Below are positions 1-64,000 of a stretch of 64,000 nt of DNA, in pieces (position 1 is the first letter of the stretch; every line of letters starts with the position of its first letter). Both the position numbers and the translations under genes were made by a program. The notes beneath the pieces are model-generated. The model saw only the letters and a list, made by a program, of their open reading frames with translations, did not search any database and was not told the origin of the DNA. The stretch covers positions 3,696,412-3,760,411 of the forward strand of contig NZ_CP132335.1 in the NCBI RefSeq assembly GCF_030758295.1, written 5' to 3'. The stretch is from Pararhizobium sp. IMCC21322. Its GTDB lineage: Bacteria; Pseudomonadota; Alphaproteobacteria; Rhizobiales; GCA-2746425.

Positions 1-4
1 CTGC

Positions 5-1537
5 TTACAGCGGAATATTGTCGTGTTTTTTCCACGGATTTTCCAGTTGCTTGCCGCGCAACAGCTTTAGCGCACGGGACACGCGCCGACGCGTGGAATG
101 CGGCATGATGACATCATCAATGTAGCCCCGTTCAGCCGCCACAAATGGCGACAGAAACCGGTCTTCATATTTACGGGTGTGCTCAGCAATACGTTCAGCA
201 TCCGCAATATCCTTGCGGAAGATGATTTCGACGGCACCCTTGGCACCCATGACGGCAATTTCGGCACTGGGCCAGGCATAATTCACGTCGCCGCGCAAAT
301 GTTTGGAGGCCATCACGTCATAAGCGCCGCCATAGGCCTTGCGCGTTATAATCGTGATTTTTGGAACCGTGGCCTCGGCATAGGCAAATAACAGCTTTGC
401 CCCATGCTTGATCAGCCCGCCATATTCCTGAGCGGTTCCCGGCAAAAAGCCCGGCACATCAACAAAGGTAACAATGGGAATGTTGAAACAATCGCAGAAC
501 CGCACGAACCGCGCGGCCTTGCGGCTGGCATCACTGTCCAGCACACCCGCAAGAACCATGGGCTGATTGGCTACGATTCCAACAGACCGCCCTTCCATAC
601 GGGCAAATCCGACAACAATGTTGGCGGCGTGCTTTTCCTGCACCTCAAAGAAATCCGCATCATCAACTGTTTTGGTAATGAGTTCCTTCACGTCATAGGG
701 CTTGTTCGCATTATCGGGAAGCAGCGTGTCCAGCGACAGCTCGAGCCGGTCCGGATCATCCTGCAAGGGCAATTCGGGCAATTCGGCTGTGTTGCTGGCA
801 GGCAAAAAATCCACCAGACGCCGTATTTCCAGCAACGCCTCCACATCATTGTCAAAGGCTCCATCCGCAATGGATGATTTTGTGGTGTGAATCGATGCAC
901 CGCCCAATTGTTCTGCGCTCACGGTCTCATTGGTAACGGTTTTCACCACATCGGGACCGGTCACGAACATATAGCTGGTGTCGCGCACCATATAGATAAA
1001 ATCAGTCATGGCAGGCGAATACACATCCCCGCCGGCACATGGCCCCATGATCACTGAAATTTGGGGAATGACGCCGGATGCCAGCACATTCCGCTGAAAC
1101 ACTTCGCCGTAGCCGGCAAGTGCCGCAACGCCTTCCTGAATGCGGGCACCACCAGCGTCAAACAGGCCGATAATAGGCGTTCTGTTTTTCAGCGCCATAT
1201 CCTGAATTTTGGTGATTTTCTGCGCGTGTGTTTCCGACAGTGACCCACCGAAAACTGTAAAGTCCTTGGCAAAGACAAAAATGGGACGGCCATTGACCGT
1301 GCCCCAACCGGTCACCACGCCATCTCCGGCAATTTTGCTGTCTTCCATGCCAAAATCTGTACAGCGGTGTTGCACGAACATGTCGTACTCTTCGAAGGAC
1401 CCCTCATCCAGAAGCACTTCAAGACGTTCGCGTGCTGTCAGCTTTCCTTTGGCGTGCTGTGCGTCGATGCGCCGTTGACCACCACCAAGCCGCGTAATTT
1501 CGCGACGGGCTTCCAGTTCAGCCAATACAGATGTCAT
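5..1537 (-). CDS. pccB: Propionyl-CoA carboxylase beta chain (carboxyltransferase)
   Basis: The 510-residue product has the usual length of acyl-CoA carboxylase beta subunits. These transfer the carboxyl group from carboxybiotin to propionyl-CoA, giving methylmalonyl-CoA in the cytoplasm. The acyl-CoA site GGARIQEG is at residues 129-136 and [12 protein letters not shown] at 165-176. The C-terminal half carries the second crotonase-like domain with [20 protein letters not shown]. The stop lies four bases from the window edge, so any downstream pccA or mutase is not visible. It is the last gene of a minus-strand run and is 77 bases from the ATP12 gene. Methylcrotonyl- or acetyl-CoA specificity cannot be excluded from sequence, but the overall match is to PccB. 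Confidence 0.93.
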
Positions 1538-1614
1538 GAATATCCCGCTCTCGTCTCGTCACTGCCTCAATTATCAAAAGCAATACCATGCAAGACGACA
1601 GTCAGAGAAGATAA

Positions 1615-2391
1615 TCATTCGTCGGATAAGGCCGCTGCCGCCATATGGGCGACATCAAACTCGTTTCTGCGGTACATCCGTCTGGCCTGAGCTTCCTCGT
1701 CGGAGCCCCACTGGGAAACATTCCAGTCTTCATCCACATGAGCTGCCTGCCAGGCCGCATCAACCGAAAGAACATTTTTTGCTACAGCCAGTGCAATTAA
1801 AACCGATCCGGCAATGGATGTCATGACCTGCAAACCGGCCAGACATAATGGATCTTTTTTGTAGGCACTGATCAGCTCAGAGATGCGCGCGACGCTATCT
1901 TCTGGCTGTTCCACATACATAATCCCTTCGGCCAATAAAAACCGGGCCTGATGCCGCGTTTTGAAATGATCCAGAAGCGGGTCCCAGTGCTGGCTCTGCA
2001 ACGCAACAAGCTCTTCGGGTTGCCCGGCCCTGTAGAACAGAAGATCGGTTTTCGCGAAGTTGGAAACTTCCTCGGCAACAGGATCAAGCGCAATCGCCAC
2101 GCCGTCAATTGCCGAATTCGCCAATCGCGTAAACGGCATCGTAGCAGGGTTGATACTGTCTTTTTGAGCGTTCCAGTCTTTTGCCAGTCCATTGGCGAAC
2201 GCTTCATTTTTGACAGCAAGCGGATTTTTGCCGGGCGTTCGCGCCGAACGGCCATCCAGCAAAAGATGATACGCTCCATCGCGCTCTGCCATTGTCGCTT
2301 CCTTGTAGAAGCGTTTCGGCAATTGTGGCGCCGAATGCACTTGAGCGCGTTTAACCGGGTCTGTCTCTATTGGATCCAAAGTATCAGCCAT
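1615..2391 (-). CDS. ATP12-family F1-ATPase assembly chaperone
   Basis: This 258-residue protein resembles the ATP12 family, which in mitochondria binds the F1 alpha subunit before hexamer assembly and is widespread in alphaproteobacteria. Recognisable blocks are the N-terminal KRFYKEATM segment, LLDGRSARTPGKNPLAV near residue 45, and the C-terminal SLDAAWQAAHVDEDWN-like segment (here SVDAAWQAAHVDEDWN) followed by a Trp/Gly/Asp stretch. The start overlaps the end of the HAD phosphatase gene by eight bases, which suggests translational coupling. The role in ATP synthase assembly is inferred from the family; no atp genes are in the window. Confidence 0.85.
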   Translation of the reverse strand: MADTLDPIETDPVKRAQVHSAPQLPKRFYKEATMAERDGAYHLLLDGRSARTPGKNPLAVKNEAFANGLAKDWNAQKDSINPATMPFTRLANSAIDGVAIALDPVAEEVSNFAKTDLLFYRAGQPEELVALQSQHWDPLLDHFKTRHQARFLLAEGIMYVEQPEDSVARISELISAYKKDPLCLAGLQVMTSIAGSVLIALAVAKNVLSVDAAWQAAHVDEDWNVSQWGSDEEAQARRMYRRNEFDVAHMAAAALSDE

Positions 2392-3043
2392 TTAGTCCAG
2401 TCAGCAAAAAGTTACGAAGGTCAGGAAAGCTGTCAAACAAATGACTTGCGCCAGCCTGCTTCAACGCTGGTTGATCATGATAGCCCCAGGTCACTCCCAG
2501 AGCTGTAATTGAGGCGTTTCGCGCCATTTGCATATCAAAGCTGGTATCGCCGATCAATGTGGTGACACTGGCGTCCAAACCGGTTTCATTCAAAGCCTGA
2601 TGAATCATCGCCGGATTGGGTTTGGACGGTGAATTGTCAGATGTCTGTATGGTTACAAACCGGTCCTGCAGATCATGCAGCTCCAAAAGCGCATCCACGC
2701 CGCGTCGGGACTTGCCCGTTGCGATGCCAAGCAGAACATCATCTTGCGCAGCCAAAGCCTCGATACAGTCCTTGGCCCCATCGTAAAGTGGTTCGTGATA
2801 ATCGGGGTTGCCACGCAATTCAAAAAAGCTCTTTCGATAGGCCGCAACCATATCTTCAATCGGATGCTCTGCATCCGTCAGATCAGCCATGGCCTCATGC
2901 AGCGAGCGACCAACGATCGACAAGGTCCGCTCACGGGACGGTGGCTGTAAATTGACGGCAGTGAAAGCGCGCTCCATGGCAGCTACAATCATGTGCTGGC
3001 TATCGACCAGAGTTCCGTCACAATCGAACAAAATCAGCCGCAT
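2384..3043 (-). CDS. HAD-superfamily hydrolase, phosphoglycolate phosphatase-like
   Basis: The 219-residue protein opens with the HAD motif I DCDGTLVDS (nucleophile D7, acid/base D9). A helical cap follows, then a motif II/III stretch ending in ATGKSRRG, and the motif IV region GDTSFDMQMA near residue 165. This is the layout of the Gph/CbbY group of small phosphatases. The gene lies three bases after the pseudouridine synthase stop and overlaps the ATP12 start, so it is an internal operon member. The substrate cannot be read from the sequence. In many alphaproteobacteria a HAD gene lies between an RluC-type gene and ATP12, so the order itself supports the call. Confidence 0.88.
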   Translation of the reverse strand: MRLILFDCDGTLVDSQHMIVAAMERAFTAVNLQPPSRERTLSIVGRSLHEAMADLTDAEHPIEDMVAAYRKSFFELRGNPDYHEPLYDGAKDCIEALAAQDDVLLGIATGKSRRGVDALLELHDLQDRFVTIQTSDNSPSKPNPAMIHQALNETGLDASVTTLIGDTSFDMQMARNASITALGVTWGYHDQPALKQAGASHLFDSFPDLRNFLLTGLNG

Positions 3044-3046
3044 GGG

Positions 3047-4054
3047 TTAGAATTCATCCTCTTCCAGCATTCCGTTTTGTTCATCAAATCCAAGCAGATT
3101 GAAGGTTTGCTTGATGTGTGGGGACAATGGCGCTGTGATGTCGAGGACCGGAATGCCCAAATGTGGCGCAGGGTGCGGAATGATAATGCGCTGGGCATGC
3201 AAATGAAGCCGCTTCTGAATTCCGTTCGGAAGCTCCCAATTTTCAATATCAAAATATTTCGGGTCACCAATAATGGGCGTTCCGATGTATTGCGTATGAA
3301 TGCGCAACTGATGCGTTCGGCCTGTCACCGGCTTCAGTTCCAGCCAGGACAGCCGATCACCCGCCTTCTCAATCACCCGGTAATTGGTCACGGCATGATC
3401 AGCATCGGGCTCTCCGTGACGCGCAATGCGCATCCGGTCGCCATCTTCGGTCGCCTCTTTGAGCAGATGCGTGGAAATCCGCGCCTCATTTGGGCGTGGA
3501 ACGCCTTTCACGATAGCCCAATAGGTTTTCTTCGTATCACGATGACGAAAGGACTCCGCCATGGCTTTGGCCGCGGCACGTGTCTTGGCAATCAGCAGCA
3601 CCCCCGTCGTGTCCCTGTCGAGGCGATGCACCAGACGCGGCTTTTGTCCCTTTTTATCCCGAAACGCTTCCAGCATCCCGTCAACGTGGCGGTTGATGCC
3701 GGAACCGCCCTGCACCGCAAGGCCGAAGGGCTTGTTCAGCACCATGACGTGCTTGTCATCATGCAGAATGAGAGAGCGCAGAAACGTCGCGTCATCTTCC
3801 CGCCAGGCAGCTTTGGACTGGCCCAACGCCTGATCAGGAGCGGCTGCACCAGTAAGCGGTGGAATACGCACCATCTGACCTGCCAGAAGCCGGGTAGAGC
3901 TCTTCACCCGCCCTCCTTCGACGCGAACCTGCCCTGAGCGCAGCAATTTTTGCAACTGGCCGAAACCAACGCCTGGAAAATGCGTTTTGAACCACCGGTC
4001 GAGACGCATATCAGCCTCGTCAGCATCTACTTTTTTCATTTGAACAGCGTTCAT
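3047..4054 (-). CDS. rluC: RluA/RluC-family 23S rRNA pseudouridine synthase
   Basis: The 335-residue product starts at ATG 4054, which overlaps the crcB stop as ATGA; an upstream in-frame extension lies inside crcB and was rejected. An N-terminal S4-like RNA-binding domain (about residues 8-60, including RLDRWFK and LLRSGQVRVEGG) precedes the catalytic domain. That domain has HRLDRDTTGVLLIAKT, containing the catalytic Asp, and the later GRTHQLRIH motif. The enzyme isomerises uridines in large-subunit rRNA. Assignment to RluC rather than RluD rests on overall similarity and operon position and is less certain than the family call. Confidence 0.87.
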   Translation of the reverse strand: MNAVQMKKVDADEADMRLDRWFKTHFPGVGFGQLQKLLRSGQVRVEGGRVKSSTRLLAGQMVRIPPLTGAAAPDQALGQSKAAWREDDATFLRSLILHDDKHVMVLNKPFGLAVQGGSGINRHVDGMLEAFRDKKGQKPRLVHRLDRDTTGVLLIAKTRAAAKAMAESFRHRDTKKTYWAIVKGVPRPNEARISTHLLKEATEDGDRMRIARHGEPDADHAVTNYRVIEKAGDRLSWLELKPVTGRTHQLRIHTQYIGTPIIGDPKYFDIENWELPNGIQKRLHLHAQRIIIPHPAPHLGIPVLDITAPLSPHIKQTFNLLGFDEQNGMLEEDEF

Positions 4055-4425
4055 GCAAAAGCCCTTATCAGCCTGGCGCCCGCAAGCACCGCTACGAAAC
4101 ACACAAGCAGCTTGCCGATCATATAAAGCGCGGCAATACCGCCCTCCCCACGTTCCCAAAGATGAAGCGTTTCAAGTGAAAATGCCGAATAGGTCGTGAA
4201 ACCACCAAGCAGACCCGTCAGCAGGAACAGGCGCATTTCGTCAGAGCTGCCCTTCAGCAACAGAAAACTCGCCGCAGCCCCCATAAGAAATGAACCAACA
4301 ACATTCACAAACAAGGTCGGCCACGGATAAACGCCTCCGACCATTCGGACAATCAGTAAACCGGCCCCATAGCGCAAGGACGCTCCCAATGCGCCTCCCA
4401 GCGCGACTGCAAGAAAGCCCGTCAT
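4051..4425 (-). CDS. crcB: Fluoride ion channel CrcB/Fluc
   Basis: This 124-residue, four-helix membrane protein is the usual size for Fluc channels, which dimerise in the inner membrane and export fluoride. Characteristic segments are GALGASLRYGAG in helix 1, the pore-lining Asn in FVNVVGSFLMG, and the Na+-site/helix-break segment GLLGGFTTYSAFS with its phenylalanines. Both ends overlap their neighbours by four bases (ATGA), so translation is probably coupled across three genes. No fluoride riboswitch is seen upstream, and none is expected inside this operon. Confidence 0.93.
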   Translation of the reverse strand: MTGFLAVALGGALGASLRYGAGLLIVRMVGGVYPWPTLFVNVVGSFLMGAAASFLLLKGSSDEMRLFLLTGLLGGFTTYSAFSLETLHLWERGEGGIAALYMIGKLLVCFVAVLAGARLIRAFA

Positions 4426-5285
4426 GACGGTAAAACGCCGAAAATCCAGCCTTCCTTATGTGCTACTGGCACCTTGGGCGGGTAAGAAAACAAATCGGGA
4501 TTATATGATAAGGCCCTCAGCGCCGCAGCAGAAATCACCGCATCTGCTTCGTCCTGAATGCTCATCTCTGGCGGGCTGCCGGAATGAAAATAGGCAAGTG
4601 TGTTCGCAATGGTCGCACGATCATAAGCGCGCTTCATTCCGGCCATCTGGTAGAACAGACTGGGATAAATTTCGCACAGAACCACATTCGCGTTGTCAAT
4701 CGGATCAAATGGCCAGATTGCAATTCGGGGATCATTGACAGAGCGCAACGTGTGAAACATGCGCATTCCGGCAAAGGATCCAGGGCCGACCTGCTTGGCC
4801 CCCATGCAATGATAGATACTAGCCGGTTTGGGTGAGAGCTGACGCTCTGTCTCGCGAAAACGATCAAACCGGAATTCCGGACCCCGATACCGATCGCACA
4901 AAATGTAAGGCGCAAAGTCGGAGCTCAGATTGCGGATCGCGGGTCCTGCATAATAATGTGCGTCACCCGAGCAGATCGATTCAACCAGCGCCCACAACTC
5001 TTCGACCGATTCGACCTGTTGGCGATTTTCCGGCAAGGGCCCTTCATCCGGCCAGGGAACAGAAAAACAGAAATCCATTCCAACCAGAGTACGCTGGTCA
5101 GCACGTGCCAGTTTGCTCAAGAGGTTCTTGATAACCACCCGACCCCAATTCTTGGCATCTGGCAGCCGCAAAAGAACAGGCCCCGTATCTGACTGGCTAT
5201 CCAGATAGGCAATCTGAATTCCACGCTGGCGCTCACCCATAGCGCCAGACCAGTCAATAGCCAAAAACCTGTCAAACCGGTTCAT
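4422..5285 (-). CDS. Uncharacterised protein, RNase-H-fold (DUF429-like)
   Basis: I do not know this 287-residue protein by name. The N-terminal FLAIDWSGA, with an acidic residue on the first strand, a central VGMDFCFSVP and a C-terminal DEADAVISAAAL resemble the acidic clusters of DUF429-type RNase-H-fold proteins. There is no signal peptide or membrane segment. It starts immediately after the rarA stop without a gap and overlaps crcB by four bases, so it is expressed with a replication-repair ATPase and an ion channel. A nuclease or nucleic-acid role is possible from the fold, but no function should be asserted. Confidence 0.7.
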   Translation of the reverse strand: MNRFDRFLAIDWSGAMGERQRGIQIAYLDSQSDTGPVLLRLPDAKNWGRVVIKNLLSKLARADQRTLVGMDFCFSVPWPDEGPLPENRQQVESVEELWALVESICSGDAHYYAGPAIRNLSSDFAPYILCDRYRGPEFRFDRFRETERQLSPKPASIYHCMGAKQVGPGSFAGMRMFHTLRSVNDPRIAIWPFDPIDNANVVLCEIYPSLFYQMAGMKRAYDRATIANTLAYFHSGSPPEMSIQDEADAVISAAALRALSYNPDLFSYPPKVPVAHKEGWIFGVLPS

Positions 5286-6611
5286 TCAGTCCTCGTCGTC
5301 TTCCTGTTGTGTGCGGTCCTGCCGCAGTTTGTTCCAGTAGTCCAGCCGTTTTTGAAGGTCTCTTTCAAATCCGCGCGGCACCGGTTGATAAAATTGTTCA
5401 CCCTGCAATGCATCAGGAAGGTAGGCCTGCCCGGAAAAGGCATCTGGCTGATCATGATCATACAGATATCCGCCACCATAGCCCTCTTCTTTCATCAGCT
5501 TGGTGGGGGCGTTCAGAATTTGCTTGGGCGGCATCAGCGAGCCATTGGCCTTCGCCGTCTTCATGGCCAATTTAAAGGCCGTATAGACCGCATTCGACTT
5601 GGGTGCTGTCGCAAGATAGATCACGGCCTGGGCCAAGGCCAGCTCACCTTCAGGACTGCCGAGAAATTTAAACGAATCTCGCGCTGCAATGCATTGCGCC
5701 AAAGCCTGAGGATCGGCAAGCCCGATATCTTCCGATGCCATACGCACAAGCCGCCGCGCCAGAAAGAGCGGATCCTCTCCGGCATCCAGCATGCGGCACA
5801 GATAATAGAGCGATGCCTGCGGGTCAGAGCCGCGCACAGATTTATGCAGCGCCGAGATAAGGTTGTAGTGCCCGTCTTCGCTCTTGTCATAAATTGGGGC
5901 ACGGCGCTGAAGCACAGTCTGCAGCATCGCCGCGTCAAACATCTCATCTGCGCCAGCCGCGCGCCAGACCTCCTCGGCAAGACTGAGAGCGGCACGGCCA
6001 TCGCCATCAGCCATCCGTATCAGTGATGATCTGGCCTCTGCGTCCAGAGGCAATGTCTGATCAAGGAACCCTTCAGCGCGGATCAACATGGCACCAATGG
6101 CTGCATCATCCAGAGCTTTGAACACAAGAACCTGTGCGCGAGACAACACCGCTGAATTAAGCTCAAAAGACGGATTTTCGGTTGTCGCCCCAATGAGCGT
6201 AACCGTACCATCTTCCATAACCGGCAAGAACGCATCCTGCTGCGCCCGGTTGAAGCGATGAATCTCATCAACAAACAGAAGCGTGCCCTGACCGGTGCTC
6301 CGTTTGTGCCGAGCCGTTTCAAAAATCTTTTTCAAATCGGCAACGCCGGAAAAAATCGCCGACAACTGCACAAAGTGCAAATCCGTTTCATCTGCCAGCA
6401 AACGTGCGACGGTTGTTTTTCCGGTACCGGGAGGTCCCCAGAACACCAGCGATCCGACACGCCCGCTACGCAGCATCCGTGTCAGCGTCCCTTCAGAACC
6501 TACAATGTGGTCCTGGCCAACAACATCGCCAAGGCTGGCTGGTCTCAACCGGTCGGCAAGAGGCCTTGGTGCATCCTCTCCCATTCCGGCCGCATCAAAT
6601 AAGGACGACAC
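5286..6611 (-). CDS. rarA: Replication-associated recombination protein A (RarA/MgsA), AAA+ ATPase
   Basis: The 441-residue AAA+ protein has Walker A GPPGTGKT at residues 59-66, Walker B LLFVDEIHRFN, sensor 1 ATTENPSFELN, and the C-terminal tetramerisation region with KSNAVYTAFKLA. RarA acts at stalled replication forks and resembles clamp-loader ATPases. The GTG start at 6611 is preferred because the opening MSSLFD...PRPLADRLRP matches the usual RarA beginning; the first in-frame ATG would lose nine residues. It begins three bases after the protease gene stop. The only unusual point is the weak ribosome binding site. Confidence 0.93.
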   Translation of the reverse strand: MSSLFDAAGMGEDAPRPLADRLRPASLGDVVGQDHIVGSEGTLTRMLRSGRVGSLVFWGPPGTGKTTVARLLADETDLHFVQLSAIFSGVADLKKIFETARHKRSTGQGTLLFVDEIHRFNRAQQDAFLPVMEDGTVTLIGATTENPSFELNSAVLSRAQVLVFKALDDAAIGAMLIRAEGFLDQTLPLDAEARSSLIRMADGDGRAALSLAEEVWRAAGADEMFDAAMLQTVLQRRAPIYDKSEDGHYNLISALHKSVRGSDPQASLYYLCRMLDAGEDPLFLARRLVRMASEDIGLADPQALAQCIAARDSFKFLGSPEGELALAQAVIYLATAPKSNAVYTAFKLAMKTAKANGSLMPPKQILNAPTKLMKEEGYGGGYLYDHDQPDAFSGQAYLPDALQGEQFYQPVPRGFERDLQKRLDYWNKLRQDRTQQEDDED

Positions 6612-6614
6612 AGA

Positions 6615-8054
6615 CTACCCGCCAACAGAAAAGCGAATGACTCTGCCATCGCGATCCAGCTTGAAACGCCAGACAGAACCGGCACGGCGTGCACGCCGTG
6701 CAAGTTGATCGGCACTTTTTATTTTACGATCATTCAATTCAAGGATCATATCACCCGGCCGAAACCTGTATCGCGCGGCAGGCGAGCCCCGTTTCACGGA
6801 CAACACAACAACGCCGGAATTTTTGAACGAACCGATTTCCTGCGCAAGCGCCGGCGACAAATTGGCAATCGTCGCGCCGGTTAGCGGTGTGCGCCCGGTC
6901 AACAATTGTTCATCGCGCGGCACGGTTTCTGGTGGCGCTTTCATGATCAGATTAAACCGGTGACGTTTCTTGCCACGACGGGTTACGAATGAAACCTCAT
7001 CGCCAAGACGCCGCGTAGCAAGGCGATATCCCAGTTCATCGGGATCTGACAACCGTTTGCCTTCCATCCGAACCAGTAAATCACCGACCCGAACGCCTGC
7101 CTTATCAAACGGCCCATCATCAACGATACCAGTAACCAATGCCCCTCTTGGCAAGTTCAGCCCCAGACTGTCGGCAATGTCTGCAGTGACGGGCTGAAAC
7201 GTCGCGCCCAGCCATGGCCGCTGTACGATGTCGCCCATGTCGGACGCCGCAACGACGACATTCACCATGTTTGACGGAATTGCAAAGCCGATTCCGTTTG
7301 ATCCGCCGGAGCGCGAGAAGATGGCCGTGTTAATGCCAACCAAATCACCCTCAACATCCACCAGCGCGCCGCCGGAGTTGCCGGGATTGATGGCAGCATC
7401 CGTCTGGATGAAGAATTGATAGTCAGTCACACCGACACGCGTTCGGGCCAATGCTGAAACAATACCGCTGGTTACTGTTTGACCGACCCCAAACGGATTT
7501 CCGATGGCCAACACGAGATCACCCACCTCCACAGCGTCACTGTCGGCAAATTCCAGATATGGAAAAATCTCACGGCGCCCATCAAGATCGATCCGCAAAA
7601 TAGCCAGATCAGTCCGTTCATCCTTCAACATGATCTCGGCTTCAAATTCACGCTTGTCAGCCAGCACGACCTTGATGGTGCTGGCATCCTTGATCACATG
7701 ATTATTGGTGACAACAATGCCGCTTGGGTCAACGATCACACCGGAACCGAGGGAACTTGTTTCCCGCTGTCTGGGCGCACGTGAGCCAGGAGCAGACTCA
7801 CCAAAGAAACGCCGAAAGAACGGATCATTACCGAACGGCGACCGCGGCCGCTGGCTGATCATTCGTGTTGCATAGACATTGACCACAGCGGGCGCAGCAC
7901 GTTTGACAATCGGCGCGAAGCTGAGGCGCATCTGTTCCTGGTTCTGCGGTACCGTTTGCGCAAAGGCTGGCGTGAACGGTGACACAGAAAAATGGACAAC
8001 GGCCAGAACCGCAAAAGCTGAAAGACTGCTGATGAAGCGGTGATGAAGCGACAT
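6615..8054 (-). CDS. Periplasmic HtrA/DegP-like serine protease with two PDZ domains
   Basis: Starting at ATG 8054, preceded by GGGAAA, the 479-residue protein begins with a signal peptide (MSLHHRF...AFAQ, cleavage near residue 33). The chymotrypsin-like triad is visible: H119 in TNNHVIKD, D149 in RTDLAILRID and S227 in GNSGGALVD. Two PDZ domains follow, at roughly residues 270-360 and 395-475. A TTG start 24 bases upstream is possible but would spoil the signal peptide. The enzyme should degrade or refold damaged envelope proteins. It is the first gene of the eight-gene run that ends with pccB. DegP and DegQ cannot be told apart here. Confidence 0.9.
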   Translation of the reverse strand: MSLHHRFISSLSAFAVLAVVHFSVSPFTPAFAQTVPQNQEQMRLSFAPIVKRAAPAVVNVYATRMISQRPRSPFGNDPFFRRFFGESAPGSRAPRQRETSSLGSGVIVDPSGIVVTNNHVIKDASTIKVVLADKREFEAEIMLKDERTDLAILRIDLDGRREIFPYLEFADSDAVEVGDLVLAIGNPFGVGQTVTSGIVSALARTRVGVTDYQFFIQTDAAINPGNSGGALVDVEGDLVGINTAIFSRSGGSNGIGFAIPSNMVNVVVAASDMGDIVQRPWLGATFQPVTADIADSLGLNLPRGALVTGIVDDGPFDKAGVRVGDLLVRMEGKRLSDPDELGYRLATRRLGDEVSFVTRRGKKRHRFNLIMKAPPETVPRDEQLLTGRTPLTGATIANLSPALAQEIGSFKNSGVVVLSVKRGSPAARYRFRPGDMILELNDRKIKSADQLARRARRAGSVWRFKLDRDGRVIRFSVGG

Positions 8055-8126
8055 GATATTTTCCCAAACTGAGGTCAAAGAACCCTAACGAAGTGAGTCT
8101 GTCCTTTCCTGCCAGACAAGGCAAAG

Positions 8127-8151
8127 AAAAAGGCGGCACAAAGGCCGCCTT
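8127..8151 (-). terminator. Factor-independent terminator after rplQ
   Basis: Read on the minus strand, a 7-bp stem AGGCGGC/GCCGCCT with a six-base loop is followed by a T-rich run (TTTTTC). It lies about 190 bases after the rplQ stop and ahead of the degP-like gene, so it closes the ribosomal supercluster. Confidence 0.75.
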
Positions 8152-8337
8152 TACACAGTTTTGCCGAAATCAAATGCGGCTTCCGAACCTGCGTTGAGCG
8201 GCTTCGGTTTTTTATTGCGGCAGTCGCACACTTACGTCGCGCCAAGCCTGTTTTTGGTAAATCAGGGCGTTGCACCGGCGCAGAAACCGGCAGACCGTGA
8301 CCTAGCCTTCGCGACCCAGCCTTCGACCCAGCCTTAA

Positions 8338-8769
8338 TCAGGCAGCTACGGTCTCAGAAGCAACTTCTTCGCTTTCAGCGCGCGCACGATCTCCAGCACC
8401 TTTGGCGTCAACATCGCGGTCAACCAACTCGATAACACCAACCGGTGCATTGTCACCAAAGCGGAAGCCCGCCTTGAGAACGCGGGTATAGCCACCCTGA
8501 CGGTCTTTGTAGCGCTCAGCCAGAGTGTCGAACAATTTGCCAACGGCACCCAAATCGCGGATCTGTGCAATTGCCTGACGACGGGCATGCAGATCGCCGC
8601 GCTTTGCAAGCGTGATCAGTTTCTCAACAACCGGGCGAAGCTCTTTCGCCTTTGGCAGAGTTGTCACGATCTGCTCATGAGTGATGAGCGACGCGGACAT
8701 GTTAGCGAACATCGCCTTACGGTGGCTGGATGTACGATTGAGCTTGCGACCTGATTTGCGGTGGCGCAT
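8338..8769 (-). CDS. rplQ: 50S ribosomal protein L17
   Basis: The 143-residue protein matches bacterial L17: [17 protein letters not shown] at the N-terminus, then [15 protein letters not shown] and the [21 protein letters not shown] core. The C-terminal 20 residues are an acidic extension typical of alphaproteobacterial L17. It is the last gene of the alpha operon segment, after rpoA, with a structured 107-base gap between the two. Confidence 0.97.
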
Positions 8770-8790
8770 GGCCCTCTCCTCTTTCTAACG

Positions 8791-8839
8791 CCCCGGACTT
8801 GATGAGGATCCGTTGTGGATCCTCACTTGGTTTCCGGGG
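8791..8839 (-). other. Nested stem-loop in the rpoA-rplQ gap
   Basis: An outer arm CCCCGGA (8791-8797) pairs with TCCGGGG (8833-8839). An inner arm GAGGATCC (8804-8811) pairs with GGATCCTC (8817-8824) over a five-base loop. No T-run follows, so it is more likely an mRNA processing, stability or translational-control element before rplQ than a terminator. Confidence 0.5.
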
Positions 8840-8876
8840 ACTTCTTAAATTAAGCGGCTTTCACCGCATCTGGTTC

Positions 8877-9893
8877 TTAGTATTGATCTTCGAAGCGCTT
8901 AGCCAGATCATCAATGTTCTCAGGCGGCCAGTTTTCGACTTCCATTCCAAGATGGAGGCCCATGCCAGCAAGAACTTCTTTGATCTCGTTCAGCGACTTA
9001 CGACCAAAATTCGGCGTCCGCAGCATTTCGCTCTCGGTCTTTTGAATCAGGTCGCCAATATAAACAATATTGTCGTTCTTCAGGCAGTTTGCAGACCGAA
9101 CAGACAGTTCCAACTCGTCCACCTTTTTCAGCAAGGCAGGGTTGAAGGCCAGTTCCGGTGCCTGATCTTCGACAACCTCTTTCTGAGGCTCTTCGAAATT
9201 CACAAAGATAGACAGCTGATCCTGCAGGATACGAGCCGCGAATGCGACAGAATCTTCAGGCGAAATTGAACCGTCAGTCTCGACAGTCATCAACAGCTTG
9301 TCATAATCCAGAACCTGTCCCTCGCGGGTGTTCTCGACCTTGTAAGACACTTTGCGAACAGGAGAATAAAGACTGTCAACCGGGATGAGACCAATTGGTG
9401 CATCTTCAGGGCGGTTACGCTCTGCAGACACATAGCCCTTCCCGGTATTCACAGTGAATTCAATGCGGATCTCGGCATCTTCGTCCAAAGTGCAGAGAAC
9501 CAGATCCGGGTTCAGAATTTCGACATCGCCAACGGTCTGAATATCCGCAGCAGTTACAGCACCAGGGCCCTGCTTGCGAACGGTCATCCGCTTGGGACCA
9601 TCGCCTTCCATCTTCACGGCAATGGCTTTAACGTTCAGGACAATATCCGTAACGTCTTCGCGCACACCTGGAATTGATGAAAATTCGTGCAGCACGCCAT
9701 CAATCTGGACAGCTGTAACAGCGGCACCCTGGAGGGATGACAGAAGAATGCGGCGCAGGGCGTTGCCGAGTGTCATGCCAAAGCCACGCTCAAGAGGCTC
9801 GGCTACGATAGTCGCTACACGGAGCGGCTCGTCACCGGGCTTAACTTCAAGCTTGGTCGGCTTAATCAGTTCCTGCCAATTTTTCTGGATCAT
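8877..9893 (-). CDS. rpoA: DNA-directed RNA polymerase subunit alpha
   Basis: The 338-residue subunit starts at ATG 9893 ([12 protein letters not shown]), eight bases after an AAAGGA site; an upstream extension has no support. The N-terminal dimerisation domain contains [21 protein letters not shown] Glu-rich linker joins it to the C-terminal domain, with helix-hairpin-helix segments [17 protein letters not shown] and [13 protein letters not shown] that contact UP elements and activators. The length is normal for alphaproteobacteria. It follows rpsK in the conserved rpsM-rpsK-rpoA-rplQ order. Confidence 0.98.
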
Positions 9894-9935
9894 ATCACAA
9901 TCCTTTCTCGGCCAGTTCAAAGGCCTTTTTCAGCA

Positions 9936-9971
9936 CCGAAATAGCATCCTGTCGTCACAGGTTGGTTTCGG
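9936..9971 (-). other. Stem-loop in the rpsK-rpoA gap
   Basis: In the 189-base gap between rpsK and rpoA an outer arm CCGAAA (9936-9941) pairs with TTTCGG (9966-9971), and an inner CCTGT (9948-9952) pairs with ACAGG (9957-9961). It is not followed by a T-run. It may control rpoA translation or mRNA processing; no known ribosomal leader was recognised. Confidence 0.4.
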
Positions 9972-10082
9972 CAAATTTGCTTCTCGGCTACGGCATCAAT
10001 TCCAACTGTGGGATTGGAACGACCGGCCAGAAAACACCAGATGGCTGCAGGGACTCGCCCAGCAGCCACAATGCGGTAAACT

Positions 10083-10469
10083 CTAAACGCGACGTCGTTT
10101 AGGAGGACGGCAACCATTATGCGGGATAGAAGTTACATCCCGAATTGTGGTTACTGTAAAACCAGCAGCCTGCAGAGCACGCAAAGCTGATTCACGGCCG
10201 GAGCCAGGTCCGCGCACTTGAACCTCAAGGGTCTTCATGCCGTGTTCCTGCGCCTTTTTGGCAGCATCTTCACTGGCAACCTGCGCAGCATAAGGGGTCG
10301 ATTTACGAGACCCTTTGAAACCCATTGTACCGGCAGAAGACCACGAAATTGTGTTGCCCTGTGCATCGGTAATGGTGATCATTGTGTTGTTGAACGTGGA
10401 ATTGATGTGAGCCACGCCGGAGATAATGTTCTTTTTCTCGCGGCGACGCACGCGTGCTTCTTTAGCCAT
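10083..10469 (-). CDS. rpsK: 30S ribosomal protein S11
   Basis: The 128-residue protein matches S11 of the small-subunit platform. It has [18 protein letters not shown] near the N-terminus and the conserved C-terminus [19 protein letters not shown], where the Asn-Gly pair is the site that forms isoaspartate in other bacteria. It lies between rpsM and rpoA as usual. Confidence 0.98.
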
Positions 10470-10545
10470 TTGGTAGTCCTTTCGATCTCAGCACCGCCGT
10501 AAACCAGCGGCTCCACCGAACAATCCGAAGAATGTCAGTAATTAA

Positions 10546-10914
10546 TTATTTCTTTTTACCGGCAATTGCCTTGGCCGGACCCTTACGGGTGCGGGCATTG
10601 GTATGGGTCCGTTGACCACGTGTCGGTAATCCACGACGATGACGCAGACCGCGATAGCAGCCCAGATCCATCAGACGTTTGATATTCATAGCCCGCTCGC
10701 GGCGCAGATCACCTTCAACCATATAGTCCTGGTCGATGGATTCACGAATCTGCAGAACTTCCGAATCGGACAGTTCGTTCACCCGGCGTTCCACCGGAAT
10801 GTTGACCTTGGTCACAATTTCCCGAGCTTTCGCGGCACCAATGCCGTGAATATACTGCAGGGCTATGACCACGCGTTTGTTGGTCGGAATGTTGACGCCA
10901 GCAATACGTGCCAA
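10546..10914 (-). CDS. rpsM: 30S ribosomal protein S13
   Basis: This 122-residue S13 has [15 protein letters not shown] at the start, the helix-two-turn-helix segment and the basic C-terminal tail [15 protein letters not shown] that reaches between the A- and P-site tRNAs. It opens the alpha operon segment after adk; no rpmJ or rpsD lies beside it, as is normal in alphaproteobacteria. Confidence 0.98.
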
Positions 10915-10984
10915 AACCGTCTCTCCTTAATGGATCATCAGAACTGTCGCTGATGAAGTAAATCTGCTTCCATTAGAACGAACA

Positions 10985-11025
10985 TGACCACCTCGGCCCC
11001 GGTTTTTCCGGCCCCAATGTGGTCA
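10985..11025 (-). other. Long stem-loop in the adk-rpsM gap
   Basis: Arms TGACCAC (10985-10991) and GTGGTCA (11019-11025) enclose an inner CCGG-TTTTT-CCGG palindrome. The element lies in the 187-base gap between adk and rpsM and lacks a downstream T-run on the minus strand. It could be a processing or attenuation site at the spc/alpha junction. Confidence 0.45.
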
Positions 11026-11101
11026 GTCATTCAATGTATTTGCGGTTATCTATAGGAGTTGGGACCGAGTCGTCAACCGCCAATTCCTAATAGATGACCC
11101 G

Positions 11102-11680
11102 TTACGCTATCTCTTTCAAGACCGTCTCGATTGACGCCCTTACTTCGTCCATGGATTGCATACCATCGACGGAACTAAGCAATCCTGTTCCGCTATAATA
11201 ATCAATCAATGGCTGTGTCTGCTCACGATACACTGACAAACGCTTGGCAAGTGCTTCAGCATTGTCATCCGCGCGCGGACCGCCTTCTGTTTCTTCAGCC
11301 CGCTTGACAATACGGTCCAGAAGAATTCCTTCGTCAACGGCAAGTTCAATCACCGTATCCAGTCTCAAACCCTTTTGCTCCAGCATTTCATCCAATGCTT
11401 CAGCCTGGGCAACTGTGCGCGGAAATCCATCAAGGATGAAACCCTTTGCACAATCCGGTTCATCAACCCTGTCCGATACAATACCGACGACAACTTCGTC
11501 GGATACCAGATCGCCACGGTCCATAATTTCCTTGGCCTGAAGGCCGATTGCTGTCTTGGCTGCAACTGCAGCCCTCAGCATGTCCCCGGTAGACAACTGG
11601 GCTATGCCGTGTTGTTCCACCATGAACTGTGCCTGGGTCCCCTTACCTGCCCCTGGAGGCCCCAGCAATATCAATCTCAT
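11102..11680 (-). CDS. adk: Adenylate kinase (short LID form)
   Basis: This 192-residue kinase interconverts ATP, ADP and AMP in the cytosol. The P-loop [10 protein letters not shown] is at residues 7-16, the AMP-binding segment STGDMLRAA follows, and [10 protein letters not shown] carries the conserved Arg. The LID region is short and lacks zinc cysteines, the form common in alphaproteobacteria. Its ATG overlaps the secY stop by four bases (ATGA), so its translation is probably coupled to secY. Confidence 0.97.
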
Positions 11681-13011
11681 CTACGTTTTCCCCCGCGCAA
11701 CTTCGACTTTTTGACAAGCCCCTCATATTGGTGCGCGAGCAAATGGCCCTGCACCTGAGAAACCGTATCCATGGTTACGCTGACCACGATCAAAAGGGAA
11801 GTCCCACCAAGGTAGAAGGGAACGCCGGTAGCAGAAATCAAAAATTCAGGAAGAAGACACACAACAACCAGGAATATGGCACCGACCACAGTCACACGGG
11901 TCAGAACATAATCAATATAGGTGGCCGTGCGCTCACCCGGACGGATGCCCGGAATAAAGCCGCCATGACGCTTCAGATTATCTGCTGTATCTGCCGGATT
12001 GAACACGATGGCAGTGTAGAAGAAACAGAAGAACACGATCATGGACGCGTAGAAAATCATGTAAAGCGGCTGACCGTGGCCAAGCCAGGCAGCAACAGCG
12101 TTCAGCCATTCAGGCCCGGTTCCGCTTGCAAAGCCTGCAACAGTCGTCGGCAGCAACAGAAGCGATGACGCAAAGATCGCCGGGATCACACCCGCTGTGT
12201 TCAGTTTCAATGGCAGGTGAGACGAATCACCCTGGAACATACGATTGCCCATTTGCCGCTTGGGGTACTGAATGAGCAGACGCCGCTGCGCCCGCTCCAC
12301 AAAGACGATCAGCATGATTGTGGCAATAGCCAAAACAATAATGATCAGAATGAGTAACGTTGAAATCGCACCCTGACGGCCAAGCTCCAGTGTGCCGGCA
12401 ATAGCGCCTGGCAGGCCGGCAACAATGCCAGCAAAGATGATCAGCGAAATGCCATTACCAATGCCGCGCGCGGTGATCTGTTCACCCAGCCACATCAGGA
12501 ACATTGTACCCCCCGTCAGGGAAATGATCGTCGACAGCTTAAAGAACCAGCCTGGATCGGTAACAATATTGGTACCGCCCTCAAGCCCGGCTGCAATACC
12601 ATAGGACTGAAGCACTGCCAGAAAAACCGTGCCGTAACGGGTATACTGGTTGATCTTTTTCCGGCCCTGCTCGCCCTCTTTCTTCAATTGCTCCAGTGTT
12701 GGAACAACTGTCGTCATCAGCTGAATGATAATCGAAGCGGAGATGTAGGGCATGATGCCGAGCGCAAAAATTGCCATCCGCTCAACAGCACCACCGGAAA
12801 ACATGTTGAACAGACCGATGACACCCTGCTGCGCCTGATCAAAGGCCGCGGCAAACGCATCAGGATCAATACCTGGCAATGGGATGTAGGTTCCAAGCCG
12901 AAAAACAAGCAACGCACCCAGTGTAAACCAGATGCGCTTCTTGAGTTCAGTTGCTTTGGAAAATGCGCCAAAATTGATATTTGACGCGAGTTGTTCAGCT
13001 GCTGAAGCCAT
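11677..13011 (-). CDS. secY: Protein translocase subunit SecY
   Basis: The 444-residue protein has the ten-helix SecY architecture. The N-terminal amphipathic helix precedes [25 protein letters not shown], and the periplasmic and C-terminal signatures [15 protein letters not shown] and [23 protein letters not shown]-like segments follow. It forms the inner-membrane export channel with SecE, which is encoded at 39.8 kb in this window, and SecG. It follows rplO as in most bacteria. Confidence 0.97.
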
Positions 13012-13100
13012 TCATTTTTCTCCAAACACCGCCTAAACAATTCCGGGCTCGCGACAAGAAGAAAGAATTGCCTTCGGCCTGGCTGTCAAACGGGGTTTTA

Positions 13101-13595
13101 TCAGGCGTCGCCACCAGTCTCTTTTGCGTCGGATTTTGTCTCAATGATTGTGACAGATCCGCCAGCTTTTTCTACCGCTGCAAGCGCCGGTTTTGAACCG
13201 CCAGCAACTGCAAGCGTAACTTTGCTTTTCAACTCGCCACCGCCAACAAGGCGAATACCGTCTTTTACACGGCGTACCACGCCTGCTGCAATAAGAGCAT
13301 CCGCGTCTACAGTGTTGCCTGCTTCCAGCTTTCCAGCATCAATTGCTGTCTGAATGCGGCCCAAAGACACTTCGTTGAATTTCTTTGAGAAAATATTGTT
13401 GAAGCCACGTTTCGGCAAGCGCCTGTGAAGCGGCATCTGACCGCCCTCAAAGCCCTTGATGGATACACCACTGCGGGACTTCTGGCCCTTGACGCCACGT
13501 CCGCCGGTTTTACCCTTGCCGGAACCAATGCCACGTGCGACGCGCATCCGGTTCTTTACAGCACCATCATTGTCCTGAAGTTCATTGAGTTTCAT
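13101..13595 (-). CDS. rplO: 50S ribosomal protein L15
   Basis: The 164-residue L15 starts [22 protein letters not shown] and has the Gly/Lys-rich segment [20 protein letters not shown] that threads through 23S rRNA, then the globular C-terminal part. The last 15 residues form an acidic tail common in alphaproteobacteria. It lies between rpmD and secY. Confidence 0.97.
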
Positions 13596-13717
13596 CGTTT
13601 CAATTCCAGACTTGCCGCGACACTGACGCCTTCATATCGGCTGATATCGTGTGGCAGATATCGAGGTTCAAGCCACCAATTTCAAGGCGACCATGATTAT
13701 TGTTTGCAACGTTTAGC

Positions 13718-13909
13718 CTACTCGACCACCCGAACCAGATGGCTGACCTTGCGGATCATGCCCCGGATAGCGGGTGTATCTTCAAGTACAGACTGGCGTT
13801 GCATCTTGTTAAGGCCAAGACCCACAAGCGTTGCGCGCTGTTCCTGAGGACGCCGCAATGGGCTTCCCGTTTGAACAACCGTAACAGTATTTTTCTTGCT
13901 ATCAGCCAT
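13718..13909 (-). CDS. rpmD: 50S ribosomal protein L30
   Basis: This 63-residue protein starts at ATG 13909 ([20 protein letters not shown]), five bases after a perfect GGAGG site. A GTG 12 bases upstream was rejected because it precedes that site. The LVGLGLNKM and [19 protein letters not shown] segments are diagnostic of L30. Confidence 0.96.
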
Positions 13910-13939
13910 GATGGCCTCCACTCAATTCTATTGGGAAGC

Positions 13940-14488
13940 CTAAGCTTCCGCCACTTCGCCGCCTTCAGCCGGTGTACGGCGAGACTGCAATGTTGATACC
14001 TTGATCCCACGACGAGAGGCCACGCTGCGCGGGCTGTTCTCATTCTTGAGAGCTTCGAAGGTTGCCCGGATCATGTTGTAAGGATTTGACGTCCCAACAG
14101 ATTTCGCAACAACATCCTGAACACCCAGGGTTTCGAAAATCGCACGCATTGGTCCGCCAGCAATAATACCGGTACCGGCAGGTGCCGACCGCATTGTCAC
14201 ACGTCCTGCTCCGTGACGACCGGATGCATCATGATGCAATGTCCGACCTTCGCGCAGCGGCACACGGATCATGCCGCGTTTCGCAGCTTCAGTCGCCTTG
14301 CGGATTGCCTCGGGAACTTCACGAGCCTTACCGTGACCAAAGCCAACACGACCTTTCTGATCACCGACAACCACCAAAGCGGCAAAGCCGAAGCGACGGC
14401 CACCCTTGACCACTTTGGCCACACGGTTGATGTGTACAAGCTTATCGACGAATTCGCTGTCGCGCTCTTCACGATCTCTGCCAGCCAT
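13940..14488 (-). CDS. rpsE: 30S ribosomal protein S5
   Basis: The 182-residue S5 starts at ATG 14488 after GGAAAGAG; an upstream TTG was rejected. It shows [20 protein letters not shown], which includes the decoding-fidelity and spectinomycin loop, and the conserved double-stranded RNA-binding fold. No resistance-type change was obvious in the KGGRRF loop. Confidence 0.97.
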
Positions 14489-14551
14489 GTTCACTCTTTC
14501 CAATTCTGTGGGAACCAGTCCCAGTTAGTATCAATCAGGCCTTAAACAGCC

Positions 14552-14914
14552 TTAGAATTCCAGGCCACCTGCACGGGCAGCATCTCCAAGCGCTTTCACG
14601 CGACCGTGGTAGATGAATCCACCGCGGTCAAACACAACCTGCTTGACGCCAGCAGTGGCTGCACGTTCTGCAACCAGCTTGCCAACGGCTTCAGCCGCAT
14701 CCTTGTCAGCGCCGGTTTTCAGACCGGAGCGCAGCTCTTTATCCAAAGAGGAAGCCGCAGCAAGTGTCTTGCCAGCCGCATCATCAATGATCTGAGCGTA
14801 AATGTTTTTAGACGACCGGTGTACGCTCAAACGCGGACGACCAGTTGAAGTCTTGTGAAGCGAACGACGAACACGGGCGCGACGACGTTCAAAAAGTGTC
14901 ATATTCTTTGCCAT
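14552..14914 (-). CDS. rplR: 50S ribosomal protein L18
   Basis: The 120-residue L18 binds 5S rRNA. It has the basic N-terminus [22 protein letters not shown], the [18 protein letters not shown] segment and the C-terminal [28 protein letters not shown]. It lies between rplF and rpsE. Confidence 0.98.
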
Positions 14915-14925
14915 GATATCAGCCG

Positions 14926-15459
14926 CTACTTCTTCTTGCCTTCTTTGCGGAAGATGTATTCATCCGCATATTTGACGCCTTTGCCCTTATAGGGCTCAGG
15001 CGGACGATATTTGCGAATTTCAGCCGCAACCTGACCGACCTTCTGCTTGTCTATGCCAGACACACTGATTTCAGTGGGCTTTGCACAGGCAATCTGAATG
15101 CCTTCAGGAATTTCATACAGAACTTCGTGGCTGAAGCCGAGCGCCAATTGCAGGTTCTTGCCCTGCACGGCTGCACGGTAACCAACACCGTTGATCTGCA
15201 ATTCTTTTTTGAAGCCCTCTGTAACCCCAATCATCAAATTCTCGATGATTGTGCGGGACATACCCCACATGGCACGCGCCTGGTTAGAACTATCAACCGG
15301 CTTCACTTCAATGCCATCATCACCCATGGATGCAAGTACCTTATCAACCAATACGGCTGACAATTCACCCTTGGGGCCTTTGACGTTGACCTGCTGGCCA
15401 TCAATCGTGGCTGTTACCCCCGTAGGGACCGCCACTGCTTTTTTACCAATCCGAGACAT
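14926..15459 (-). CDS. rplF: 50S ribosomal protein L6
   Basis: The 177-residue L6 has two repeated alpha/beta domains. [16 protein letters not shown] opens it and [14 protein letters not shown] near the end is the L6 signature that binds 23S rRNA near the sarcin-ricin loop. Neighbours rpsH and rplR are in the canonical spc order. Confidence 0.98.
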
Positions 15460-15508
15460 CTGACTTACCTGTCCAATTCCCGTTAAACTTCACGACCATG
15501 CCAGTGTC

Positions 15509-15907
15509 TTAGAAGACGCGGCACAATACCTCACCGCCAATATTCTGGGTCCGTGCTTCATGATCGGCCATCACGCCACGCGGCGTAGACACGATAGAAA
15601 CACCCAGTCCATTAGCAACCCGGGGAATACCATCTGCACCGGCGTAAACACGACGGCCAGGTTTGGATACCCGTTCGATTTTCTGAATAACAGGGTCGCC
15701 ATCAAAATATTTCAGTTCGATCTGAAACTCCGATTTACCCTTGTCGTACTCAACTTCACTATAGCCACGGATGTACCCTTCAGACTGAAGCACATCCAGA
15801 ACACGTGCACGCAACTTGGATGCAGGTGTTGAGCAGGAGCTCTTACCGCGCATCAGAGCGTTGCGAATACGGGTCAGCATATCGCCGAGTGGATCAGACA
15901 TTGACAT
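15509..15907 (-). CDS. rpsH: 30S ribosomal protein S8
   Basis: This 132-residue S8 binds the central domain of 16S rRNA. It contains [16 protein letters not shown] at the N-terminus and the C-terminal signature [17 protein letters not shown]. In E. coli S8 represses the spc operon; no matching leader was looked for beyond eye inspection. Translation could begin at the first or third codon (MSMSDP). Confidence 0.98.
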
Positions 15908-15919
15908 GACTGTTTCTCC

Positions 15920-16225
15920 TTACCAGCTGGACTTGACGAGGCCAGGCACTTTGCCGGCGGAACCAAGTTCACGCAGCGCGATACGCGACATTCTCAATTT
16001 ACGATAGAAACCACGCGGACGTCCGGAGACTTCGCAGCGGTTACGAACACGAGTTTTAGATGAATTGCGAGGCAATTCAGCCAACTCCAAATGGGCCAGA
16101 AACCGTTCCTCAGCAGGAACACTCTCATCCCGTGTTTTCGCCTTGAGGGCAGCACGCTTCGCAGCATACTTGTCCACCAGTTTACGGCGATCATTATTCT
16201 TTTCAACAGCGCTTTTTTTAGCCAT
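15920..16225 (-). CDS. rpsN: 30S ribosomal protein S14 (zinc-free form)
   Basis: The 101-residue protein is the long, zinc-independent S14 type, with no CxxC pairs. It has [16 protein letters not shown] at the start and the signature [21 protein letters not shown]. It sits between rplE and rpsH. Confidence 0.98.
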
Positions 16226-16260
16226 GCGTCTTAGTCCTTAGCGACTCGTTTCCAAATCCC

Positions 16261-16818
16261 TTACTTAGGGAATGGAAAGTTCAATGCCTTGAGCAATGCT
16301 CGTGCTTCATCATCATTATCTGCAGTTGTACAGACAATAACGTCCATGCCCCAAACCTGCTCCACCTTGTCGTATTCGATTTCGGGGAACACGATATGCT
16401 CTTTAATGCCCATGGCAAAATTGCCATTTCCATCAAAGCTCTTCGGGTTCAGACCACGAAAGTCACGAACGCGTGGCAGTGCGATTGTTACCAACCGATC
16501 CACAAATTCATACATTCTGGTCTTACGAAGGGTGACCTTCGTACCAAGGGCCATGCCATCACGAACTTTAAAGCCAGCGATAGATTTACGAGCTTTTGTA
16601 ATAACAGCCCGCTGACCAGCGATCAGTGAAAGATCCTCGGCAGCTGCCCGAACCTTCTTCTGATCACCAACACCTTCGCCGATGCCCATATTGATCACGA
16701 CTTTTTCAAGCGCTGGAACCTGCATTGGGTTCTTGTAACCAAACTCTTCAATCAGTTTAGCGCGAATAACGTCGTTGTAATGCCCTTTAAGCCGGGCTTG
16801 CGTTGCAACATCAGCCAT
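16261..16818 (-). CDS. rplE: 50S ribosomal protein L5
   Basis: The 185-residue L5 binds 5S rRNA in the central protuberance. It has [19 protein letters not shown], the P-site loop region [15 protein letters not shown] and the C-terminal [20 protein letters not shown]. Its start overlaps the rplX end by eight bases. Confidence 0.98.
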
Positions 16819-17128
16819 CGATCATTTCTCCGGAACGCTTCGCAAAGCGAACCTTCTTGCCATCATCATTTGTCTTGAAACCAACACGGGTCGGCTTGCC
16901 ATCCTTGGGGTCTTCCAATGCGAGATTGGACAACTGGATAGCTGCTTCCTTGTTGATAATACCGCCTTCAGTGTCCTGTGTCTGACGCTGATGCCGCTTC
17001 ACCATATTAATACCGGTTACGAAAGCACGGCCATCTTTTGGTACGACCCGGATAATCTCGCCACTGCGACCCTTATCCTTGCCGGTCAGAACCACAACGC
17101 GGTCGCCTTTTTTCAATTTAGCAGCCAT
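16811..17128 (-). CDS. rplX: 50S ribosomal protein L24
   Basis: The 105-residue L24 begins [20 protein letters not shown], a KOW motif, and continues with the [21 protein letters not shown] segment. L24 initiates large-subunit assembly. The rplN stop and rplX start share one base (TAATG), consistent with coupled translation. Confidence 0.98.
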
Positions 17129-17496
17129 TAGAGCACCTCTGGCGCGAGCTGGATGATTTTCATGTGGTTCTTGGCGCGCAGTTCGCGTGGGATCGGACCA
17201 AAAACGCGGGTGCCAATTGGCTCCTTGTTATTGTTCACGATCACAGCTGCGTTTCCGTCGAAACGGATTACGCTGCCATCGGCACGGCGCAGATCCTTAC
17301 GGGTCCGCACAACAACAGCTTTCAGCACGTCGCCTTTTTTAACACGGCCCCGTGGAATAGCCTCTTTAACGCTGACGACAATAATGTCGCCCACGGATGC
17401 ATATTTGCGCTTGGAACCACCAAGCACCTTGATGCACTGCACACGACGTGCGCCGGAATTATCGGCCACCTCGAGGTTGGTTTGCATCTGAATCAT
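17128..17496 (-). CDS. rplN: 50S ribosomal protein L14
   Basis: This 122-residue L14 has [21 protein letters not shown], a five-stranded barrel core and the C-terminal [25 protein letters not shown]. It contributes to an intersubunit bridge. It follows rpsQ after an 87-base gap. Confidence 0.98.
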
Positions 17497-17583
17497 AACT
17501 GGCTGCCTTTATGTTGTTGAACAGCAATTTCCGACTGCTGAACGTTCCAGTTGTTTGCTCCCGGTGAAATCAAAATCGCCTGC

Positions 17584-17817
17584 TTAAGCGTTTTCGACCA
17601 CAATCCAGGTCTTGTCTTTCGAAATCGGCTTGGTTTCCTCAATGGATACCAGTTCACCGGTTTTGCGCTGATTAGTCTCATCATGCGCTTTATACTTTTT
17701 GGACCGACGCACAGTCTTTTTCAAAAGTGGGTGCGTAAAACGACGCTCCACTTTGACAACTACTGTTTTGTCGCTTTTGTCGCTGACAACGACGCCCTGC
17801 AAAATACGTTTTGGCAT
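17584..17817 (-). CDS. rpsQ: 30S ribosomal protein S17
   Basis: The 77-residue S17 opens [21 protein letters not shown] and contains the signature region [23 protein letters not shown]. It binds the 5' domain of 16S rRNA. It lies between rpmC and rplN. Confidence 0.98.
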
Positions 17818-17827
17818 CGAGGCCTCC

Positions 17828-18031
17828 TTAGCCTACCGCAGCAGCGGCACGCTTTTGCGTGGCTACTGTATTAATCCGCGCGATATCCCGGCGTAACTGC
17901 CGAAACCGTGCTGTGTTCTCCAACTGTCCCGTCGCACGTTGAAAACGCAGATTGAACTGCTCTTTTTTCAACTTAACGAGCTCATCAGCGAGCTCGTCGA
18001 CGGTCTTAGTTGCCAAATCATCTGCCTTCAT
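17828..18031 (-). CDS. rpmC: 50S ribosomal protein L29
   Basis: The 67-residue, two-helix L29 sits near the exit tunnel beside L23. Its [31 protein letters not shown] start and [11 protein letters not shown] segment are diagnostic. Confidence 0.98.
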
Positions 18032-18064
18032 GGCTCAAACCTTCACCAAATTCTCTAGTCTCGG

Positions 18065-18478
18065 CTATTCGCCGATACGCTGCACAAAACGGGTCTTGAT
18101 CGGCAGTTTTGCTGCCGCCAGACGAAACGCTTCGCGCGCAACTTCCGGTGTTACACCGTCAATTTCAAACATGATCCGACCCGGCTTTACACGGGCGGCC
18201 CAATAGTCCGGCGAACCCTTACCTTTACCCATACGGACTTCGGTAGGTTTGCTGGATACTGGAACATCCGGGAAAATACGGATCCAGACACGGCCTGCAC
18301 GCTTCATATGACGTGTCATTGCACGACGAGCAGCTTCGATCTGTCGCGCTGTAATACGCTCTGGTTCCAATGCTTTCAAGCCAAAAGCACCAAAATTCAG
18401 ATCTGTTCCGCCTTTTGCAAGACCGTGGATACGGCCTTTATGCGCTTTGCGGAATTTTGTTCGCTTCGGTTGCAGCAT
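18065..18478 (-). CDS. rplP: 50S ribosomal protein L16
   Basis: The 137-residue L16 has [40 protein letters not shown] and the [21 protein letters not shown] loop that reaches the peptidyl transferase region. Neighbours rpsC and rpmC are canonical. Confidence 0.98.
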
Positions 18479-18522
18479 AATTGCCTGCCCTCGCTCTTAT
18501 TTCTGTATCTTCGACCCAGCGC

Positions 18523-19221
18523 TTACGCTGATGGTCGACGACGATTTGCTTCAGGACCTTCGTTCATACGACGCTCGGACGCCATGGGATCGTGTTCCAT
18601 GATTTCGCCCTTGAAGACCCAAACCTTAATTCCAATGATACCGTAGGCCGTAGAGGCTTCGTAGGTTCCATAATCGATATCAGCACGCAGCGTATGAAGC
18701 GGGACCCGCCCCTCACGATACCATTCAACACGAGCGATCTCGGCACCGCCAAGACGACCGCCACAATTGATCCGGATGCCTTCAGCGCCAAGGCGCATGG
18801 CATTTTGAACAGCACGCTTCATGACACGGCGGAAAGAAGCACGACGCTCCAACTGCTGAGCAATCGACTGAGCGATCAAATTCGCATCAACCTCTGGCTT
18901 GCGCACTTCAACAATGTTGAGATGCACATCAGACGTGGTCATTGCGCCGATCTTCTTGCGCAGTTTCTCGATGTCTGCACCCTTCTTGCCAATCACAATG
19001 CCTGGACGGGCGCTGTAGATGGTGACACGGCACTTTTTGTGCGGACGCTCGATGACGATTTTTGAAACAGCAGCCTGTTTCAATTCAGCTTCCAAAAACT
19101 TGCGAATGCGCATGTCCTCATGAAGCAGAACGCCATATTCACCAGTGTTGGCGAACCAGCGTGAATCCCATGTCCGGTTGATGCCGAGGCGCAGGCCAAT
19201 CGGGCTTACTTTATTTCCCAT
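18523..19221 (-). CDS. rpsC: 30S ribosomal protein S3
   Basis: The 232-residue S3 has a KH domain ([20 protein letters not shown]) and the C-terminal domain with [31 protein letters not shown]. It forms part of the mRNA entry channel. The start shares one base with the rplV stop. Confidence 0.98.
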
Positions 19222-19601
19222 TAAGCTGTCTCCTCAACTTCACGAACAACAATCGTCAGATTTGCAAAAGGTTTTATGATGCGGCCAACCCGGCCACGAG
19301 CACGTGGCTGCCAGCGCTTCATAACGATGCTTTTACCGACATAAGCCTCAGACACAACCAGCGCATCTACATCAAGATCGTGATTGTTTTCAGCGTTTGC
19401 AATTGCGGACTCAAGCCCTGCCTTCACACTGGAAGCGATACGACGGGGCGAGAAAGAGAGTTCGGCCAAAGCCTTTTCAACCTTCTTGCCGCGGATCGTT
19501 GCCGCAACCAGGTTCAGTTTCTGGGGGCTGACGCGCAGATTGCGTACGACCGCTTTCGCCTGGCTGTCACCCAATACGCGTTCGCGTTTTGACTTACCCA
19601 T
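19221..19601 (-). CDS. rplV: 50S ribosomal protein L22
   Basis: This 126-residue L22 contains [20 protein letters not shown] and the extended beta hairpin [21 protein letters not shown] that lines the nascent-peptide tunnel, a macrolide-resistance hot spot. No insertion or deletion in that loop is evident. Confidence 0.98.
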
Positions 19602-19603
19602 GA

Positions 19604-19882
19604 TTACTTCCTCTTCGCCTTCTTATCGGCGCCGTGACCGTAATAAGTGCGGGACGGAGCAAATTCGCCAAATTTATGGCCAATCATATCTTCCGAAACC
19701 TGCACCGGAATGTGCTTATGACCGTTGTAAACGCCAAAGGTCAGACCAACGAACTGCGGCAAGACAGTGGAGCGACGGCTCCAGATCTTGATCACGTCGT
19801 TGCGACCCGAAGCCTGAGCTTTCTCGGCCTTTTTCAACAGATATCCGTCGACAAACGGACCTTTCCAAACAGAACGTGCCAC
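19604..19882 (-). CDS. rpsS: 30S ribosomal protein S19
   Basis: The 92-residue S19 begins [20 protein letters not shown] and ends in the signature region [22 protein letters not shown]. It pairs with S13 in the small-subunit head. Confidence 0.98.
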
Positions 19883-19891
19883 TATGAACCT

Positions 19892-20728
19892 CTAACGACC
19901 TTTGCGCGCATGACGCGAGCGCAGAATGAATTTATCAGTCGCTTTGTTGCGACGTGTCTTCTTGCCTTTTGTCGGCTTGCCCCAAGGCGTAACCGGATGA
20001 CGACCACCCGATGTACGACCCTCACCACCACCATGTGGGTGATCGACCGGGTTCATGGCAACACCACGAACACTTGGACGACGGCCCAACCAGCGGGATC
20101 GGCCGGCTTTACCAAGGCTGATATTGCCGTGATCCGGGTTTGAAACCGCACCAACTGAAGCGATACAGGCAGATGGTACACGGCGCTGTTCGCCTGAATT
20201 CAGACGAATGACAGCATAACCGGAATCACGACCAACCAATTGCGCATAAGCACCGGCTGAGCGAGCGATCTGACCACCCTTACCAGGCTTCATTTCCACA
20301 TTGTGGATAATGGTTCCAACAGGCATGGCACCCAATGGCATGGCGTTGCCAGGTTTCACGTCTGCTTTTTCGCTGGCAATAACCTTGTCACCAACCTGCA
20401 AACGCTGTGGTGCCAGAATATAGGCCTGCTCACCATCGCTATATTTGATCAGCGCGATGAAAGCGGTGCGGTTTGGATCATATTCCAGACGCTCTACAGT
20501 CGCTTCAACGTTCAGTTTCGTGCGTTTGAAATCAATCACACGATAGGTACGCTTGTGACCACCACCACGACGGCGTGATGTAATGCGACCTGTATTGTTA
20601 CGACCACCGGATTTGGAAAGTCCCTCAGTCAAAGTTTTGACTGGTTTACCCTTCCAAAGGCCGGACCGATCCACAATCACCAGCTGGCGCTGGCCCGGTG
20701 TATTCGGTTTGAACTTTTTCAATGCCAT
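19892..20728 (-). CDS. rplB: 50S ribosomal protein L2
   Basis: The 278-residue L2 is needed for subunit association and peptidyl transfer. The C-terminal signature [16 protein letters not shown] contains the functionally important His. N-terminal [16 protein letters not shown] and central [16 protein letters not shown] segments match the family. Confidence 0.98.
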
Positions 20729-20760
20729 TGTTCTTGCCTATTCCCTTGTCGCAACCCGGC

Positions 20761-21054
20761 CTAAAGACCGGTCGTTACGTCGATGGTCTCACCGTCTTTC
20801 AACGTGACGACTGCTTTTTTCACGTCAGACTGGCGACCTTTGATACCGCGAAAGCGTTTGACCTTGCCCTTACGGACAAGTGTGTTGACCTTCTCGACCT
20901 TCACACCAAACAGTTTTTCGACTGCAGATTTGATTTCTGGTTTCGTCGCTGTCGGTGCCACGTTGAAAACAACTTGATTATGCTCGGAAGCATTGGTTGA
21001 TTTCTCGGTGATAACCGGGCTGACGATAACGTCATATGCGGACAGCTTGATCAT
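20761..21054 (-). CDS. rplW: 50S ribosomal protein L23
   Basis: The 97-residue L23 is the trigger factor and SRP docking protein at the tunnel exit. It has [18 protein letters not shown] and the [19 protein letters not shown] loop. Its start overlaps the rplD stop by four bases. Confidence 0.97.
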
Positions 21055-21671
21055 TTGAAACGCTCCTCAAGTGCACCAAGTGCAGCCTTTGTCAGAACCA
21101 GAACGTCACGACGCAGAATGTCGTAAACATTAATGCCCTGTATTGGCAGCACATCGAGCTGCGCAATGTTGCCGGCAGCACGTGCGAAGTTTTCATTCAC
21201 CTCTGCGCCGTCAATCACCAATGCGTTGCTCACACCCAATTCCTTCAGCTTAGCTGTCAGAACCTTTGTCTTTGCGTCGGAAAGATTTGCATCTTCCAGC
21301 ACGATCAACTCGGAAGCCTTGGCTTTTGTAGACAAAGCATGTTTCAGAGCCAGCGCCCGAACCTTTTTCGGAAGATCCGTTGCATGGTCACGAACAACGG
21401 GACCAAATGCACGGCCACCAGAACGGAACTGAGGCGCCTTTTTATTGCCGTGACGCGCGCCGCCAGAGCCTTTTTGCTTAACAAATTTCCGTGTCGAGCC
21501 AACAACATCACCACGGTTCTTCACCGCATGCGTGCCAGCACGACGCTTGGCCAGCTGATAGCGGACCATACGGTGCAGAATGTCAGTGCGTGGCTCAAGA
21601 CCAAACACGTCATCTGCAACAGAGACGGACCCCGCATCGGCGCCATCAAGTGTTTTAACAGCGAGTTTCAT
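21051..21671 (-). CDS. rplD: 50S ribosomal protein L4
   Basis: The 206-residue L4 has the extended tunnel loop [24 protein letters not shown] in which macrolide contacts lie, and the C-terminal [14 protein letters not shown]. It shares one base with rplC and four with rplW, so three consecutive genes are translationally linked. Confidence 0.97.
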
Positions 21672-22423
21672 TATTCTGCACTCTCTTCGCTAGCTGGCGC
21701 TTCTGCAGGCGCTTCTTCAGCAACAGGAGCCGTAGCGGATGCGCGAATGGCAGCCGGCATTGGAGCCTCAGCAGGAAGTGTGCGCTTGATCGCGTCAGAA
21801 ATCATGATCCAGCCGCCCTTGGCACCGGGAACAGAGCCCCTTACCAGGATAAGTCCACGGTCTGCGTCTGTCTTTACGACAACCAGGTTCTGGGTGGTCA
21901 CACGCTCAGCACCAAGATGGCCAGCCATCCTCTTGCCTTTGAAAACCTTGCCCGGATCCTGACACTGGCCGGTAGAACCGTGTGCCCTGTGGGAGACTGA
22001 TACACCGTGAGAAGCACGCATGCCGCCAAAATTGTGACGCTTCATCGCACCGGCAAAACCTTTACCGATCGATGTGCCCACAACATCCACATATTGTCCG
22101 GAGACAAAATGGTCAGCGGTGATTTCTGCACCCACATCAACCAAACTGTCTTCGCTTACGCGGAATTCAGCCACACGACGCTTCGGCTCAACATTAGAGG
22201 CAGCAAAATGCCCCCGAAGAGCTTTCGGCGTGTTTTTAACCTTGCGGGTACCAACGCCGAGCTGAAGGGCTGTATAGCCATTCGACTCCACTGTACGTTG
22301 AGCCACAACTTGGCAATTGTCCACTTTAAGGACAGTTACCGGAATGTGTTCCCCAGCGTCGCTATAGACGCGGGTCATACCCATTTTTTGTGCGATAACA
22401 CCAGAGCGCCTGGTCATCTTCAT
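21671..22423 (-). CDS. rplC: 50S ribosomal protein L3 with Ala/Glu-rich tail
   Basis: The 250-residue L3 is longer than the E. coli protein (209) because of an Ala/Pro/Glu-rich C-terminal tail of about 40 residues, a common alphaproteobacterial feature. The core has [41 protein letters not shown] and [14 protein letters not shown]. Translation may start at MKMTRR or at the second Met. Confidence 0.97.
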
Positions 22424-22435
22424 TCCCCCGCCGCT

Positions 22436-22744
22436 TTAAAGCTTGATCTCGACGTCGACACCGGCCGCAAGGTCGAGCTTCATAAGCGCGTCCACTGTCT
22501 GCGGTGTCGGGTCGATGATGTCGAGAAGACGCTTATGTGTCCGAATTTCGAACTGTTCGCGACTTTTCTTGTCGATATGAGGTGAACGGTTCACCGTGAA
22601 TTTTTCTATGCGTGTCGGCAGTGGTACTGGGCCACGCACCTGAGCACCTGTGCGCTTAGCTGTGGAGACGATTTCTTTCGTCGACACGTCTAGCACGCGG
22701 TGGTCGAACGCCTTTAGGCGAATGCGGATGTTTTGACCGTTCAT
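22436..22744 (-). CDS. rpsJ: 30S ribosomal protein S10 / NusE
   Basis: The 102-residue S10 also acts with NusB in antitermination. It begins [19 protein letters not shown] and contains [19 protein letters not shown]. It leads the S10 segment and lies 67 bases after tuf1, with a perfect 9-bp stem-loop in the gap. Confidence 0.98.
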
Positions 22745-22760
22745 GGATCTGTCCTTTGAA

Positions 22761-22794
22761 GACCTGCCCCTTGGCTTTAGATGCCGGGCAGGTC
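22761..22794 (-). other. Stem-loop between tuf1 and rpsJ
   Basis: A perfect 9-bp stem GACCTGCCC (22761-22769)/GGGCAGGTC (22786-22794) has a 16-base loop with a further GGC/GCC pair. There is no T-run on the minus strand. It occupies most of the gap and may be a processing or regulatory site at the str/S10 join. Confidence 0.5.
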
Positions 22795-22811
22795 CGAATG
22801 GCTCTTAAGTA

Positions 22812-23987
22812 TTATTCGATGATGCTTGCAACGATGCCGGCACCGACGGTACGTCCGCCTTCACGAATGGCGAAGCGCAGGCGCTCTTCCATTGCGATTG
22901 GCACGATCAGCTCGACATCCATTTCGATGTTGTCGCCAGGCATGACCATTTCTGTACCTTCTGGAAGCTGAACAACACCGGTCACATCCGTTGTACGGAA
23001 GTAGAACTGTGGACGGTAGTTGGTCAGGAATGGTGTGTGACGACCACCCTCTTCCTTCGTCAGAATATAAGCTTCTGCCTTGAACTTCGTGTGTGGCTTA
23101 ACCGTACCAGGCTTACAAAGAACCTGACCACGCTCAACATCTTCACGCTGAACACCACGCAACAAAGCACCAATGTTGTCACCAGCCTGGCCACTGTCCA
23201 GCAGCTTGCGGAACATTTCAACACCGGTACAGATCGATTTCTGTGTGTCACGGATGCCAACGATTTCAATCTCGTCACCAACCTTGATAACGCCACGCTC
23301 AACACGGCCCGTTACAACCGTACCACGACCGGAAATCGAGAACACATCTTCAATCGGCATCAGGAACGTCAGATCAATCGGACGTTCCGGCTGAGGAATG
23401 TAATCATCCACAGTCTGCATCAAAGCGCGAATGGCATCTTCACCCATCTTCGCATCGCCGCCCTCAAGAGCAACAAGCGCAGACCCCATGGTCACTGGAA
23501 TATCATCACCAGGGAATTCGTACATGGACAACAGTTCACGGATTTCCATCTCGACGAGCTCAAGAAGCTCCTCATCGTCAACCTGATCAACCTTGTTCAT
23601 GAACACAACAAGAGAGGGAACACCAACCTGACGGGCAAGCAGAATGTGCTCGCGGGTCTGAGGCATTGGACCATCTGTTGCGGACACAACCAAAATGGCA
23701 CCATCCATCTGAGCGGCACCAGTGATCATGTTTTTTACATAATCGGCGTGGCCGGGGCAATCAACGTGCGCATAGTGACGCGCTTCCGTTTCATACTCAA
23801 CGTGAGCCGTGGAAATCGTAATGCCACGGGCCTTCTCTTCTGGCGCGCCATCAATCTCATCATAAGCCTTGAATTCACCAAAAAACTTGGTAATCGCTGC
23901 TGTCAACGTTGTCTTGCCGTGGTCAACGTGACCAATCGTGCCAATGTTCGCATGTGGCTTATTGCGTTCAAACTTTTCCTTGGCCAT
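22812..23987 (-). CDS. tuf: Elongation factor Tu, copy 1
   Basis: The 391-residue GTPase brings aminoacyl-tRNA to the ribosome. The G-domain motifs are [24 protein letters not shown] and [10 protein letters not shown], followed by two beta-barrel domains ending [11 protein letters not shown]. It follows fusA in the str segment. Its protein is identical to that of the second copy at 40.3-41.4 kb, and the nucleotide sequences also look identical by eye. Confidence 0.98.
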
Positions 23988-23991
23988 CGGA
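22812..23991 (-). repeat. tuf duplication, copy 1 (about 1180 bp)
   Basis: The sequence from the stop codon to four bases upstream of the ATG matches 40254-41433 wherever I compared it. Similarity ends abruptly on both sides, so the repeat is almost exactly the coding region. This is typical of gene conversion between tuf copies. Confidence 0.9.
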
Positions 23992-24058
23992 ACTTCTCCG
24001 TATTTCGAGCCACCTTGGTGGCAATTTCTGATCTTTGTTTAAGTGAACCGCGTAAGGC

Positions 24059-26131
24059 TTACGCGAACTTTTCTTGCACTTCTTTAGCGACCTGCTGAGG
24101 CACTTGCTCATAATGGTCAAACTGCATGGTGTACTGAGCACGTCCCTGGCTCGATGAGCGCAGATTGTTCACGTAACCGAACATGTTTGCCAAAGGAACC
24201 ATGGCACTCACGACTGTCGCAATTCCGCGACTTTCCGAGCCGGTAATCTGACCGCGGCGTGAGTTCAAATCGCCGATAATGTCACCCATGTAGTCTTCTG
24301 GGGTCACAACCTCAACGGACATGATTGGTTCCAGAAGAACTGCACCAGCTTTTACAGCACCTTCACGGAACGCAGCACGCGCTGCGATCTCGAATGCCAG
24401 AACGCTGGAGTCAACATCATGGTAAGCACCATCGATAAGTGTTGCTTTGATGTCGAGCATCGGGAAACCGGCAACCGGACCAGATGACATGACACTGCCA
24501 ACACCCTTTTCAACGCCCGGGATATATTCGCGAGGAATATTACCGCCGACAATTTTACTTTCAAACACGTAACCTGATCCCGGCTCGCCTGGTTCGAAAA
24601 TAATCTTGATGCGCGCAAACTGACCGGAACCGCCGGACTGTTTCTTATGGGTGTAGTCAATTTCAGCAGCGCGGGTAATAGTTTCACGATAGGCCACCTG
24701 AGGTGCACCAATATTCGCTTCAACCTTGAATTCACGCTTCATGCGATCAACGATAATGTCGAGATGCAACTCGCCCATTCCGGCGATAATTGTCTGTCCG
24801 GATTCTTCATCAAGCTTCACGCGGAAGGAAGGATCCTCAGCAGCAAGACGATGCAGGGCAGCGCCCATTTTTTCCTGGTCAGCCTTGGTTTTAGGCTCGA
24901 TCGCAATTTCGATCACAGGCTCTGGGAATTCCATACGTTCCAGAATAACCGGCTTGACAGGATCGCACAGTGTATCGCCCGTTGTTGTATCCTTCAGACC
25001 AACGATGGCAACAATATCACCGGCATATGCCACTTTGATCTCTTCACGTGAATTGGAGTGCATCTGAACCATACGGCCGATACGCTCACGCTTGTTCTTC
25101 ACGGAATTGAGCAGAGTTGAACCAGTTTCCAGCTTGCCGGAATAAATACGGCAGAAAGTCAAAGAGCCGTATTGATCATCCATCAGCTTGAAAGCCAGCA
25201 TTGAAAGTGGAGACTCGTCGCTGGAGTTGCGTGTTATAGGCTCATCGGTCTTGGGATCAATACCAGCAATCGCAGGCACATCAACCGGACTTGGAAGATA
25301 GTCGACAACGGCATCGAGCAAAGGCTGAACACCCTTGTTTTTAAATGCCGTTCCGCAAAGGATTGGAACAAACAAATTGTGGATTGTTCCGGCCCGGATC
25401 AGGGATTTGAGCTTCGCATTGTCAGGCATATCGCCTTCCAGATAAGCTTCCATGGCTGCTTCTTCAGCTTCCACAGCAATCTCGATCAGATTGTCACGAT
25501 ACTCAACAGCCTGATCAAGCATGTCTTCTGGAATTTCACCATAAACATATTCGGCACCAAGCTTTTCTTCTTCCCATGTGATGCTGCGCATTTCAACAAG
25601 ATCGATAACACCAAGGAAATCGTTCTCAGCGCCGATTGGCAGCTGGATAGGCGCAGCAGTTGCACCAAGACGCTCTTTAACCATCTCAACGGAGCGGTAG
25701 AAGTCAGCACCGATCTTGTCCATTTTATTGACAAAGATCATGCGCGGTACATTGTATTTGTCAGCCTGACGCCAGACAGTTTCTGTCTGCGGCTCAACAC
25801 CGGCATTGGCATCCAGCAATGCAACAGCACCATCAAGAACACGCAAAGAACGCTCTACTTCAATCGTGAAGTCAACGTGTCCTGGTGTATCAATAATGTT
25901 CAGAAGCTTGCCATTCCAGGAAGTGGTGGTCGCAGCTGAGGTAATCGTGATTCCACGCTCCTGCTCCTGCTCCATCCAATCCATGGTGGCCGCGCCATCA
26001 TGGACTTCGCCAATTTTGTGGCTTTTACCAGAGTAATACAACACACGCTCGGTGGTAGTTGTCTTACCCGCATCAATATGGGCCATAATGCCAAAGTTGC
26101 GGTAGTCTTCAATCTTGTGACTGCGAGTCAT
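24059..26131 (-). CDS. fusA: Elongation factor G
   Basis: The 690-residue translocase has GTPase motifs [39 protein letters not shown] and [11 protein letters not shown], then the standard domains II-V. GRGQ-type domain IV residues ([21 protein letters not shown]) are present. It lies between rpsG and tuf1. Length and motifs fit canonical EF-G1. Confidence 0.98.
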
Positions 26132-26151
26132 GACGGAAAGTCTCTCAAAAA

Positions 26152-26622
26152 TTACCAGCGATAATGGGAGAACGCTTTATTAGCGTCAGCCATTTTATGC
26201 GTGTCTTCGCGCTTCTTAACAGCAGAACCACGATTGTTAGCTGCATCCAGCAATTCGCCCGAAAGACGATCAATCATGGTTGTTTCGTTGCGCTTGCGTG
26301 CAGCAATTATCAACCAGCGAATAGCCAGCGCCTGACGGCGCTCGTTACGAACTTCAACAGGAACCTGGTAGGTAGCACCACCAACACGGCGGGAGCGAAC
26401 CTCAACCTGAGGCATTACGTTCTCAAGAGCCTGATGGAAAAGAACAACAGGGTCCTGGCTCGTTTTTGCGCTCATGATATCCATGGCACCGTAAACAATG
26501 CTTTCAGCGGCGGACTTCTTGCCGTCCTGCATAACGCTGTTCATGAATTTGGAAAGAACGACATCTCCGAATTTCGGATCAGGAATGATATCGCGCTTTT
26601 CAGCTCTGTGACGACGAGACAT
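26152..26622 (-). CDS. rpsG: 30S ribosomal protein S7
   Basis: This 156-residue S7 nucleates the small-subunit head. It begins [20 protein letters not shown] and contains [14 protein letters not shown] and [10 protein letters not shown]. In E. coli S7 is the str-operon repressor; the 12-base gap from rpsL here is much shorter than the E. coli target region, so the same mechanism is unlikely. Confidence 0.98.
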
Positions 26623-26634
26623 ATCTATGCCCTC

Positions 26635-27006
26635 TTATTTCGGACGCTTAGCGCCATATTTGGAACGGCGCTGCCTACGGTCTTTGACGCCCTGTGTATC
26701 GAGAACGCCGCGAATGACGTGGTAACGAACACCGGGCAAATCCTTCACGCGGCCGCCACGGATCAATACAACGGAGAATTCCTGGAGGTTGTGACCCTCA
26801 CCTGGAATGTATCCGATGACTTCAAAACCATTGCGCAAACGAATCTTTGCAACTTTACGCAAAGCCGAGTTCGGCTTTTTTGGAGTGGTTGTGTACACGC
26901 GGGTGCATGAACCCTGTTTCTGAGGGTTTGCTTCAAGCGCTGGAACTTTGTTCCGCTTGACTGGCGCCTTGCGTGGCTTCCGGATCAACTGGTTAATCGT
27001 TGGCAT
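26635..27006 (-). CDS. rpsL: 30S ribosomal protein S12 with unusual Phe77
   Basis: The 123-residue decoding-centre protein starts at ATG 27006 ([13 protein letters not shown]); a longer upstream reading has no support. K43 and K88, the usual streptomycin positions, are wild type and D89, the RimO methylthiolation site, is present. The stretch NLQEFSVV has Phe at residue 77 (codon TTC at 26776-26778), where E. coli and the rhizobial sequences I know have His (NLQEHSV). His to Phe needs two base changes. It is the first gene of the str operon. Confidence 0.97.
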
Positions 27007-27418
27007 GCCGTCTCTCTCAGCCGTTCGGCTTAAAATCTCTAACAGATGACTGGATATCGGATCCACGCCCCGGCTTGCGTATAAACATACACAAAAGCCC
27101 CATTCCATCCGCGAGGATGGTGGAGCCGGCTAACCAGAGGACCACAGCTAAGCCGCGGTCATGAACCCGTATTTTCAGTCGCTTATATAAGACAGTGTTT
27201 AAAACTTTATCTTTGGCGCGTCGCCGCAGACTGTGTGTTTCACGACCTGTCTTCTTATGGCGCGAAACATATGGCCATCACCGTCACGCGTCAAGTCTAA
27301 TCTGGGGACTTTTTTCGACAGCCACAAAAACCCTGAAACTTGCTGAATCATGCGAAAAACAGGGCAATGATTTGCAGAAATTGCGTGGCCAAATCGAAAA
27401 CTGCGATTGTCGTTCCGT
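27007..27418 (-). other. rpsL leader: str operon promoter and leader region
   Basis: This 412-base stretch between the small unknown gene and rpsL has no convincing ORF. It holds the promoter at 27266-27294, which implies a leader of about 250 bases, and a 6-bp hairpin CCATCC-loop-GGATGG at 27105-27120. Arms GGCTT and AAGCC flank a 28-base segment at about 27071-27100. No known leader class was recognised. Confidence 0.6.
27266..27294 (-). promoter_or_regulatory. Candidate sigma70 promoter of the str-S10-spc-alpha supercluster
   Basis: On the minus strand TTGACG (27294-27289) and TATGTT (27271-27266) are separated by exactly 17 bases, and the -35 box is preceded by C as is common in alphaproteobacteria. 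The start of transcription would be near 27259. Confidence 0.6.
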
Positions 27419-27727
27419 TTAGTCCAGTTCCGTCCCCGATGACGCATAGATAATGGCCGCCACTTCGCCGGCAACAGCCCGTTCGAAGGCCTCTTCAACC
27501 TCCTCATCGATCATAGATTCGTCAACAATGCCGCCCTTTTGCCAATCGATTCCCTGCCAGCCTTCATTTGCCATGTACTCAGCGGCCAGTGACACTGCCA
27601 TGTCCAGATCGTCGGCCTGTAGAAAGATTTGAAATTCATACTCAGGCTGGTCCTTTGGCCCGGCTTCACCAACCAGGGTTTTGTGAACTCCGCCCTCACC
27701 GACGACAACGTATATATCTTTACCCAT
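27419..27727 (-). CDS. Small acidic hypothetical protein
   Basis: I do not recognise this 102-residue protein. It starts at ATG 27727 with GGAAG upstream; a TTG five codons earlier is less likely. It is acidic, with MGKDIYVVVGEGGVHKTLVG at the start, an FQIFLQADDLDMAVSLAAEYM segment that looks like a strand-helix unit, and an alternating Glu/Asp-rich C-terminus. No signal peptide or membrane segment is present. It stands alone between the rpoC terminator and the str promoter on the same strand. The reading frame is uniform and the overlapping frames are broken, so it is probably real. Confidence 0.65.
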   Translation of the reverse strand: MGKDIYVVVGEGGVHKTLVGEAGPKDQPEYEFQIFLQADDLDMAVSLAAEYMANEGWQGIDWQKGGIVDESMIDEEVEEAFERAVAGEVAAIIYASSGTELD

Positions 27728-28079
27728 TCCAGTTTCTTCCAAGATTTGAGATCATTTGCTGCGCTTCTAATGGCAAGGGACCCGAAACTCAACGTCGGAG
27801 TTTTTAAAAAAGGCGCCGCATTAATCAACTATTCGCACACCCAAAGCGTATTGAGCCTCATTCAATTCGGCTGCCCGACATCGACCGGGAAATAAATGCG
27901 GCATTTGTCTGATGTCTGTTGCCGGGTTTACGTCAGGGTTAAATGAAATCGCCTGGAAGCTGGCATCTGGATTGGATGTGACACGTTTCTCCTGTCAATC
28001 CTGATTGCGCTGCTGCAAACAAAAAGGCCGCCAAACAAGTTTGGCGGCCTTTTCAATCTTCGCGCGGTCTGGAAGCTGG
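27728..28079. other. Gap between the small unknown gene and rpoC
   Basis: This 352-base stretch contains the rpoC terminator at 28021-28053. The rest shows no ORF with a good ribosome binding site and no promoter I would defend, although transcription of the 102-residue gene presumably begins here. Confidence 0.6.
28021..28053 (-). terminator. Terminator of the rpoBC operon
   Basis: A GC-rich stem of ten pairs (GGCCGCCAAA, 28026-28035, with TTTGGCGGCC, 28040-28049) extends into A/T flanks and is followed on the minus strand by TTTTTGTTTG. It begins 26 bases after the rpoC stop and is close to symmetrical, so it could act in both directions. Confidence 0.85.
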
Positions 28080-31000
28080 TTAGAGACCTTCAGCAGCTGG
28101 TTCTGCAGCCGCTTCGGCAGCAGAGGCCAGAGAAGCCTTCTTACGCTCATCCAAAATCAAATCATCACGGCGACCTGCAATGATTTTCATGCGGTTCATA
28201 GCACCGCCTGTACCGGCCGGGATCAGACGACCCACGATAACGTTCTCTTTCAGGCCTTCCAGCGTATCAGCCTTGCCGTTCACAGCAGCTTCGGTCAGGA
28301 CACGTGTTGTTTCCTGGAACGAGGCAGCAGAAATGAACGACTTCGTCTGCAGGCTGGCCTTGGTGATACCAAGCAGAACCGGGCTGGCCGTTGCAGGCGT
28401 TTTGCCTTCGTCAACCAGCTTTTCATTGTTGGTCTCAAACTCGATACGGTCGACCTGCTCGCCATTCAGATAGTCGGCATCATTGGCTTCAGTCACTTCG
28501 ACCTTCTGCAGCATCTGACGGACAATCACCTCGATATGCTTATCGTTGATGACAACGCCCTGCAGTCGATAGACATCCTGAATCTCATTGACGAGATAGG
28601 AAGCCAGTTCCTCCACGCCCTTGATCGCCAGAATATCATGCGGTGCTGGCAGGCCATCCATGATGTAATCGCCCTTTTCAACCACATCACCATCCTGCAG
28701 ATGGAATGGTTTGCCCTTCGGAATAAGGTATTCCTGTGGCTCCATGGTCTCATCAAGCGGCTCAATCACAATACGACGCTTGTTCTTGTAGTCGCGACCA
28801 AAGCGGATTGTACCGCCAATTTCGGCAATGATGGCATGATCCTTTGGACGACGCGCTTCGAACAGTTCGGCCACACGCGGCAAACCGCCGGTGATGTCCC
28901 TTGTTTTCGCACTTTCCAGCGGAATACGAGCCAAAACATCGCCGGCCTTGACCGATGAACCTGGATCAACTGACAGAACAGCATCCACAGACAATTGATA
29001 ACGGGCTTCACGACCGCGGTCGAGTTTGTAGACCTCACCATTCTTGTCTTTCACAGTCATGGCTGGCTTAAGATCGCCACCCTTTGAACTGCTGCGCCAA
29101 TCGGTCACAACACGCTTGGTGATGCCGGTTGCCTCATCCGCATTCTCCGACACAGACAAACCGTCGACCAGATCTTCATACTCAACCACACCACCAACTT
29201 CGGTGAGAATTGGGCGTGTATACGGATCCCATTCAGAGATACGCTGACCGGATTTGATTTTGTCGCCATCGTCAACATGGACACGAGCACCATAATTGAT
29301 GCGGTGAACCGCGACTTCCGCGCCCTGCTCATCGGTGATGAGCACAGACATGTTACGACCCATGGCAATCAACTTGCCATCAGAATCGCGCACAACATTG
29401 CGGTTACGAAGGCTGATAGTGCCGTCAAAGTTACTTTCGATGAAGGAACTATCGACCACCTGTGCCGTACCACCAATGTGGAAGGTACGCATGGTCAACT
29501 GTGTGCCAGGCTCACCGATAGACTGAGCTGCGATCACGCCGACAGCTTCGCCCATATTGACGGTTGTACCACGCGCCAGATCACGTCCGTAACACGCACC
29601 ACATACGCCAACTTTGTTCTTACAGGTCAGAACCGAACGGATTTTCACTGACTGGATACCAGCAGTTTCAATCATGTCCACTTCTTTTTCTTGGATCAAA
29701 GTGTTCTGCGGCACAACGGTTACGCCGTCCATGGTGATCACATCAGCAGCCGTTGTACGGCCCAATGTGCGCATGCCCAAAGTCGCTACAACCTGACCGG
29801 AATCCACCACGGCCTGAACGGTCAAACCGTCGTCGGTTCCACAATCTTCCTTGGTGATGATGCAATCCTGCGCAACATCCACGAGGCGACGGGTCAGATA
29901 ACCGGAGTTGGCTGTTTTCAGTGCCGTATCCGCAAGGCCTTTACGAGCCCCGTGGGTGGAACTGAAATATTCCATCACGGTAAGGCCTTCTTTAAAGTTG
30001 GCGATGATCGGAGATTCAATGATCGAGCCATCCGGACGCGCCATCAGACCGCGCATACCAGCCAACTGCTTCATCTGCGCGGGTGAACCACGTGCACCGG
30101 AATGCGACATCATGTAGACCGAGTTCATCGGCTTCTGACGTCCGGTTTCTTCATCCATCTGAACCGATGAGATGCGTTTCATCATCTCGTCAGCAACTTT
30201 GTCGGTACATTTGGCCCAGGCATCTACGACTTTGTTGTATTTCTCGCCCTGGGTAATCAGACCGTCATTATATTGTTGCTCATATTCCTTGGTCAGCAAG
30301 CGACTTTCTTCCACGAGACCTTTTTTGGTATCGGGAATAACCATGTCATCCTTACCAAAGGAAATGCCGGCCTTGAATGCGTTGCTGAAACCAAGCTGCA
30401 TGATGCGGTCACAGAAGATAACACTCTCCTTCTGACCGCAGTGGCGATACACCACATCAATCATGCCGGAGATTTCTTTCTTGGTCATCAGGCGGTTGCA
30501 TGTGTCGTAAGGCACATTGTGATGCTTCGGCAGAAGATCACCAATCAACATACGGCCCGGCGATGTCTCGTGAATTCCGGAGACGACATTGCCATCTTCA
30601 TCAGCTGTCAGGAAACGACCCCTGATCTTGGAGTGCAGCGTAACGACACCATTGTCCAGCGCGTGCTGAACTTCGGCAATATCGCCAAACGCCATGCCTT
30701 CACCCGGCTCATTGTCAGACTGAAGTGACAGGTAATAGAGACCCAGAACAATATCCTGTGACGGCACAATAATCGGCTGACCATTGGCAGGATGCAGAAC
30801 ATTGTTGGTCGACATCATCAACACGCGTGCTTCCAACTGCGCTTCCAGCGACAGCGGAACGTGAACGGCCATCTGATCGCCATCAAAGTCAGCGTTAAAC
30901 GCGGCACAAACCAAGGGATGAAGCTGAATAGCCTTACCTTCAATCAGAACAGGCTCAAATGCCTGAATGCCAAGACGGTGAAGCGTTGGGGCACGGTTCA

Positions 31001-32273
31001 GCATGATCGGGTGTTCGCGAATAACCTCGTCCAGAATATCCCAGACTTCGGGCCGCTCTTTTTCAACCAGCTTCTTGGCCTGTTTCACCGTGGATGAATA
31101 GCCCTTTGCGTCCAACCGCGAATAGATGAACGGTTTGAACAGCTCCAGCGCCATTTTCTTCGGCAGACCACACTGATGCAACTTCAATTCCGGTCCCACC
31201 ACGATGACGGAACGTCCGGAATAATCCACACGCTTGCCGAGCAAGTTCTGGCGGAAACGGCCTTGCTTGCCTTTCAGCATGTCGGAAAGGGATTTCAGTG
31301 GACGCTTGTTGGTACCCGTAATGACACGACCACGACGGCCATTATCAAACAGCGCATCAACAGCCTCCTGCAGCATCCGCTTTTCGTTTCGGATGATGAT
31401 GTCCGGTGCACGCAATTCCATCAAACGCTTCAAACGGTTGTTCCGGTTGATCACGCGGCGGTAAAGATCGTTCAAATCTGATGTCGCAAAGCGGCCACCA
31501 TCAAGCGGCACCAATGGACGCAGATCTGGCGGAATAACAGGGACGACAGTCATGATCATCCATTCCGGACGATTGCCGGAATCAATGAACGCTTCGATGA
31601 CTTTAAGACGCTTGGCCAGCTTCTTCGGCTTCAACTCTGTGGTTGCTTCGGAAATCTCAACGCGGATTTCCTCGCTGAGACGCTGCAGATCCAGGTTCAT
31701 CAGCATTTCACGAATAGCTTCAGCGCCGATCATGGCTGTGAACGCATCGGGACCATACTGATCCTGTGCTTCAACCATTTCGGTTTCAGACAGAAGCTGA
31801 CGCTCTTTCAATGCGGTCAGACCAGGTTCGATCACGACGTAATTCTCAAAATAAAGAATCCGCTCGAGATCCTTCAAGGTCATGTCCATCAGCAGACCAA
31901 TGCGTGATGGCAGTGATTTCAGGAACCAGATATGGGCGACCGGCGCAGCAAGCTCAATATGGCCCATACGCTCGCGTCGCACACGAGACAGCGTAACTTC
32001 AACACCACATTTCTCGCAAATAATGCCTTTATACTTCATCCGCTTATATTTGCCGCACAGGCATTCATAGTCCTTGATAGGGCCAAAAATGCGCGCGCAG
32101 AACAGGCCATCACGCTCCGGCTTGAATGTCCGGTAGTTGATGGTTTCTGGTTTTTTGATCTCGCCGAACGACCAGGAAAGAATTTTCTCCGGGCTGGCGA
32201 TAGAAATCTTGATCTGGTCAAACGTCTGTGCGGGCGCCTGAGTGCCAAAAACGTTCATCACATCCTGATTCAT
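28080..32273 (-). CDS. rpoC: DNA-directed RNA polymerase subunit beta'
   Basis: The 1397-residue subunit has the N-terminal zinc-binding [23 protein letters not shown], the catalytic [16 protein letters not shown] with the three Mg-binding Asp residues, the bridge helix/trigger loop region around [15 protein letters not shown]-type sequence (here [18 protein letters not shown]), and the second zinc site [11 protein letters not shown] strong AAGGAG site lies six bases before the ATG. It follows rpoB by 87 bases and ends at a strong terminator. The C-terminal Ala/Glu tail is ordinary for the class. Confidence 0.99.
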
Positions 32274-32360
32274 GGATTTCTCCTTTAGAGCGGCTGATCA
32301 AGTCCATTCCAATCAGCCTAAAAAACGGTACGTACAACAAGTCCACTTCGCGCGGCGGAA

Positions 32361-35300
32361 TTACTCCGCCGCGTCGATCTGCGGTTGTTCATCATTCTCG
32401 GCACTGAGATCTTCCAGTGTGTTTTGCAACTCCACATTCAGACCCAGTGAACGCATTTCCTTGACAAGCACGTTAAAGCTTTCCGGAATACCCGCCTCAA
32501 ACGTATCGTCACCGCGTACAATGGCTTCGTAAACCTTTGTACGACCGGCCACGTCATCGGATTTGACGGTCAGCATTTCCTGCAGGGTGTAGGCAGCGCC
32601 ATAGGCCTCAAGTGCCCAGACCTCCATCTCCCCGAAGCGCTGGCCACCAAACTGCGCTTTACCACCCAGCGGCTGCTGGGTCACAAGCGAGTATGGTCCA
32701 ATCGAACGGGCGTGAATCTTATCATCCACAAGGTGATGAAGTTTCAACATGTAGATGTAACCCACAGTGACCTGACGATCGAACTGGGTTCCAGTACGCC
32801 CATCATACAGGGTGCTTTGTCCAGATCCGTCCAGCTTGGCTTTTTCCAGCATGGTCACCACATCGGGCTCCCGTGCACCATCGAACACTGGTGTTGCCAT
32901 TGGCACACCGCGTTTCAGCGTTGTGGCCAGTTTCAGCACCGAAGCATCGTCCAGATCAACAATGTTGTCATTCTGGGCGTTCTCGCCGTAAATATCTTCC
33001 AGCATGTTGCGCAAAGGCTTGATATCGCTGGTTTTCTGGTAATCACGAACCTGTTCGCCAATCTGCAGACCAAGCCCTGCACAGGCCCAGCCAAGATGGG
33101 TTTCCAGAATCTGACCCACATTCATCCGACTTGGCACGCCAAGCGGGTTGAGCACGATATCGACCTGTGTACCATTTTCCAGATATGGCATGTCTTCGAT
33201 CGGAACGATGCGGGATACAACCCCCTTATTGCCGTGACGACCGGCCATCTTGTCACCTGGCTGCAGCTTGCGCTTCACAGCCACGAAGACTTTGACCATT
33301 TTCATCACACCCGGTGGCAACTCGTCACCACGCTGCAATTTGTCAATCTTGTCGAGGAAGCGTGTTTCCAGCTCTTTGCGGCTGTCATCATACTGCTCTT
33401 TCAGAGCTTCCAACTCGCCCATGAGCTTGTCGTCTTCGACAGCCAGCAACCACCACTGAGACCGTGGATACTCATCCAGAAGCTCATCGGTGACTTCCGT
33501 GCCTTTCTTGAAGTTCTTCGGTCCGGCAACAGCAGTTTTGCCACGGATCATATCTGACAGACGGCTATAGACGTTCCGGTCTAAAATGGCCTGCTCATCA
33601 TCACGATCTTTTGCAAGCGTTTCAATCTGCTCGCGTTCAATCGCCATGGCACGTTCATCTTTTTCGATGCCGTGACGGTTGAAAACACGCACTTCCACAA
33701 CGGTTCCGGTCACACCTGGTGGCAAACGCAAGGATGTGTCACGCACATCAGATGCTTTCTCACCAAAGATCGCACGCAGAAGCTTTTCTTCCGGTGTCAT
33801 CGGGCTTTCACCCTTTGGCGTGATCTTGCCGACCAAAATGTCGCCCGGATCCACTTCAGCACCGATATAAACGATACCTGCCTCATCAAGGTTTTTCAGC
33901 GCTTCTTCCGAGACGTTCGGAATGTCACGTGTGATTTCCTCAGGGCCAAGCTTCGTATCACGTGCCATCACTTCAAACTCTTCCAGATGAATGGAAGTGA
34001 ACACATCATCACGTACGATGCGTTCGGAGATGAGAATGGAATCCTCGAAGTTGTAACCGTTCCACGGCATGAATGCGACGAGCACGTTCTTGCCAAGAGC
34101 CAGATCACCCAACTCGGTAGATGGGCCATCAGCGATGATGTCACCCTTCTTCACCTGCTCGCCAACTTCCACAAGCGGACGCTGGTTGATGCAGGTATCC
34201 TGATTGGAGCGCTGGAACTTCATCAGACGATAAATATCGACACCTGATTTCGACGGGTCCAACTCTTCTGTCGCACGGATCACGATACGGGTTGCATCCA
34301 CCTGATCCACAACACCGGTACGGCGCGTGGTAATGGCAGCACCGGAATCGCGCGCAACGACAGCTTCCATGCCGGTTCCCACAAACGGAGCCTCGGCTTT
34401 CAGAAGCGGCACAGCCTGACGCATCATATTGGAGCCCATCAAGGCCCGGTTCGCATCATCGTTTTCCAGGAATGGAATAAGCGCAGCGGCAACAGACACA
34501 AGCTGCTTCGGCGACACATCCATCAATGTCACAGCGTCCGCTGGCATTGACAGCACATCGCCTGACTTGCGGCATGTAACCATTTCGTTGATGAAACTAT
34601 TATCATCACTCAAAAGCGCGTTCGCCTGAGCCACAACATGCTTGGCCTCTTCCATAGCGGAGAGATAGATGACGTTGTCGGTGACCTTGCCATCTTCCAC
34701 TGTGCGATATGGGCTCTCGATAAAGCCATATTTATTGACGCGCGCAAAAGTGGCCAGTGAGTTGATCAAACCAATGTTTGGCCCCTCTGGGGTCTCAATC
34801 GGGCAGATACGTCCATAATGGGTCGGATGCACATCGCGCACCTCAAAACCGGCACGCTCACGTGTCAGACCACCTGGTCCAAGCGCCGAAAGACGGCGCT
34901 TATGGGTGATTTCAGACAGAGGATTGGTCTGATCCATGAACTGGGACAATTGGGAAGACCCGAAGAACTCACGCACAGCTGCCGCAGCAGGCTTGGCATT
35001 GATGAGATCCTGAGGCATCACCGTGTCGATTTCCACAGAGGACATGCGCTCTTTAATGGCGCGTTCCATCCGCAGCAGACCAACCCGGTACTGATTTTCC
35101 ATCAACTCGCCAACGGAGCGCAGGCGACGGTTGCCAAGATTGTCAATATCGTCAATCTCGCCTTTGCCATCACGCAAACCAACCAGCGTTTTGACAACTT
35201 CCAGAATGTCATCCTTGCGCAGAACACGAACCGTGTCTTCAGCATCCAGATCAAGACGCATATTCATCTTCACACGGCCAACCGCAGACAAATCATAGCG

Positions 35301-36503
35301 CTCTGAATCGAAGAACAGCGAGTTGAACATGGCTTCCGCGCTTTCCATGGTGGGCGGTTCGCCCGGACGCATGACGCGGTAAATATCGAACAACGCAGTC
35401 TCGCGGCTTTCATTCTTGTCAGCAGCCAGCGTGTTGCGGATGTATGGACCCGCATTCGCATAGTCGATGTCCAGAACGGGCACGTCATTGTAGCCCATCT
35501 CTTCCAACAGAACGAGGTTCTCTTCGGTGATCTCATCACCGGCTTCAATGAAGATTTCGCCGGTTTCCATAGAGACGATCTCTTCAGCAATAAACTCACC
35601 GATCAGATCTTCATTGCTAACCTTGAGCGCCTTGACGCCCTTCTCTGCCAAATCGCGTGCGGCGCGCGCAGTCAGCTTCTTGCCTGCCTCAACGATCACT
35701 TCGCCGCTATCAGCATCAATCAGATCAACAACAGCTTTGGTGCCGCGCATCTTGGAGGCGTCAAACGGCTTGCGCCATCCATCCTTGATGCGGCTGAAGG
35801 TGATGATGTTGAAGAACGTATCGAGAATTTCTTCACTATCCAGACCAAGCGCAAACAAAAGCGTCGTGGCCGGAATTTTCCGACGACGATCAATACGCGC
35901 ATGCACGATATCCTTGGCATCAAACTCGATATCGAGCCAGGAGCCACGATAAGGAATAATGCGGGATGCGAACAACAGCTTGCCAGATGAATGCGTCTTG
36001 CCTTTGTCGTGGTCGAAGAACACGCCGGGTGAACGGTGCATCTGGGAGACAATCACACGCTCTGTGCCATTGACAACGAAGGTACCATTGCCGGTCATCA
36101 GCGGCATGTCGCCCATGTAGACATCCTGCTCCTTGATGTCCTTGACCGACTTTGCGCCTGTGTCTTCGTCAATATCAAACACGATAAGGCGCAAACGCAC
36201 CTTCAATGGCGCAGCAAAGGTGATGCCGCGCTGACGGCACTCTTCGACGTCATATTTTGGCGCTTCAAATTCGTACTCGACAAATTCCAGAAGCGAAGAA
36301 CCGGCAAAGTCAGAAATCGGGAAAACCGATTTGAAAACCGCCTGGAGCCCTTCTTCAGGTCGTTCTCCGGGCAATTTATCTGCCTGAAGAAACTGATCAT
36401 ACGATGCCTTCTGCACCTCGATCAGGTTTGGCATGCTTGCCACTTCGCGAATGGAACCAAAGAATTTACGAACTTGTTTGCGACCTGTATAAGTCTCAGC
36501 CAT
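32361..36503 (-). CDS. rpoB: DNA-directed RNA polymerase subunit beta
   Basis: The 1380-residue subunit starts at ATG 36503 ([17 protein letters not shown]), four bases after GAGGTG; the ATG 12 bases upstream precedes that site. The rifampicin region reads [20 protein letters not shown] then [12 protein letters not shown], with wild-type Gln, Asp, His and Ser at the usual resistance positions. The C-terminal clamp connector [20 protein letters not shown] is intact. It is separated from rplL by an attenuator-like hairpin. Confidence 0.99.
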
Positions 36504-36653
36504 TTGGCACCTCATGTCGTTCTAAAAACATATGTCGTTTCAGACACTTGTTCAAAAATCCCGCTCAGATCAGCAACTCTGCGGGCCTTCAAAACAATTG
36601 TCTCTCTTGCACATTCATCCGCGCCTTGCGGAAGCCTGCGCCAGAGACGCGTA

Positions 36654-36679
36654 AAAGCGCTTTCAAAAAAAAGCGCTTT
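36654..36679. repeat. Tandem palindromes AAAGCGCTTT before rpoB
   Basis: The palindrome AAAGCGCTTT occurs at 36654-36663 and again at 36670-36679, both followed by C and separated by an A-run. A related GAAAGCGCTTTC lies upstream of glpD at 50776. The function is unknown; it may be a protein binding site or part of an mRNA processing site. Confidence 0.5.
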
Positions 36680-36689
36680 CAACAGATCA

Positions 36690-36715
36690 AATCCGGACCG
36701 CAAGCGGTCCGGATT
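36690..36715 (-). terminator. Attenuator-like hairpin between rplL and rpoB
   Basis: An 11-bp perfect stem (AATCCGGACCG with CGGTCCGGATT) and a CAAG loop lie 18 bases after the rplL stop. On the minus strand it is followed by TGATCTGTTG, only a weak T-run, and then by an A/T-rich stretch. A partial terminator here would lower rpoBC relative to L7/L12, as known in E. coli. Confidence 0.65.
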
Positions 36716-36732
36716 CAAATATAACTTCGAAC

Positions 36733-37107
36733 TTATTTGAGCTCGACAGTCGCGCCAGCTGCTTCCAGCTTGGCTTTGATTTCTTCAGCTTCGCCTTTGG
36801 CGGCAGCTTCTTTAACAGCCTTAGGAGCAGACTCAACGAGATCTTTTGCTTCTTTGAGGCCCAGACCAGTGATGGCACGGACTTCTTTAATCACGTTGAT
36901 TTTCTTTTCGCCTGCTGACATCAGCATGACGTCAAATTCGTCTTTCTCTTCGACAGCATCTGCATCGCCACCACCTGGAGCTGCTGCAACAGCAACAGCT
37001 GCGGAAGCGGAAACGCCCCATTTTTCTTCCAGCATCTTGGACAGCTCAGCTGCTTCCAGAACACTAAGGCTCGACAGGTCTTCTACGATTTTTTCAAGAT
37101 CAGCCAT
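36733..37107 (-). CDS. rplL: 50S ribosomal protein L7/L12
   Basis: The 124-residue stalk protein has the N-terminal dimerisation part ([20 protein letters not shown]), an Ala/Gly hinge and the C-terminal factor-binding domain [20 protein letters not shown]. It binds L10, encoded just upstream, and recruits EF-Tu and EF-G. Confidence 0.98.
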
Positions 37108-37166
37108 TTTTCAATTCTTTCAAGTTTATGTTGGTTTGAACCAAGAGAGTTAATTTGCATTCGGCC

Positions 37167-37685
37167 TTACGCCGCTTCGTCCTTGCTGGCATATGCTCCA
37201 AACACACGCGCCAATTGACCGGCAGGTGCGTTGATGACCTGTGCGATGCGGGTTGCAGGTGTATTGATCATACCCACAAGCTTCGCACGCAGTTCATCAA
37301 GCGACGGCATGGAAGCAAGAGCTTTCACACCAGACGCGTCCAGAGCTGTAGCTCCCATTGTGCCACCAAGAATGACAAGCTTGTCATTCGTTTTGGCAAA
37401 ATCGGAGGCCACTTTCGGCGCTGCTACCGGATCTTCTGAGTAGGCAATCAGGGTTGGCCCCTGAAACAGATCCGCCATTTCGGCAGCGTCAGTACCTTTA
37501 AGAGCAAGCTTGGCAAGACGGTTCTTTGCAACTTTGACGGACGCACCCTGATCACGCATCTGATTGCGCAAGGCAGTCATCTGGGCCACGGTGAGACCGG
37601 CATAATGAGCTACAACCACGCTGCCTGATGCGTTAAACACATCACCCAGCACGGATACCATTTCGGTTTTTTCCGCTCTATCCAC
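37167..37685 (-). CDS. rplJ: 50S ribosomal protein L10
   Basis: The 172-residue L10 anchors L7/L12 dimers to the stalk base. The start is taken as GTG 37685 because family members begin (M)DRAEK and a GGAGAAGAG site lies just upstream; the longer open frame reaches into the leader and has no family similarity. [20 protein letters not shown] and [14 protein letters not shown] are typical. L10, probably with L12, is expected to bind the leader upstream and control its own synthesis. Confidence 0.96.
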
Positions 37686-38010
37686 TGCGTCTCTTCTCCA
37701 TTTGACCTCTTGGGCGAAAATCGCCAAGGGGCCGGTTACGTTTGCCACCTCAGAACCTTTTGCAAGGCACTGATGCGGCGCGATATCCTGCCCCCTTGCA
37801 ATACGAAACAGGCCCGTATTACGAAGGTCCGTTGGTTCAAACCAGTCAGGTTCCAAACGGAACCGGAAAACCGGTTATTCCCTATCTGTGCGGGCGATTT
37901 TTAAACCATCACATTCTTGCAAATGATCTGGCACCAGCAGTCTCGGACAGGTTGCCATCTTTGCAGATGACCACCCCGCCAGCGAACCGGCAGGGAATTC
38001 TCAGTATCCG
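37686..38010 (-). promoter_or_regulatory. rplA-rplJ gap, candidate L10 leader
   Basis: This 325-base stretch has no gene. On the minus strand it includes TCCGAGACTGCTGGTG (about 37935-37950), which resembles the L10-binding kink-turn consensus, and several helices. Among them is CTTGGCG-ATTTT-CGCCCAAG, with one bulged C, just before the rplJ start. The position is the usual place of the L10 leader in many bacteria. Confidence 0.5.
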
Positions 38011-38709
38011 TTAAGCGTTGGAAACGCTTGTAGGATCAACATGAATGCCAGGCCCCATTGTGGAGGTAACGGCAAAACGCTTTACAAAAGTGCCTTTGGC
38101 GCCACTTGGACGTGATCTGGACACTGCTTCAGCCAAAGCCTGGATGTTCTGAAGGATCGCTTCTTCTGAGAAAGAGGCTTTGCCAACACCGACATGCAGG
38201 ATTCCAGCTTTTTCAACGCGGAACTCAACAGCACCACCCTTGGCAGCTGCAACAGCCGCCGCAATATCCATGGTCACTGTGCCAACTTTAGGGTTTGGCA
38301 TCATGCCACGTGGGCCAAGGACCTTACCCAGACGTCCAACCAGCGGCATCATGTCCGGCGTTGCGATGCAACGGTCGAAATCAATCTTGCCTTTCTGGAC
38401 TTCTTCCATGAGGTCTTCGGCACCAACCACATCGGCACCGGCTTCACGAGCCTCGTCGGCTTTTGCGTCTTTCGCAAAGACACCAACCCGGACATTACGG
38501 CCCGAACCATTGGGCAGATTACAGACACCGCGAACCATCTGGTCAGCATGCCGTGGATCAACGCCAAGATTCATCGCAATCTCGATGGTCTCGTCAAACT
38601 TTGCATTTGCATGCTGTTTCAGAAGCTTTACCGCTTCTGAAAGATCATACAGTTTGTTGCGGTCAACAGCTTCACCGTTGTTGCGAACTCTTTTACCTGA
38701 TTTAGCCAT
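38011..38709 (-). CDS. rplA: 50S ribosomal protein L1
   Basis: The 232-residue L1 forms the mobile L1 stalk that moves E-site tRNA. It has [24 protein letters not shown] near the N-terminus and the signature [22 protein letters not shown]. It lies five bases after rplK. Confidence 0.98.
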
Positions 38710-38714
38710 TGTTT

Positions 38715-39143
38715 CTACTCCGCAACCTTAAGACCCATTGAACGCGCAGACCCGGCAACCATTCGCATGGCGGCATCGATGTCATTTGCATTCAAATCTA
38801 CCATCTTCGCTTCGGCGATTTCACGCACGGCAGCGCTCGACACAGAACCGGCAGACGACTTGCCTGGCTCTCCGGAACCTTTTTTAAGATTGGCAGCCTT
38901 CTTCAACAGAAATGAGACCGGAGGGGTCTTCATTACGAATGTGAAAGACTTATCCTGGAAAATAGTCAGGATCACCGGAATCGGCTGTCCCTTTTCCATT
39001 TCCTGTGTCTTGGCATTGAATGCCTTACAGAATTCCATGATGTTCACGCCGCGCTGACCAAGTGCCGGGCCAATAGGCGGCGACGGGTTGGCTGCGCCGG
39101 CTGGCACCTGAAGTTTCAGATACCCGGCAATTTTCTTCGCCAT
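38715..39143 (-). CDS. rplK: 50S ribosomal protein L11
   Basis: The 142-residue L11 has [43 protein letters not shown], the proline-rich linker that governs stringent-factor and thiostrepton response, and the C-terminal RNA-binding domain ending [13 protein letters not shown]. It opens the rplKAJL segment after nusG. Confidence 0.98.
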
Positions 39144-39160
39144 AGTTCACTCCATATCAT

Positions 39161-39219
39161 GCCGGACAATCCGGCGTTGGGTGTTCGTGGTTCGGAGTAA
39201 TCTGATGTGGCGCATCAGA
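39161..39219 (-). other. Two stem-loops in the nusG-rplK gap
   Basis: GCCGGA/TCCGGC (39161-39166 and 39170-39175, three-base loop) and TCTGATG/CATCAGA (39201-39207 and 39213-39219, five-base loop) lie in the 109-base gap before rplK. Neither has a T-run. They may belong to an rplK leader; E. coli L1 regulates rplKA by binding such a site. Confidence 0.45.
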
Positions 39220-39252
39220 CTCGCCTTCCACGACTTCAAAAACCAGATCAGC

Positions 39253-39783
39253 TTAAAGCTTTTCGACCTGATTATACTCCAGCTCAACCGGCGTTGGCCG
39301 GCCAAAGATGGAAACTGCTACCTTGAGCCTTGCACGCTCTTCATCGACCTCTTCAATATGGCCGCTGAATGATGCCAAAGGCCCATCGGATACACGCACT
39401 TGCTCGCCGATTTCAAAACTGATCGACGGCTTGGGACGCTCAACACCTTCCTGAACCTGCTGCAGAATGCGCATGGCCTCTGCTTCAGGGATTGGCATTG
39501 GTTTGTTTGCAGACCCCAGAAAGCCCGTCACCTTCGGTGTGTTCTTGATCAGATGAAAGGCTTCATCCGTCAGATCAACCTTGGCAAGAATGTAACCGGG
39601 GAAGAATTTGCGCTCTGCGTCCACCTTGCGGCCGCGGCGCACTTCCACAACTTTCTCAGTCGGAACAACAATTTCTTCAAACTGCTCTTCAAGCCCGGCA
39701 GAAGCAACACGCTCCATAATGGCGGCAGCAACCTTGTTTTCAAAGTTGGAATAGGCTTGGACAATGTACCAGCGTTTTGCCAT
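39253..39783 (-). CDS. nusG: Transcription termination/antitermination protein NusG
   Basis: The 176-residue NusG binds RNA polymerase beta' and Rho or S10. The NGN domain opens RWYIVQAYSNFENKVA and contains FFPGYILAKVDLTDE; the C-terminal KOW domain has GEQVRVSDGPLASFSGHIEEVD. It follows secE by 13 bases. Confidence 0.98.
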   Translation of the reverse strand: MAKRWYIVQAYSNFENKVAAAIMERVASAGLEEQFEEIVVPTEKVVEVRRGRKVDAERKFFPGYILAKVDLTDEAFHLIKNTPKVTGFLGSANKPMPIPEAEAMRILQQVQEGVERPKPSISFEIGEQVRVSDGPLASFSGHIEEVDEERARLKVAVSIFGRPTPVELEYNQVEKL

Positions 39784-39796
39784 GAAATCTTTTTCC

Positions 39797-39994
39797 CTAG
39801 CGACCCAGAGTCAGAAGCAAACCAACGCCCCAACCCAGGACCTGATCGGCTAGAAAGAAGAAGATCGCCGCAAGGAAAACCATAATGAAAACCATCACTG
39901 TTGTAATGATGGTTTCACGGCGCGAAGGCCATGTCACTTTGGAAACCTCAGCACGGACCTGCTGAATAAATGTAAAAGGATTCGTTTTTGCCAT
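39797..39994 (-). CDS. secE: Protein translocase subunit SecE
   Basis: The 65-residue, single-span SecE has the conserved amphipathic segment FIQQVRAEVSKVTWPSRRET and one membrane helix. It clamps SecY, whose gene is at 11.7 kb. The pairing with nusG is universal. Confidence 0.97.
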   Translation of the reverse strand: MAKTNPFTFIQQVRAEVSKVTWPSRRETIITTVMVFIMVFLAAIFFFLADQVLGWGVGLLLTLGR

Positions 39995-40075
39995 AAAGCG
40001 CGCTCAAATAGACCAAGCGCGCTAGCATTAGGCCGGCGCGCTTATGTCATGACTAAGGTCAACGTTGATGACCGC

Positions 40076-40104
40076 CATATAAGACAGCGGCCTGGAAGAT
40101 ACAA
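40076..40104 (-). promoter_or_regulatory. Candidate promoter for secE-nusG-rplK
   Basis: On the minus strand TTGTAT (40104-40099) and TATATG (40081-40076) are 17 bases apart. The -35 box lies inside the arm of an inverted repeat, so hairpin and promoter overlap. Confidence 0.45.
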
Positions 40105-40148
40105 GCGAATAATGCCACCGGGTTGCCGCAGCACGCTTCGCTTGTATC
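40098..40148 (-). other. Inverted repeat between tRNA-Trp and secE
   Basis: A perfect 12-bp pair, GATACAAGCGAA (40098-40109) and TTCGCTTGTATC (40137-40148), encloses 27 bases directly after tRNA-Trp. It has no T-run and resembles a double-strand processing site separating the tRNA from the secE mRNA. Confidence 0.55.
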
Positions 40149-40154
40149 AGGTTT

Positions 40155-40230
40155 TGGCAGGGGCAGCAGGATTCGAACCCGCGACCTACGGTTTTGGAGA
40201 CCGTCGCTCTACCAACTGAGCTATACCCCT
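40155..40230 (-). tRNA. tRNA-Trp (anticodon CCA)
   Basis: The 76-base minus-strand cloverleaf has a seven-pair acceptor stem (AGGGGTA with TGCCCCT), the D-arm TAGCTCAGTTGGTAGAGC, anticodon loop CTCCAAA reading CCA, the GGTTCGAATCC T-arm and an encoded 3' CCA. It lies between tuf2 and secE, a conserved position. Confidence 0.97.
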
Positions 40231-40253
40231 AAGGTCGTTTTTCTAATCGATTC

Positions 40254-41429
40254 TTATTCGATGATGCTTGCAACGATGCCGGCACCGACGGTACGTCCGC
40301 CTTCACGAATGGCGAAGCGCAGGCGCTCTTCCATTGCGATTGGCACGATCAGCTCGACATCCATTTCGATGTTGTCGCCAGGCATGACCATTTCTGTACC
40401 TTCTGGAAGCTGAACAACACCGGTCACATCCGTTGTACGGAAGTAGAACTGTGGACGGTAGTTGGTCAGGAATGGTGTGTGACGACCACCCTCTTCCTTC
40501 GTCAGAATATAAGCTTCTGCCTTGAACTTCGTGTGTGGCTTAACCGTACCAGGCTTACAAAGAACCTGACCACGCTCAACATCTTCACGCTGAACACCAC
40601 GCAACAAAGCACCAATGTTGTCACCAGCCTGGCCACTGTCCAGCAGCTTGCGGAACATTTCAACACCGGTACAGATCGATTTCTGTGTGTCACGGATGCC
40701 AACGATTTCAATCTCGTCACCAACCTTGATAACGCCACGCTCAACACGGCCCGTTACAACCGTACCACGACCGGAAATCGAGAACACATCTTCAATCGGC
40801 ATCAGGAACGTCAGATCAATCGGACGTTCCGGCTGAGGAATGTAATCATCCACAGTCTGCATCAAAGCGCGAATGGCATCTTCACCCATCTTCGCATCGC
40901 CGCCCTCAAGAGCAACAAGCGCAGACCCCATGGTCACTGGAATATCATCACCAGGGAATTCGTACATGGACAACAGTTCACGGATTTCCATCTCGACGAG
41001 CTCAAGAAGCTCCTCATCGTCAACCTGATCAACCTTGTTCATGAACACAACAAGAGAGGGAACACCAACCTGACGGGCAAGCAGAATGTGCTCGCGGGTC
41101 TGAGGCATTGGACCATCTGTTGCGGACACAACCAAAATGGCACCATCCATCTGAGCGGCACCAGTGATCATGTTTTTTACATAATCGGCGTGGCCGGGGC
41201 AATCAACGTGCGCATAGTGACGCGCTTCCGTTTCATACTCAACGTGAGCCGTGGAAATCGTAATGCCACGGGCCTTCTCTTCTGGCGCGCCATCAATCTC
41301 ATCATAAGCCTTGAATTCACCAAAAAACTTGGTAATCGCTGCTGTCAACGTTGTCTTGCCGTGGTCAACGTGACCAATCGTGCCAATGTTCGCATGTGGC
41401 TTATTGCGTTCAAACTTTTCCTTGGCCAT
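40254..41429 (-). CDS. tuf: Elongation factor Tu, copy 2
   Basis: The 391-residue protein starts at ATG 41429; an upstream in-frame extension has no family support. It is identical to copy 1 at 22812-23987, including [18 protein letters not shown] and [10 protein letters not shown]. Here it is embedded among tRNA genes before secE, the tufB-like position of E. coli. Confidence 0.98.
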
Positions 41430-41433
41430 CGGA
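40254..41433 (-). repeat. tuf duplication, copy 2 (about 1180 bp)
   Basis: This is the partner of 22812-23991. Divergence begins at the base after the stop codon and five bases upstream of the ATG. Confidence 0.9.
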
Positions 41434-41540
41434 CCGGATTTCCTTGCAACTTTCAGGTGACACAGGCCACCGAATTCTTGTTCTAGGCTGCCTATCAGCC
41501 TGTATCTCAAACCACAACTGCAATCCTGCAATCTGGCATT

Positions 41541-41614
41541 TGGAGCGGGTAGCGGGAATCGAACCCGCGTCTTCAGCTTGGAAGGCTGTTGCTCTACCCC
41601 TGAGCTATACCCGC
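41541..41614 (-). tRNA. tRNA-Gly (anticodon TCC)
   Basis: The 74-base minus-strand tRNA begins GCGGGTATAGCTCAGGGG. The anticodon loop CTTCCAA gives TCC, the T-arm is GGGTTCGATTCCC, and the acceptor closes with ACCCGCT plus encoded CCA. It lies between tRNA-Tyr and tuf2. Confidence 0.97.
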
Positions 41615-41699
41615 CTGTCGTTCAATATAAACTGCCGATCAGCGTTATCTGCAGTTCAGCGTCGTTTGCAGTTCAGCATTATCTGCCGACTTGATTTGA

Positions 41700-41784
41700 T
41701 GGTGGAGGGAGCTGGATTTGAACCAGCGTAGGCATAGCCAACGGATTTACAGTCCGCCCCTTTTAACCGCTCAGGCATCCCTCC
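41700..41784 (-). tRNA. tRNA-Tyr (anticodon GTA)
   Basis: The 85-base class II tRNA begins GGAGGGATGCCTGAGCGG. The loop CTGTAAA gives anticodon GTA, a long variable arm follows (GGCTATGCC region), and the 3' end is CTCCCTCCA plus CA, with CCA encoded. It is first in the tRNA-Tyr/tRNA-Gly/tuf2/tRNA-Trp array. Confidence 0.97.
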
Positions 41785-42218
41785 GAAATCAAACACTGTC
41801 CAGACCGGCATTCATAGTAGTTTGTCTGCGAGCCAAGACAAAAACGCCCGCAATTTCTCGCAGGTGCTTCGGTGGCCGTCGTTATGCAGATGCTGATACG
41901 ACATGTCAACGCAGGATTCTGTGTGAACAACGCTTTTTTGCACTTATATGCAATCGGTCAACTGCCACGCCGAACGATCTGCTAAAGTGAACCGTCCTTG
42001 CGGTCCTTTTGCCGGCCTGAACCAGCCGGACTGCGCGCTCTGCCAGACGTGTTCTGCCAGACTTGTATTACAGACCAATAACCAAGACCATTTACAGGCT
42101 GGTTGAAATTCGCGATATGAAATCAGCGGTCTGTCTACCGGTGTCTTTCAATTGAGCCGCCATATCTGTCACACTGTCCAGACCGGTCACACACCAATGA
42201 GCAAAGCACCTGCATAAG
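41785..42218. other. Divergent gap between tRNA-Tyr and rlmB
   Basis: This 434-base stretch contains a candidate tRNA-Tyr promoter at 41814-41841. I see no ORF with a ribosome binding site and no RNA gene. A short direct repeat TCTGCCAGAC occurs twice near 42038-42062. A mini-frame MSKAPA ends just before the rlmB start. Confidence 0.5.
41814..41841 (-). promoter_or_regulatory. Candidate promoter of the tRNA-tuf2 array
   Basis: On the minus strand TTGTCT (41841-41836) and TACTAT (41819-41814) are 16 bases apart, and the -10 box ends 29 bases before the tRNA-Tyr gene. Confidence 0.4.
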
Positions 42219-43040
42219 ATGAGCAAACCTTTTTATAAAAAGCCTCACAAAGGCGACCGCAAATCCAGGAGCGCCCCCAAGACCCAAAGCGACAAGTTTC
42301 GCGATATGGAGGGGCCAGTGTGGCTTTATGGATATCATGCTTGTGAAGCAGCGCTCAGAAACAGCAAAAGGCAAATCCGGCAGGCCAGCATCACAAAGAA
42401 TATGGCAGACCGCCTTCAGGCAGAATCAGTGCCCTTGCCGCAGGAGTGGACGGAAGTGCGCCCGAGAGATCTGGATGGTCTGGTCGAACGCGATGCTGTG
42501 CATCAGGGCATTGTGCTCGAAACCGAACCGCTGGATCAGCCAACGCTTGAGGAAGTACGACACCATGATCTGGTCGTTGTGCTGGATCAGGTCACAGACC
42601 CGCATAATGTCGGAGCTATTATCCGCTCGGCCTGTGCCTTGGGTGCAGGTGCTGTGGTGACAACATTGCGCAATGCACCCCATGAAACAGGGCTTCTTGC
42701 AAAAACAGCATCAGGCGCTTTTGAACACGTCCCATATATTCAGGTCACCAATCTGGCTCGCGCTGTTGAGGAAATGCAGGCATTGCAGTTTTCCGCTATA
42801 GGCCTGGACAGTGAAGGACCAATGGATCTGCTTGAGACGACAAAGCGTCAGAACGCGTCCAAAATTGCATTGTTGCTGGGCGCTGAAGGGCGTGGATTGC
42901 GCCGCCTCACCCGCGACCTGTGTGACGATCTTGCCCGGCTTGATATGCCGGGGCCGATCAAAAGCCTGAACGTTTCAAATGCGGCAGCCCTGTCTCTGTT
43001 TGTCTGTCGCCAGTCACTCAACGGGCAAAAATCAGACTAG
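42219..43040 (+). CDS. rlmB: 23S rRNA 2'-O-methyltransferase, TrmH/RlmB family (SPOUT)
   Basis: The 273-residue protein has a basic N-terminal extension, an RNA-binding domain (LYGYHACEAALRNSKRQIRQA) and a C-terminal SPOUT domain. The knot motifs are DPHNVGAIIRSACALGAGAV, LLLGAEGRGLRRL and LDMPGPIKSLNVSNAAALSLF. RlmB methylates G2251 of 23S rRNA in E. coli using S-adenosylmethionine. It faces tRNA-Tyr divergently and ends 38 bases from the convergent tctA. The ribosome binding site is weak. Confidence 0.92.
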   Translation: MSKPFYKKPHKGDRKSRSAPKTQSDKFRDMEGPVWLYGYHACEAALRNSKRQIRQASITKNMADRLQAESVPLPQEWTEVRPRDLDGLVERDAVHQGIVLETEPLDQPTLEEVRHHDLVVVLDQVTDPHNVGAIIRSACALGAGAVVTTLRNAPHETGLLAKTASGAFEHVPYIQVTNLARAVEEMQALQFSAIGLDSEGPMDLLETTKRQNASKIALLLGAEGRGLRRLTRDLCDDLARLDMPGPIKSLNVSNAAALSLFVCRQSLNGQKSD

Positions 43041-43078
43041 GAGCGGCGGACGAGGAGCGGCAGGCTAAGAGCAGTCCT

Positions 43079-44572
43079 CTAAACACGGCGCAACAGCCTG
43101 TTTTTCCAGCCTTTGGGACACAACATCCAGACGATCAGCACCAGATTGATTGCCAAGATCGTTGCGGCAATGGGGCGGTCGATAAAGAAGCTGTAGTCAT
43201 TTCCGGAAATCACCAGCGAACGCCGGAAGTTACTCTCTGCAATCGGCCCCAGAACCATGCCAATCACCATCGGTGCCAGCGGATAATCATAGCGCCGCAG
43301 AACATACCCGATGGCGCCGAATGCCAGCATGACCCAAAGATGAAATGTGGAGCTTTCCAGCGAAAACACGCCGAGCACACATAGCAACGTAATAAACGGC
43401 AGCAGATACTGCTTCTTGAATTTAATGCAGGCGACAAAGAGCGGCGTCAGAAAAATGCCCGCAAAAAACAGAACGACATTGGCCGACATATAAGCCAGAA
43501 AAATTCCGCCCACGACATCCTGATGCTGTTCAAACAAATTTGGACCAGGGAAAAAACCCAATATGATCAGGGCTCCCATCAGCACAGCTGACGTAGCGTC
43601 GCCCGGAATGCCCAATGACAGGGTCGGAATAAGCGATCCACCAACTGTGGCATTGTTGGCCGATTCCGTGGCGACAATGCCGTCTTCAAACCCGGTGCCA
43701 AATTTCTCAGGCGTTTTGGAAGATGACCGGGCAATGGCATAGGCGGTAAAGGATGAAACCACGCCCCCTGCCCCCGGCAATGCTCCCAGGAACGAGCCAA
43801 TGGCCGAGGAGCGGACAAGATTCACCCAGCGACTGAGGACAATCAAAGCAGAATTCAGCGATGGGCGAACCCAGGGCACATCCGGATTGCGTGAAAAGAA
43901 ACCGGCCTTGATCTGAACAATCACTTCGGAGATCGCAAACAGACCAACAACCATAGCAACAATGTGAATGCCGCCGAGAAGCCCATTGACCCCAAAGGTG
44001 AAACGCAAATCATTGGCAAACTGATCATAGCCAATGGTGGAAATCAAAAGACCAAAAGCACCTGTCATGATGCCTTTCGACGTCGCTTCATTGGACACAA
44101 GCGCGATCACCAACAGCCCGGTCAGCGCCAGCGCGAATGTCTCCGGAGGTGCGAATTCCAAAGCAAACCGCGCCAGAAGCGGTGCCAGAAAGATCAGTAC
44201 AATTCCGCCCAGAACACCGCCAAGCGCGGAGGCTGAGATGGCAATGCCAACCGCATCCTTGGCACGCCCTTTTTGCGCCATTGGATAGCCGTCCAGCAAA
44301 GTAGCTGCGGCCAGTGGCGTTCCGGGAATACGCACCAAAATGGCGGAAATCGCTCCGCCACAAGAGCCACCAACATAAATGGCAATGAGCAGCCCCATCC
44401 CCGCCACCGGCTCCATATGAAAGGTAATCGGCAGTAAAAGAATGATGCCCATCAAGGGGCCAAGCCCCGGCAGAACACCAATTAACAGGCCCAGCAAGGT
44501 TCCCACCAGGACTGCGAAAACCGCGTCCATCGTGAAGAATAACTGAATGCCCTGGAAAAGTGGTTCAAGCAT
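43079..44572 (-). CDS. tctA: Tripartite tricarboxylate transporter, large membrane subunit TctA
   Basis: The 497-residue, about 12-helix protein has the family signature GVLPGLGPLMGIILLLPITF near the N-terminus and a second GALPGAGGVVSSFTAYAIARS midway, reflecting the internal duplication of TctA. It forms the inner-membrane permease of a TTT system with TctB and the periplasmic TctC. The genes read tctC-tctB-tctA with 18 bases between tctB and tctA. The solute cannot be deduced; neighbouring genes encode a sulfatase and a LysR regulator. Confidence 0.95.
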   Translation of the reverse strand: MLEPLFQGIQLFFTMDAVFAVLVGTLLGLLIGVLPGLGPLMGIILLLPITFHMEPVAGMGLLIAIYVGGSCGGAISAILVRIPGTPLAAATLLDGYPMAQKGRAKDAVGIAISASALGGVLGGIVLIFLAPLLARFALEFAPPETFALALTGLLVIALVSNEATSKGIMTGAFGLLISTIGYDQFANDLRFTFGVNGLLGGIHIVAMVVGLFAISEVIVQIKAGFFSRNPDVPWVRPSLNSALIVLSRWVNLVRSSAIGSFLGALPGAGGVVSSFTAYAIARSSSKTPEKFGTGFEDGIVATESANNATVGGSLIPTLSLGIPGDATSAVLMGALIILGFFPGPNLFEQHQDVVGGIFLAYMSANVVLFFAGIFLTPLFVACIKFKKQYLLPFITLLCVLGVFSLESSTFHLWVMLAFGAIGYVLRRYDYPLAPMVIGMVLGPIAESNFRRSLVISGNDYSFFIDRPIAATILAINLVLIVWMLCPKGWKNRLLRRV

Positions 44573-44590
44573 CAGTGTCTGTTACCTGCG

Positions 44591-45118
44591 CTAAAACGGA
44601 GCAATTTCAAACACCCCGGCTGGAAGCACGACATTCAACAAACCGCCAAATACGTAGGCCGAAACATAGGATATGCCGACCGACAGACCCAGCAACAAAA
44701 ACACATTGCGCACATTCAAAAGAGCAAACAGACTTGCCAGCAATAAGGGGGTCGCAATGTGATAGCCCAACGGGCGCATGGCAAATATGTATAAAGCCAG
44801 AAACACGAGTGCCACAAAACTGCGTAGCGCCAACCCACGCTCCATTGGCGTTTCGTCTTGTTCGCTGGCTTCGGAACCACTTGCATCCGGATTGGCGCCA
44901 GAAAGCCGGAAAGTCTGTACGATCTGGAAAACGGCCAGAACAATCAGCACGATTGCCAGAACCTCCGGCACGAAAGCAGCATTATACTGCATGCTGCCGC
45001 TTGCTATGTCCTTTTCAACCAGATCCGTGTTGGTTTGCCAGAACACAATCGCAGCAACAACCAGGAAGAATATTGGTGCAATTAAACGTCCCGGACTGAT
45101 AGGAATTCTGGTCATCAT
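44591..45118 (-). CDS. tctB: Tripartite tricarboxylate transporter, small membrane subunit TctB
   Basis: The 175-residue protein has four predicted membrane helices, the TctB size and layout, with a hydrophilic Glu/Asp-rich loop after helix 2 (residues about 75-95). The start is ATG-ATG at 45118. It follows tctC after a strong hairpin at 45151-45188, so it is probably made at lower level than the binding protein. Confidence 0.9.
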   Translation of the reverse strand: MMTRIPISPGRLIAPIFFLVVAAIVFWQTNTDLVEKDIASGSMQYNAAFVPEVLAIVLIVLAVFQIVQTFRLSGANPDASGSEASEQDETPMERGLALRSFVALVFLALYIFAMRPLGYHIATPLLLASLFALLNVRNVFLLLGLSVGISYVSAYVFGGLLNVVLPAGVFEIAPF

Positions 45119-45150
45119 GTGTCCTGTTTGGCGTGCCAGTTAAAACTTTG

Positions 45151-45188
45151 TTGGCCCGCCGCCCAGATTATCTGGTGCGGCGGGCCAA
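45151..45188 (-). terminator. Strong hairpin between tctC and tctB
   Basis: A 12-bp perfect GC-rich stem (TTGGCCCGCCGC with GCGGCGGGCCAA) continues through CCAGA/TCTGG with one bulge to a three-base loop. On the minus strand it is followed by CAAAGTTTTAAC. It begins 16 bases after the tctC stop. It probably stabilises the tctC mRNA and terminates part of the transcripts. Confidence 0.7.
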
Positions 45189-45204
45189 CATTCGGGAGGA
45201 GCCA

Positions 45205-46206
45205 TTAATTCGCGGCTTTGACAGCCTCTTCTTCCCAGGTGATGGCATCCTTGGCCGATTCCAGCTGTGCCCGGGCACTATTACAAACATCACTATACTG
45301 GTCCGGAGAATACTCGGTCAGCACAAAACCGGTTGCTTCGATTTGAGCCCGAACTTCCGGATCATTGATTGTGGCTTCCATCGCGTCACGCAGAACAGCA
45401 ACACGGTCTTCTGGTGTGTCTTTACGAACCAACCACCAGTTCCAGCCCATCGGCGCAAGACCTGAAATGCCCAGATCAATTCCAAAATCCAAGGCTCTGT
45501 CAGCGCCGTCATAGGTCCGCTGCACCGACTCAAGTTCGCTGAGCGTCACAAGAATTTTCAAATTATCCTTGTTGGCATTGTAAACACCCGGATTGACGAC
45601 CAGCCAATCCAGCACACCCGACCGCAGATCTTTCATGCCAAGTTCAATGTCGTCATAGGGAACCGGACGAGAGACCAGATCAAGTGTTTGCAGCACTTTG
45701 GCTGAAACCATGTGCGGCAGCGACAATCCGTTGCCATTGTAGGCTGTTTTGCCAGGGTTCGCCTTCAGATATTCTATGAAGGTCGGAAAATCGGTGAACC
45801 GCTCCTCAGTGGGGCTGATTGCAATCGCAAAGGCGTTGGACGTGGCCGACCACAAAGGTGTGAAATCATCACATCCCCAGTCTGCCCGCCCGAACATTGG
45901 TGAAATCACCAATGGCGCAACATAGCCATCAAAAATCGTATAGCCGTCTGCCGGGGCTGCCAATGCGGTGTTGAACGCTTTCACGCCGCCAGCGCCTGGT
46001 GTTGCCACCACGGGTAATGGTTGGCCAAGACGCTCTGACATGCCTTCGGCAATCATCTGGCTCACACCATGCGCAGCGGTGCCAGGTGCCCATGGAAAGA
46101 TGTTCTGGATTTTACGTTCCGGAAATTCCGCAAATGCTGCGCTTCCCGCAAGTACGACTGCGGCGATGGTCGCCACACCCAGTGAGAATTTGGATTTAAG
46201 TGTCAT
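45205..46206 (-). CDS. tctC: Tripartite tricarboxylate transporter solute-binding protein TctC
   Basis: Starting at ATG 46206, six bases after AAGGAGGA, the 333-residue protein has a signal peptide (MTLKSKFSLGVATIAAVVLA...AFA, cleavage near residue 26). A mature TctC/Bug fold follows: FPERKIQNIFPWAPGTAAHG replaces the usual PxGGxxD segment, and PLPVVATPGAGGVKAFNTAL and LKANPGKTAYNGNG come next. It should bind a carboxylated solute in the periplasm. The gene is 38 bases after the sulfatase. Confidence 0.93.
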   Translation of the reverse strand: MTLKSKFSLGVATIAAVVLAGSAAFAEFPERKIQNIFPWAPGTAAHGVSQMIAEGMSERLGQPLPVVATPGAGGVKAFNTALAAPADGYTIFDGYVAPLVISPMFGRADWGCDDFTPLWSATSNAFAIAISPTEERFTDFPTFIEYLKANPGKTAYNGNGLSLPHMVSAKVLQTLDLVSRPVPYDDIELGMKDLRSGVLDWLVVNPGVYNANKDNLKILVTLSELESVQRTYDGADRALDFGIDLGISGLAPMGWNWWLVRKDTPEDRVAVLRDAMEATINDPEVRAQIEATGFVLTEYSPDQYSDVCNSARAQLESAKDAITWEEEAVKAAN

Positions 46207-46244
46207 ATCTTCCTCCTTTAGATTTTCTGTCATGTCATTATTCG

Positions 46245-47786
46245 TTAAGCGCCAGCGGACGCCGCTGTTTCCACCCGTGCGTCAAGGCCGTACCAGCCAT
46301 AGGCTTCTTGCGGTGTGTCGAGCTCTGCCAGGTGTTTCATCATCGCGGCATACAATCTGGTCTCGACAGTTTGGTCGCGAATTTTGGTTTTCTGATCTGG
46401 ATCAGACGCCAGATCATAAAGGGCAAATTCCGCCTCATCGAAGCCCAGCCCGTCATTCATGGGCACGCGTTTTGCGTCTTTCTGAGCTTCTATCTTCAGA
46501 AGCGGGAGCCCCTTGGTGAAGTCAAAACCGGCAGATAATTCTGCTGTCTTCAGTTCCTTGTTCGTGAAGGGTGCCGTCATGTGCTGAGGGTTGAGCGTAT
46601 ATTCATACAGCCCGTCTGCTGTCGTATCCGGCGGATAGTGGAACATCACATATCGACCATCGGTCACACCAATAGCCCCGCCAAATATACCGAACAGAAC
46701 TTCGCGGTCCTGTGGCGCGGAGCCCATAAGGTCCAGCAATGATGTGCCAAGCGTTTCAGGCGGCTTTTCAAGCCTGAAGCAATCCAGAATGGTCGGCATG
46801 ATGTCAGGTGTCTGCGTCAGCTGACTGCACCGTGTTCCGGCCTTATCCGCATGATCTGGATGATAGAACATCATCGGGATGTGAGCGATTTCCTCATAGT
46901 AAGGCATCCGGCATTTGCCCCACCATTGATGCTCTGACAGTAGAAACCCGTGATCCGTGCTCATGATCAGGGCTGTATCCTTCCACAAATCATGCGCGTC
47001 GAAATAGTCCAGCAGTTTACCGAAATAGGCGTCACACATCCGCACCAGAGCCGCATAGCTGGCGCGTATTTCGGCTATTTCGGAATCGCTTTCATCAACC
47101 GGTGCGTATGAGGGCCAGTTCAGGACACCGCCGTCATGGTCGCTGTCTCCTGCCCGGCGATATTTTTCCGGTGCATGGAATGGCTCATGTGGATCAAAGG
47201 TTTCGATCTGCAAAAACCAGTCATCTGCGTCCCGGTTATGGTCCAGAAACTCAAATGCGGATTCAAAACATTTTGGTCCGGGAAGCTCTTCCTCTTTCTG
47301 CATGAACTCAAGATTGACCGCGTGGCGGTTCTTCCATGAGTTGCGATCAAAATTATAGTGCTTCGGGTTAAAGGTGCGCTTGAACTTGTCGGTCGGCGGA
47401 TCAAGCAAAACCTTCCAGGAATCATATTCCTGCCCGCGGATCATGTCCCACGAACTGTAGCGTGTGTGGTAGCCTGCACCACCATCTTCAAAATAGTGAT
47501 AGTGATCGGTGATTAACCGGGAATGCGTCCCTGATTGATCCAGCATTTGGGCAAAGGAATTGTCGTAGGGCTCAAGAGGTCCCCAACTGCGATGCATCAT
47601 ACTCAAACGCCCGGAGTGCAAATCCCGCCTTGCTGGCATGCATGGAAGGCTGCCAACATAGTGTTTGTCAAAGGTCACAGACCGTTTGGCAAAACGCTCG
47701 AAGTTTGGCGTGTCACTTTTTGGACCGCCATAGCTTTCCAAAGCCAGACGGTTGAGTGAATCGAACATTACGAAAACAAATTTCAA
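46245..47786 (-). CDS. Formylglycine-dependent sulfatase (alkaline-phosphatase superfamily)
   Basis: The 513-residue protein has the sulfatase maturation motif C49-M-P-A-R53, in which Cys is converted to formylglycine, an N-terminal metal Asp in VMFDSLNR (D9), a second metal site STDHGFLLSEH and the HEPFHAPEKY segment. It lacks a signal peptide, so it is probably cytoplasmic. The start is TTG 47786 with GGGGAGG eight bases upstream; the first ATG would cut off the first strand. It leads the tct operon. Phosphonate- or phosphodiester-hydrolase activity is an alternative within this superfamily. No formylglycine-generating enzyme is in the window. Confidence 0.88.
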   Translation of the reverse strand: MKFVFVMFDSLNRLALESYGGPKSDTPNFERFAKRSVTFDKHYVGSLPCMPARRDLHSGRLSMMHRSWGPLEPYDNSFAQMLDQSGTHSRLITDHYHYFEDGGAGYHTRYSSWDMIRGQEYDSWKVLLDPPTDKFKRTFNPKHYNFDRNSWKNRHAVNLEFMQKEEELPGPKCFESAFEFLDHNRDADDWFLQIETFDPHEPFHAPEKYRRAGDSDHDGGVLNWPSYAPVDESDSEIAEIRASYAALVRMCDAYFGKLLDYFDAHDLWKDTALIMSTDHGFLLSEHQWWGKCRMPYYEEIAHIPMMFYHPDHADKAGTRCSQLTQTPDIMPTILDCFRLEKPPETLGTSLLDLMGSAPQDREVLFGIFGGAIGVTDGRYVMFHYPPDTTADGLYEYTLNPQHMTAPFTNKELKTAELSAGFDFTKGLPLLKIEAQKDAKRVPMNDGLGFDEAEFALYDLASDPDQKTKIRDQTVETRLYAAMMKHLAELDTPQEAYGWYGLDARVETAASAGA

Positions 47787-47886
47787 ACGCTCCTGCCTCC
47801 CCTAGTCCAGAACAACGGTTTTGACCGCTTTTTTGAAAGTTAGGCGGATTTAGCAAGAACTTCCAATAGCAATAAATGCAGAAGCC

Positions 47887-48825
47887 ATGACAAAATATCA
47901 TGACTCTTCATTCCTGTGGTGGCATGGTGCCGGCATGCAGTTTCTTTTCTCCAGACGATTTCAGCATTTTCGATCCACTTATGATGCCGGCAATCTGCGA
48001 ATTGCCGCAGAACAAGCTGGCGTGTCTCAACCCGCCCTTTCCAAAAGCATCAAGGATCTGGAGAATCATATGTCGGCCAGATTGTTTGAACGTACGTCTC
48101 GTGGGGTCATTCCAACCAAGGCGGGGCGAATCCTGAATCGTCACCTGCTGAATATGGAGCAGCAGGCAAGATACGCCGAAATCGAGGTGGGAGGATTGTT
48201 ACAAGGGCGCGGCGGCAGCATTCGGCTTGGCGCCGGATTGGTCTGGGCTCAAAGCCTTGTGCCACATGCACTGGCCGAATTTCACCAGCAATTCCCGAAT
48301 GTCCGGCTTGAGGTTTCCAATGCCATCTCAAACATACTGGTGCCGATGCTCATTCAGGGCACATTGGATCTGATTGTCTGTGAATTGACCGAAACCAAAC
48401 TGCCAGATGAGTTTCAAATCGGAGCGTCATGGACCACAAGACGATGCCCGTGGGTACGGTCGGGCCATCCGCTCACCCAAAAACCCGAAATCAGTTGGCA
48501 GGAATTGGCCGAATTTGGCTGGGTCGGCCATGCGTCTGACAGGAATTTGAAGGAAAAAATTGCATCAAAGTATCGCCAGATTGGCTGCGCGCCGCCACAG
48601 ATCGTCATGGAAACCTCTTCTCTCTCCTCCATGATGCAGATCATAAGCGAGACGGATCTCGTGGCGGTTCTGGCCGATCAACTGGAGGGCGACGCCCTGT
48701 CCCGTGATCTGGTACGCCTGCCAATTTCTGAAGATAGCTGGAACATGGAAAGCGCCGTCATGTTTCGATCGGAAGTGAGTGACATCAAACCATTTCGCTG
48801 GCTGATTGACGAATTAAGCCAGTAG
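47887..48825 (+). CDS. LysR-family transcriptional regulator
   Basis: The 312-residue protein has the winged helix-turn-helix (FQHFRSTYDAGNLRIAAEQA then VSQPALSKSIKDLENHM) and a periplasmic-binding-protein-like effector domain from about residue 110. It may start at 47887 or, with a more typical N-terminus, at ATG 47935 (MQFLFSRRFQ); neither has a strong ribosome binding site. It diverges from the sulfatase-tct operon across 100 bases and is the likely regulator of that operon. A CGGTTTTGACCG element at 47816-47827 lies between them. Confidence 0.92.
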   Translation: MTKYHDSSFLWWHGAGMQFLFSRRFQHFRSTYDAGNLRIAAEQAGVSQPALSKSIKDLENHMSARLFERTSRGVIPTKAGRILNRHLLNMEQQARYAEIEVGGLLQGRGGSIRLGAGLVWAQSLVPHALAEFHQQFPNVRLEVSNAISNILVPMLIQGTLDLIVCELTETKLPDEFQIGASWTTRRCPWVRSGHPLTQKPEISWQELAEFGWVGHASDRNLKEKIASKYRQIGCAPPQIVMETSSLSSMMQIISETDLVAVLADQLEGDALSRDLVRLPISEDSWNMESAVMFRSEVSDIKPFRWLIDELSQ

Positions 48826-49035
48826 TCCCGGATGACGCCTCGTACAGAAATCACCAGGCTTGCCATCTCCGCAGGATCTTCGTGCTTGAGAAATGCGCGA
48901 ACCTGCAATGCCCCGTCGACAGATGTTTTGCGCTCGTTGCGATACATATGCAGAAAGTTTTCGAAGAATATGCTGTCAAATGGTTGTGGAGTTTCCTAAA
49001 GTCTCGCCGGTTATAAGAGCCCCCGGAGACTTAAA
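48826..49035. other. Gap between lysR and the VOC gene, possible gene remnant
   Basis: On the minus strand a frame opens after a TAG near 48999 and reads ETPQPFDSIFFENFLHMYRN and AFLKHEDPAEMASLVISVRG before running into the lysR 3' end. Its composition looks protein-like, reminiscent of a TetR C-terminal domain, but there is no start or ribosome binding site. It may be a decayed gene end. Confidence 0.25.
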
Positions 49036-49431
49036 ATGCTTGTTTCTTCCCTTGACCATGTAAACATCAGAACGGGCAAATTGCAGCCCATGATTGACTG
49101 GTACACGAAGTTCCTGGGCCTGAAAAACGGGCCTCGTCCTGATTTCGGTTTCCCCGGTGCATGGATGTATCTGGGCGACCTTCCCATTGTGCATATGGTT
49201 GTTGTGGAAGGTGATGGCGGTGCCGGATCGGAACAGGAACTGAAGCTGGAACACTTCGCGTTTCGGGGGAACTCCTGGGCGGAATTCAAAAACCTACTGG
49301 AGACCAACGGCGCGCCGTACAAGCTTGTAACGATAGAAGAAGTTGATATTCTACAGTGCAATATTTGGGATCCTGACCAGAACCACATTCATGTTGACTT
49401 TGCGCTCTCTGAATCCGGAGCCGTCACATAA
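49036..49431 (+). CDS. VOC-superfamily (glyoxalase/dioxygenase fold) protein
   Basis: The 131-residue protein has two beta-alpha-beta-beta-beta modules. It starts LDHVNIRTGKLQPMIDWYTK with a metal-type His, has a central His in ELKLEHFAFRG, and ends CNIWDPDQNHIHVDF, the position of the last metal ligand. GGAG lies eight bases before the ATG. The reaction is unknown; lyase, dioxygenase and resistance proteins share the fold. It stands alone downstream of lysR, and a role in using the TTT substrate is only speculation. Confidence 0.85.
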   Translation: MLVSSLDHVNIRTGKLQPMIDWYTKFLGLKNGPRPDFGFPGAWMYLGDLPIVHMVVVEGDGGAGSEQELKLEHFAFRGNSWAEFKNLLETNGAPYKLVTIEEVDILQCNIWDPDQNHIHVDFALSESGAVT

Positions 49432-49458
49432 GGCGCACGCAGGTAGGCTCAGACCGCC

Positions 49459-49482
49459 AGGACAGCGTCACAACGCTGTCTT
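49459..49482. terminator. Bidirectional terminator between convergent genes
   Basis: An 8-bp stem GACAGCGT/ACGCTGTC with a CACA loop, extended by A-T and G-T pairs, is followed by TTGTT on the plus strand. It sits between the VOC gene (+) and the HPt gene (-). Confidence 0.5.
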
Positions 49483-49484
49483 GT

Positions 49485-50054
49485 TCAGGATGCTTTCAAT
49501 TGTTGTGCCTTGGTGGTTGCAACAATGGTCTGTGTGATGCTGGTCAATTCTTCGCAAAGTTTTGATGCCAGACTGTCCGCGCCGGATTCCGCACCTTCAC
49601 GGTGCATTGCAGCAATTGCATTGATGTGCTGCTCTATCAAAATCGGCGGAGCGCTGGCCAGGGTTTCATCATCTTCAAAAATCATGCAGAGGCTGGCCGC
49701 AACAGTCGCGACATAGGGACTGCCAAATGTTCCTGCCTGCCCTTTCAGATCGTGCGCTGCTCGAAACAGGGGCGCAGCAATTTCCGGGTCCATAAGGCCC
49801 TCAGAACCTGCCTCCTCAATGAGATCCGTCCATGCTTTCTGAAGTCGGGCAATATCCTTCGCCATCCATTCTGCGAACTGAGGCTCGAGCTTTTTCAACT
49901 CGCGCTCGGCCCGCGCGACCGGGTCTTCAATTGGCTTGCCATGCTCCTGACGCAGAGGTTTGACCTTGTCCTTAAGCTTGTTGGGTGGCTCAATAATCTC
50001 GTGAGCAGATTTTCCGGAACCCATTTGGCGGGACGGCACATTTGTATCTGTCAT
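49485..50054 (-). CDS. HPt-domain phosphotransfer protein
   Basis: The 189-residue protein has a disordered polar N-terminus of about 55 residues and then a four-helix HPt domain with the phosphorylatable His at residue 101 in AAHDLKGQAGTFG. Such proteins relay phosphate between a hybrid kinase and a response regulator. It begins one base after the receiver gene stop, so the two are co-transcribed and are likely partners. No kinase gene is nearby. Start ATG 50054. Confidence 0.87.
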   Translation of the reverse strand: MTDTNVPSRQMGSGKSAHEIIEPPNKLKDKVKPLRQEHGKPIEDPVARAERELKKLEPQFAEWMAKDIARLQKAWTDLIEEAGSEGLMDPEIAAPLFRAAHDLKGQAGTFGSPYVATVAASLCMIFEDDETLASAPPILIEQHINAIAAMHREGAESGADSLASKLCEELTSITQTIVATTKAQQLKAS

Positions 50055-50055
50055 A

Positions 50056-50616
50056 TTATGCTACCGATTTCTCGCTTCGGGGTTCAATTATACTGTTTAC
50101 TTTAGTCACTTTATGTTCGCTTTCACCCTTGCCCCTGCGTTCTTCCGCATCCTGAGCCAAACTGCCAACAATACGTCTGCGGTCTGGACCAAAAAAAGTT
50201 CCGGTCCGAATAAAAGCTCTGGGTGAGACAACTGAGACAACGATGCGTTGATAGAGCGCATTGGCCGAAATCGGCTTACAGACAAACTCTGTGACACCAG
50301 CATCCCGTGCTTCTATGACGCGTTTTTTATCGGAATGGCCGGTGATCATGATAATCGGCGCATAAGGGTAATGGCTGGATTCAGTATCACGCATCATGCG
50401 TGTCAGTTCCACACCGTTGAAGACGGGCATAGCCCAATCAACAATAACAAAGTCCGGAGCGCTGGATTGAAACAACTCAAACCCCTCGGCACCGTCTTCT
50501 GCTTCGATAACTTCACGGACGCCAAATCCCTGAAGCAGCATCCGAACAACGCGCCGAATATGCGCGTTGTCGTCAACAATCAGGCACCGTAGCGCTGTCA
50601 GATCAACCGGTTTCAT
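50056..50616 (-). CDS. Single-receiver response regulator
   Basis: The 186-residue protein has a complete receiver domain: acidic pair D15-D16, phosphoacceptor D60 in VIVDWAMP, T92 and K114 in VCKPIS. The 60-residue C-terminal tail (PRAFIRTGTFFGPDRRRIVG) carries no DNA-binding domain. The FGPDRRR tail is recurrent in alphaproteobacterial receivers, but its function is not known to me. The gene pairs with the HPt gene downstream and diverges from glpD. Confidence 0.9.
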   Translation of the reverse strand: MKPVDLTALRCLIVDDNAHIRRVVRMLLQGFGVREVIEAEDGAEGFELFQSSAPDFVIVDWAMPVFNGVELTRMMRDTESSHYPYAPIIMITGHSDKKRVIEARDAGVTEFVCKPISANALYQRIVVSVVSPRAFIRTGTFFGPDRRRIVGSLAQDAEERRGKGESEHKVTKVNSIIEPRSEKSVA

Positions 50617-50853
50617 TCATAAAGGGACTTTCATTCCCCGTTGTTCAACGGAAGATAGAAATACGTCAACAGGTATTAACAGTCCGTTAGACGCGTCTGA
50701 ATCTGGCGCTACAAACAGCGGATAACTTAAGGTTTTCGCATCCGATTATACAACTGCTTCAGGATAGAGCCCAGTGAAAGCGCTTTCGATTTTCTTCGTT
50801 TGACACTCATATAGCTTCGATTTATGACGAGCATAGTATGGAGAAACCGTTTC
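50617..50853. other. Divergent regulatory region between response regulator and glpD
   Basis: The 237-base stretch contains the glpD promoter at 50800-50828 and a perfect palindrome GAAAGCGCTTTC at 50776-50787, just upstream of the -35 box, a plausible regulator site. No ORF here is credible. Confidence 0.5.
50800..50828 (+). promoter_or_regulatory. Candidate glpD promoter
   Basis: A perfect -35 TTGACA (50800-50805) is followed after 17 bases by TATGAC (50823-50828). Transcription would start near 50835, which rules out the ATG at 50824 and supports 50854 as the glpD start. Confidence 0.6.
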
Positions 50854-52413
50854 ATGACTGAACAAAATACCGCCATTCTCAACGACACTACGCAAGCAAC
50901 CCTGGACCAACCTTATGATGTGTTCATTGTTGGCGGGGGCATCAATGGCGTTGGAATAGCGCGGGATGCTGTTGGCAGAGGCTTTCGGGTCGGCCTTGCG
51001 GAAATGAACGATCTGGCATCGGGAACATCGTCCTGGTCGACCAAGCTGATCCATGGCGGATTGCGCTATCTGGAACACTATGAATTTCGGCTGGTTCGCG
51101 AGGCTCTGATGGAGCGCGAAACCTTGTGGGCCATGGCGCCTCATATCATCTGGCCACTCAGATTTGTGCTGCCGCACCATAAGGACACGCGACCAGCTTG
51201 GCTGATCCGTATTGGTCTGTTTCTGTATGACAATATTGGTGGCCGCAAAAAACTGCCCGGCACGAAAACACTCAACCTCAAGCAGGACCCGGCCGGACAA
51301 CCGCTGAAGCCACATTTCCAGAAGGCTTTTGAATATTCCGATTGTTGGGTCAATGACGCCCGGCTGGTTGTGCTGAATGCACGCGACGCGGCGGATCGGG
51401 GAGCCGATATCAACACCGGCACCAAAGTCGTCTCACTACAGCGCGCAGATGAGCTATGGCAGATAGGTCTTGAAGACAAATTGACCGGGAAATCCTGGCA
51501 AGTTTCCGCGCGCTGCGTGGTGAACGCTGCCGGACCCTGGATTGACCACGTGCTGACGGGTGCCCTTGGCTACAATGATGCCCACAATGTGCGTCTGGTG
51601 CAGGGCAGCCACATCGTTATAAAACAGAAATTTACCGACCCACGCGCCTACTTCTTTCAAAACAATGATGGCCGCATCTTCTTTGCAATTCCCTATGAGC
51701 AGGATTTCACCCTGATCGGCACGACGGACCGGGATTATGATGGTGATCCCAAATCAGTTGCCATCACAGAGGAAGAAACCGACTATCTGCTCAGCGCGGC
51801 AGCCGAATATTTCAGCGAGCCGGTGCGCCGGGATGATATTGTATGGACCTATTCCGGTGTCAGACCGCTTTACGATGATGGCGCGTCGAAGGCACAGGAA
51901 GCCACACGGGATTATGTACTGAAAAGCGAAGGCGCTGAAAACGAACCGAAGCTGATCAATATTTTTGGTGGAAAAATAACCACTTACCGGCGGTTAGCTG
52001 AATCGATGCTTGAGAAGATTGAAGACGCGATCGGAGCTAAAGGCGCATCCTGGACGAAAGGCGCGACCCTGCCCGGCGGTGATTTTGATGCACTTTCATT
52101 TGATGATGAGTTGGCAAAATTGCAAAGGGACTTTCTTTTCCTTGAGCCAACCCACGCCTGGCGGTTGTTCCGCCTTTACGGAACGCGTGCACGCGCCATC
52201 CTGGGCAGTGCAACAAAGCTCGATGATCTGGGTCAGAATTTCGGCGCCGACCTGACGGCGGCAGAGGTGCGCTACCTGATCAGTCAAGAATGGGCGCGCA
52301 ATGCTGATGATGTGTTGTGGCGGCGCACAAAACGGGGCCTGATTATTCAGGACAAAGCCGACATTGCACGGCTGAATGAGTTCATGAAACAGGAACTGTC
52401 GGGCAACACTTAA
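50854..52413 (+). CDS. glpD: FAD-dependent glycerol-3-phosphate dehydrogenase
   Basis: The 519-residue enzyme oxidises glycerol 3-phosphate to dihydroxyacetone phosphate and feeds electrons to quinone at the inner membrane. The FAD-binding VGGGINGVGIARDA lies at residues 26-39. Also seen are ASGTSSWSTKLIHGGLRYLE, GTTDRDYDGDP and the NIFGGKITTYRRLAE segment, and the C-terminal alpha-helical domain is present. The ATG at 50854 has GGAG upstream and lies downstream of the predicted transcription start. No glpF, glpK or glpR is nearby. Confidence 0.96.
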   Translation: MTEQNTAILNDTTQATLDQPYDVFIVGGGINGVGIARDAVGRGFRVGLAEMNDLASGTSSWSTKLIHGGLRYLEHYEFRLVREALMERETLWAMAPHIIWPLRFVLPHHKDTRPAWLIRIGLFLYDNIGGRKKLPGTKTLNLKQDPAGQPLKPHFQKAFEYSDCWVNDARLVVLNARDAADRGADINTGTKVVSLQRADELWQIGLEDKLTGKSWQVSARCVVNAAGPWIDHVLTGALGYNDAHNVRLVQGSHIVIKQKFTDPRAYFFQNNDGRIFFAIPYEQDFTLIGTTDRDYDGDPKSVAITEEETDYLLSAAAEYFSEPVRRDDIVWTYSGVRPLYDDGASKAQEATRDYVLKSEGAENEPKLINIFGGKITTYRRLAESMLEKIEDAIGAKGASWTKGATLPGGDFDALSFDDELAKLQRDFLFLEPTHAWRLFRLYGTRARAILGSATKLDDLGQNFGADLTAAEVRYLISQEWARNADDVLWRRTKRGLIIQDKADIARLNEFMKQELSGNT

Positions 52414-52422
52414 ACGTTGCTG

Positions 52423-52794
52423 TCAGACACGCCGCAGACCAGATATGATGGCGTGCGCGCGCCGATATCTGTGACGCCGTCGATAATTGCAAGTTGCAAA
52501 GCGTGCCATAAATGGGGTCCGCCAGCCCGCATCATTGATCACTGTATCACGCCATTCTGTGCGCCCATCCCGTGGCTGAACTGATAAATTGTGGTCCCAC
52601 AGTTGGATCCCAGGCGCATGCTCCCGTCATTGAAGGACACGCCCTGCCTGATCCAGAAGCTCAATATGCATGGTGTGCCCCTGACCGTGAACAGCTTCCA
52701 GAAAGTTACATCAACCACACAAGGGGATCGCGTCTTGAAGAATCTCAATAGTCCGACAGCCATCGTGACTTGCCTTTTTGAGTTGCTGCGACAT
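52423..52794 (-). pseudogene. Decayed gene (SRPBCC/cyclase-like C-terminus) with two in-frame stops
   Basis: One minus-strand frame reads as protein across about 370 bases but has TGA at 52711-52713 and 52627-52629. Recognisable pieces are HGQGHTMHIELLDQAGRVLQ, then EHAPGIQLWDHNLSVQPRDG and TEWRDTVINDAGWRTPFMAR, ending YRRRHRYRRAHAIISG before TGA at 52423. The DAGW-TPF-FA-YRHR-like ending recalls SRPBCC/polyketide-cyclase-type proteins, but that is a weak assignment. There is no frameshift, only nonsense changes, so decay may be recent. It lies tail-to-tail with glpD and fills most of the 508-base gap at 52414-52921. Confidence 0.6.
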
Positions 52795-52921
52795 CGTTTG
52801 GCAGGTTTATTCCTGTGCAAGGCCGACGCTTGACACGCAGGCGTGATGATTCCGTATAAGCAAGAAATGCTCTCTTCATCTCAGAATTGAAAACTGTCAG
52901 AAATCAGGTTGCTACACTCTT

Positions 52922-53464
52922 ATGCTCAAAGCCCCGGCAAAAACTTTTGATCTGGAAACAGAGCGCACAATAATGCGGCCACATACATTGTCAGATTTCG
53001 ACGATTGCGCAGCCATGTGGGCCGATCCGGCAGTAACGCTTCATATTACCGGGCAGCCAAGCACCCGACAGGAATCATGGGCCAGACATTTACGCAACAT
53101 CGGCCATTGGTCGGCATTGGGGTTCGGCTATTGGGTGGTTCGCGAAAAATCCACCGGATTATTTTGGGGAGAAGTTGGATTTGGAGACTTCCAGCGCACA
53201 ATTGAACCGCCCCTGGATGCGGTGCCGGAAATGGGATGGGTTCTTTGCACCGCCGCCCATGGCCAAGGTGTGGCAAGCGAAACCGCGACGGCGGCCTGTG
53301 CGTGGGGCGACCAGTATTTTTCAGGGGACAAAACAATATGCATTATCGCGCCGGAGCATGCAGGGTCTGTTGCTGTTGCCATAAAACAGGGCTTTGAGCA
53401 CAAGCACATAACCTCTTACAGGGCAGAGCCAACGCTCATAATGGAACGCCAAAAGCCAGCATGA
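52922..53464 (+). CDS. GNAT-family N-acetyltransferase (RimJ/RimL type)
   Basis: The 180-residue protein begins FDLETERTIMRPHTLSDFDD, the usual RimJ-type opening with LxLR. GFGYWVVREKSTGLFWGEVG, VPEMGWVLCTAAHGQGVASE (the acetyl-CoA loop, here HGQGVASE for R/QxxGxG/A) and a late Asn/Ala helix AGSVAVAIKQGFE follow. It should acetylate an amine or protein N-terminus; the substrate is unknown. It is convergent with NAD kinase, 13 bases apart. Confidence 0.88.
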   Translation: MLKAPAKTFDLETERTIMRPHTLSDFDDCAAMWADPAVTLHITGQPSTRQESWARHLRNIGHWSALGFGYWVVREKSTGLFWGEVGFGDFQRTIEPPLDAVPEMGWVLCTAAHGQGVASETATAACAWGDQYFSGDKTICIIAPEHAGSVAVAIKQGFEHKHITSYRAEPTLIMERQKPA

Positions 53465-53477
53465 CCTGCAAGCAAAT

Positions 53478-54236
53478 TTAATACTGGAATTGCTCGGCCA
53501 AAATTCGCTCGTCCCAGGAATGATCCGGGTCGAACAAAATACCGCATCGGCTGGTATTGTCTTCCCAAGCCACAACACGCTTTACCGATTTGAATTCAGT
53601 ATGGTCGGCCACCGCATTCACCGGACGCCGGGCCGGGTCCAGCACATCAATGGTCAGCTTCGCCCGATTCGGCAACAACGCACCACGCCACCTGCGCGGC
53701 CTGAACGGGCTTATCGGCGTCAAGGCAAGCAACGGCGCGTTGATAGGCAGAATGGGGCCATGAGCAGATAGATTATAGGCTGTACTGCCCTGCGGCGTTG
53801 CCAGCAATATTCCATCACAGATAAGCTCAGGCAGTCGAATGCGTTCATCAACCGAGATCTGCAACTTCGCCGCCTGATAGGATTGGCGCAGCAGCGAGAC
53901 TTCATTCAACGCATAGGCACGCTCTACCTCGCCCCCTGGAAGCGTAACCTCCATCACAAGCGGATTGATGAAAGTCGACACGGCTTTTTCAATGCGTTCG
54001 TCCAGCTTTTCAGCGGCAAACTCATTCATCAAAAAGCCAATGCTGCCCCTGTTGAGGCCATACAGCATTTTTCCTGAATTCATGTAGGTGTGAAGTGCCT
54101 TGAGCATGCTGCCATCACCGCCCAGCACAACAATAACATCAGCCTCTTCCGGCGGGACAGATTTGTAGTGTTTCTGCAGTTCGGTCAGCGCCTCTTGCGC
54201 CCCGTCTGCATCGCTCGCTTCAAAGGCGAATTTCAT
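53478..54236 (-). CDS. nadK: NAD kinase
   Basis: The 252-residue enzyme phosphorylates NAD to NADP. The catalytic GGDG is at residues 39-42, and NRGSIGFLMNEF and DGILLATPQGSTAYNLSAHG form the NAD and phosphate sites. ATG 54236 gives the size usual for rhizobial NAD kinases; a GTG seven codons upstream has no better ribosome binding site. A 35-residue membrane peptide gene lies upstream on the same strand. Confidence 0.95.
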   Translation of the reverse strand: MKFAFEASDADGAQEALTELQKHYKSVPPEEADVIVVLGGDGSMLKALHTYMNSGKMLYGLNRGSIGFLMNEFAAEKLDERIEKAVSTFINPLVMEVTLPGGEVERAYALNEVSLLRQSYQAAKLQISVDERIRLPELICDGILLATPQGSTAYNLSAHGPILPINAPLLALTPISPFRPRRWRGALLPNRAKLTIDVLDPARRPVNAVADHTEFKSVKRVVAWEDNTSRCGILFDPDHSWDERILAEQFQY

Positions 54237-54696
54237 GCCGCGTCCCAACTCACTCACTTACAGGATCGCGGCATGACACAAAGTGCAGCGCTATTTGTCA
54301 ATTAGAGTCTTGCGAAGATCGCCTAGAGCAAAATGCTCGTCAATGCCATCACAGTCCATAGCGCAACCGCACAGCCAAATCCAAGGGCGTAGCGGCGGTC
54401 AAAGCAGGTGTCAGATTCAAGACAATTCATGGGTTAAACCTCCATTTGTTATGTCTACGACCTTACAGAGTGTTCGGATCAAGAGAAAATCAAATGGATG
54501 TGAGCGGCTGGTTACCTCATCACAGAATGACCAATTCAAAGCCAGGCGTTGAAATATTGAACCAGGCCAACACGGAAAAACATACGGAATCCGTTAACGC
54601 TCGCTTAGCCAACTCCCTCATCTTCCAGGAACGAAATTACGATGAGCACATTTACCGGTTGTATGAAATGTTTCATCAACCGACAAAGGGAATACC
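54237..54696. other. Gap between nadK and the repetitive secreted protein
   Basis: This 460-base stretch contains the 35-residue minus-strand ORF at 54323-54430. The remainder has open plus-strand frames without a ribosome binding site or protein-like composition, which I regard as chance. Confidence 0.5.
54323..54430 (-). CDS. Small single-span membrane peptide (35 aa)
   Basis: The ORF reads MNCLESDTCFDRRYALGFGC then AVALWTVMALTSILL and ends in TAG. A perfect GGAGG lies eight bases before the ATG. Residues 15-35 form one hydrophobic helix reaching the C-terminus, preceded by Arg-Arg, which favours an N-in orientation. There are three Cys residues. It resembles no protein I know. Length, ribosome binding site and hydrophobic helix together make it credible. 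Confidence 0.5.
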   Translation of the reverse strand: MNCLESDTCFDRRYALGFGCAVALWTVMALTSILL

Positions 54697-55317
54697 ATGA
54701 CCATTCAGAAACGTAATCACAGCATTCCTCTCCTCGCACCCTTCGCTGCAGCGATGCTTTTTGCAAGTGTCAGCAGCGGTGCCATGGCGCAATCTTTAGA
54801 CGCAGACGTTTCAACCGATGACGGCGTCAGCGCCTCTGTAAGCGCCGGTGGCACAGGCGCCGACGCCTCAGCAAGCACCGGTGGCAGCAATGGCGGCACG
54901 AATGCTTCAGCCAACGTCAGCACTGGAGGTACCAATGCCGACGTGAATGCCGCAACCGGTGCGGACGGCACGAATGCAAATGTCAACATTGGCGCTGCAG
55001 GTGCAACTGGTGACGTAAATGTTGGAACAGGCGCAGATGGCACAAATGCCAACGTCTCAGTCGGCGTGGGCAACGCCACTGGCGACGTCAATGCAAGCAC
55101 TGGTGGCGGATCTATAGAGGCAAATGTCTCTGTCCAACAGGCTAATGAAATCGGTTCATTATCGAATTTGAACAGCCAGCAGATCAGTGCGACCCTCACA
55201 AGGCTCGGCTCGTCGGAAACCGCTATTCTGCGCCAGAAATGCGACTCCATACTCGCCGCTCCATCCAGCTATTCTGCAGAAGCGGTGCAGGTCTGCAAAG
55301 TGATTATTGCCCTCTAA
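54697..55317 (+). CDS. Secreted Gly/Ala/Asn/Thr-rich repeat protein
   Basis: The 206-residue protein has a signal peptide (MTIQKRNHSIPLLAPFAAAM to AMAQ, cleavage near residue 32) and AGGG eight bases before the ATG. Residues about 33-140 are imperfect repeats such as GADGTNANVNIG, GATGDVNVGTG and GADGTNANVSVG. The repeats alternate small and Val/Asn residues as in beta-solenoid or curtain-like strands. A compact C-terminal part of about 65 residues has two Cys (QKCDSIL and AVQVCKVI), possibly a disulfide. Function unknown; surface or matrix protein is a guess. Confidence 0.8.
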   Translation: MTIQKRNHSIPLLAPFAAAMLFASVSSGAMAQSLDADVSTDDGVSASVSAGGTGADASASTGGSNGGTNASANVSTGGTNADVNAATGADGTNANVNIGAAGATGDVNVGTGADGTNANVSVGVGNATGDVNASTGGGSIEANVSVQQANEIGSLSNLNSQQISATLTRLGSSETAILRQKCDSILAAPSSYSAEAVQVCKVIIAL

Positions 55318-55346
55318 ATTCCGGTACAAACCAAACACCCTATCGC

Positions 55347-55379
55347 TTGGGCGGCGCGGCAAACAGCTACGCCGCCCAA
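55347..55379 (+). terminator. Hairpin after the repetitive secreted protein
   Basis: A perfect 10-bp stem TTGGGCGGCG/CGCCGCCCAA with a 13-base loop lies 29 bases after the stop. There is no T-run, so it may stabilise the mRNA or act with Rho. Confidence 0.4.
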
Positions 55380-55447
55380 AGCTGTAATCGACACAGCAAC
55401 GGCGACTCTCTCAAGCGACGCGTGCAACAAATTTGCATTTAGGAAAA

Positions 55448-55523
55448 TGGTGCCGGCACCAGGATTCGAACCCGGGACCTACTGATTACAAATCAGTTGC
55501 TCTACCAGCTGAGCTATACCGGC
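55448..55523 (-). tRNA. tRNA-Thr (anticodon TGT)
   Basis: The 76-base minus-strand tRNA begins GCCGGTATAGCTCAGCTGG. The anticodon stem ACTGA/TCAGT encloses loop TTTGTAA, anticodon TGT. The T-arm is CCGGGTTCGAATCC-like and the acceptor ends TGCCGGCA with CCA encoded. It is isolated from other RNA genes. Confidence 0.97.
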
Positions 55524-55650
55524 GACACAGGCGATCAACGCCTTTAGGGAGTCACTCTGCTAGTAGAGTAACTTCGCTAACGAAGCGCTTCCTAAGGGAA
55601 AATGCTGGCTCTGTCCAGCGCACTTTTCAGCTTTCTCACACCATGATTTT

Positions 55651-56253
55651 TCAGCTGTCCGGGCGTGTCAGCTGAAACACCGCATCCACCACCGCATAAT
55701 CCCTGTAACCAAGTCGGGCAATGGGCTTCAAAAGGGCGGTATCCAGCAGGCCGTCGACCAGGCAGGAATCATCAATATGGATGCCGACAACCTGCCCGAT
55801 TACCATGGTGTAGCTGGCCTCCTGCCCGCTCCGGTCCACCAGCGGTTTGACTTCCAGGGTCTCACATTCCATCACAACCGCGGCTTCCTTGATCCTTGGC
55901 GCATCAATCAGATCGCATGGCACTGGCGTCAACCCGGCACGCTCAAACTCGCTGACACCATGTTCAAGCGGTGCTGAGGAGGCGTTCATGGCGTCTTTCA
56001 GAGCATAGGTGGCCAGATTGCAGGCAAATACGCCCGTTTCCTGCGCATTGCTGGCGCTGTCCTTCATGCCATCAGAGGAAAACATGACGATTGGCGGCCT
56101 GTCACACAGCGCATTGAAAAAACTGTAAGGCGCCAGATTGTGGCGGCCTTTGGCATCCTGCGTGGAAATCCAGCCAATGGGACGTGGTGTCACAATCGCC
56201 TTGAAGGGATCATGAGGCAGTCCGTGATTCTTCTTGATCGCGTCGTAGAACAA
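55651..56253 (-). CDS. Flavin reductase-like FMN-binding protein
   Basis: The 200-residue protein opens GLPHDPFKAIVTPRPIGWIS, the typical start of the flavin reductase/DIM6-NTAB family. NLAPYSFFNALCDRPPIVMF (FMN phosphate and ring contacts) and GVFACNLAT follow. The start is TTG 56253 (MFYDAIKKNHG) with GGAG about nine bases before; no in-frame ATG exists earlier in the conserved part. It is 31 bases after the nitroreductase, so the pair is probably an operon of FMN enzymes. Confidence 0.87.
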   Translation of the reverse strand: MFYDAIKKNHGLPHDPFKAIVTPRPIGWISTQDAKGRHNLAPYSFFNALCDRPPIVMFSSDGMKDSASNAQETGVFACNLATYALKDAMNASSAPLEHGVSEFERAGLTPVPCDLIDAPRIKEAAVVMECETLEVKPLVDRSGQEASYTMVIGQVVGIHIDDSCLVDGLLDTALLKPIARLGYRDYAVVDAVFQLTRPDS

Positions 56254-56284
56254 TATCTGGGCTCCAGGTTCAAGTGTATTCAGG

Positions 56285-56863
56285 TCAAGTCGACCAATGG
56301 GTTGTGATGTCTGACACGTCCGGACGTGCGCGTTCTACCGGGCCTTCTTGCGGTGTGCCTATGTGAAAAAAGCCCGCAATGCGCTCTGTTCCTGTCAGCC
56401 CGAGCTTTGCGCAAACCTTTGGATCATAGGCCATCCAGGCTGACAGCCATTGTGCGGAAAAACCGAGCGCATTGCTGGCATGAAGCAGGTTCATGCCCAC
56501 CGCACCTGCCGCAAGCTCCTGCTCCCAAAGCGGGATTTTGGGATGCTCAACTGCCGTTGAGACCAGAACCACGATCAGCGGCGCCTTCGTAAACGTCGTG
56601 GCGGTCTTGTCGATTTCGGCTTCGGTCAGGGTGCGTCCCTCGTCCTGCGCAATGGCTTTTTGGCGCGCAACGCAAAAATCGCTCAAGGCCTGGCGCTCGG
56701 TTCCAGTAACAAGAATAAACCGCCAAGGCGCCAACTTACCATGGTCCGGTGTGCGTGACGCCAGTGTTAAAATGTCATTGCATTGCTGTTGGTCGGGGCC
56801 AGGCCCACTCAAATGCGCAGAGGGAATCGTGCGCCGAGATGACAGATACGTCTTCAAATCCAT
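56285..56863 (-). CDS. Nitroreductase-family protein (YdjA-like)
   Basis: The 192-residue protein has the FMN-binding RRTIPSAHLSGPGP start, SRTPDHGKLAPWRFILV, and AAGAVGMNLLHASNALGFSAQWLSA, the layout of the short YdjA/RutE-like nitroreductases. HIGTPQEGPVERARPD is the usual C-terminal motif. These dimeric enzymes reduce nitro groups or quinones with NAD(P)H; the physiological substrate is unknown. It is upstream of the flavin reductase. Confidence 0.9.
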   Translation of the reverse strand: MDLKTYLSSRRTIPSAHLSGPGPDQQQCNDILTLASRTPDHGKLAPWRFILVTGTERQALSDFCVARQKAIAQDEGRTLTEAEIDKTATTFTKAPLIVVLVSTAVEHPKIPLWEQELAAGAVGMNLLHASNALGFSAQWLSAWMAYDPKVCAKLGLTGTERIAGFFHIGTPQEGPVERARPDVSDITTHWST

Positions 56864-57115
56864 ACAAACTCCTGAAAAGACCGCTCAACTTGACTGATGA
56901 AGCACAGCTTAAAACCCGTTGCGGTGCAGAAATCAATATAAGCAGGCTGACAGGAAACCAGACGCACTTTCAAAATGCGGCTGAACACTGTATTCACAGA
57001 TGAGCGGAAAAGGGCTGAACAGGTCATCAAAAGGCCAATGTGTAAAGCCATTTAGGGTTCGGACCGTCCATTGATCTGGATCGGCGAGATAACAGTATAA
57101 ATTTGCAAGGGTTTC

Positions 57116-58120
57116 ATGAAAACGCTGCCATACGTGAAATTGGTTACACTTTGTCGCATTGTGCTGGCCGCTCTCTTTATGAGCGCCACAGCCTCTGCCG
57201 CATTAGCTCAAAATGCCCCGCTTCCAAGGGCAAAACCGGGATCCGGGGCCGCTGATATCAGTCCGGGGCAAAGTCTGCTGAATGTCTTACCCCAGATTCT
57301 GGGCGCGCCGGACATGAGCAACATTCCCGAAATGCCGCCGGTGGATCTGGATGCAGGACCAGCTCAGGCCAGACTGGTTGCCAAGCTGGTGGAAGATGGC
57401 GAGCCGATTCCCTTTGGCGTGACCTGGCGCATTTACGATCAGGTGCCTGATACAGCCGGAGCCTATCCGCTGGTGGCCAGCGGAAAAGGCGGCGATTGGG
57501 CGCAAACCCTGCAACCTGGCAATTATCTGGTCCATGCGGCCTATGGCAAGGCGTCCTCAACCGCCATGCTGCGCCTTGACGGACAATCCGTCACAGAAAC
57601 CGTTATTCTGAGTGCCGGTGGGCTACGTCTGCAGGCGCAGTTAACCGGAGATGTCAACATTCCAGCCGACAAGGTGCGCTTTCGCATAACCGAGCGCGAT
57701 TCTGAAACCACAGATGAAAGACTCATAGTGGAAAACGCTCGTTCCGGCTTGATCCTGCCTCTGAACGCCGGAACATTTCGGGTCGAAAGCCTGTACGGAA
57801 ATGCCAATGCCAATGTCAGTGCAGACATCACAGTTGAAGAAGGCAAATTAACGGATGCAACCCTTTATCACCGCGCGGCAGAAGTGACACTGAAACTTGT
57901 CAATGATTCCGGAGGCGAAGCAATTGCAAACACCAGCTGGACGCTGCTCTACCCCAATGGCGAAGTGATTGCCGAGACCGTCGGAGCCTTTCCGGAATAT
58001 GTTCTGGAAGAAGGCGATTATGCAGTCGTTGCCACTCATGAGGGCACACCTTACAACCGCAACTTTTCAGTTGAGGCTGGTCGCCACCGTGATGTGGAGG
58101 TTCTGATATCAGCCGAGTGA
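57116..58120 (+). CDS. Exported beta-sandwich repeat protein, function unknown
   Basis: The 334-residue protein has a signal peptide (cleavage after ASAALAQ near residue 32) and AGGG before the ATG. The mature part has three similar domains of about 80 residues, each with a hydrophobic strand pattern and a [GN]-[ND]-Y or G-T-F-R-V turn (for example LQPGNYLVHAAYGKASS, LNAGTFRVESLYGNANA and LEEGDYAVVATHEGTPY). This recalls carboxypeptidase-regulatory/transthyretin-like folds. It heads a three-gene set with a small Cys-rich protein and the copper chaperone, so it may act in envelope copper handling; this is inference. Confidence 0.75.
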   Translation: MKTLPYVKLVTLCRIVLAALFMSATASAALAQNAPLPRAKPGSGAADISPGQSLLNVLPQILGAPDMSNIPEMPPVDLDAGPAQARLVAKLVEDGEPIPFGVTWRIYDQVPDTAGAYPLVASGKGGDWAQTLQPGNYLVHAAYGKASSTAMLRLDGQSVTETVILSAGGLRLQAQLTGDVNIPADKVRFRITERDSETTDERLIVENARSGLILPLNAGTFRVESLYGNANANVSADITVEEGKLTDATLYHRAAEVTLKLVNDSGGEAIANTSWTLLYPNGEVIAETVGAFPEYVLEEGDYAVVATHEGTPYNRNFSVEAGRHRDVEVLISAE

Positions 58121-58182
58121 ATGCTCGGCTAACTCAGATACAGGTTACAGCAAAAGTGCATTGGCTTGGAAACATAAAATTG

Positions 58183-58527
58183 ATGTGGATTCGCATCGCC
58201 TGTGTATGTGCCATCATGTTTGCAGCTTTTGCACATCAGCCTGTTGCAGCGGGTGAAGGCAACACGAAGGTTTCCGAATACGCCCTGCCGGATGGCACCA
58301 TTCTCAGCCTTTGCATCTATATACCAGCGGGCGAAAACGGCACTGCCGGTCCGTCCTGTGAATTCTGCCGTATTGCCGATGCGGCAATCGCCGCCCCACC
58401 CTGCGGAATGTCGCTCGCAGTCGCGCGAACAATCGAAAACCAAAGGCTGAAAGTTGCGGCAACAAATCTGCCGCGCGCCATTTTCCAGCCCGCCACCCCC
58501 CTTCGCGGTCCTCCAACAGTTTCTTGA
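58183..58527 (+). CDS. Small exported Cys-rich protein, DUF2946-like
   Basis: Starting at ATG 58183 the 114-residue protein has a signal peptide (MWIRIACVCAIMFAAFAHQP, cleavage near residue 23). The alternative GTG at 58117 adds 22 residues and overlaps the preceding stop, which would suit coupled translation but spoils the signal peptide. The mature chain has Cys residues in LSLCIYIP, SCEFCRIADAAIAAPPCG, like the small periplasmic DUF2946 proteins often found beside copper genes. The PCu(A)C chaperone follows. Confidence 0.6.
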   Translation: MWIRIACVCAIMFAAFAHQPVAAGEGNTKVSEYALPDGTILSLCIYIPAGENGTAGPSCEFCRIADAAIAAPPCGMSLAVARTIENQRLKVAATNLPRAIFQPATPLRGPPTVS

Positions 58528-58602
58528 ATTTTCAAGAGCTGAAAAGCTTTTCAGAACAACAAGCTGACTGCTTTCTTAAATTCTACATCTTTGGAGATTA
58601 TC

Positions 58603-59148
58603 GTGTCTTTTATCAAAATTGCTGCGTTTGCCTTGGTGGCAACGCTTACACAAAGCCTGCCCTCCACCGCCCACAGCTTCACTATCGGTGAGCTCGTTAT
58701 TGATCACCCATATGCCCGCGCCACGCCGCCAAACGCCAAGGTGGCCGGAGGTTATCTGACCATCACCAATAATGGTGATGAAGCGGACCGGATTTTTGGT
58801 GCCAGCACCGATTTTGCCGAACGCGTGGAAATCCACAAAATGGCAATCGAAAATGACGTCATGAAGATGAGCCCTGTTCCTGAAGGCGTGGAAATTCCAG
58901 CCCGTGGGTCCGTCCAGTTGATGCCTGGTTCATTCCACCTCATGTTCATGTCAATTTCTACACAGCTCAACGAAGGTGACGTGCAGAAGGTCACATTGGA
59001 ATTTGAAAAAGCGGGCAAGGTGGAAGTTGAGCTGAGCGTGGAAGGCTTCAAACGCCGCAGATCGGAAGACATGCATAAAAAGAAAGGCATGTCCGACGAG
59101 AAAGCCATGAATGGCGACATGAAAATGGACCACAAGGCCGCTGAATAG
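58603..59148 (+). CDS. Periplasmic copper chaperone PCu(A)C with Met/His-rich tail
   Basis: Starting at GTG 58603, six bases after GGAG, the 181-residue protein has a signal peptide ending STAHS near residue 25 and the DUF461 beta barrel. The Cu(I) motif H-x-M ... M ... H-x-M is visible at H78, M80, M89, H112 and M114. After residue 140 a tail with MHKKKGMSDEKAMNGDMKMDHK could bind further copper. Such proteins deliver copper to cytochrome oxidase CuA with Sco proteins; no cox or sco gene is in the window. Confidence 0.9.
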   Translation: MSFIKIAAFALVATLTQSLPSTAHSFTIGELVIDHPYARATPPNAKVAGGYLTITNNGDEADRIFGASTDFAERVEIHKMAIENDVMKMSPVPEGVEIPARGSVQLMPGSFHLMFMSISTQLNEGDVQKVTLEFEKAGKVEVELSVEGFKRRRSEDMHKKKGMSDEKAMNGDMKMDHKAAE

Positions 59149-59388
59149 CGTTCTGACATGAAAAAACCGGCGCATATCGCACTTGGCTTGCATTGGGTTC
59201 ATGTGGCCGGTCCATGGTCAGGTGAGGGCCCCGTCGCCCGGAGATCCGATAATGAAACAATTAGGCCGTGGGGCTAGGAATTTCCGCCACTTCCACGGCC
59301 AAAAATACGTCAATGCCGCTGCACTGCTCCACAGTGTTGTAGAGCTCCCCATAAGCTCACGAAGCTTCAAGAGTTACAAAAACACGCT
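59149..59388. other. Convergent gap after the copper chaperone
   Basis: No gene is convincing here. An 8-bp inverted repeat GGCCGTGG (59264-59271)/CCACGGCC (59293-59300) with a 21-base loop could end transcription from either side. A 39-codon plus-strand frame at 59158 lacks a ribosome binding site. Confidence 0.4.
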
Positions 59389-60129
59389 TTAGCCATTGAT
59401 CGTTCCACCATCAATGTTGATGTTCTGACCTGAGACATAAGATGCGGCGTCGCTGATCAAGAACATGATAACCGAGGCAACTTCTTCCGGTTCGCCGAAC
59501 CGCTTCAGCGGAATTTCCGCTCTAATTGCGTCACCCCGATCAGCCAAAACACGATCAGGCATGCCAGTCATAATAATGCCTGGACAGATGCAATTGACGG
59601 TGATGTTGGGTGCGAAACGGCGGCAAAACGCACGTGTAAGCCCTTTGAGGCCAGCCTTGGCGGCGGTGTAGGAATAGTGATCAAACGCTCCACGATTAGC
59701 GGCAAGTGAGCTTGTCATGACGATTTTGCTGGTGTGCGTTTTCGGTGCCAACTCTGCAAATGCAAGGCTCATATTTTTGGAATTGGTAAGGTTATGCGCG
59801 ATAGCCCGTTCCCAGACAACCGCATCATTTGGATCCTCGATATCGGGTTCAAAAACGCCTGCAAGATTGACCAATCCGATCAACTCGCTTGGCGCGTGGG
59901 CCAAGACGTCTTTGCATGTTGCAAAATCGGAAAGCTCGCTATGTATTCCAACGACCTTCGAAGCACCTTCGCCCAACTCACGGACAAGACTGTCAATTTT
60001 GGATTGGTTCGGATCAACTATGAGAATATCGGCTTCAGCCCTAGCCAGTTGCCGCGCCAACGCAGTACCAATGCCCCCTGCTCCGCCAGTGACCACGACT
60101 GTTTTTCCTTTGAGAGTGTCAAAAAACAT
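59389..60129 (-). CDS. Short-chain dehydrogenase/reductase (SDR)
   Basis: The 246-residue protein is a classical SDR: cofactor site TGGAGGIG at residues 14-21, NLAGVF, catalytic Ser in TSSLAA, Tyr-x3-Lys in YSYTAAKAG, and PG-x-x-x-T after ICPGIIMTGM. The Asp at the end of strand 2 (ILIVDPNQ) favours NAD(H). It is the last gene of the TRAP operon, 54 bases after dctP with a hairpin between, and probably oxidises the imported hydroxy compound. Confidence 0.92.
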   Translation of the reverse strand: MFFDTLKGKTVVVTGGAGGIGTALARQLARAEADILIVDPNQSKIDSLVRELGEGASKVVGIHSELSDFATCKDVLAHAPSELIGLVNLAGVFEPDIEDPNDAVVWERAIAHNLTNSKNMSLAFAELAPKTHTSKIVMTSSLAANRGAFDHYSYTAAKAGLKGLTRAFCRRFAPNITVNCICPGIIMTGMPDRVLADRGDAIRAEIPLKRFGEPEEVASVIMFLISDAASYVSGQNINIDGGTING

Positions 60130-60153
60130 AATGAACCTTACTTGCTGCGTGAA

Positions 60154-60177
60154 ATGGGGGCACAGCTATGCCCCCAT
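60154..60177 (-). terminator. Hairpin between dctP and the SDR gene
   Basis: A perfect 9-bp stem ATGGGGGCA/TGCCCCCAT with a six-base loop lies six bases after the dctP stop and is followed on the minus strand by TTTC. It probably acts as a partial terminator and mRNA stabiliser. Confidence 0.5.
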
Positions 60178-60183
60178 CTTGCT

Positions 60184-61227
60184 CTAATTGGATAGCGCGT
60201 GAGACGCAGCAATTGCCGCGCTTGCATCTGCTATTGCAGCATTCAGACTATCGACCCAATCTGTGCCGTACTGATCAGAATACCAGCCAAGCATGTGGTC
60301 TTTGCCAGCTTCAAAAGTTGCCTTTTCTTCCGCAGTAGGAACATAGACGGTTCCGCCAGCGTCGATGAAAGCCTGCTGTGCAAGCCCATCTTGTTGCTTG
60401 TTGAAGTTGGTTTGAACTTCGGCCATCTGAATCACACCATCAATGACAAGCGCACGAAGATCATCTGGAAGGCTCTCAAGGAAGCCCTGATTCATCCAGT
60501 AGAAGCCAGCAAGGTATGCATGTTCATCAAGAATAGCATTTCCAAGATGTTCGTTCAGCTTGTTGGAAACAACGTCAAGAGCTGCATTCTTGGTGCCATC
60601 GACAACGCCTGTGCCAAGTGCTGTGTAAAGTTCGCCCCAGGCAACCGGTGTCGGGTTGCCACCCAGGAAACGCACAAACTCAGCCTGTAGTGGAGACGGA
60701 ATGGTTCGAATTTTCACACCCGCAAGATCATCACGATCATGGATGACGGCATCAGTGGTATAAAAGGAACGCCACCGCCCGGTATTTGAAGCGGCCATCA
60801 GACGGATGGAGCCTGTTTTGGCAAGAACAGCATCGCGCATTTGACCAAGAAATGGCCCATTCAAAACCGCTTCTGCCAACCGGTCATCGGTCAACATGTA
60901 AGGCACGTCCAAAACTTGCAGTTCAGGAACGAACGGAACAATGCCGCCCAGTGATGTGTGTGTCAGCTCGATGGTCCCGAGTTGAACACCTTCCATGGCT
61001 TCTGAGAAACCACCCAGCTGACCTGCCGGATAGATTTCTACAGCAATGCGGCCATTTGAGCGGCTTTCGAGATAGCTTTTTAAAAACACGCCAGGAACAT
61101 GGTCGTCTGAATTATCTGTCGCTGGGCCTACATGGGCATATTTCAGTGTGAACTCTTGTGCAGATGCAGCTGTAGCTCCCACCGCAAATGCCAATCCGCA
61201 GGCGGCAATGGTTGAAAGTAGCTTCAT
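60184..61227 (-). CDS. dctP: TRAP transporter solute-binding protein DctP
   Basis: Starting at ATG 61227 after GGGAGGAAG, the 347-residue protein has a signal peptide (MKLLSTIAACGLAFAVGATA, cleavage near residue 23) and the DctP fold. GGFSEAMEGVQLGTIELTHT, LAGVKIRTIPSPLQAEFVRF with the Arg that binds carboxylates, and PVAWGELYTALGTGVVDGTKN are present. The ligand is probably a carboxylate such as a sugar acid. It follows dctM by 89 bases. Confidence 0.94.
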   Translation of the reverse strand: MKLLSTIAACGLAFAVGATAASAQEFTLKYAHVGPATDNSDDHVPGVFLKSYLESRSNGRIAVEIYPAGQLGGFSEAMEGVQLGTIELTHTSLGGIVPFVPELQVLDVPYMLTDDRLAEAVLNGPFLGQMRDAVLAKTGSIRLMAASNTGRWRSFYTTDAVIHDRDDLAGVKIRTIPSPLQAEFVRFLGGNPTPVAWGELYTALGTGVVDGTKNAALDVVSNKLNEHLGNAILDEHAYLAGFYWMNQGFLESLPDDLRALVIDGVIQMAEVQTNFNKQQDGLAQQAFIDAGGTVYVPTAEEKATFEAGKDHMLGWYSDQYGTDWVDSLNAAIADASAAIAASHALSN

Positions 61228-61264
61228 GATCTTCCTCCCTTTAGAAGATTTCTGGTTTATTCCA

Positions 61265-61284
61265 CCACGCAAAGGCTTGCGTGG
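61265..61284 (-). other. Hairpin between dctM and dctP
   Basis: An 8-bp stem CCACGCAA/TTGCGTGG with a four-base loop lies in the 89-base dctM-dctP gap without a T-run. With the hairpin after dctP it brackets the binding-protein message, which may raise its stability relative to the membrane subunits. Confidence 0.5.
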
Positions 61285-61316
61285 CTTCCCAGATGTTTGA
61301 CCGATGTCGCCACCGG

Positions 61317-62603
61317 CTAGTAAAGTCCCAGAAGTCTTGGGACCGTTAATGCAAGTGCCGGAATAAACGTCACTGCAAGGATTACCGAAAAGTGGATTGC
61401 GTAATATGGCAGCATTTCTCTGGCGATTTTTGAGACAGGCACACCGGATATGCTGGAGCCGACAAACAGCACCAACCCAAGTGGCGGCGTTGCCAAGCCG
61501 ATGGTCAGGTTGATCGACATAATGGCCGCGAGATGCAGAGGATCGACCCCAAAGTTCATCAAGGCCGGTCCCAGTAGCGGAGCCAGAATGATGATTGCAG
61601 GTCCGGAGTCTAGAAACATGCCGGTCACAAGCAGCAATACGTTCACCAGCAAAAGAATAACGATAACGTTGGAGGACACCTCAGGCAGAAACTCTGCAAC
61701 CTTTACTGGCAACTGAGAGAGTGTCGTTGCATATCCAAATGCGGCTGCTGCACCCACGACGATCAATATGCTCGCTGACGTGACGCCGGTCTCGGCCAGT
61801 ATCCTGGGCAGATGAGACAGCTTCAAACTGCGGGTGAAAAAGAAGCCAACGCACACCGCATAAATCACCGCAGATGCGGCGGCTTCCGTTGGCGTGAACA
61901 CGCCACTGACAATGCCACCCAATATGATAACGGGCGTCATCAACGGAATAATTGCATCTTTAAAGGCGATGGATGCTTGCTTGACTGTCGCTCTGCGTTC
62001 TGCCTTTGGAAAGTTTCTTTTTTTCCCGATATATGCGGTCACGGCCATCAGCCCGAGCGCCATGGTCAAGCCCGGAACAATGCCCGCCGCAAAGAGTGCA
62101 GCCACCGACACATTCATCACATAGGCATAGACTATCATAATGATGCTTGGCGGAATGATCGGCCCGATAACCGAGGATGCCGCAGTCACAGCAACTGCAA
62201 ACCGGCGTGTGTATCCGTCCCGCTCCATTGCTGGCACCAACATTGAACCAAGCGCCGATGTGTCTGCAACGGCCGACCCGGACAAACCAGCAAACAAAAC
62301 ACTCGACAAAATGTTCACTTGTGCCAGACCGCCGCGCAAATGGCCCACCAGCACTTTGGCGAAATCAACCAGGCGAATGGTGATCCCCCCAGTATTCATG
62401 AGATTTCCGGCGAGAATGAAAAGCGGGATGGCAAGCAGTGGAAAGGAGTCGATTCCAGAGTAAATTCTACGCGGCAATGTCTGCAGGAAAACCATTTTGT
62501 CATCGACGATGAAACCCGCGATCGGCCCACCAATCAATGCAAAGGCAACCGGCACACCAAGGCCGATGCAAATGAGCAAGACGATGCCAAATGTAGGGCT
62601 CAT
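61317..62603 (-). CDS. dctM: TRAP transporter large permease DctM
   Basis: The 428-residue protein has about 12 membrane helices. Family segments are GLSGSAVADTSALGSMLVPAM, SSVIGPIIPPSIIMIVYAY and the C-terminal GLATPPLGLVLFVGSSISGV. It is the Na+-driven inner-membrane permease. Its start overlaps the dctQ stop by four bases. Confidence 0.95.
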   Translation of the reverse strand: MSPTFGIVLLICIGLGVPVAFALIGGPIAGFIVDDKMVFLQTLPRRIYSGIDSFPLLAIPLFILAGNLMNTGGITIRLVDFAKVLVGHLRGGLAQVNILSSVLFAGLSGSAVADTSALGSMLVPAMERDGYTRRFAVAVTAASSVIGPIIPPSIIMIVYAYVMNVSVAALFAAGIVPGLTMALGLMAVTAYIGKKRNFPKAERRATVKQASIAFKDAIIPLMTPVIILGGIVSGVFTPTEAAASAVIYAVCVGFFFTRSLKLSHLPRILAETGVTSASILIVVGAAAAFGYATTLSQLPVKVAEFLPEVSSNVIVILLLVNVLLLVTGMFLDSGPAIIILAPLLGPALMNFGVDPLHLAAIMSINLTIGLATPPLGLVLFVGSSISGVPVSKIAREMLPYYAIHFSVILAVTFIPALALTVPRLLGLY

Positions 62604-63136
62604 TCCTCACCCTCACCTTCTGCAGTGACGGTTTCATGCGACCTGGTCAGTTCGCCAAGAATGTGCTCGACAGAAATGAGAGCAAAGCCAAGCCCTGCAA
62701 ACGGGACGGCGATTGTCACAAAGAACATCGGCATTTTGAAACTGGCAGCCAATTGTCCCCATGCGTTCAAGGCCAGTAGAAATCCGTAGTAAACCAGGAA
62801 CCCGGAGATCAGCAGACAAATCGTCGCTATCAATACCCGCAATGCCCGCCCGGCACTTCCAGTCAGGGCATCCGGCAGAATATCGATTGCCACGAGATCA
62901 CGGCGATGCAATGCGACGACCGAGCCAACGCATGCAAGCCAGATCATGAGGTAGCGTGCAACTTCCTCGGTCCACGCCAGAGAGTCGTTCAAAACGTAGC
63001 GCCAAAAGACACCGGCAGCCACAACGCCGGTCATAACGAGAACTAATGATCCGCTAGCGAATAGAAGTAGCCGCGCCAAATACCGATTGAGGCAGGCGAG
63101 CCCACCGTGCAACGCAATCATCAATTTATTCTCCAT
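62600..63136 (-). CDS. dctQ: TRAP transporter small permease DctQ
   Basis: Starting at ATG 63136 with AAAGG upstream, the 178-residue protein has four membrane helices and the DctQ signature WRYVLNDSLAWTEEVARYLMIWL. An upstream TTG adds 12 residues with no support. It is the first gene of the TRAP operon; the operator-like element at 63140-63151 lies immediately before it and overlaps its ribosome binding site. Confidence 0.92.
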   Translation of the reverse strand: MENKLMIALHGGLACLNRYLARLLLFASGSLVLVMTGVVAAGVFWRYVLNDSLAWTEEVARYLMIWLACVGSVVALHRRDLVAIDILPDALTGSAGRALRVLIATICLLISGFLVYYGFLLALNAWGQLAASFKMPMFFVTIAVPFAGLGFALISVEHILGELTRSHETVTAEGEGEE

Positions 63137-63139
63137 TTT

Positions 63140-63151
63140 GTAAACCTTTAC
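63140..63151. promoter_or_regulatory. LacI-type operator candidate at dctQ
   Basis: GTAAACCTTTAC has arms GTAAA/TTTAC and lies four bases upstream of the dctQ ATG. The flanking T and A extend the symmetry to 14 bases. Binding here would block translation initiation signals or elongation of the transcript. Confidence 0.55.
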
Positions 63152-63298
63152 ATTTTTACTTTCGATCGGCAAGCGCGTATTTTCGGTAGGTCAAATCGAT
63201 CTAACCCCCTGTTTCAAGCTGTTCCCAAGCTATTTTATTGAAATTCTTGAGTGAATCGTGCTAGCTACTGACGCAAAGACCGTGATGGGAAAAGATAA

Positions 63299-64000
63299 TT
63301 GCGTAAACCTTTACAGTTTAAATCGACCAAACCAAACGTCAGTATTTTTGACGTGGCGGAACTGGCGGGTCTTTCAACTGCGAGCGTCTCGAGGGTTATA
63401 AATTCGCCGGACAGCACAAAAGAGAAGACGCGCATTGCGGTTCAAAACGCCGTTAGGCAGCTTGGTTATATTCCCAATGGCGCAGCCCGCGCTCTATCGA
63501 GCCGAAACAGCAAGGTTATCGGTGCCATTATTCCAACGATTGATAACTCGATCTTTGCGCAAGGTATTCAGGCCTTGCAGTCATACCTGATGGGCAAGGG
63601 ATATTACCTTCTGCTTGGGTCGAGCAATTACGATCCGGATCAGGAGTTTGATCTTTGTAGGAATTTCCTCGTTCAGCAAGTTGCTGGTATCATCATGATG
63701 GGTGATACCCATCATCCAGAATGCGTCAACATGCTGGCACGTGAAGAAACGCCGTTTGTTAATACAGGAACCTATTCGCAAGATGGCGCTCATTGCGTGG
63801 GTTTTGACAATGCAAAGGCAGCCTCCAGGGCAACAAGATATCTGCTTGATCTGGGTCACACGGAATTTGCCATGATTGCTGGCGTGACAAAGTTTAATGA
63901 CCGCGCCATCAACCGGGTGAACGGTGTCAAAGATGAGTTGGCTCGTTCCGGTGTTTCCCTGGATGAAAGCAGGATAATTGAACGACCATATGAAATCGAT
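63299..64000 (+). CDS. LacI-family transcriptional regulator (3' end outside window)
   Basis: The open frame runs 234 codons to the window edge without a stop. The N-terminal helix-turn-helix reads VSIFDVAELAGLSTASVSRV, then the hinge region NGAARALSSRNSKVIGAIIP and a periplasmic-binding-like effector domain. TTG 63299 is the only plausible start, because a TAA precedes it and no ATG or GTG lies before the DNA-binding domain; GGGA is about nine bases upstream. It diverges from the TRAP operon and is its likely repressor. The operator-like element at 63303-63314 lies inside its first codons. Confidence 0.88.
   Translation, partial: MRKPLQFKSTKPNVSIFDVAELAGLSTASVSRVINSPDSTKEKTRIAVQNAVRQLGYIPNGAARALSSRNSKVIGAIIPTIDNSIFAQGIQALQSYLMGKGYYLLLGSSNYDPDQEFDLCRNFLVQQVAGIIMMGDTHHPECVNMLAREETPFVNTGTYSQDGAHCVGFDNAKAASRATRYLLDLGHTEFAMIAGVTKFNDRAINRVNGVKDELARSGVSLDESRIIERPYEID
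63303..63314. promoter_or_regulatory. LacI-type operator candidate at the regulator start
   Basis: The same 12 bases GTAAACCTTTAC as at 63140 occur here in the same orientation, 163 bases away. The element covers codons 2-6 of the regulator, so the protein may repress its own gene as a roadblock, or loop DNA between the two sites. Confidence 0.55.

Follow-up and report, generated by a model that had tools for sequence, protein, structure and literature searches.

Organization of the locus

The window, i.e. the whole stretch of 64,000 nucleotides from the genome of Pararhizobium sp. IMCC21322 analysed here, harbours four minus-strand genes in the order sulfatase, TctC, TctB and TctA (Table 1). 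The sulfatase is preceded by a divergent LysR gene, and TctA is followed by a convergent ORF (42219-43040). The ORFs, strands and Pfam matches confirm the preliminary description of a sulfatase co-directional with the genes of a tripartite tricarboxylate transporter (TTT) under a divergent LysR regulator. The range then given for the unit, 45205-47827, takes in only the sulfatase and TctC; TctB and TctA, which complete the transporter, lie outside it. Since TctA, TctB and TctC adjoin on one strand and all three score over their Pfam cut-offs, they constitute a full set of TTT subunits. No catabolic gene was detected in the window operon among the ORFs and in the Pfam scan.

Table 1. Features of the sulfatase-TTT locus (window coordinates)
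Feature	Position	Strand	Remarks
Sulfatase gene	46245..47786	-	formylglycine-type, 513 aa, TTG start
CMPAR codons, residues 49-53	47628..47642	-	C-x-P-x-R formylglycine motif; C49 = 47640-47642
TctC solute-binding protein	45205..46206	-	PF03401 63.5 bits (cut-off 27); ORF can open at 46233
TctB small membrane subunit	44591..45118	-	PF07331 69 bits (cut-off 29.1)
TctA large membrane subunit	43079..44572	-	PF01970 472.2 bits (cut-off 28.9)
Intergenic region, sulfatase/LysR	47787..47886		divergent; sequence
LysR regulator	47887..48825	+	divergent; PF03466 105.7 bits (cut-off 28), PF00126 63.1 bits (cut-off 26.6)

The distances reported earlier depend on the start codons chosen. The 38-base gap between the sulfatase and TctC stands if TctC begins at the ATG at 46206, which is preceded by AAAGGAGGA, but shrinks to 11 bases with the longest ORF, from 46233. 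Likewise, LysR lies 100 bases from the sulfatase if its ORF opens at 47887, and 148 bases from it with the ATG at 47935, which is the likelier start. The TTG start of the sulfatase aligns with TTG or ATG starts in the nearest relatives, and AGGGGAGG and AGGGGAGGCAGGAG end 9 and 3 bases ahead of it, respectively.

Promoter-like sites occurred at chance level (5 observed, 4.3 expected), while the terminator scan returned 14 sites against 6.9 expected. None of the terminator-like sites falls in the 38-base gap, an outcome in favour of the earlier interpretation, in which the four genes would be co-transcribed. No common LysR box was recognised when 23 upstream regions were aligned and inspected by eye, or in a palindrome search of 12 of them, and no NCBIfam cut-off was reached by the LysR protein among the best 25 of its 53 matches.

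Sulfatase and its maturation

The hydrolase matches Pfam Sulfatase (PF00884, 105.5 bits; cut-off 25) and SGSH_C (44.5 bits). In an alignment of 23 sequences D9, C49, R53, H200, D278, H279 and K291 are invariant, as are P48, P51 and A52 around the CMPAR motif. The profile score, the C-x-P-x-R motif and the metal-binding and catalytic residues thus all identify a type I (formylglycine) sulfatase, in line with the original assignment. The predicted structure has the S1 sulfatase fold (best Z ~25); residues 46-59 and 281-300 of the model are below pLDDT 50 and therefore no active-site geometry is claimed. No signal peptide was seen when the N-terminus was read by eye, which suggests a cytoplasmic enzyme.

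The sulfatase-maturing enzyme expected elsewhere in the genome was found: a single FGE-domain protein (239.1 bits) carries GGSFLCHPSYCYRYR, which we take to be the FGE motif. The genome has no match to the anSME model TIGR03942.

Transporter

For the TctC model (pLDDT 86), TTT binding proteins fill the first 11 places among the structural matches (Z 26.1-32.7), ahead of the first non-TTT chain at 15.0, and TctC is accordingly predicted to adopt the TTT binding-protein fold. The Asp of the ligand loop has been reported as conserved in TTT binding proteins (PMC13390454). In the window TctC, PWAPGTAAHGVSQ stands where the GGxxD loop is usual and this Asp is missing, a feature that does not define transport. 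Among the 79 TctC rows of an alignment read by eye, 34 have a loop of the window type, PWxPGx(A/T)(M/L)xxSQ, and 39 of the 45 others keep the Asp. The altered loop was considered as a mark of sulfatase-linked systems and dropped, as the GntR paralogue, which is not linked to a sulfatase, likewise departs from the usual loop (PWGPGTAMAADQ). Among the TctA proteins linked to the window sulfatase family, 34 of 39 belong to one clade.

Recurrence of the unit in other genomes

The conserved neighbourhood was recovered in other genomes: LysR-sulfatase-TctCBA recurs in Hyphomicrobiales, Rhodobacterales and, in a MAG, Rhodospirillales. Chelativorans salis (L134) and Pararhizobium mangrovi (L129) are examples of cultured relatives that have it. 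The search of the sulfatase family, in which up to three candidates were scored per genome, gave 17 TTT-linked loci among the 41 retrieved (of 45 matches, the four weakest, G368, G318, G071:C14 and G204, being left out). In the named set, made up of the 79 top-ranking among 574 confirmed stretches, 22 of 82 rows were TTT-linked. The reverse search of 397 genomes of the order, with up to five candidates per genome and a TctC model built from sulfatase-linked loci only, placed 15 of 18 matches beside a family sulfatase; the other three represent a paralogous TTT of the window TctC clade that has no sulfatase.

Gene maps were obtained for 125 of the 128 family ORFs. Within 4.5 kb on the same strand, TTT accounted for 39 of these rows, ABC for 41, TctC-only for 16, TRAP for 5 and none for 24, the last class including short contigs and opposite-strand transporters, and the counts as a whole including L137_9819, a misassigned row that itself lies next to an ABC system, as well as near copies (L128=L090, L147=L106, L162/L163). 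Since only 39 of the 125 rows are TTT-linked, this sulfatase is not bound to one type of transporter.

Pairing of sulfatases and TTT systems within genomes

In the IMCC21322 genome, ten of the 25 sulfatases lie no more than 2.5 kb from a TctA on their own strand, the other 15 having none at that distance; random placement gave a mean of 0.48 and a maximum of 5 in 1000 draws. The TRAP control in the same genome, with 41 DctM genes, paired a single sulfatase of the 25. At 8 kb on the same strand the figures were 11 for TTT against 5 for TRAP. Where a single gene had given several partial matches, these were joined manually before counting, both in this genome (sulfatases from 26 rows to 25, DctM from 43 to 41) and several times in the six-genome count. 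Of those six, the relative G115 has 12 of 33 sulfatases paired (null 0.76; none of 2000 draws attained 12), and pairs were also found in G196 (2/3), G366 (3/6) and G329 (1/3), with none in G017 (0/3) and G019 (0/1); four of the six were picked for holding the window sulfatase family, and the values for G366, G017 and G019 stand without a null. The pairing of sulfatases with TTT is not an accident.

The ten paired sulfatases of the IMCC21322 genome share nine TTT systems. The window unit, treated at the outset as one operon, is not a lone case in this genome. In trees built by a quick method, the paired sulfatases occupy four places (5 changes, at least 3 of them forced by starred branches), and the paired TctA are scattered among the unpaired ones (7 changes against a shuffled mean of 7.0 over the 27 TctA rows of the genome, the tree lacking L027, one of the nine paired TctA, of which only a 22-residue stretch was available). 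The paired units moreover show five gene orders. Four tree places, five gene orders and scattered paired TctA together imply that the pairing arose repeatedly. At the same time, part of the pattern among paired sulfatases is inheritance: the TTT label is clustered in the sulfatase tree to a degree that just 9 of 500 shuffles equalled.

Neighbouring genes of the relatives

The neighbour functions given here come from clusters, counted without L128, L147 and L163 and checked by profile on some members only. Of the 122 non-redundant family sulfatases, 9 have a gene of the anSME cluster no more than 6 kb away, and 9 have one of the FGE-like cluster; none of the 38 TTT-linked members has an FGE-like or a DUF4432 cluster gene within this distance, and in L118 the FGE-like gene scored below the profile cut-offs. 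DUF4432 adjoins 14 of 40 ABC-linked members and Aldose_epim 5 of 15 TctC-only members. The L108/L251 locus is a single run of TctC, TctB, TctA, three sulfatases (with a 445-aa unknown), MR_MLE, galactarate/altronate dehydratase and FGE, whereas L159 has UxuA and MR_MLE. In the L087 unit, from the same genome as the window, a 2-hydroxyacid dehydrogenase gene lies immediately past TctA. Sugar-acid enzymes beside some relatives hint that the substrates may be sulfated sugar acids.

Proposed function

The genomic checks support the original suggestion of uptake of a sulfated anion followed by intracellular hydrolysis, and we consider it likely that the module takes up a small organic acid in sulfated form through the TTT and desulfates it in the cytoplasm. 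TctC would capture an organic acid bearing a sulfate ester in the periplasm and TctAB would import it by secondary transport; the FGE, whose gene lies at another place in the genome, would mature the sulfatase, which would then split off the sulfate. The free acid would enter central metabolism and the sulfate would be assimilated or exported. The operon is probably controlled by the divergent LysR, which would sense substrate or product. The confidence placed in the mechanism does not extend to the substrate, which is judged apart: O-sulfated sugar acids or other hydroxy acids appear the likeliest, though only tentatively. TTT ligands already known include sulfolactate and galactarate/glucarate, according to PMC5812351.

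The hydrolase might instead be a PMH-type phosphonate monoesterase/phosphodiesterase, the TTT importing a phosphonate or phosphodiester anion. PMH/PehA has the fold, the formylglycine and a similar active site in common with the window enzyme, PehA (NF045661) leads its NCBIfam matches with 125.9 bits (arylsulfatase 88.7; choline-sulfatase, TIGR03417, 85.8, below its cut-off of 433.45), and PMH entries (4uph, 2vqr, 4upk, 2w8s) take four of the first five places among its sequence matches in the PDB. The passages of PMC5870055 on R. leguminosarum PMH credit it with 9 of 11 choline-sulfatase active-site residues. Fold comparison was dropped as a discriminator, PMH and sulfatase structures being equal in Z (23.8 to 25.3). 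The PehA cut-off of 900 is, however, far from reached, no phosphonate-metabolism gene occurs among the seven window proteins scanned, and some relatives lie in same-strand runs with other sulfatases (L108, L095, L130) or near choline-sulfatases, which makes a PMH quite improbable. That the adjacency is accidental or left over from gene shuffling is hardly credible: some family relatives do have ABC, TRAP or no linked transporter, but the enrichment over the TRAP control, its replication, the recurrence across orders and the reverse test all speak against it.

As sulfatases commonly serve sulfur scavenging, sulfate itself could be the useful product and the operon could answer to sulfur limitation. 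In favour of this, the window operon has no carbon-catabolic gene, and a CysB-family model matches LysR (57.8 bits; cut-off 402), but far down the list of LysR matches. In addition, 25 sulfatases and several importers suggest many substrates, and dehydratase, epimerase-like or CoA-ligase genes lie near some relatives; we regard this explanation as unlikely, though worth keeping in mind. A sulfated aromatic acid, e.g. a phenolic acid sulfate, in place of a sugar acid is improbable as well. The TctC model is closest to the unliganded terephthalate-binding proteins TphC (Z 32.7) and TBP (32.5), and PcaQ ranks second among the models matching LysR (110 bits; cut-off 303.8); the structural ranking may nevertheless reflect conformation, given that ligand-free Polaromonas TctC scores 31.8 and closed TphC 26.6. 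Moreover, the window operon has no further enzyme, and sugar or sugar-acid enzyme types lie near several relatives.

Starting from uptake and cytoplasmic desulfation of a small sulfated acid, a broader view can be put forward, with reservation. TTT may be a major, repeatedly evolved uptake route of Alphaproteobacteria for low-molecular-weight sulfate esters, by which whole sulfated acids, probably sugar acids derived from sulfated polymers of algae or other sources, would be taken up and desulfated inside; the loop of the window-type TctC clade may have been rebuilt for such ligands, and the genus may carry about nine or more modules of different specificities. If true, swallowing first and desulfating afterwards would explain, in one step, what many TTTs and sulfatases of unassigned function do, and would indicate that the environment contains a pool of such small acids in sulfated form. 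It would also provide a strong prior for ligand identification, a sulfatase neighbour implying a TctC ligand with a sulfate ester.

Comparison with known systems

Discussion of how bacteria break down sulfated compounds has centred mostly on polysaccharide loci and on sulfatases outside the cytoplasm. A TTT with a dedicated sulfatase was not known as a characterised combination at the outset, and no description of such a system was found in the open-licence literature, which takes in few subscription journals and no bioRxiv. The available parts of PMC7029141, PMC6277516, PMC10838667 and PMC6383258 describe no TTT-sulfatase operon.

Some known systems resemble the window unit in part. The choline sulfatase of S. 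meliloti belongs to another family, by the profile scores given above, and to another substrate class. Choline, being a cation, would be unusual as a ligand of a TTT, and sulfolactate is a sulfonate, with a C-S bond, cleaved by other enzymes. Choline-O-sulfate utilisation in S. meliloti relies on an alkyl sulfatase that, like the window enzyme, is of the formylglycine type, and the metal-site and acid residues of the two correspond: by order and spacing, its Asp14, Cys54, His201, Asp296, His297 and Lys309, listed in PMC5870055, match D9, C49, H200, D278, H279 and K291. SlcHFG of Roseovarius nubinhibens and Chromohalobacter salexigens is a TTT assigned to an organosulfur acid, sulfolactate, but the SlcHFG passages of PMC5812351 name no sulfatase. 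The TTT of Vibrio sp. C42 is linked to alginate lyases, and the string 'sulfat' is absent from the main text of that paper (PMC13390454). Its ligands are alginate oligosaccharides, and it imports a uronate saccharide for intracellular breakdown (PMC13390454), a route resembling the one proposed here for the window unit.

Organization of the sulfatase and transporter genes

In Pararhizobium sp. IMCC21322 (genome G000, a single contig of 5.25 Mb), the sulfatase gene and those of the tripartite tricarboxylate transporter (TTT) follow one another on the minus strand, with intergenic gaps of 38 (or 11), 86 and 18 bases from the sulfatase to TctA; the gene next beyond TctA is convergent. The co-directional arrangement, the 38-base spacing and the divergent upstream LysR gene of the preliminary description all hold, and the presence of the gene unit as first observed is confirmed.

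Coordinates of the features discussed (window positions unless a locus is named)
Feature	Position	Strand	Remark
Sulfatase	46245-47786	-	513 aa
TctC	45205-46206	-	ORF reaches 46233
TctB	44591-45118	-	
TctA	43079-44572	-	
LysR	ORF opens at 47887	+	
Small glyoxalase-family protein	49036-49431		downstream of LysR, outside unit
Glycerol-3-phosphate dehydrogenase	50824-52413		downstream of LysR, outside unit
GntR-TctCBA unit	9588-12732 of L270 (G000:C1:1380000-1399900)		same TctC clade, without sulfatase

The window sulfatase exceeds the Pfam Sulfatase cut-off, reaches that of no NCBIfam family, carries the formylglycine motif CMPAR and has no signal peptide at its N-terminus as judged by eye. Its residues D9, C49, R53, H200, D278, H279 and K291, invariant in a 23-sequence alignment, match by order and partly by spacing (in both enzymes the Cys lies 40 residues after the Asp and the Lys 12 after the His) the active-site Asp14, Cys54, His201, Asp296, His297 and Lys309 of the Sinorhizobium meliloti choline sulfatase. 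Since that enzyme is reported to have 9 of 11 active-site residues in common with the Rhizobium leguminosarum phosphonate monoester hydrolase (PMH; PMC5870055), the active-site set cannot separate sulfate from phosphonate. S1 sulfatases and PMHs match the predicted fold equally well.

A maturing enzyme, expected elsewhere in the genome, was indeed found: the one FGE-domain protein of G000 (341 aa) contains GGSFLCHPSYCYRYR, presumably the FGE cysteine pair, and the genome gave no match to anSME. Among 122 non-redundant sulfatases of the window family, an anSME-cluster gene lies within 6 kb of nine (four TTT-linked), and an FGE-like-cluster gene within 6 kb of nine (none TTT-linked). Profile checks placed the anSME gene of L122 above the TIGR03942 cut-off (360.2 of 349.45), assigned the maturase genes of L094 and L111 to radical SAM plus SPASM and those of L095, L130, L136 and L251 to FGE, and gave no profile above cut-off for the FGE-like gene of L118. 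Downstream of TctA, in the same orientation, L093 and L094 each carry the anSME gene.

Conservation of the unit in related genomes

Of 397 genomes searched within the order, 29 contain the family (E up to 1e-60). The search for a conserved neighbourhood returned TTT-linked members in both sets examined: 17 of the 41 loci fetched from the order (21 ABC-linked, three neither) and 22 of the 82 family rows in the best 79 of 574 confirmed stretches (ABC 18, TctC-only 16, TRAP 5, none 21). These 22 belong to Hyphomicrobiales (7), Rhodobacterales (6), Rhodospirillales (4) and organisms without an order (5); in Rhodospirillales the exact order LysR-sulfatase-TctC-TctB-TctA occurs in one MAG only (L164). 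The sulfatases of L106 (G175) and L147 (Hyphomicrobiales) are identical.

Over 125 rows, a divergent LysR adjoins the sulfatase in 31 of 39 TTT rows versus 8 of 41 ABC rows. The TTT label changes 11 times on the family tree (33.3 when shuffled), and 34 of 39 family-linked TctA fall into a single 37-row clade (SH-aLRT 100). LysR-sulfatase-TctCBA therefore looks like an inherited unit, within a sulfatase lineage that overall has exchanged importers. In the reverse direction, a window-type TctC model, built from sulfatase-linked loci, was run on 397 genomes (up to five candidates per genome) and matched 18 times, in 9 of them; 15 of these matches lie beside a family sulfatase. The remaining three belong to a single type of GntR-TctCBA unit that lacks a sulfatase (L270-L272), accompanied by Gfo/Idh/MocA and ThuA genes in G000 and by an SMP-30/gluconolactonase gene in G040 (L271), the latter hinting at an aldonate or lactone as import substrate of this paralogue.

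Chance, clustering and the origin of the pairing

G000 is rich in small-acid importers, with 28 TctA and 41 DctM genes alongside 25 sulfatases. A same-strand TctA lies within 2.5 kb of 10 of the 25 sulfatases, involving nine of the TctA genes. Random placement paired 0.48 sulfatases on average and never more than 5 (1000 draws). This null disregards the tendency of catabolic genes to cluster in general, for which the TRAP comparison serves as control: DctM is paired with one sulfatase at 2.5 kb, and at 8 kb with 5 versus 11 for TctA. Elsewhere, 12 of 33 sulfatases are paired in G115 (null mean 0.76, observed value never reached in 2000 draws), 2 of 3 in G196 (null reached once), 3 of 6 in G366 (count without a null) and 1 of 3 in G329 (null reached 48 times); no TctA pairing was found for the three sulfatases of G017 or the one of G019.

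All ten paired G000 sulfatases contain C-x-P-x-R and occupy four groups of a 25-row tree, on which the pairing label changes five times, at least three of these forced by starred branches. Shuffled labels gave a mean of 8.0 changes, with 9 of 500 shuffles as low as observed; therefore, some inheritance of the pairing is indicated. Paired TctA are scattered in their own tree (7 changes over 27 rows, shuffled mean 7.0), and five gene orders were read from the maps (S, sulfatase; C, B and A, the Tct genes): S-C-B-A, S-C-A-B, C-B-A-S, B-A-C-S and B-A-S-C. Further pairs of other subfamilies and gene orders occur in G000 at L069, where one TTT is flanked by two sulfatases, and at L074, L075, L079, L083 and L084. 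Two further paired subfamilies were traced in 297 genomes each; of 11 regions fetched outside the genus, a same-strand TTT gene adjoins the sulfatase in L231, L237, L238 and L241, a TTT lies nearby on the opposite strand in L232 and L240, and none was found near the sulfatase in L233-L236 and L239.

Binding protein and possible substrates

Judged by its modelled fold (pLDDT 86), the window TctC is a TTT binding protein, the top eleven rows of the comparison all being such proteins (Z 26.1-32.7; following row 15.0). In BugE the ligand loop is PFxxGGxxD, a form that most other rows resemble; the window TctC has PWAPGTAAHGVSQ there and its relatives PWxPG.AMxxSQ. Read by eye, the loop is altered in 34 of 79 aligned rows, the Asp being kept in 39 of the other 45; Thr25 and Asp26 of this region are described as conserved by Sun et al. 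2026 (PMC13390454). The altered loop may reflect a different ligand; the change is also present in the sulfatase-unlinked paralogue.

The clues to the substrate are indirect throughout. In L087, another unit of G000, the gene immediately after TctA encodes a 2-hydroxyacid dehydrogenase. At L108/L251 a single strand encodes TctCBA and three sulfatases, together with a 445-aa protein that matches no Pfam model, and then an MR_MLE enzyme, a galactarate/altronate dehydratase and FGE; UxuA and MR_MLE are encoded at L159. The substrate of the window unit is tentatively proposed to be a sulfated sugar acid or hydroxy acid. Malonyl-CoA synthase (L160, L189) and choline-sulfatase above cut-off (L152, L158, L172) near family sulfatases count against a single answer; GMC oxidoreductase or aldehyde dehydrogenase genes are close by in the latter three loci.

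Among further clues, a DUF4432 cluster accompanies 14 of 40 ABC-linked versus 0 of 38 TTT-linked members (e.g. L086, L119-L123; four confirmed by profile), which suggests that DUF4432 acts on desulfated sugars. Aldose_epim occurs with 5 of 15 TctC-only members; in Burkholderiales (L191, L197, L202, L205, L206), the sulfatase is followed by TctC, with an aldose-1-epimerase-like gene (two confirmed by profile) and no TctA or TctB within the fetched stretches. A gene of ~500 aa follows the sulfatase in L160, L171, L187 and L189 and is the malonyl-CoA synthase, as assigned by NCBIfam, in L160 and L189; L189 also has a divergent CoA-transferase gene, L158 an NMT1-type binding protein and L152 a TctC.

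Comparison with known systems

The prediction that the TTT would import a sulfated (or phosphonate/phosphodiester) organic anion for intracellular hydrolysis is supported at the genomic level. Among the TTT ligands named in a review are citrate, sulfolactate, terephthalate, galactarate/glucarate and adipate (PMC5812351), joined in 2026 by alginate oligosaccharides (PMC13390454). In agreement with the preliminary description, which knew of no characterised TTT with a dedicated sulfatase, no account of such an operon was found in full-text searches of open-licence papers. Both the sulfatase and the TTT belong to known families; the new element is their repeated coupling.
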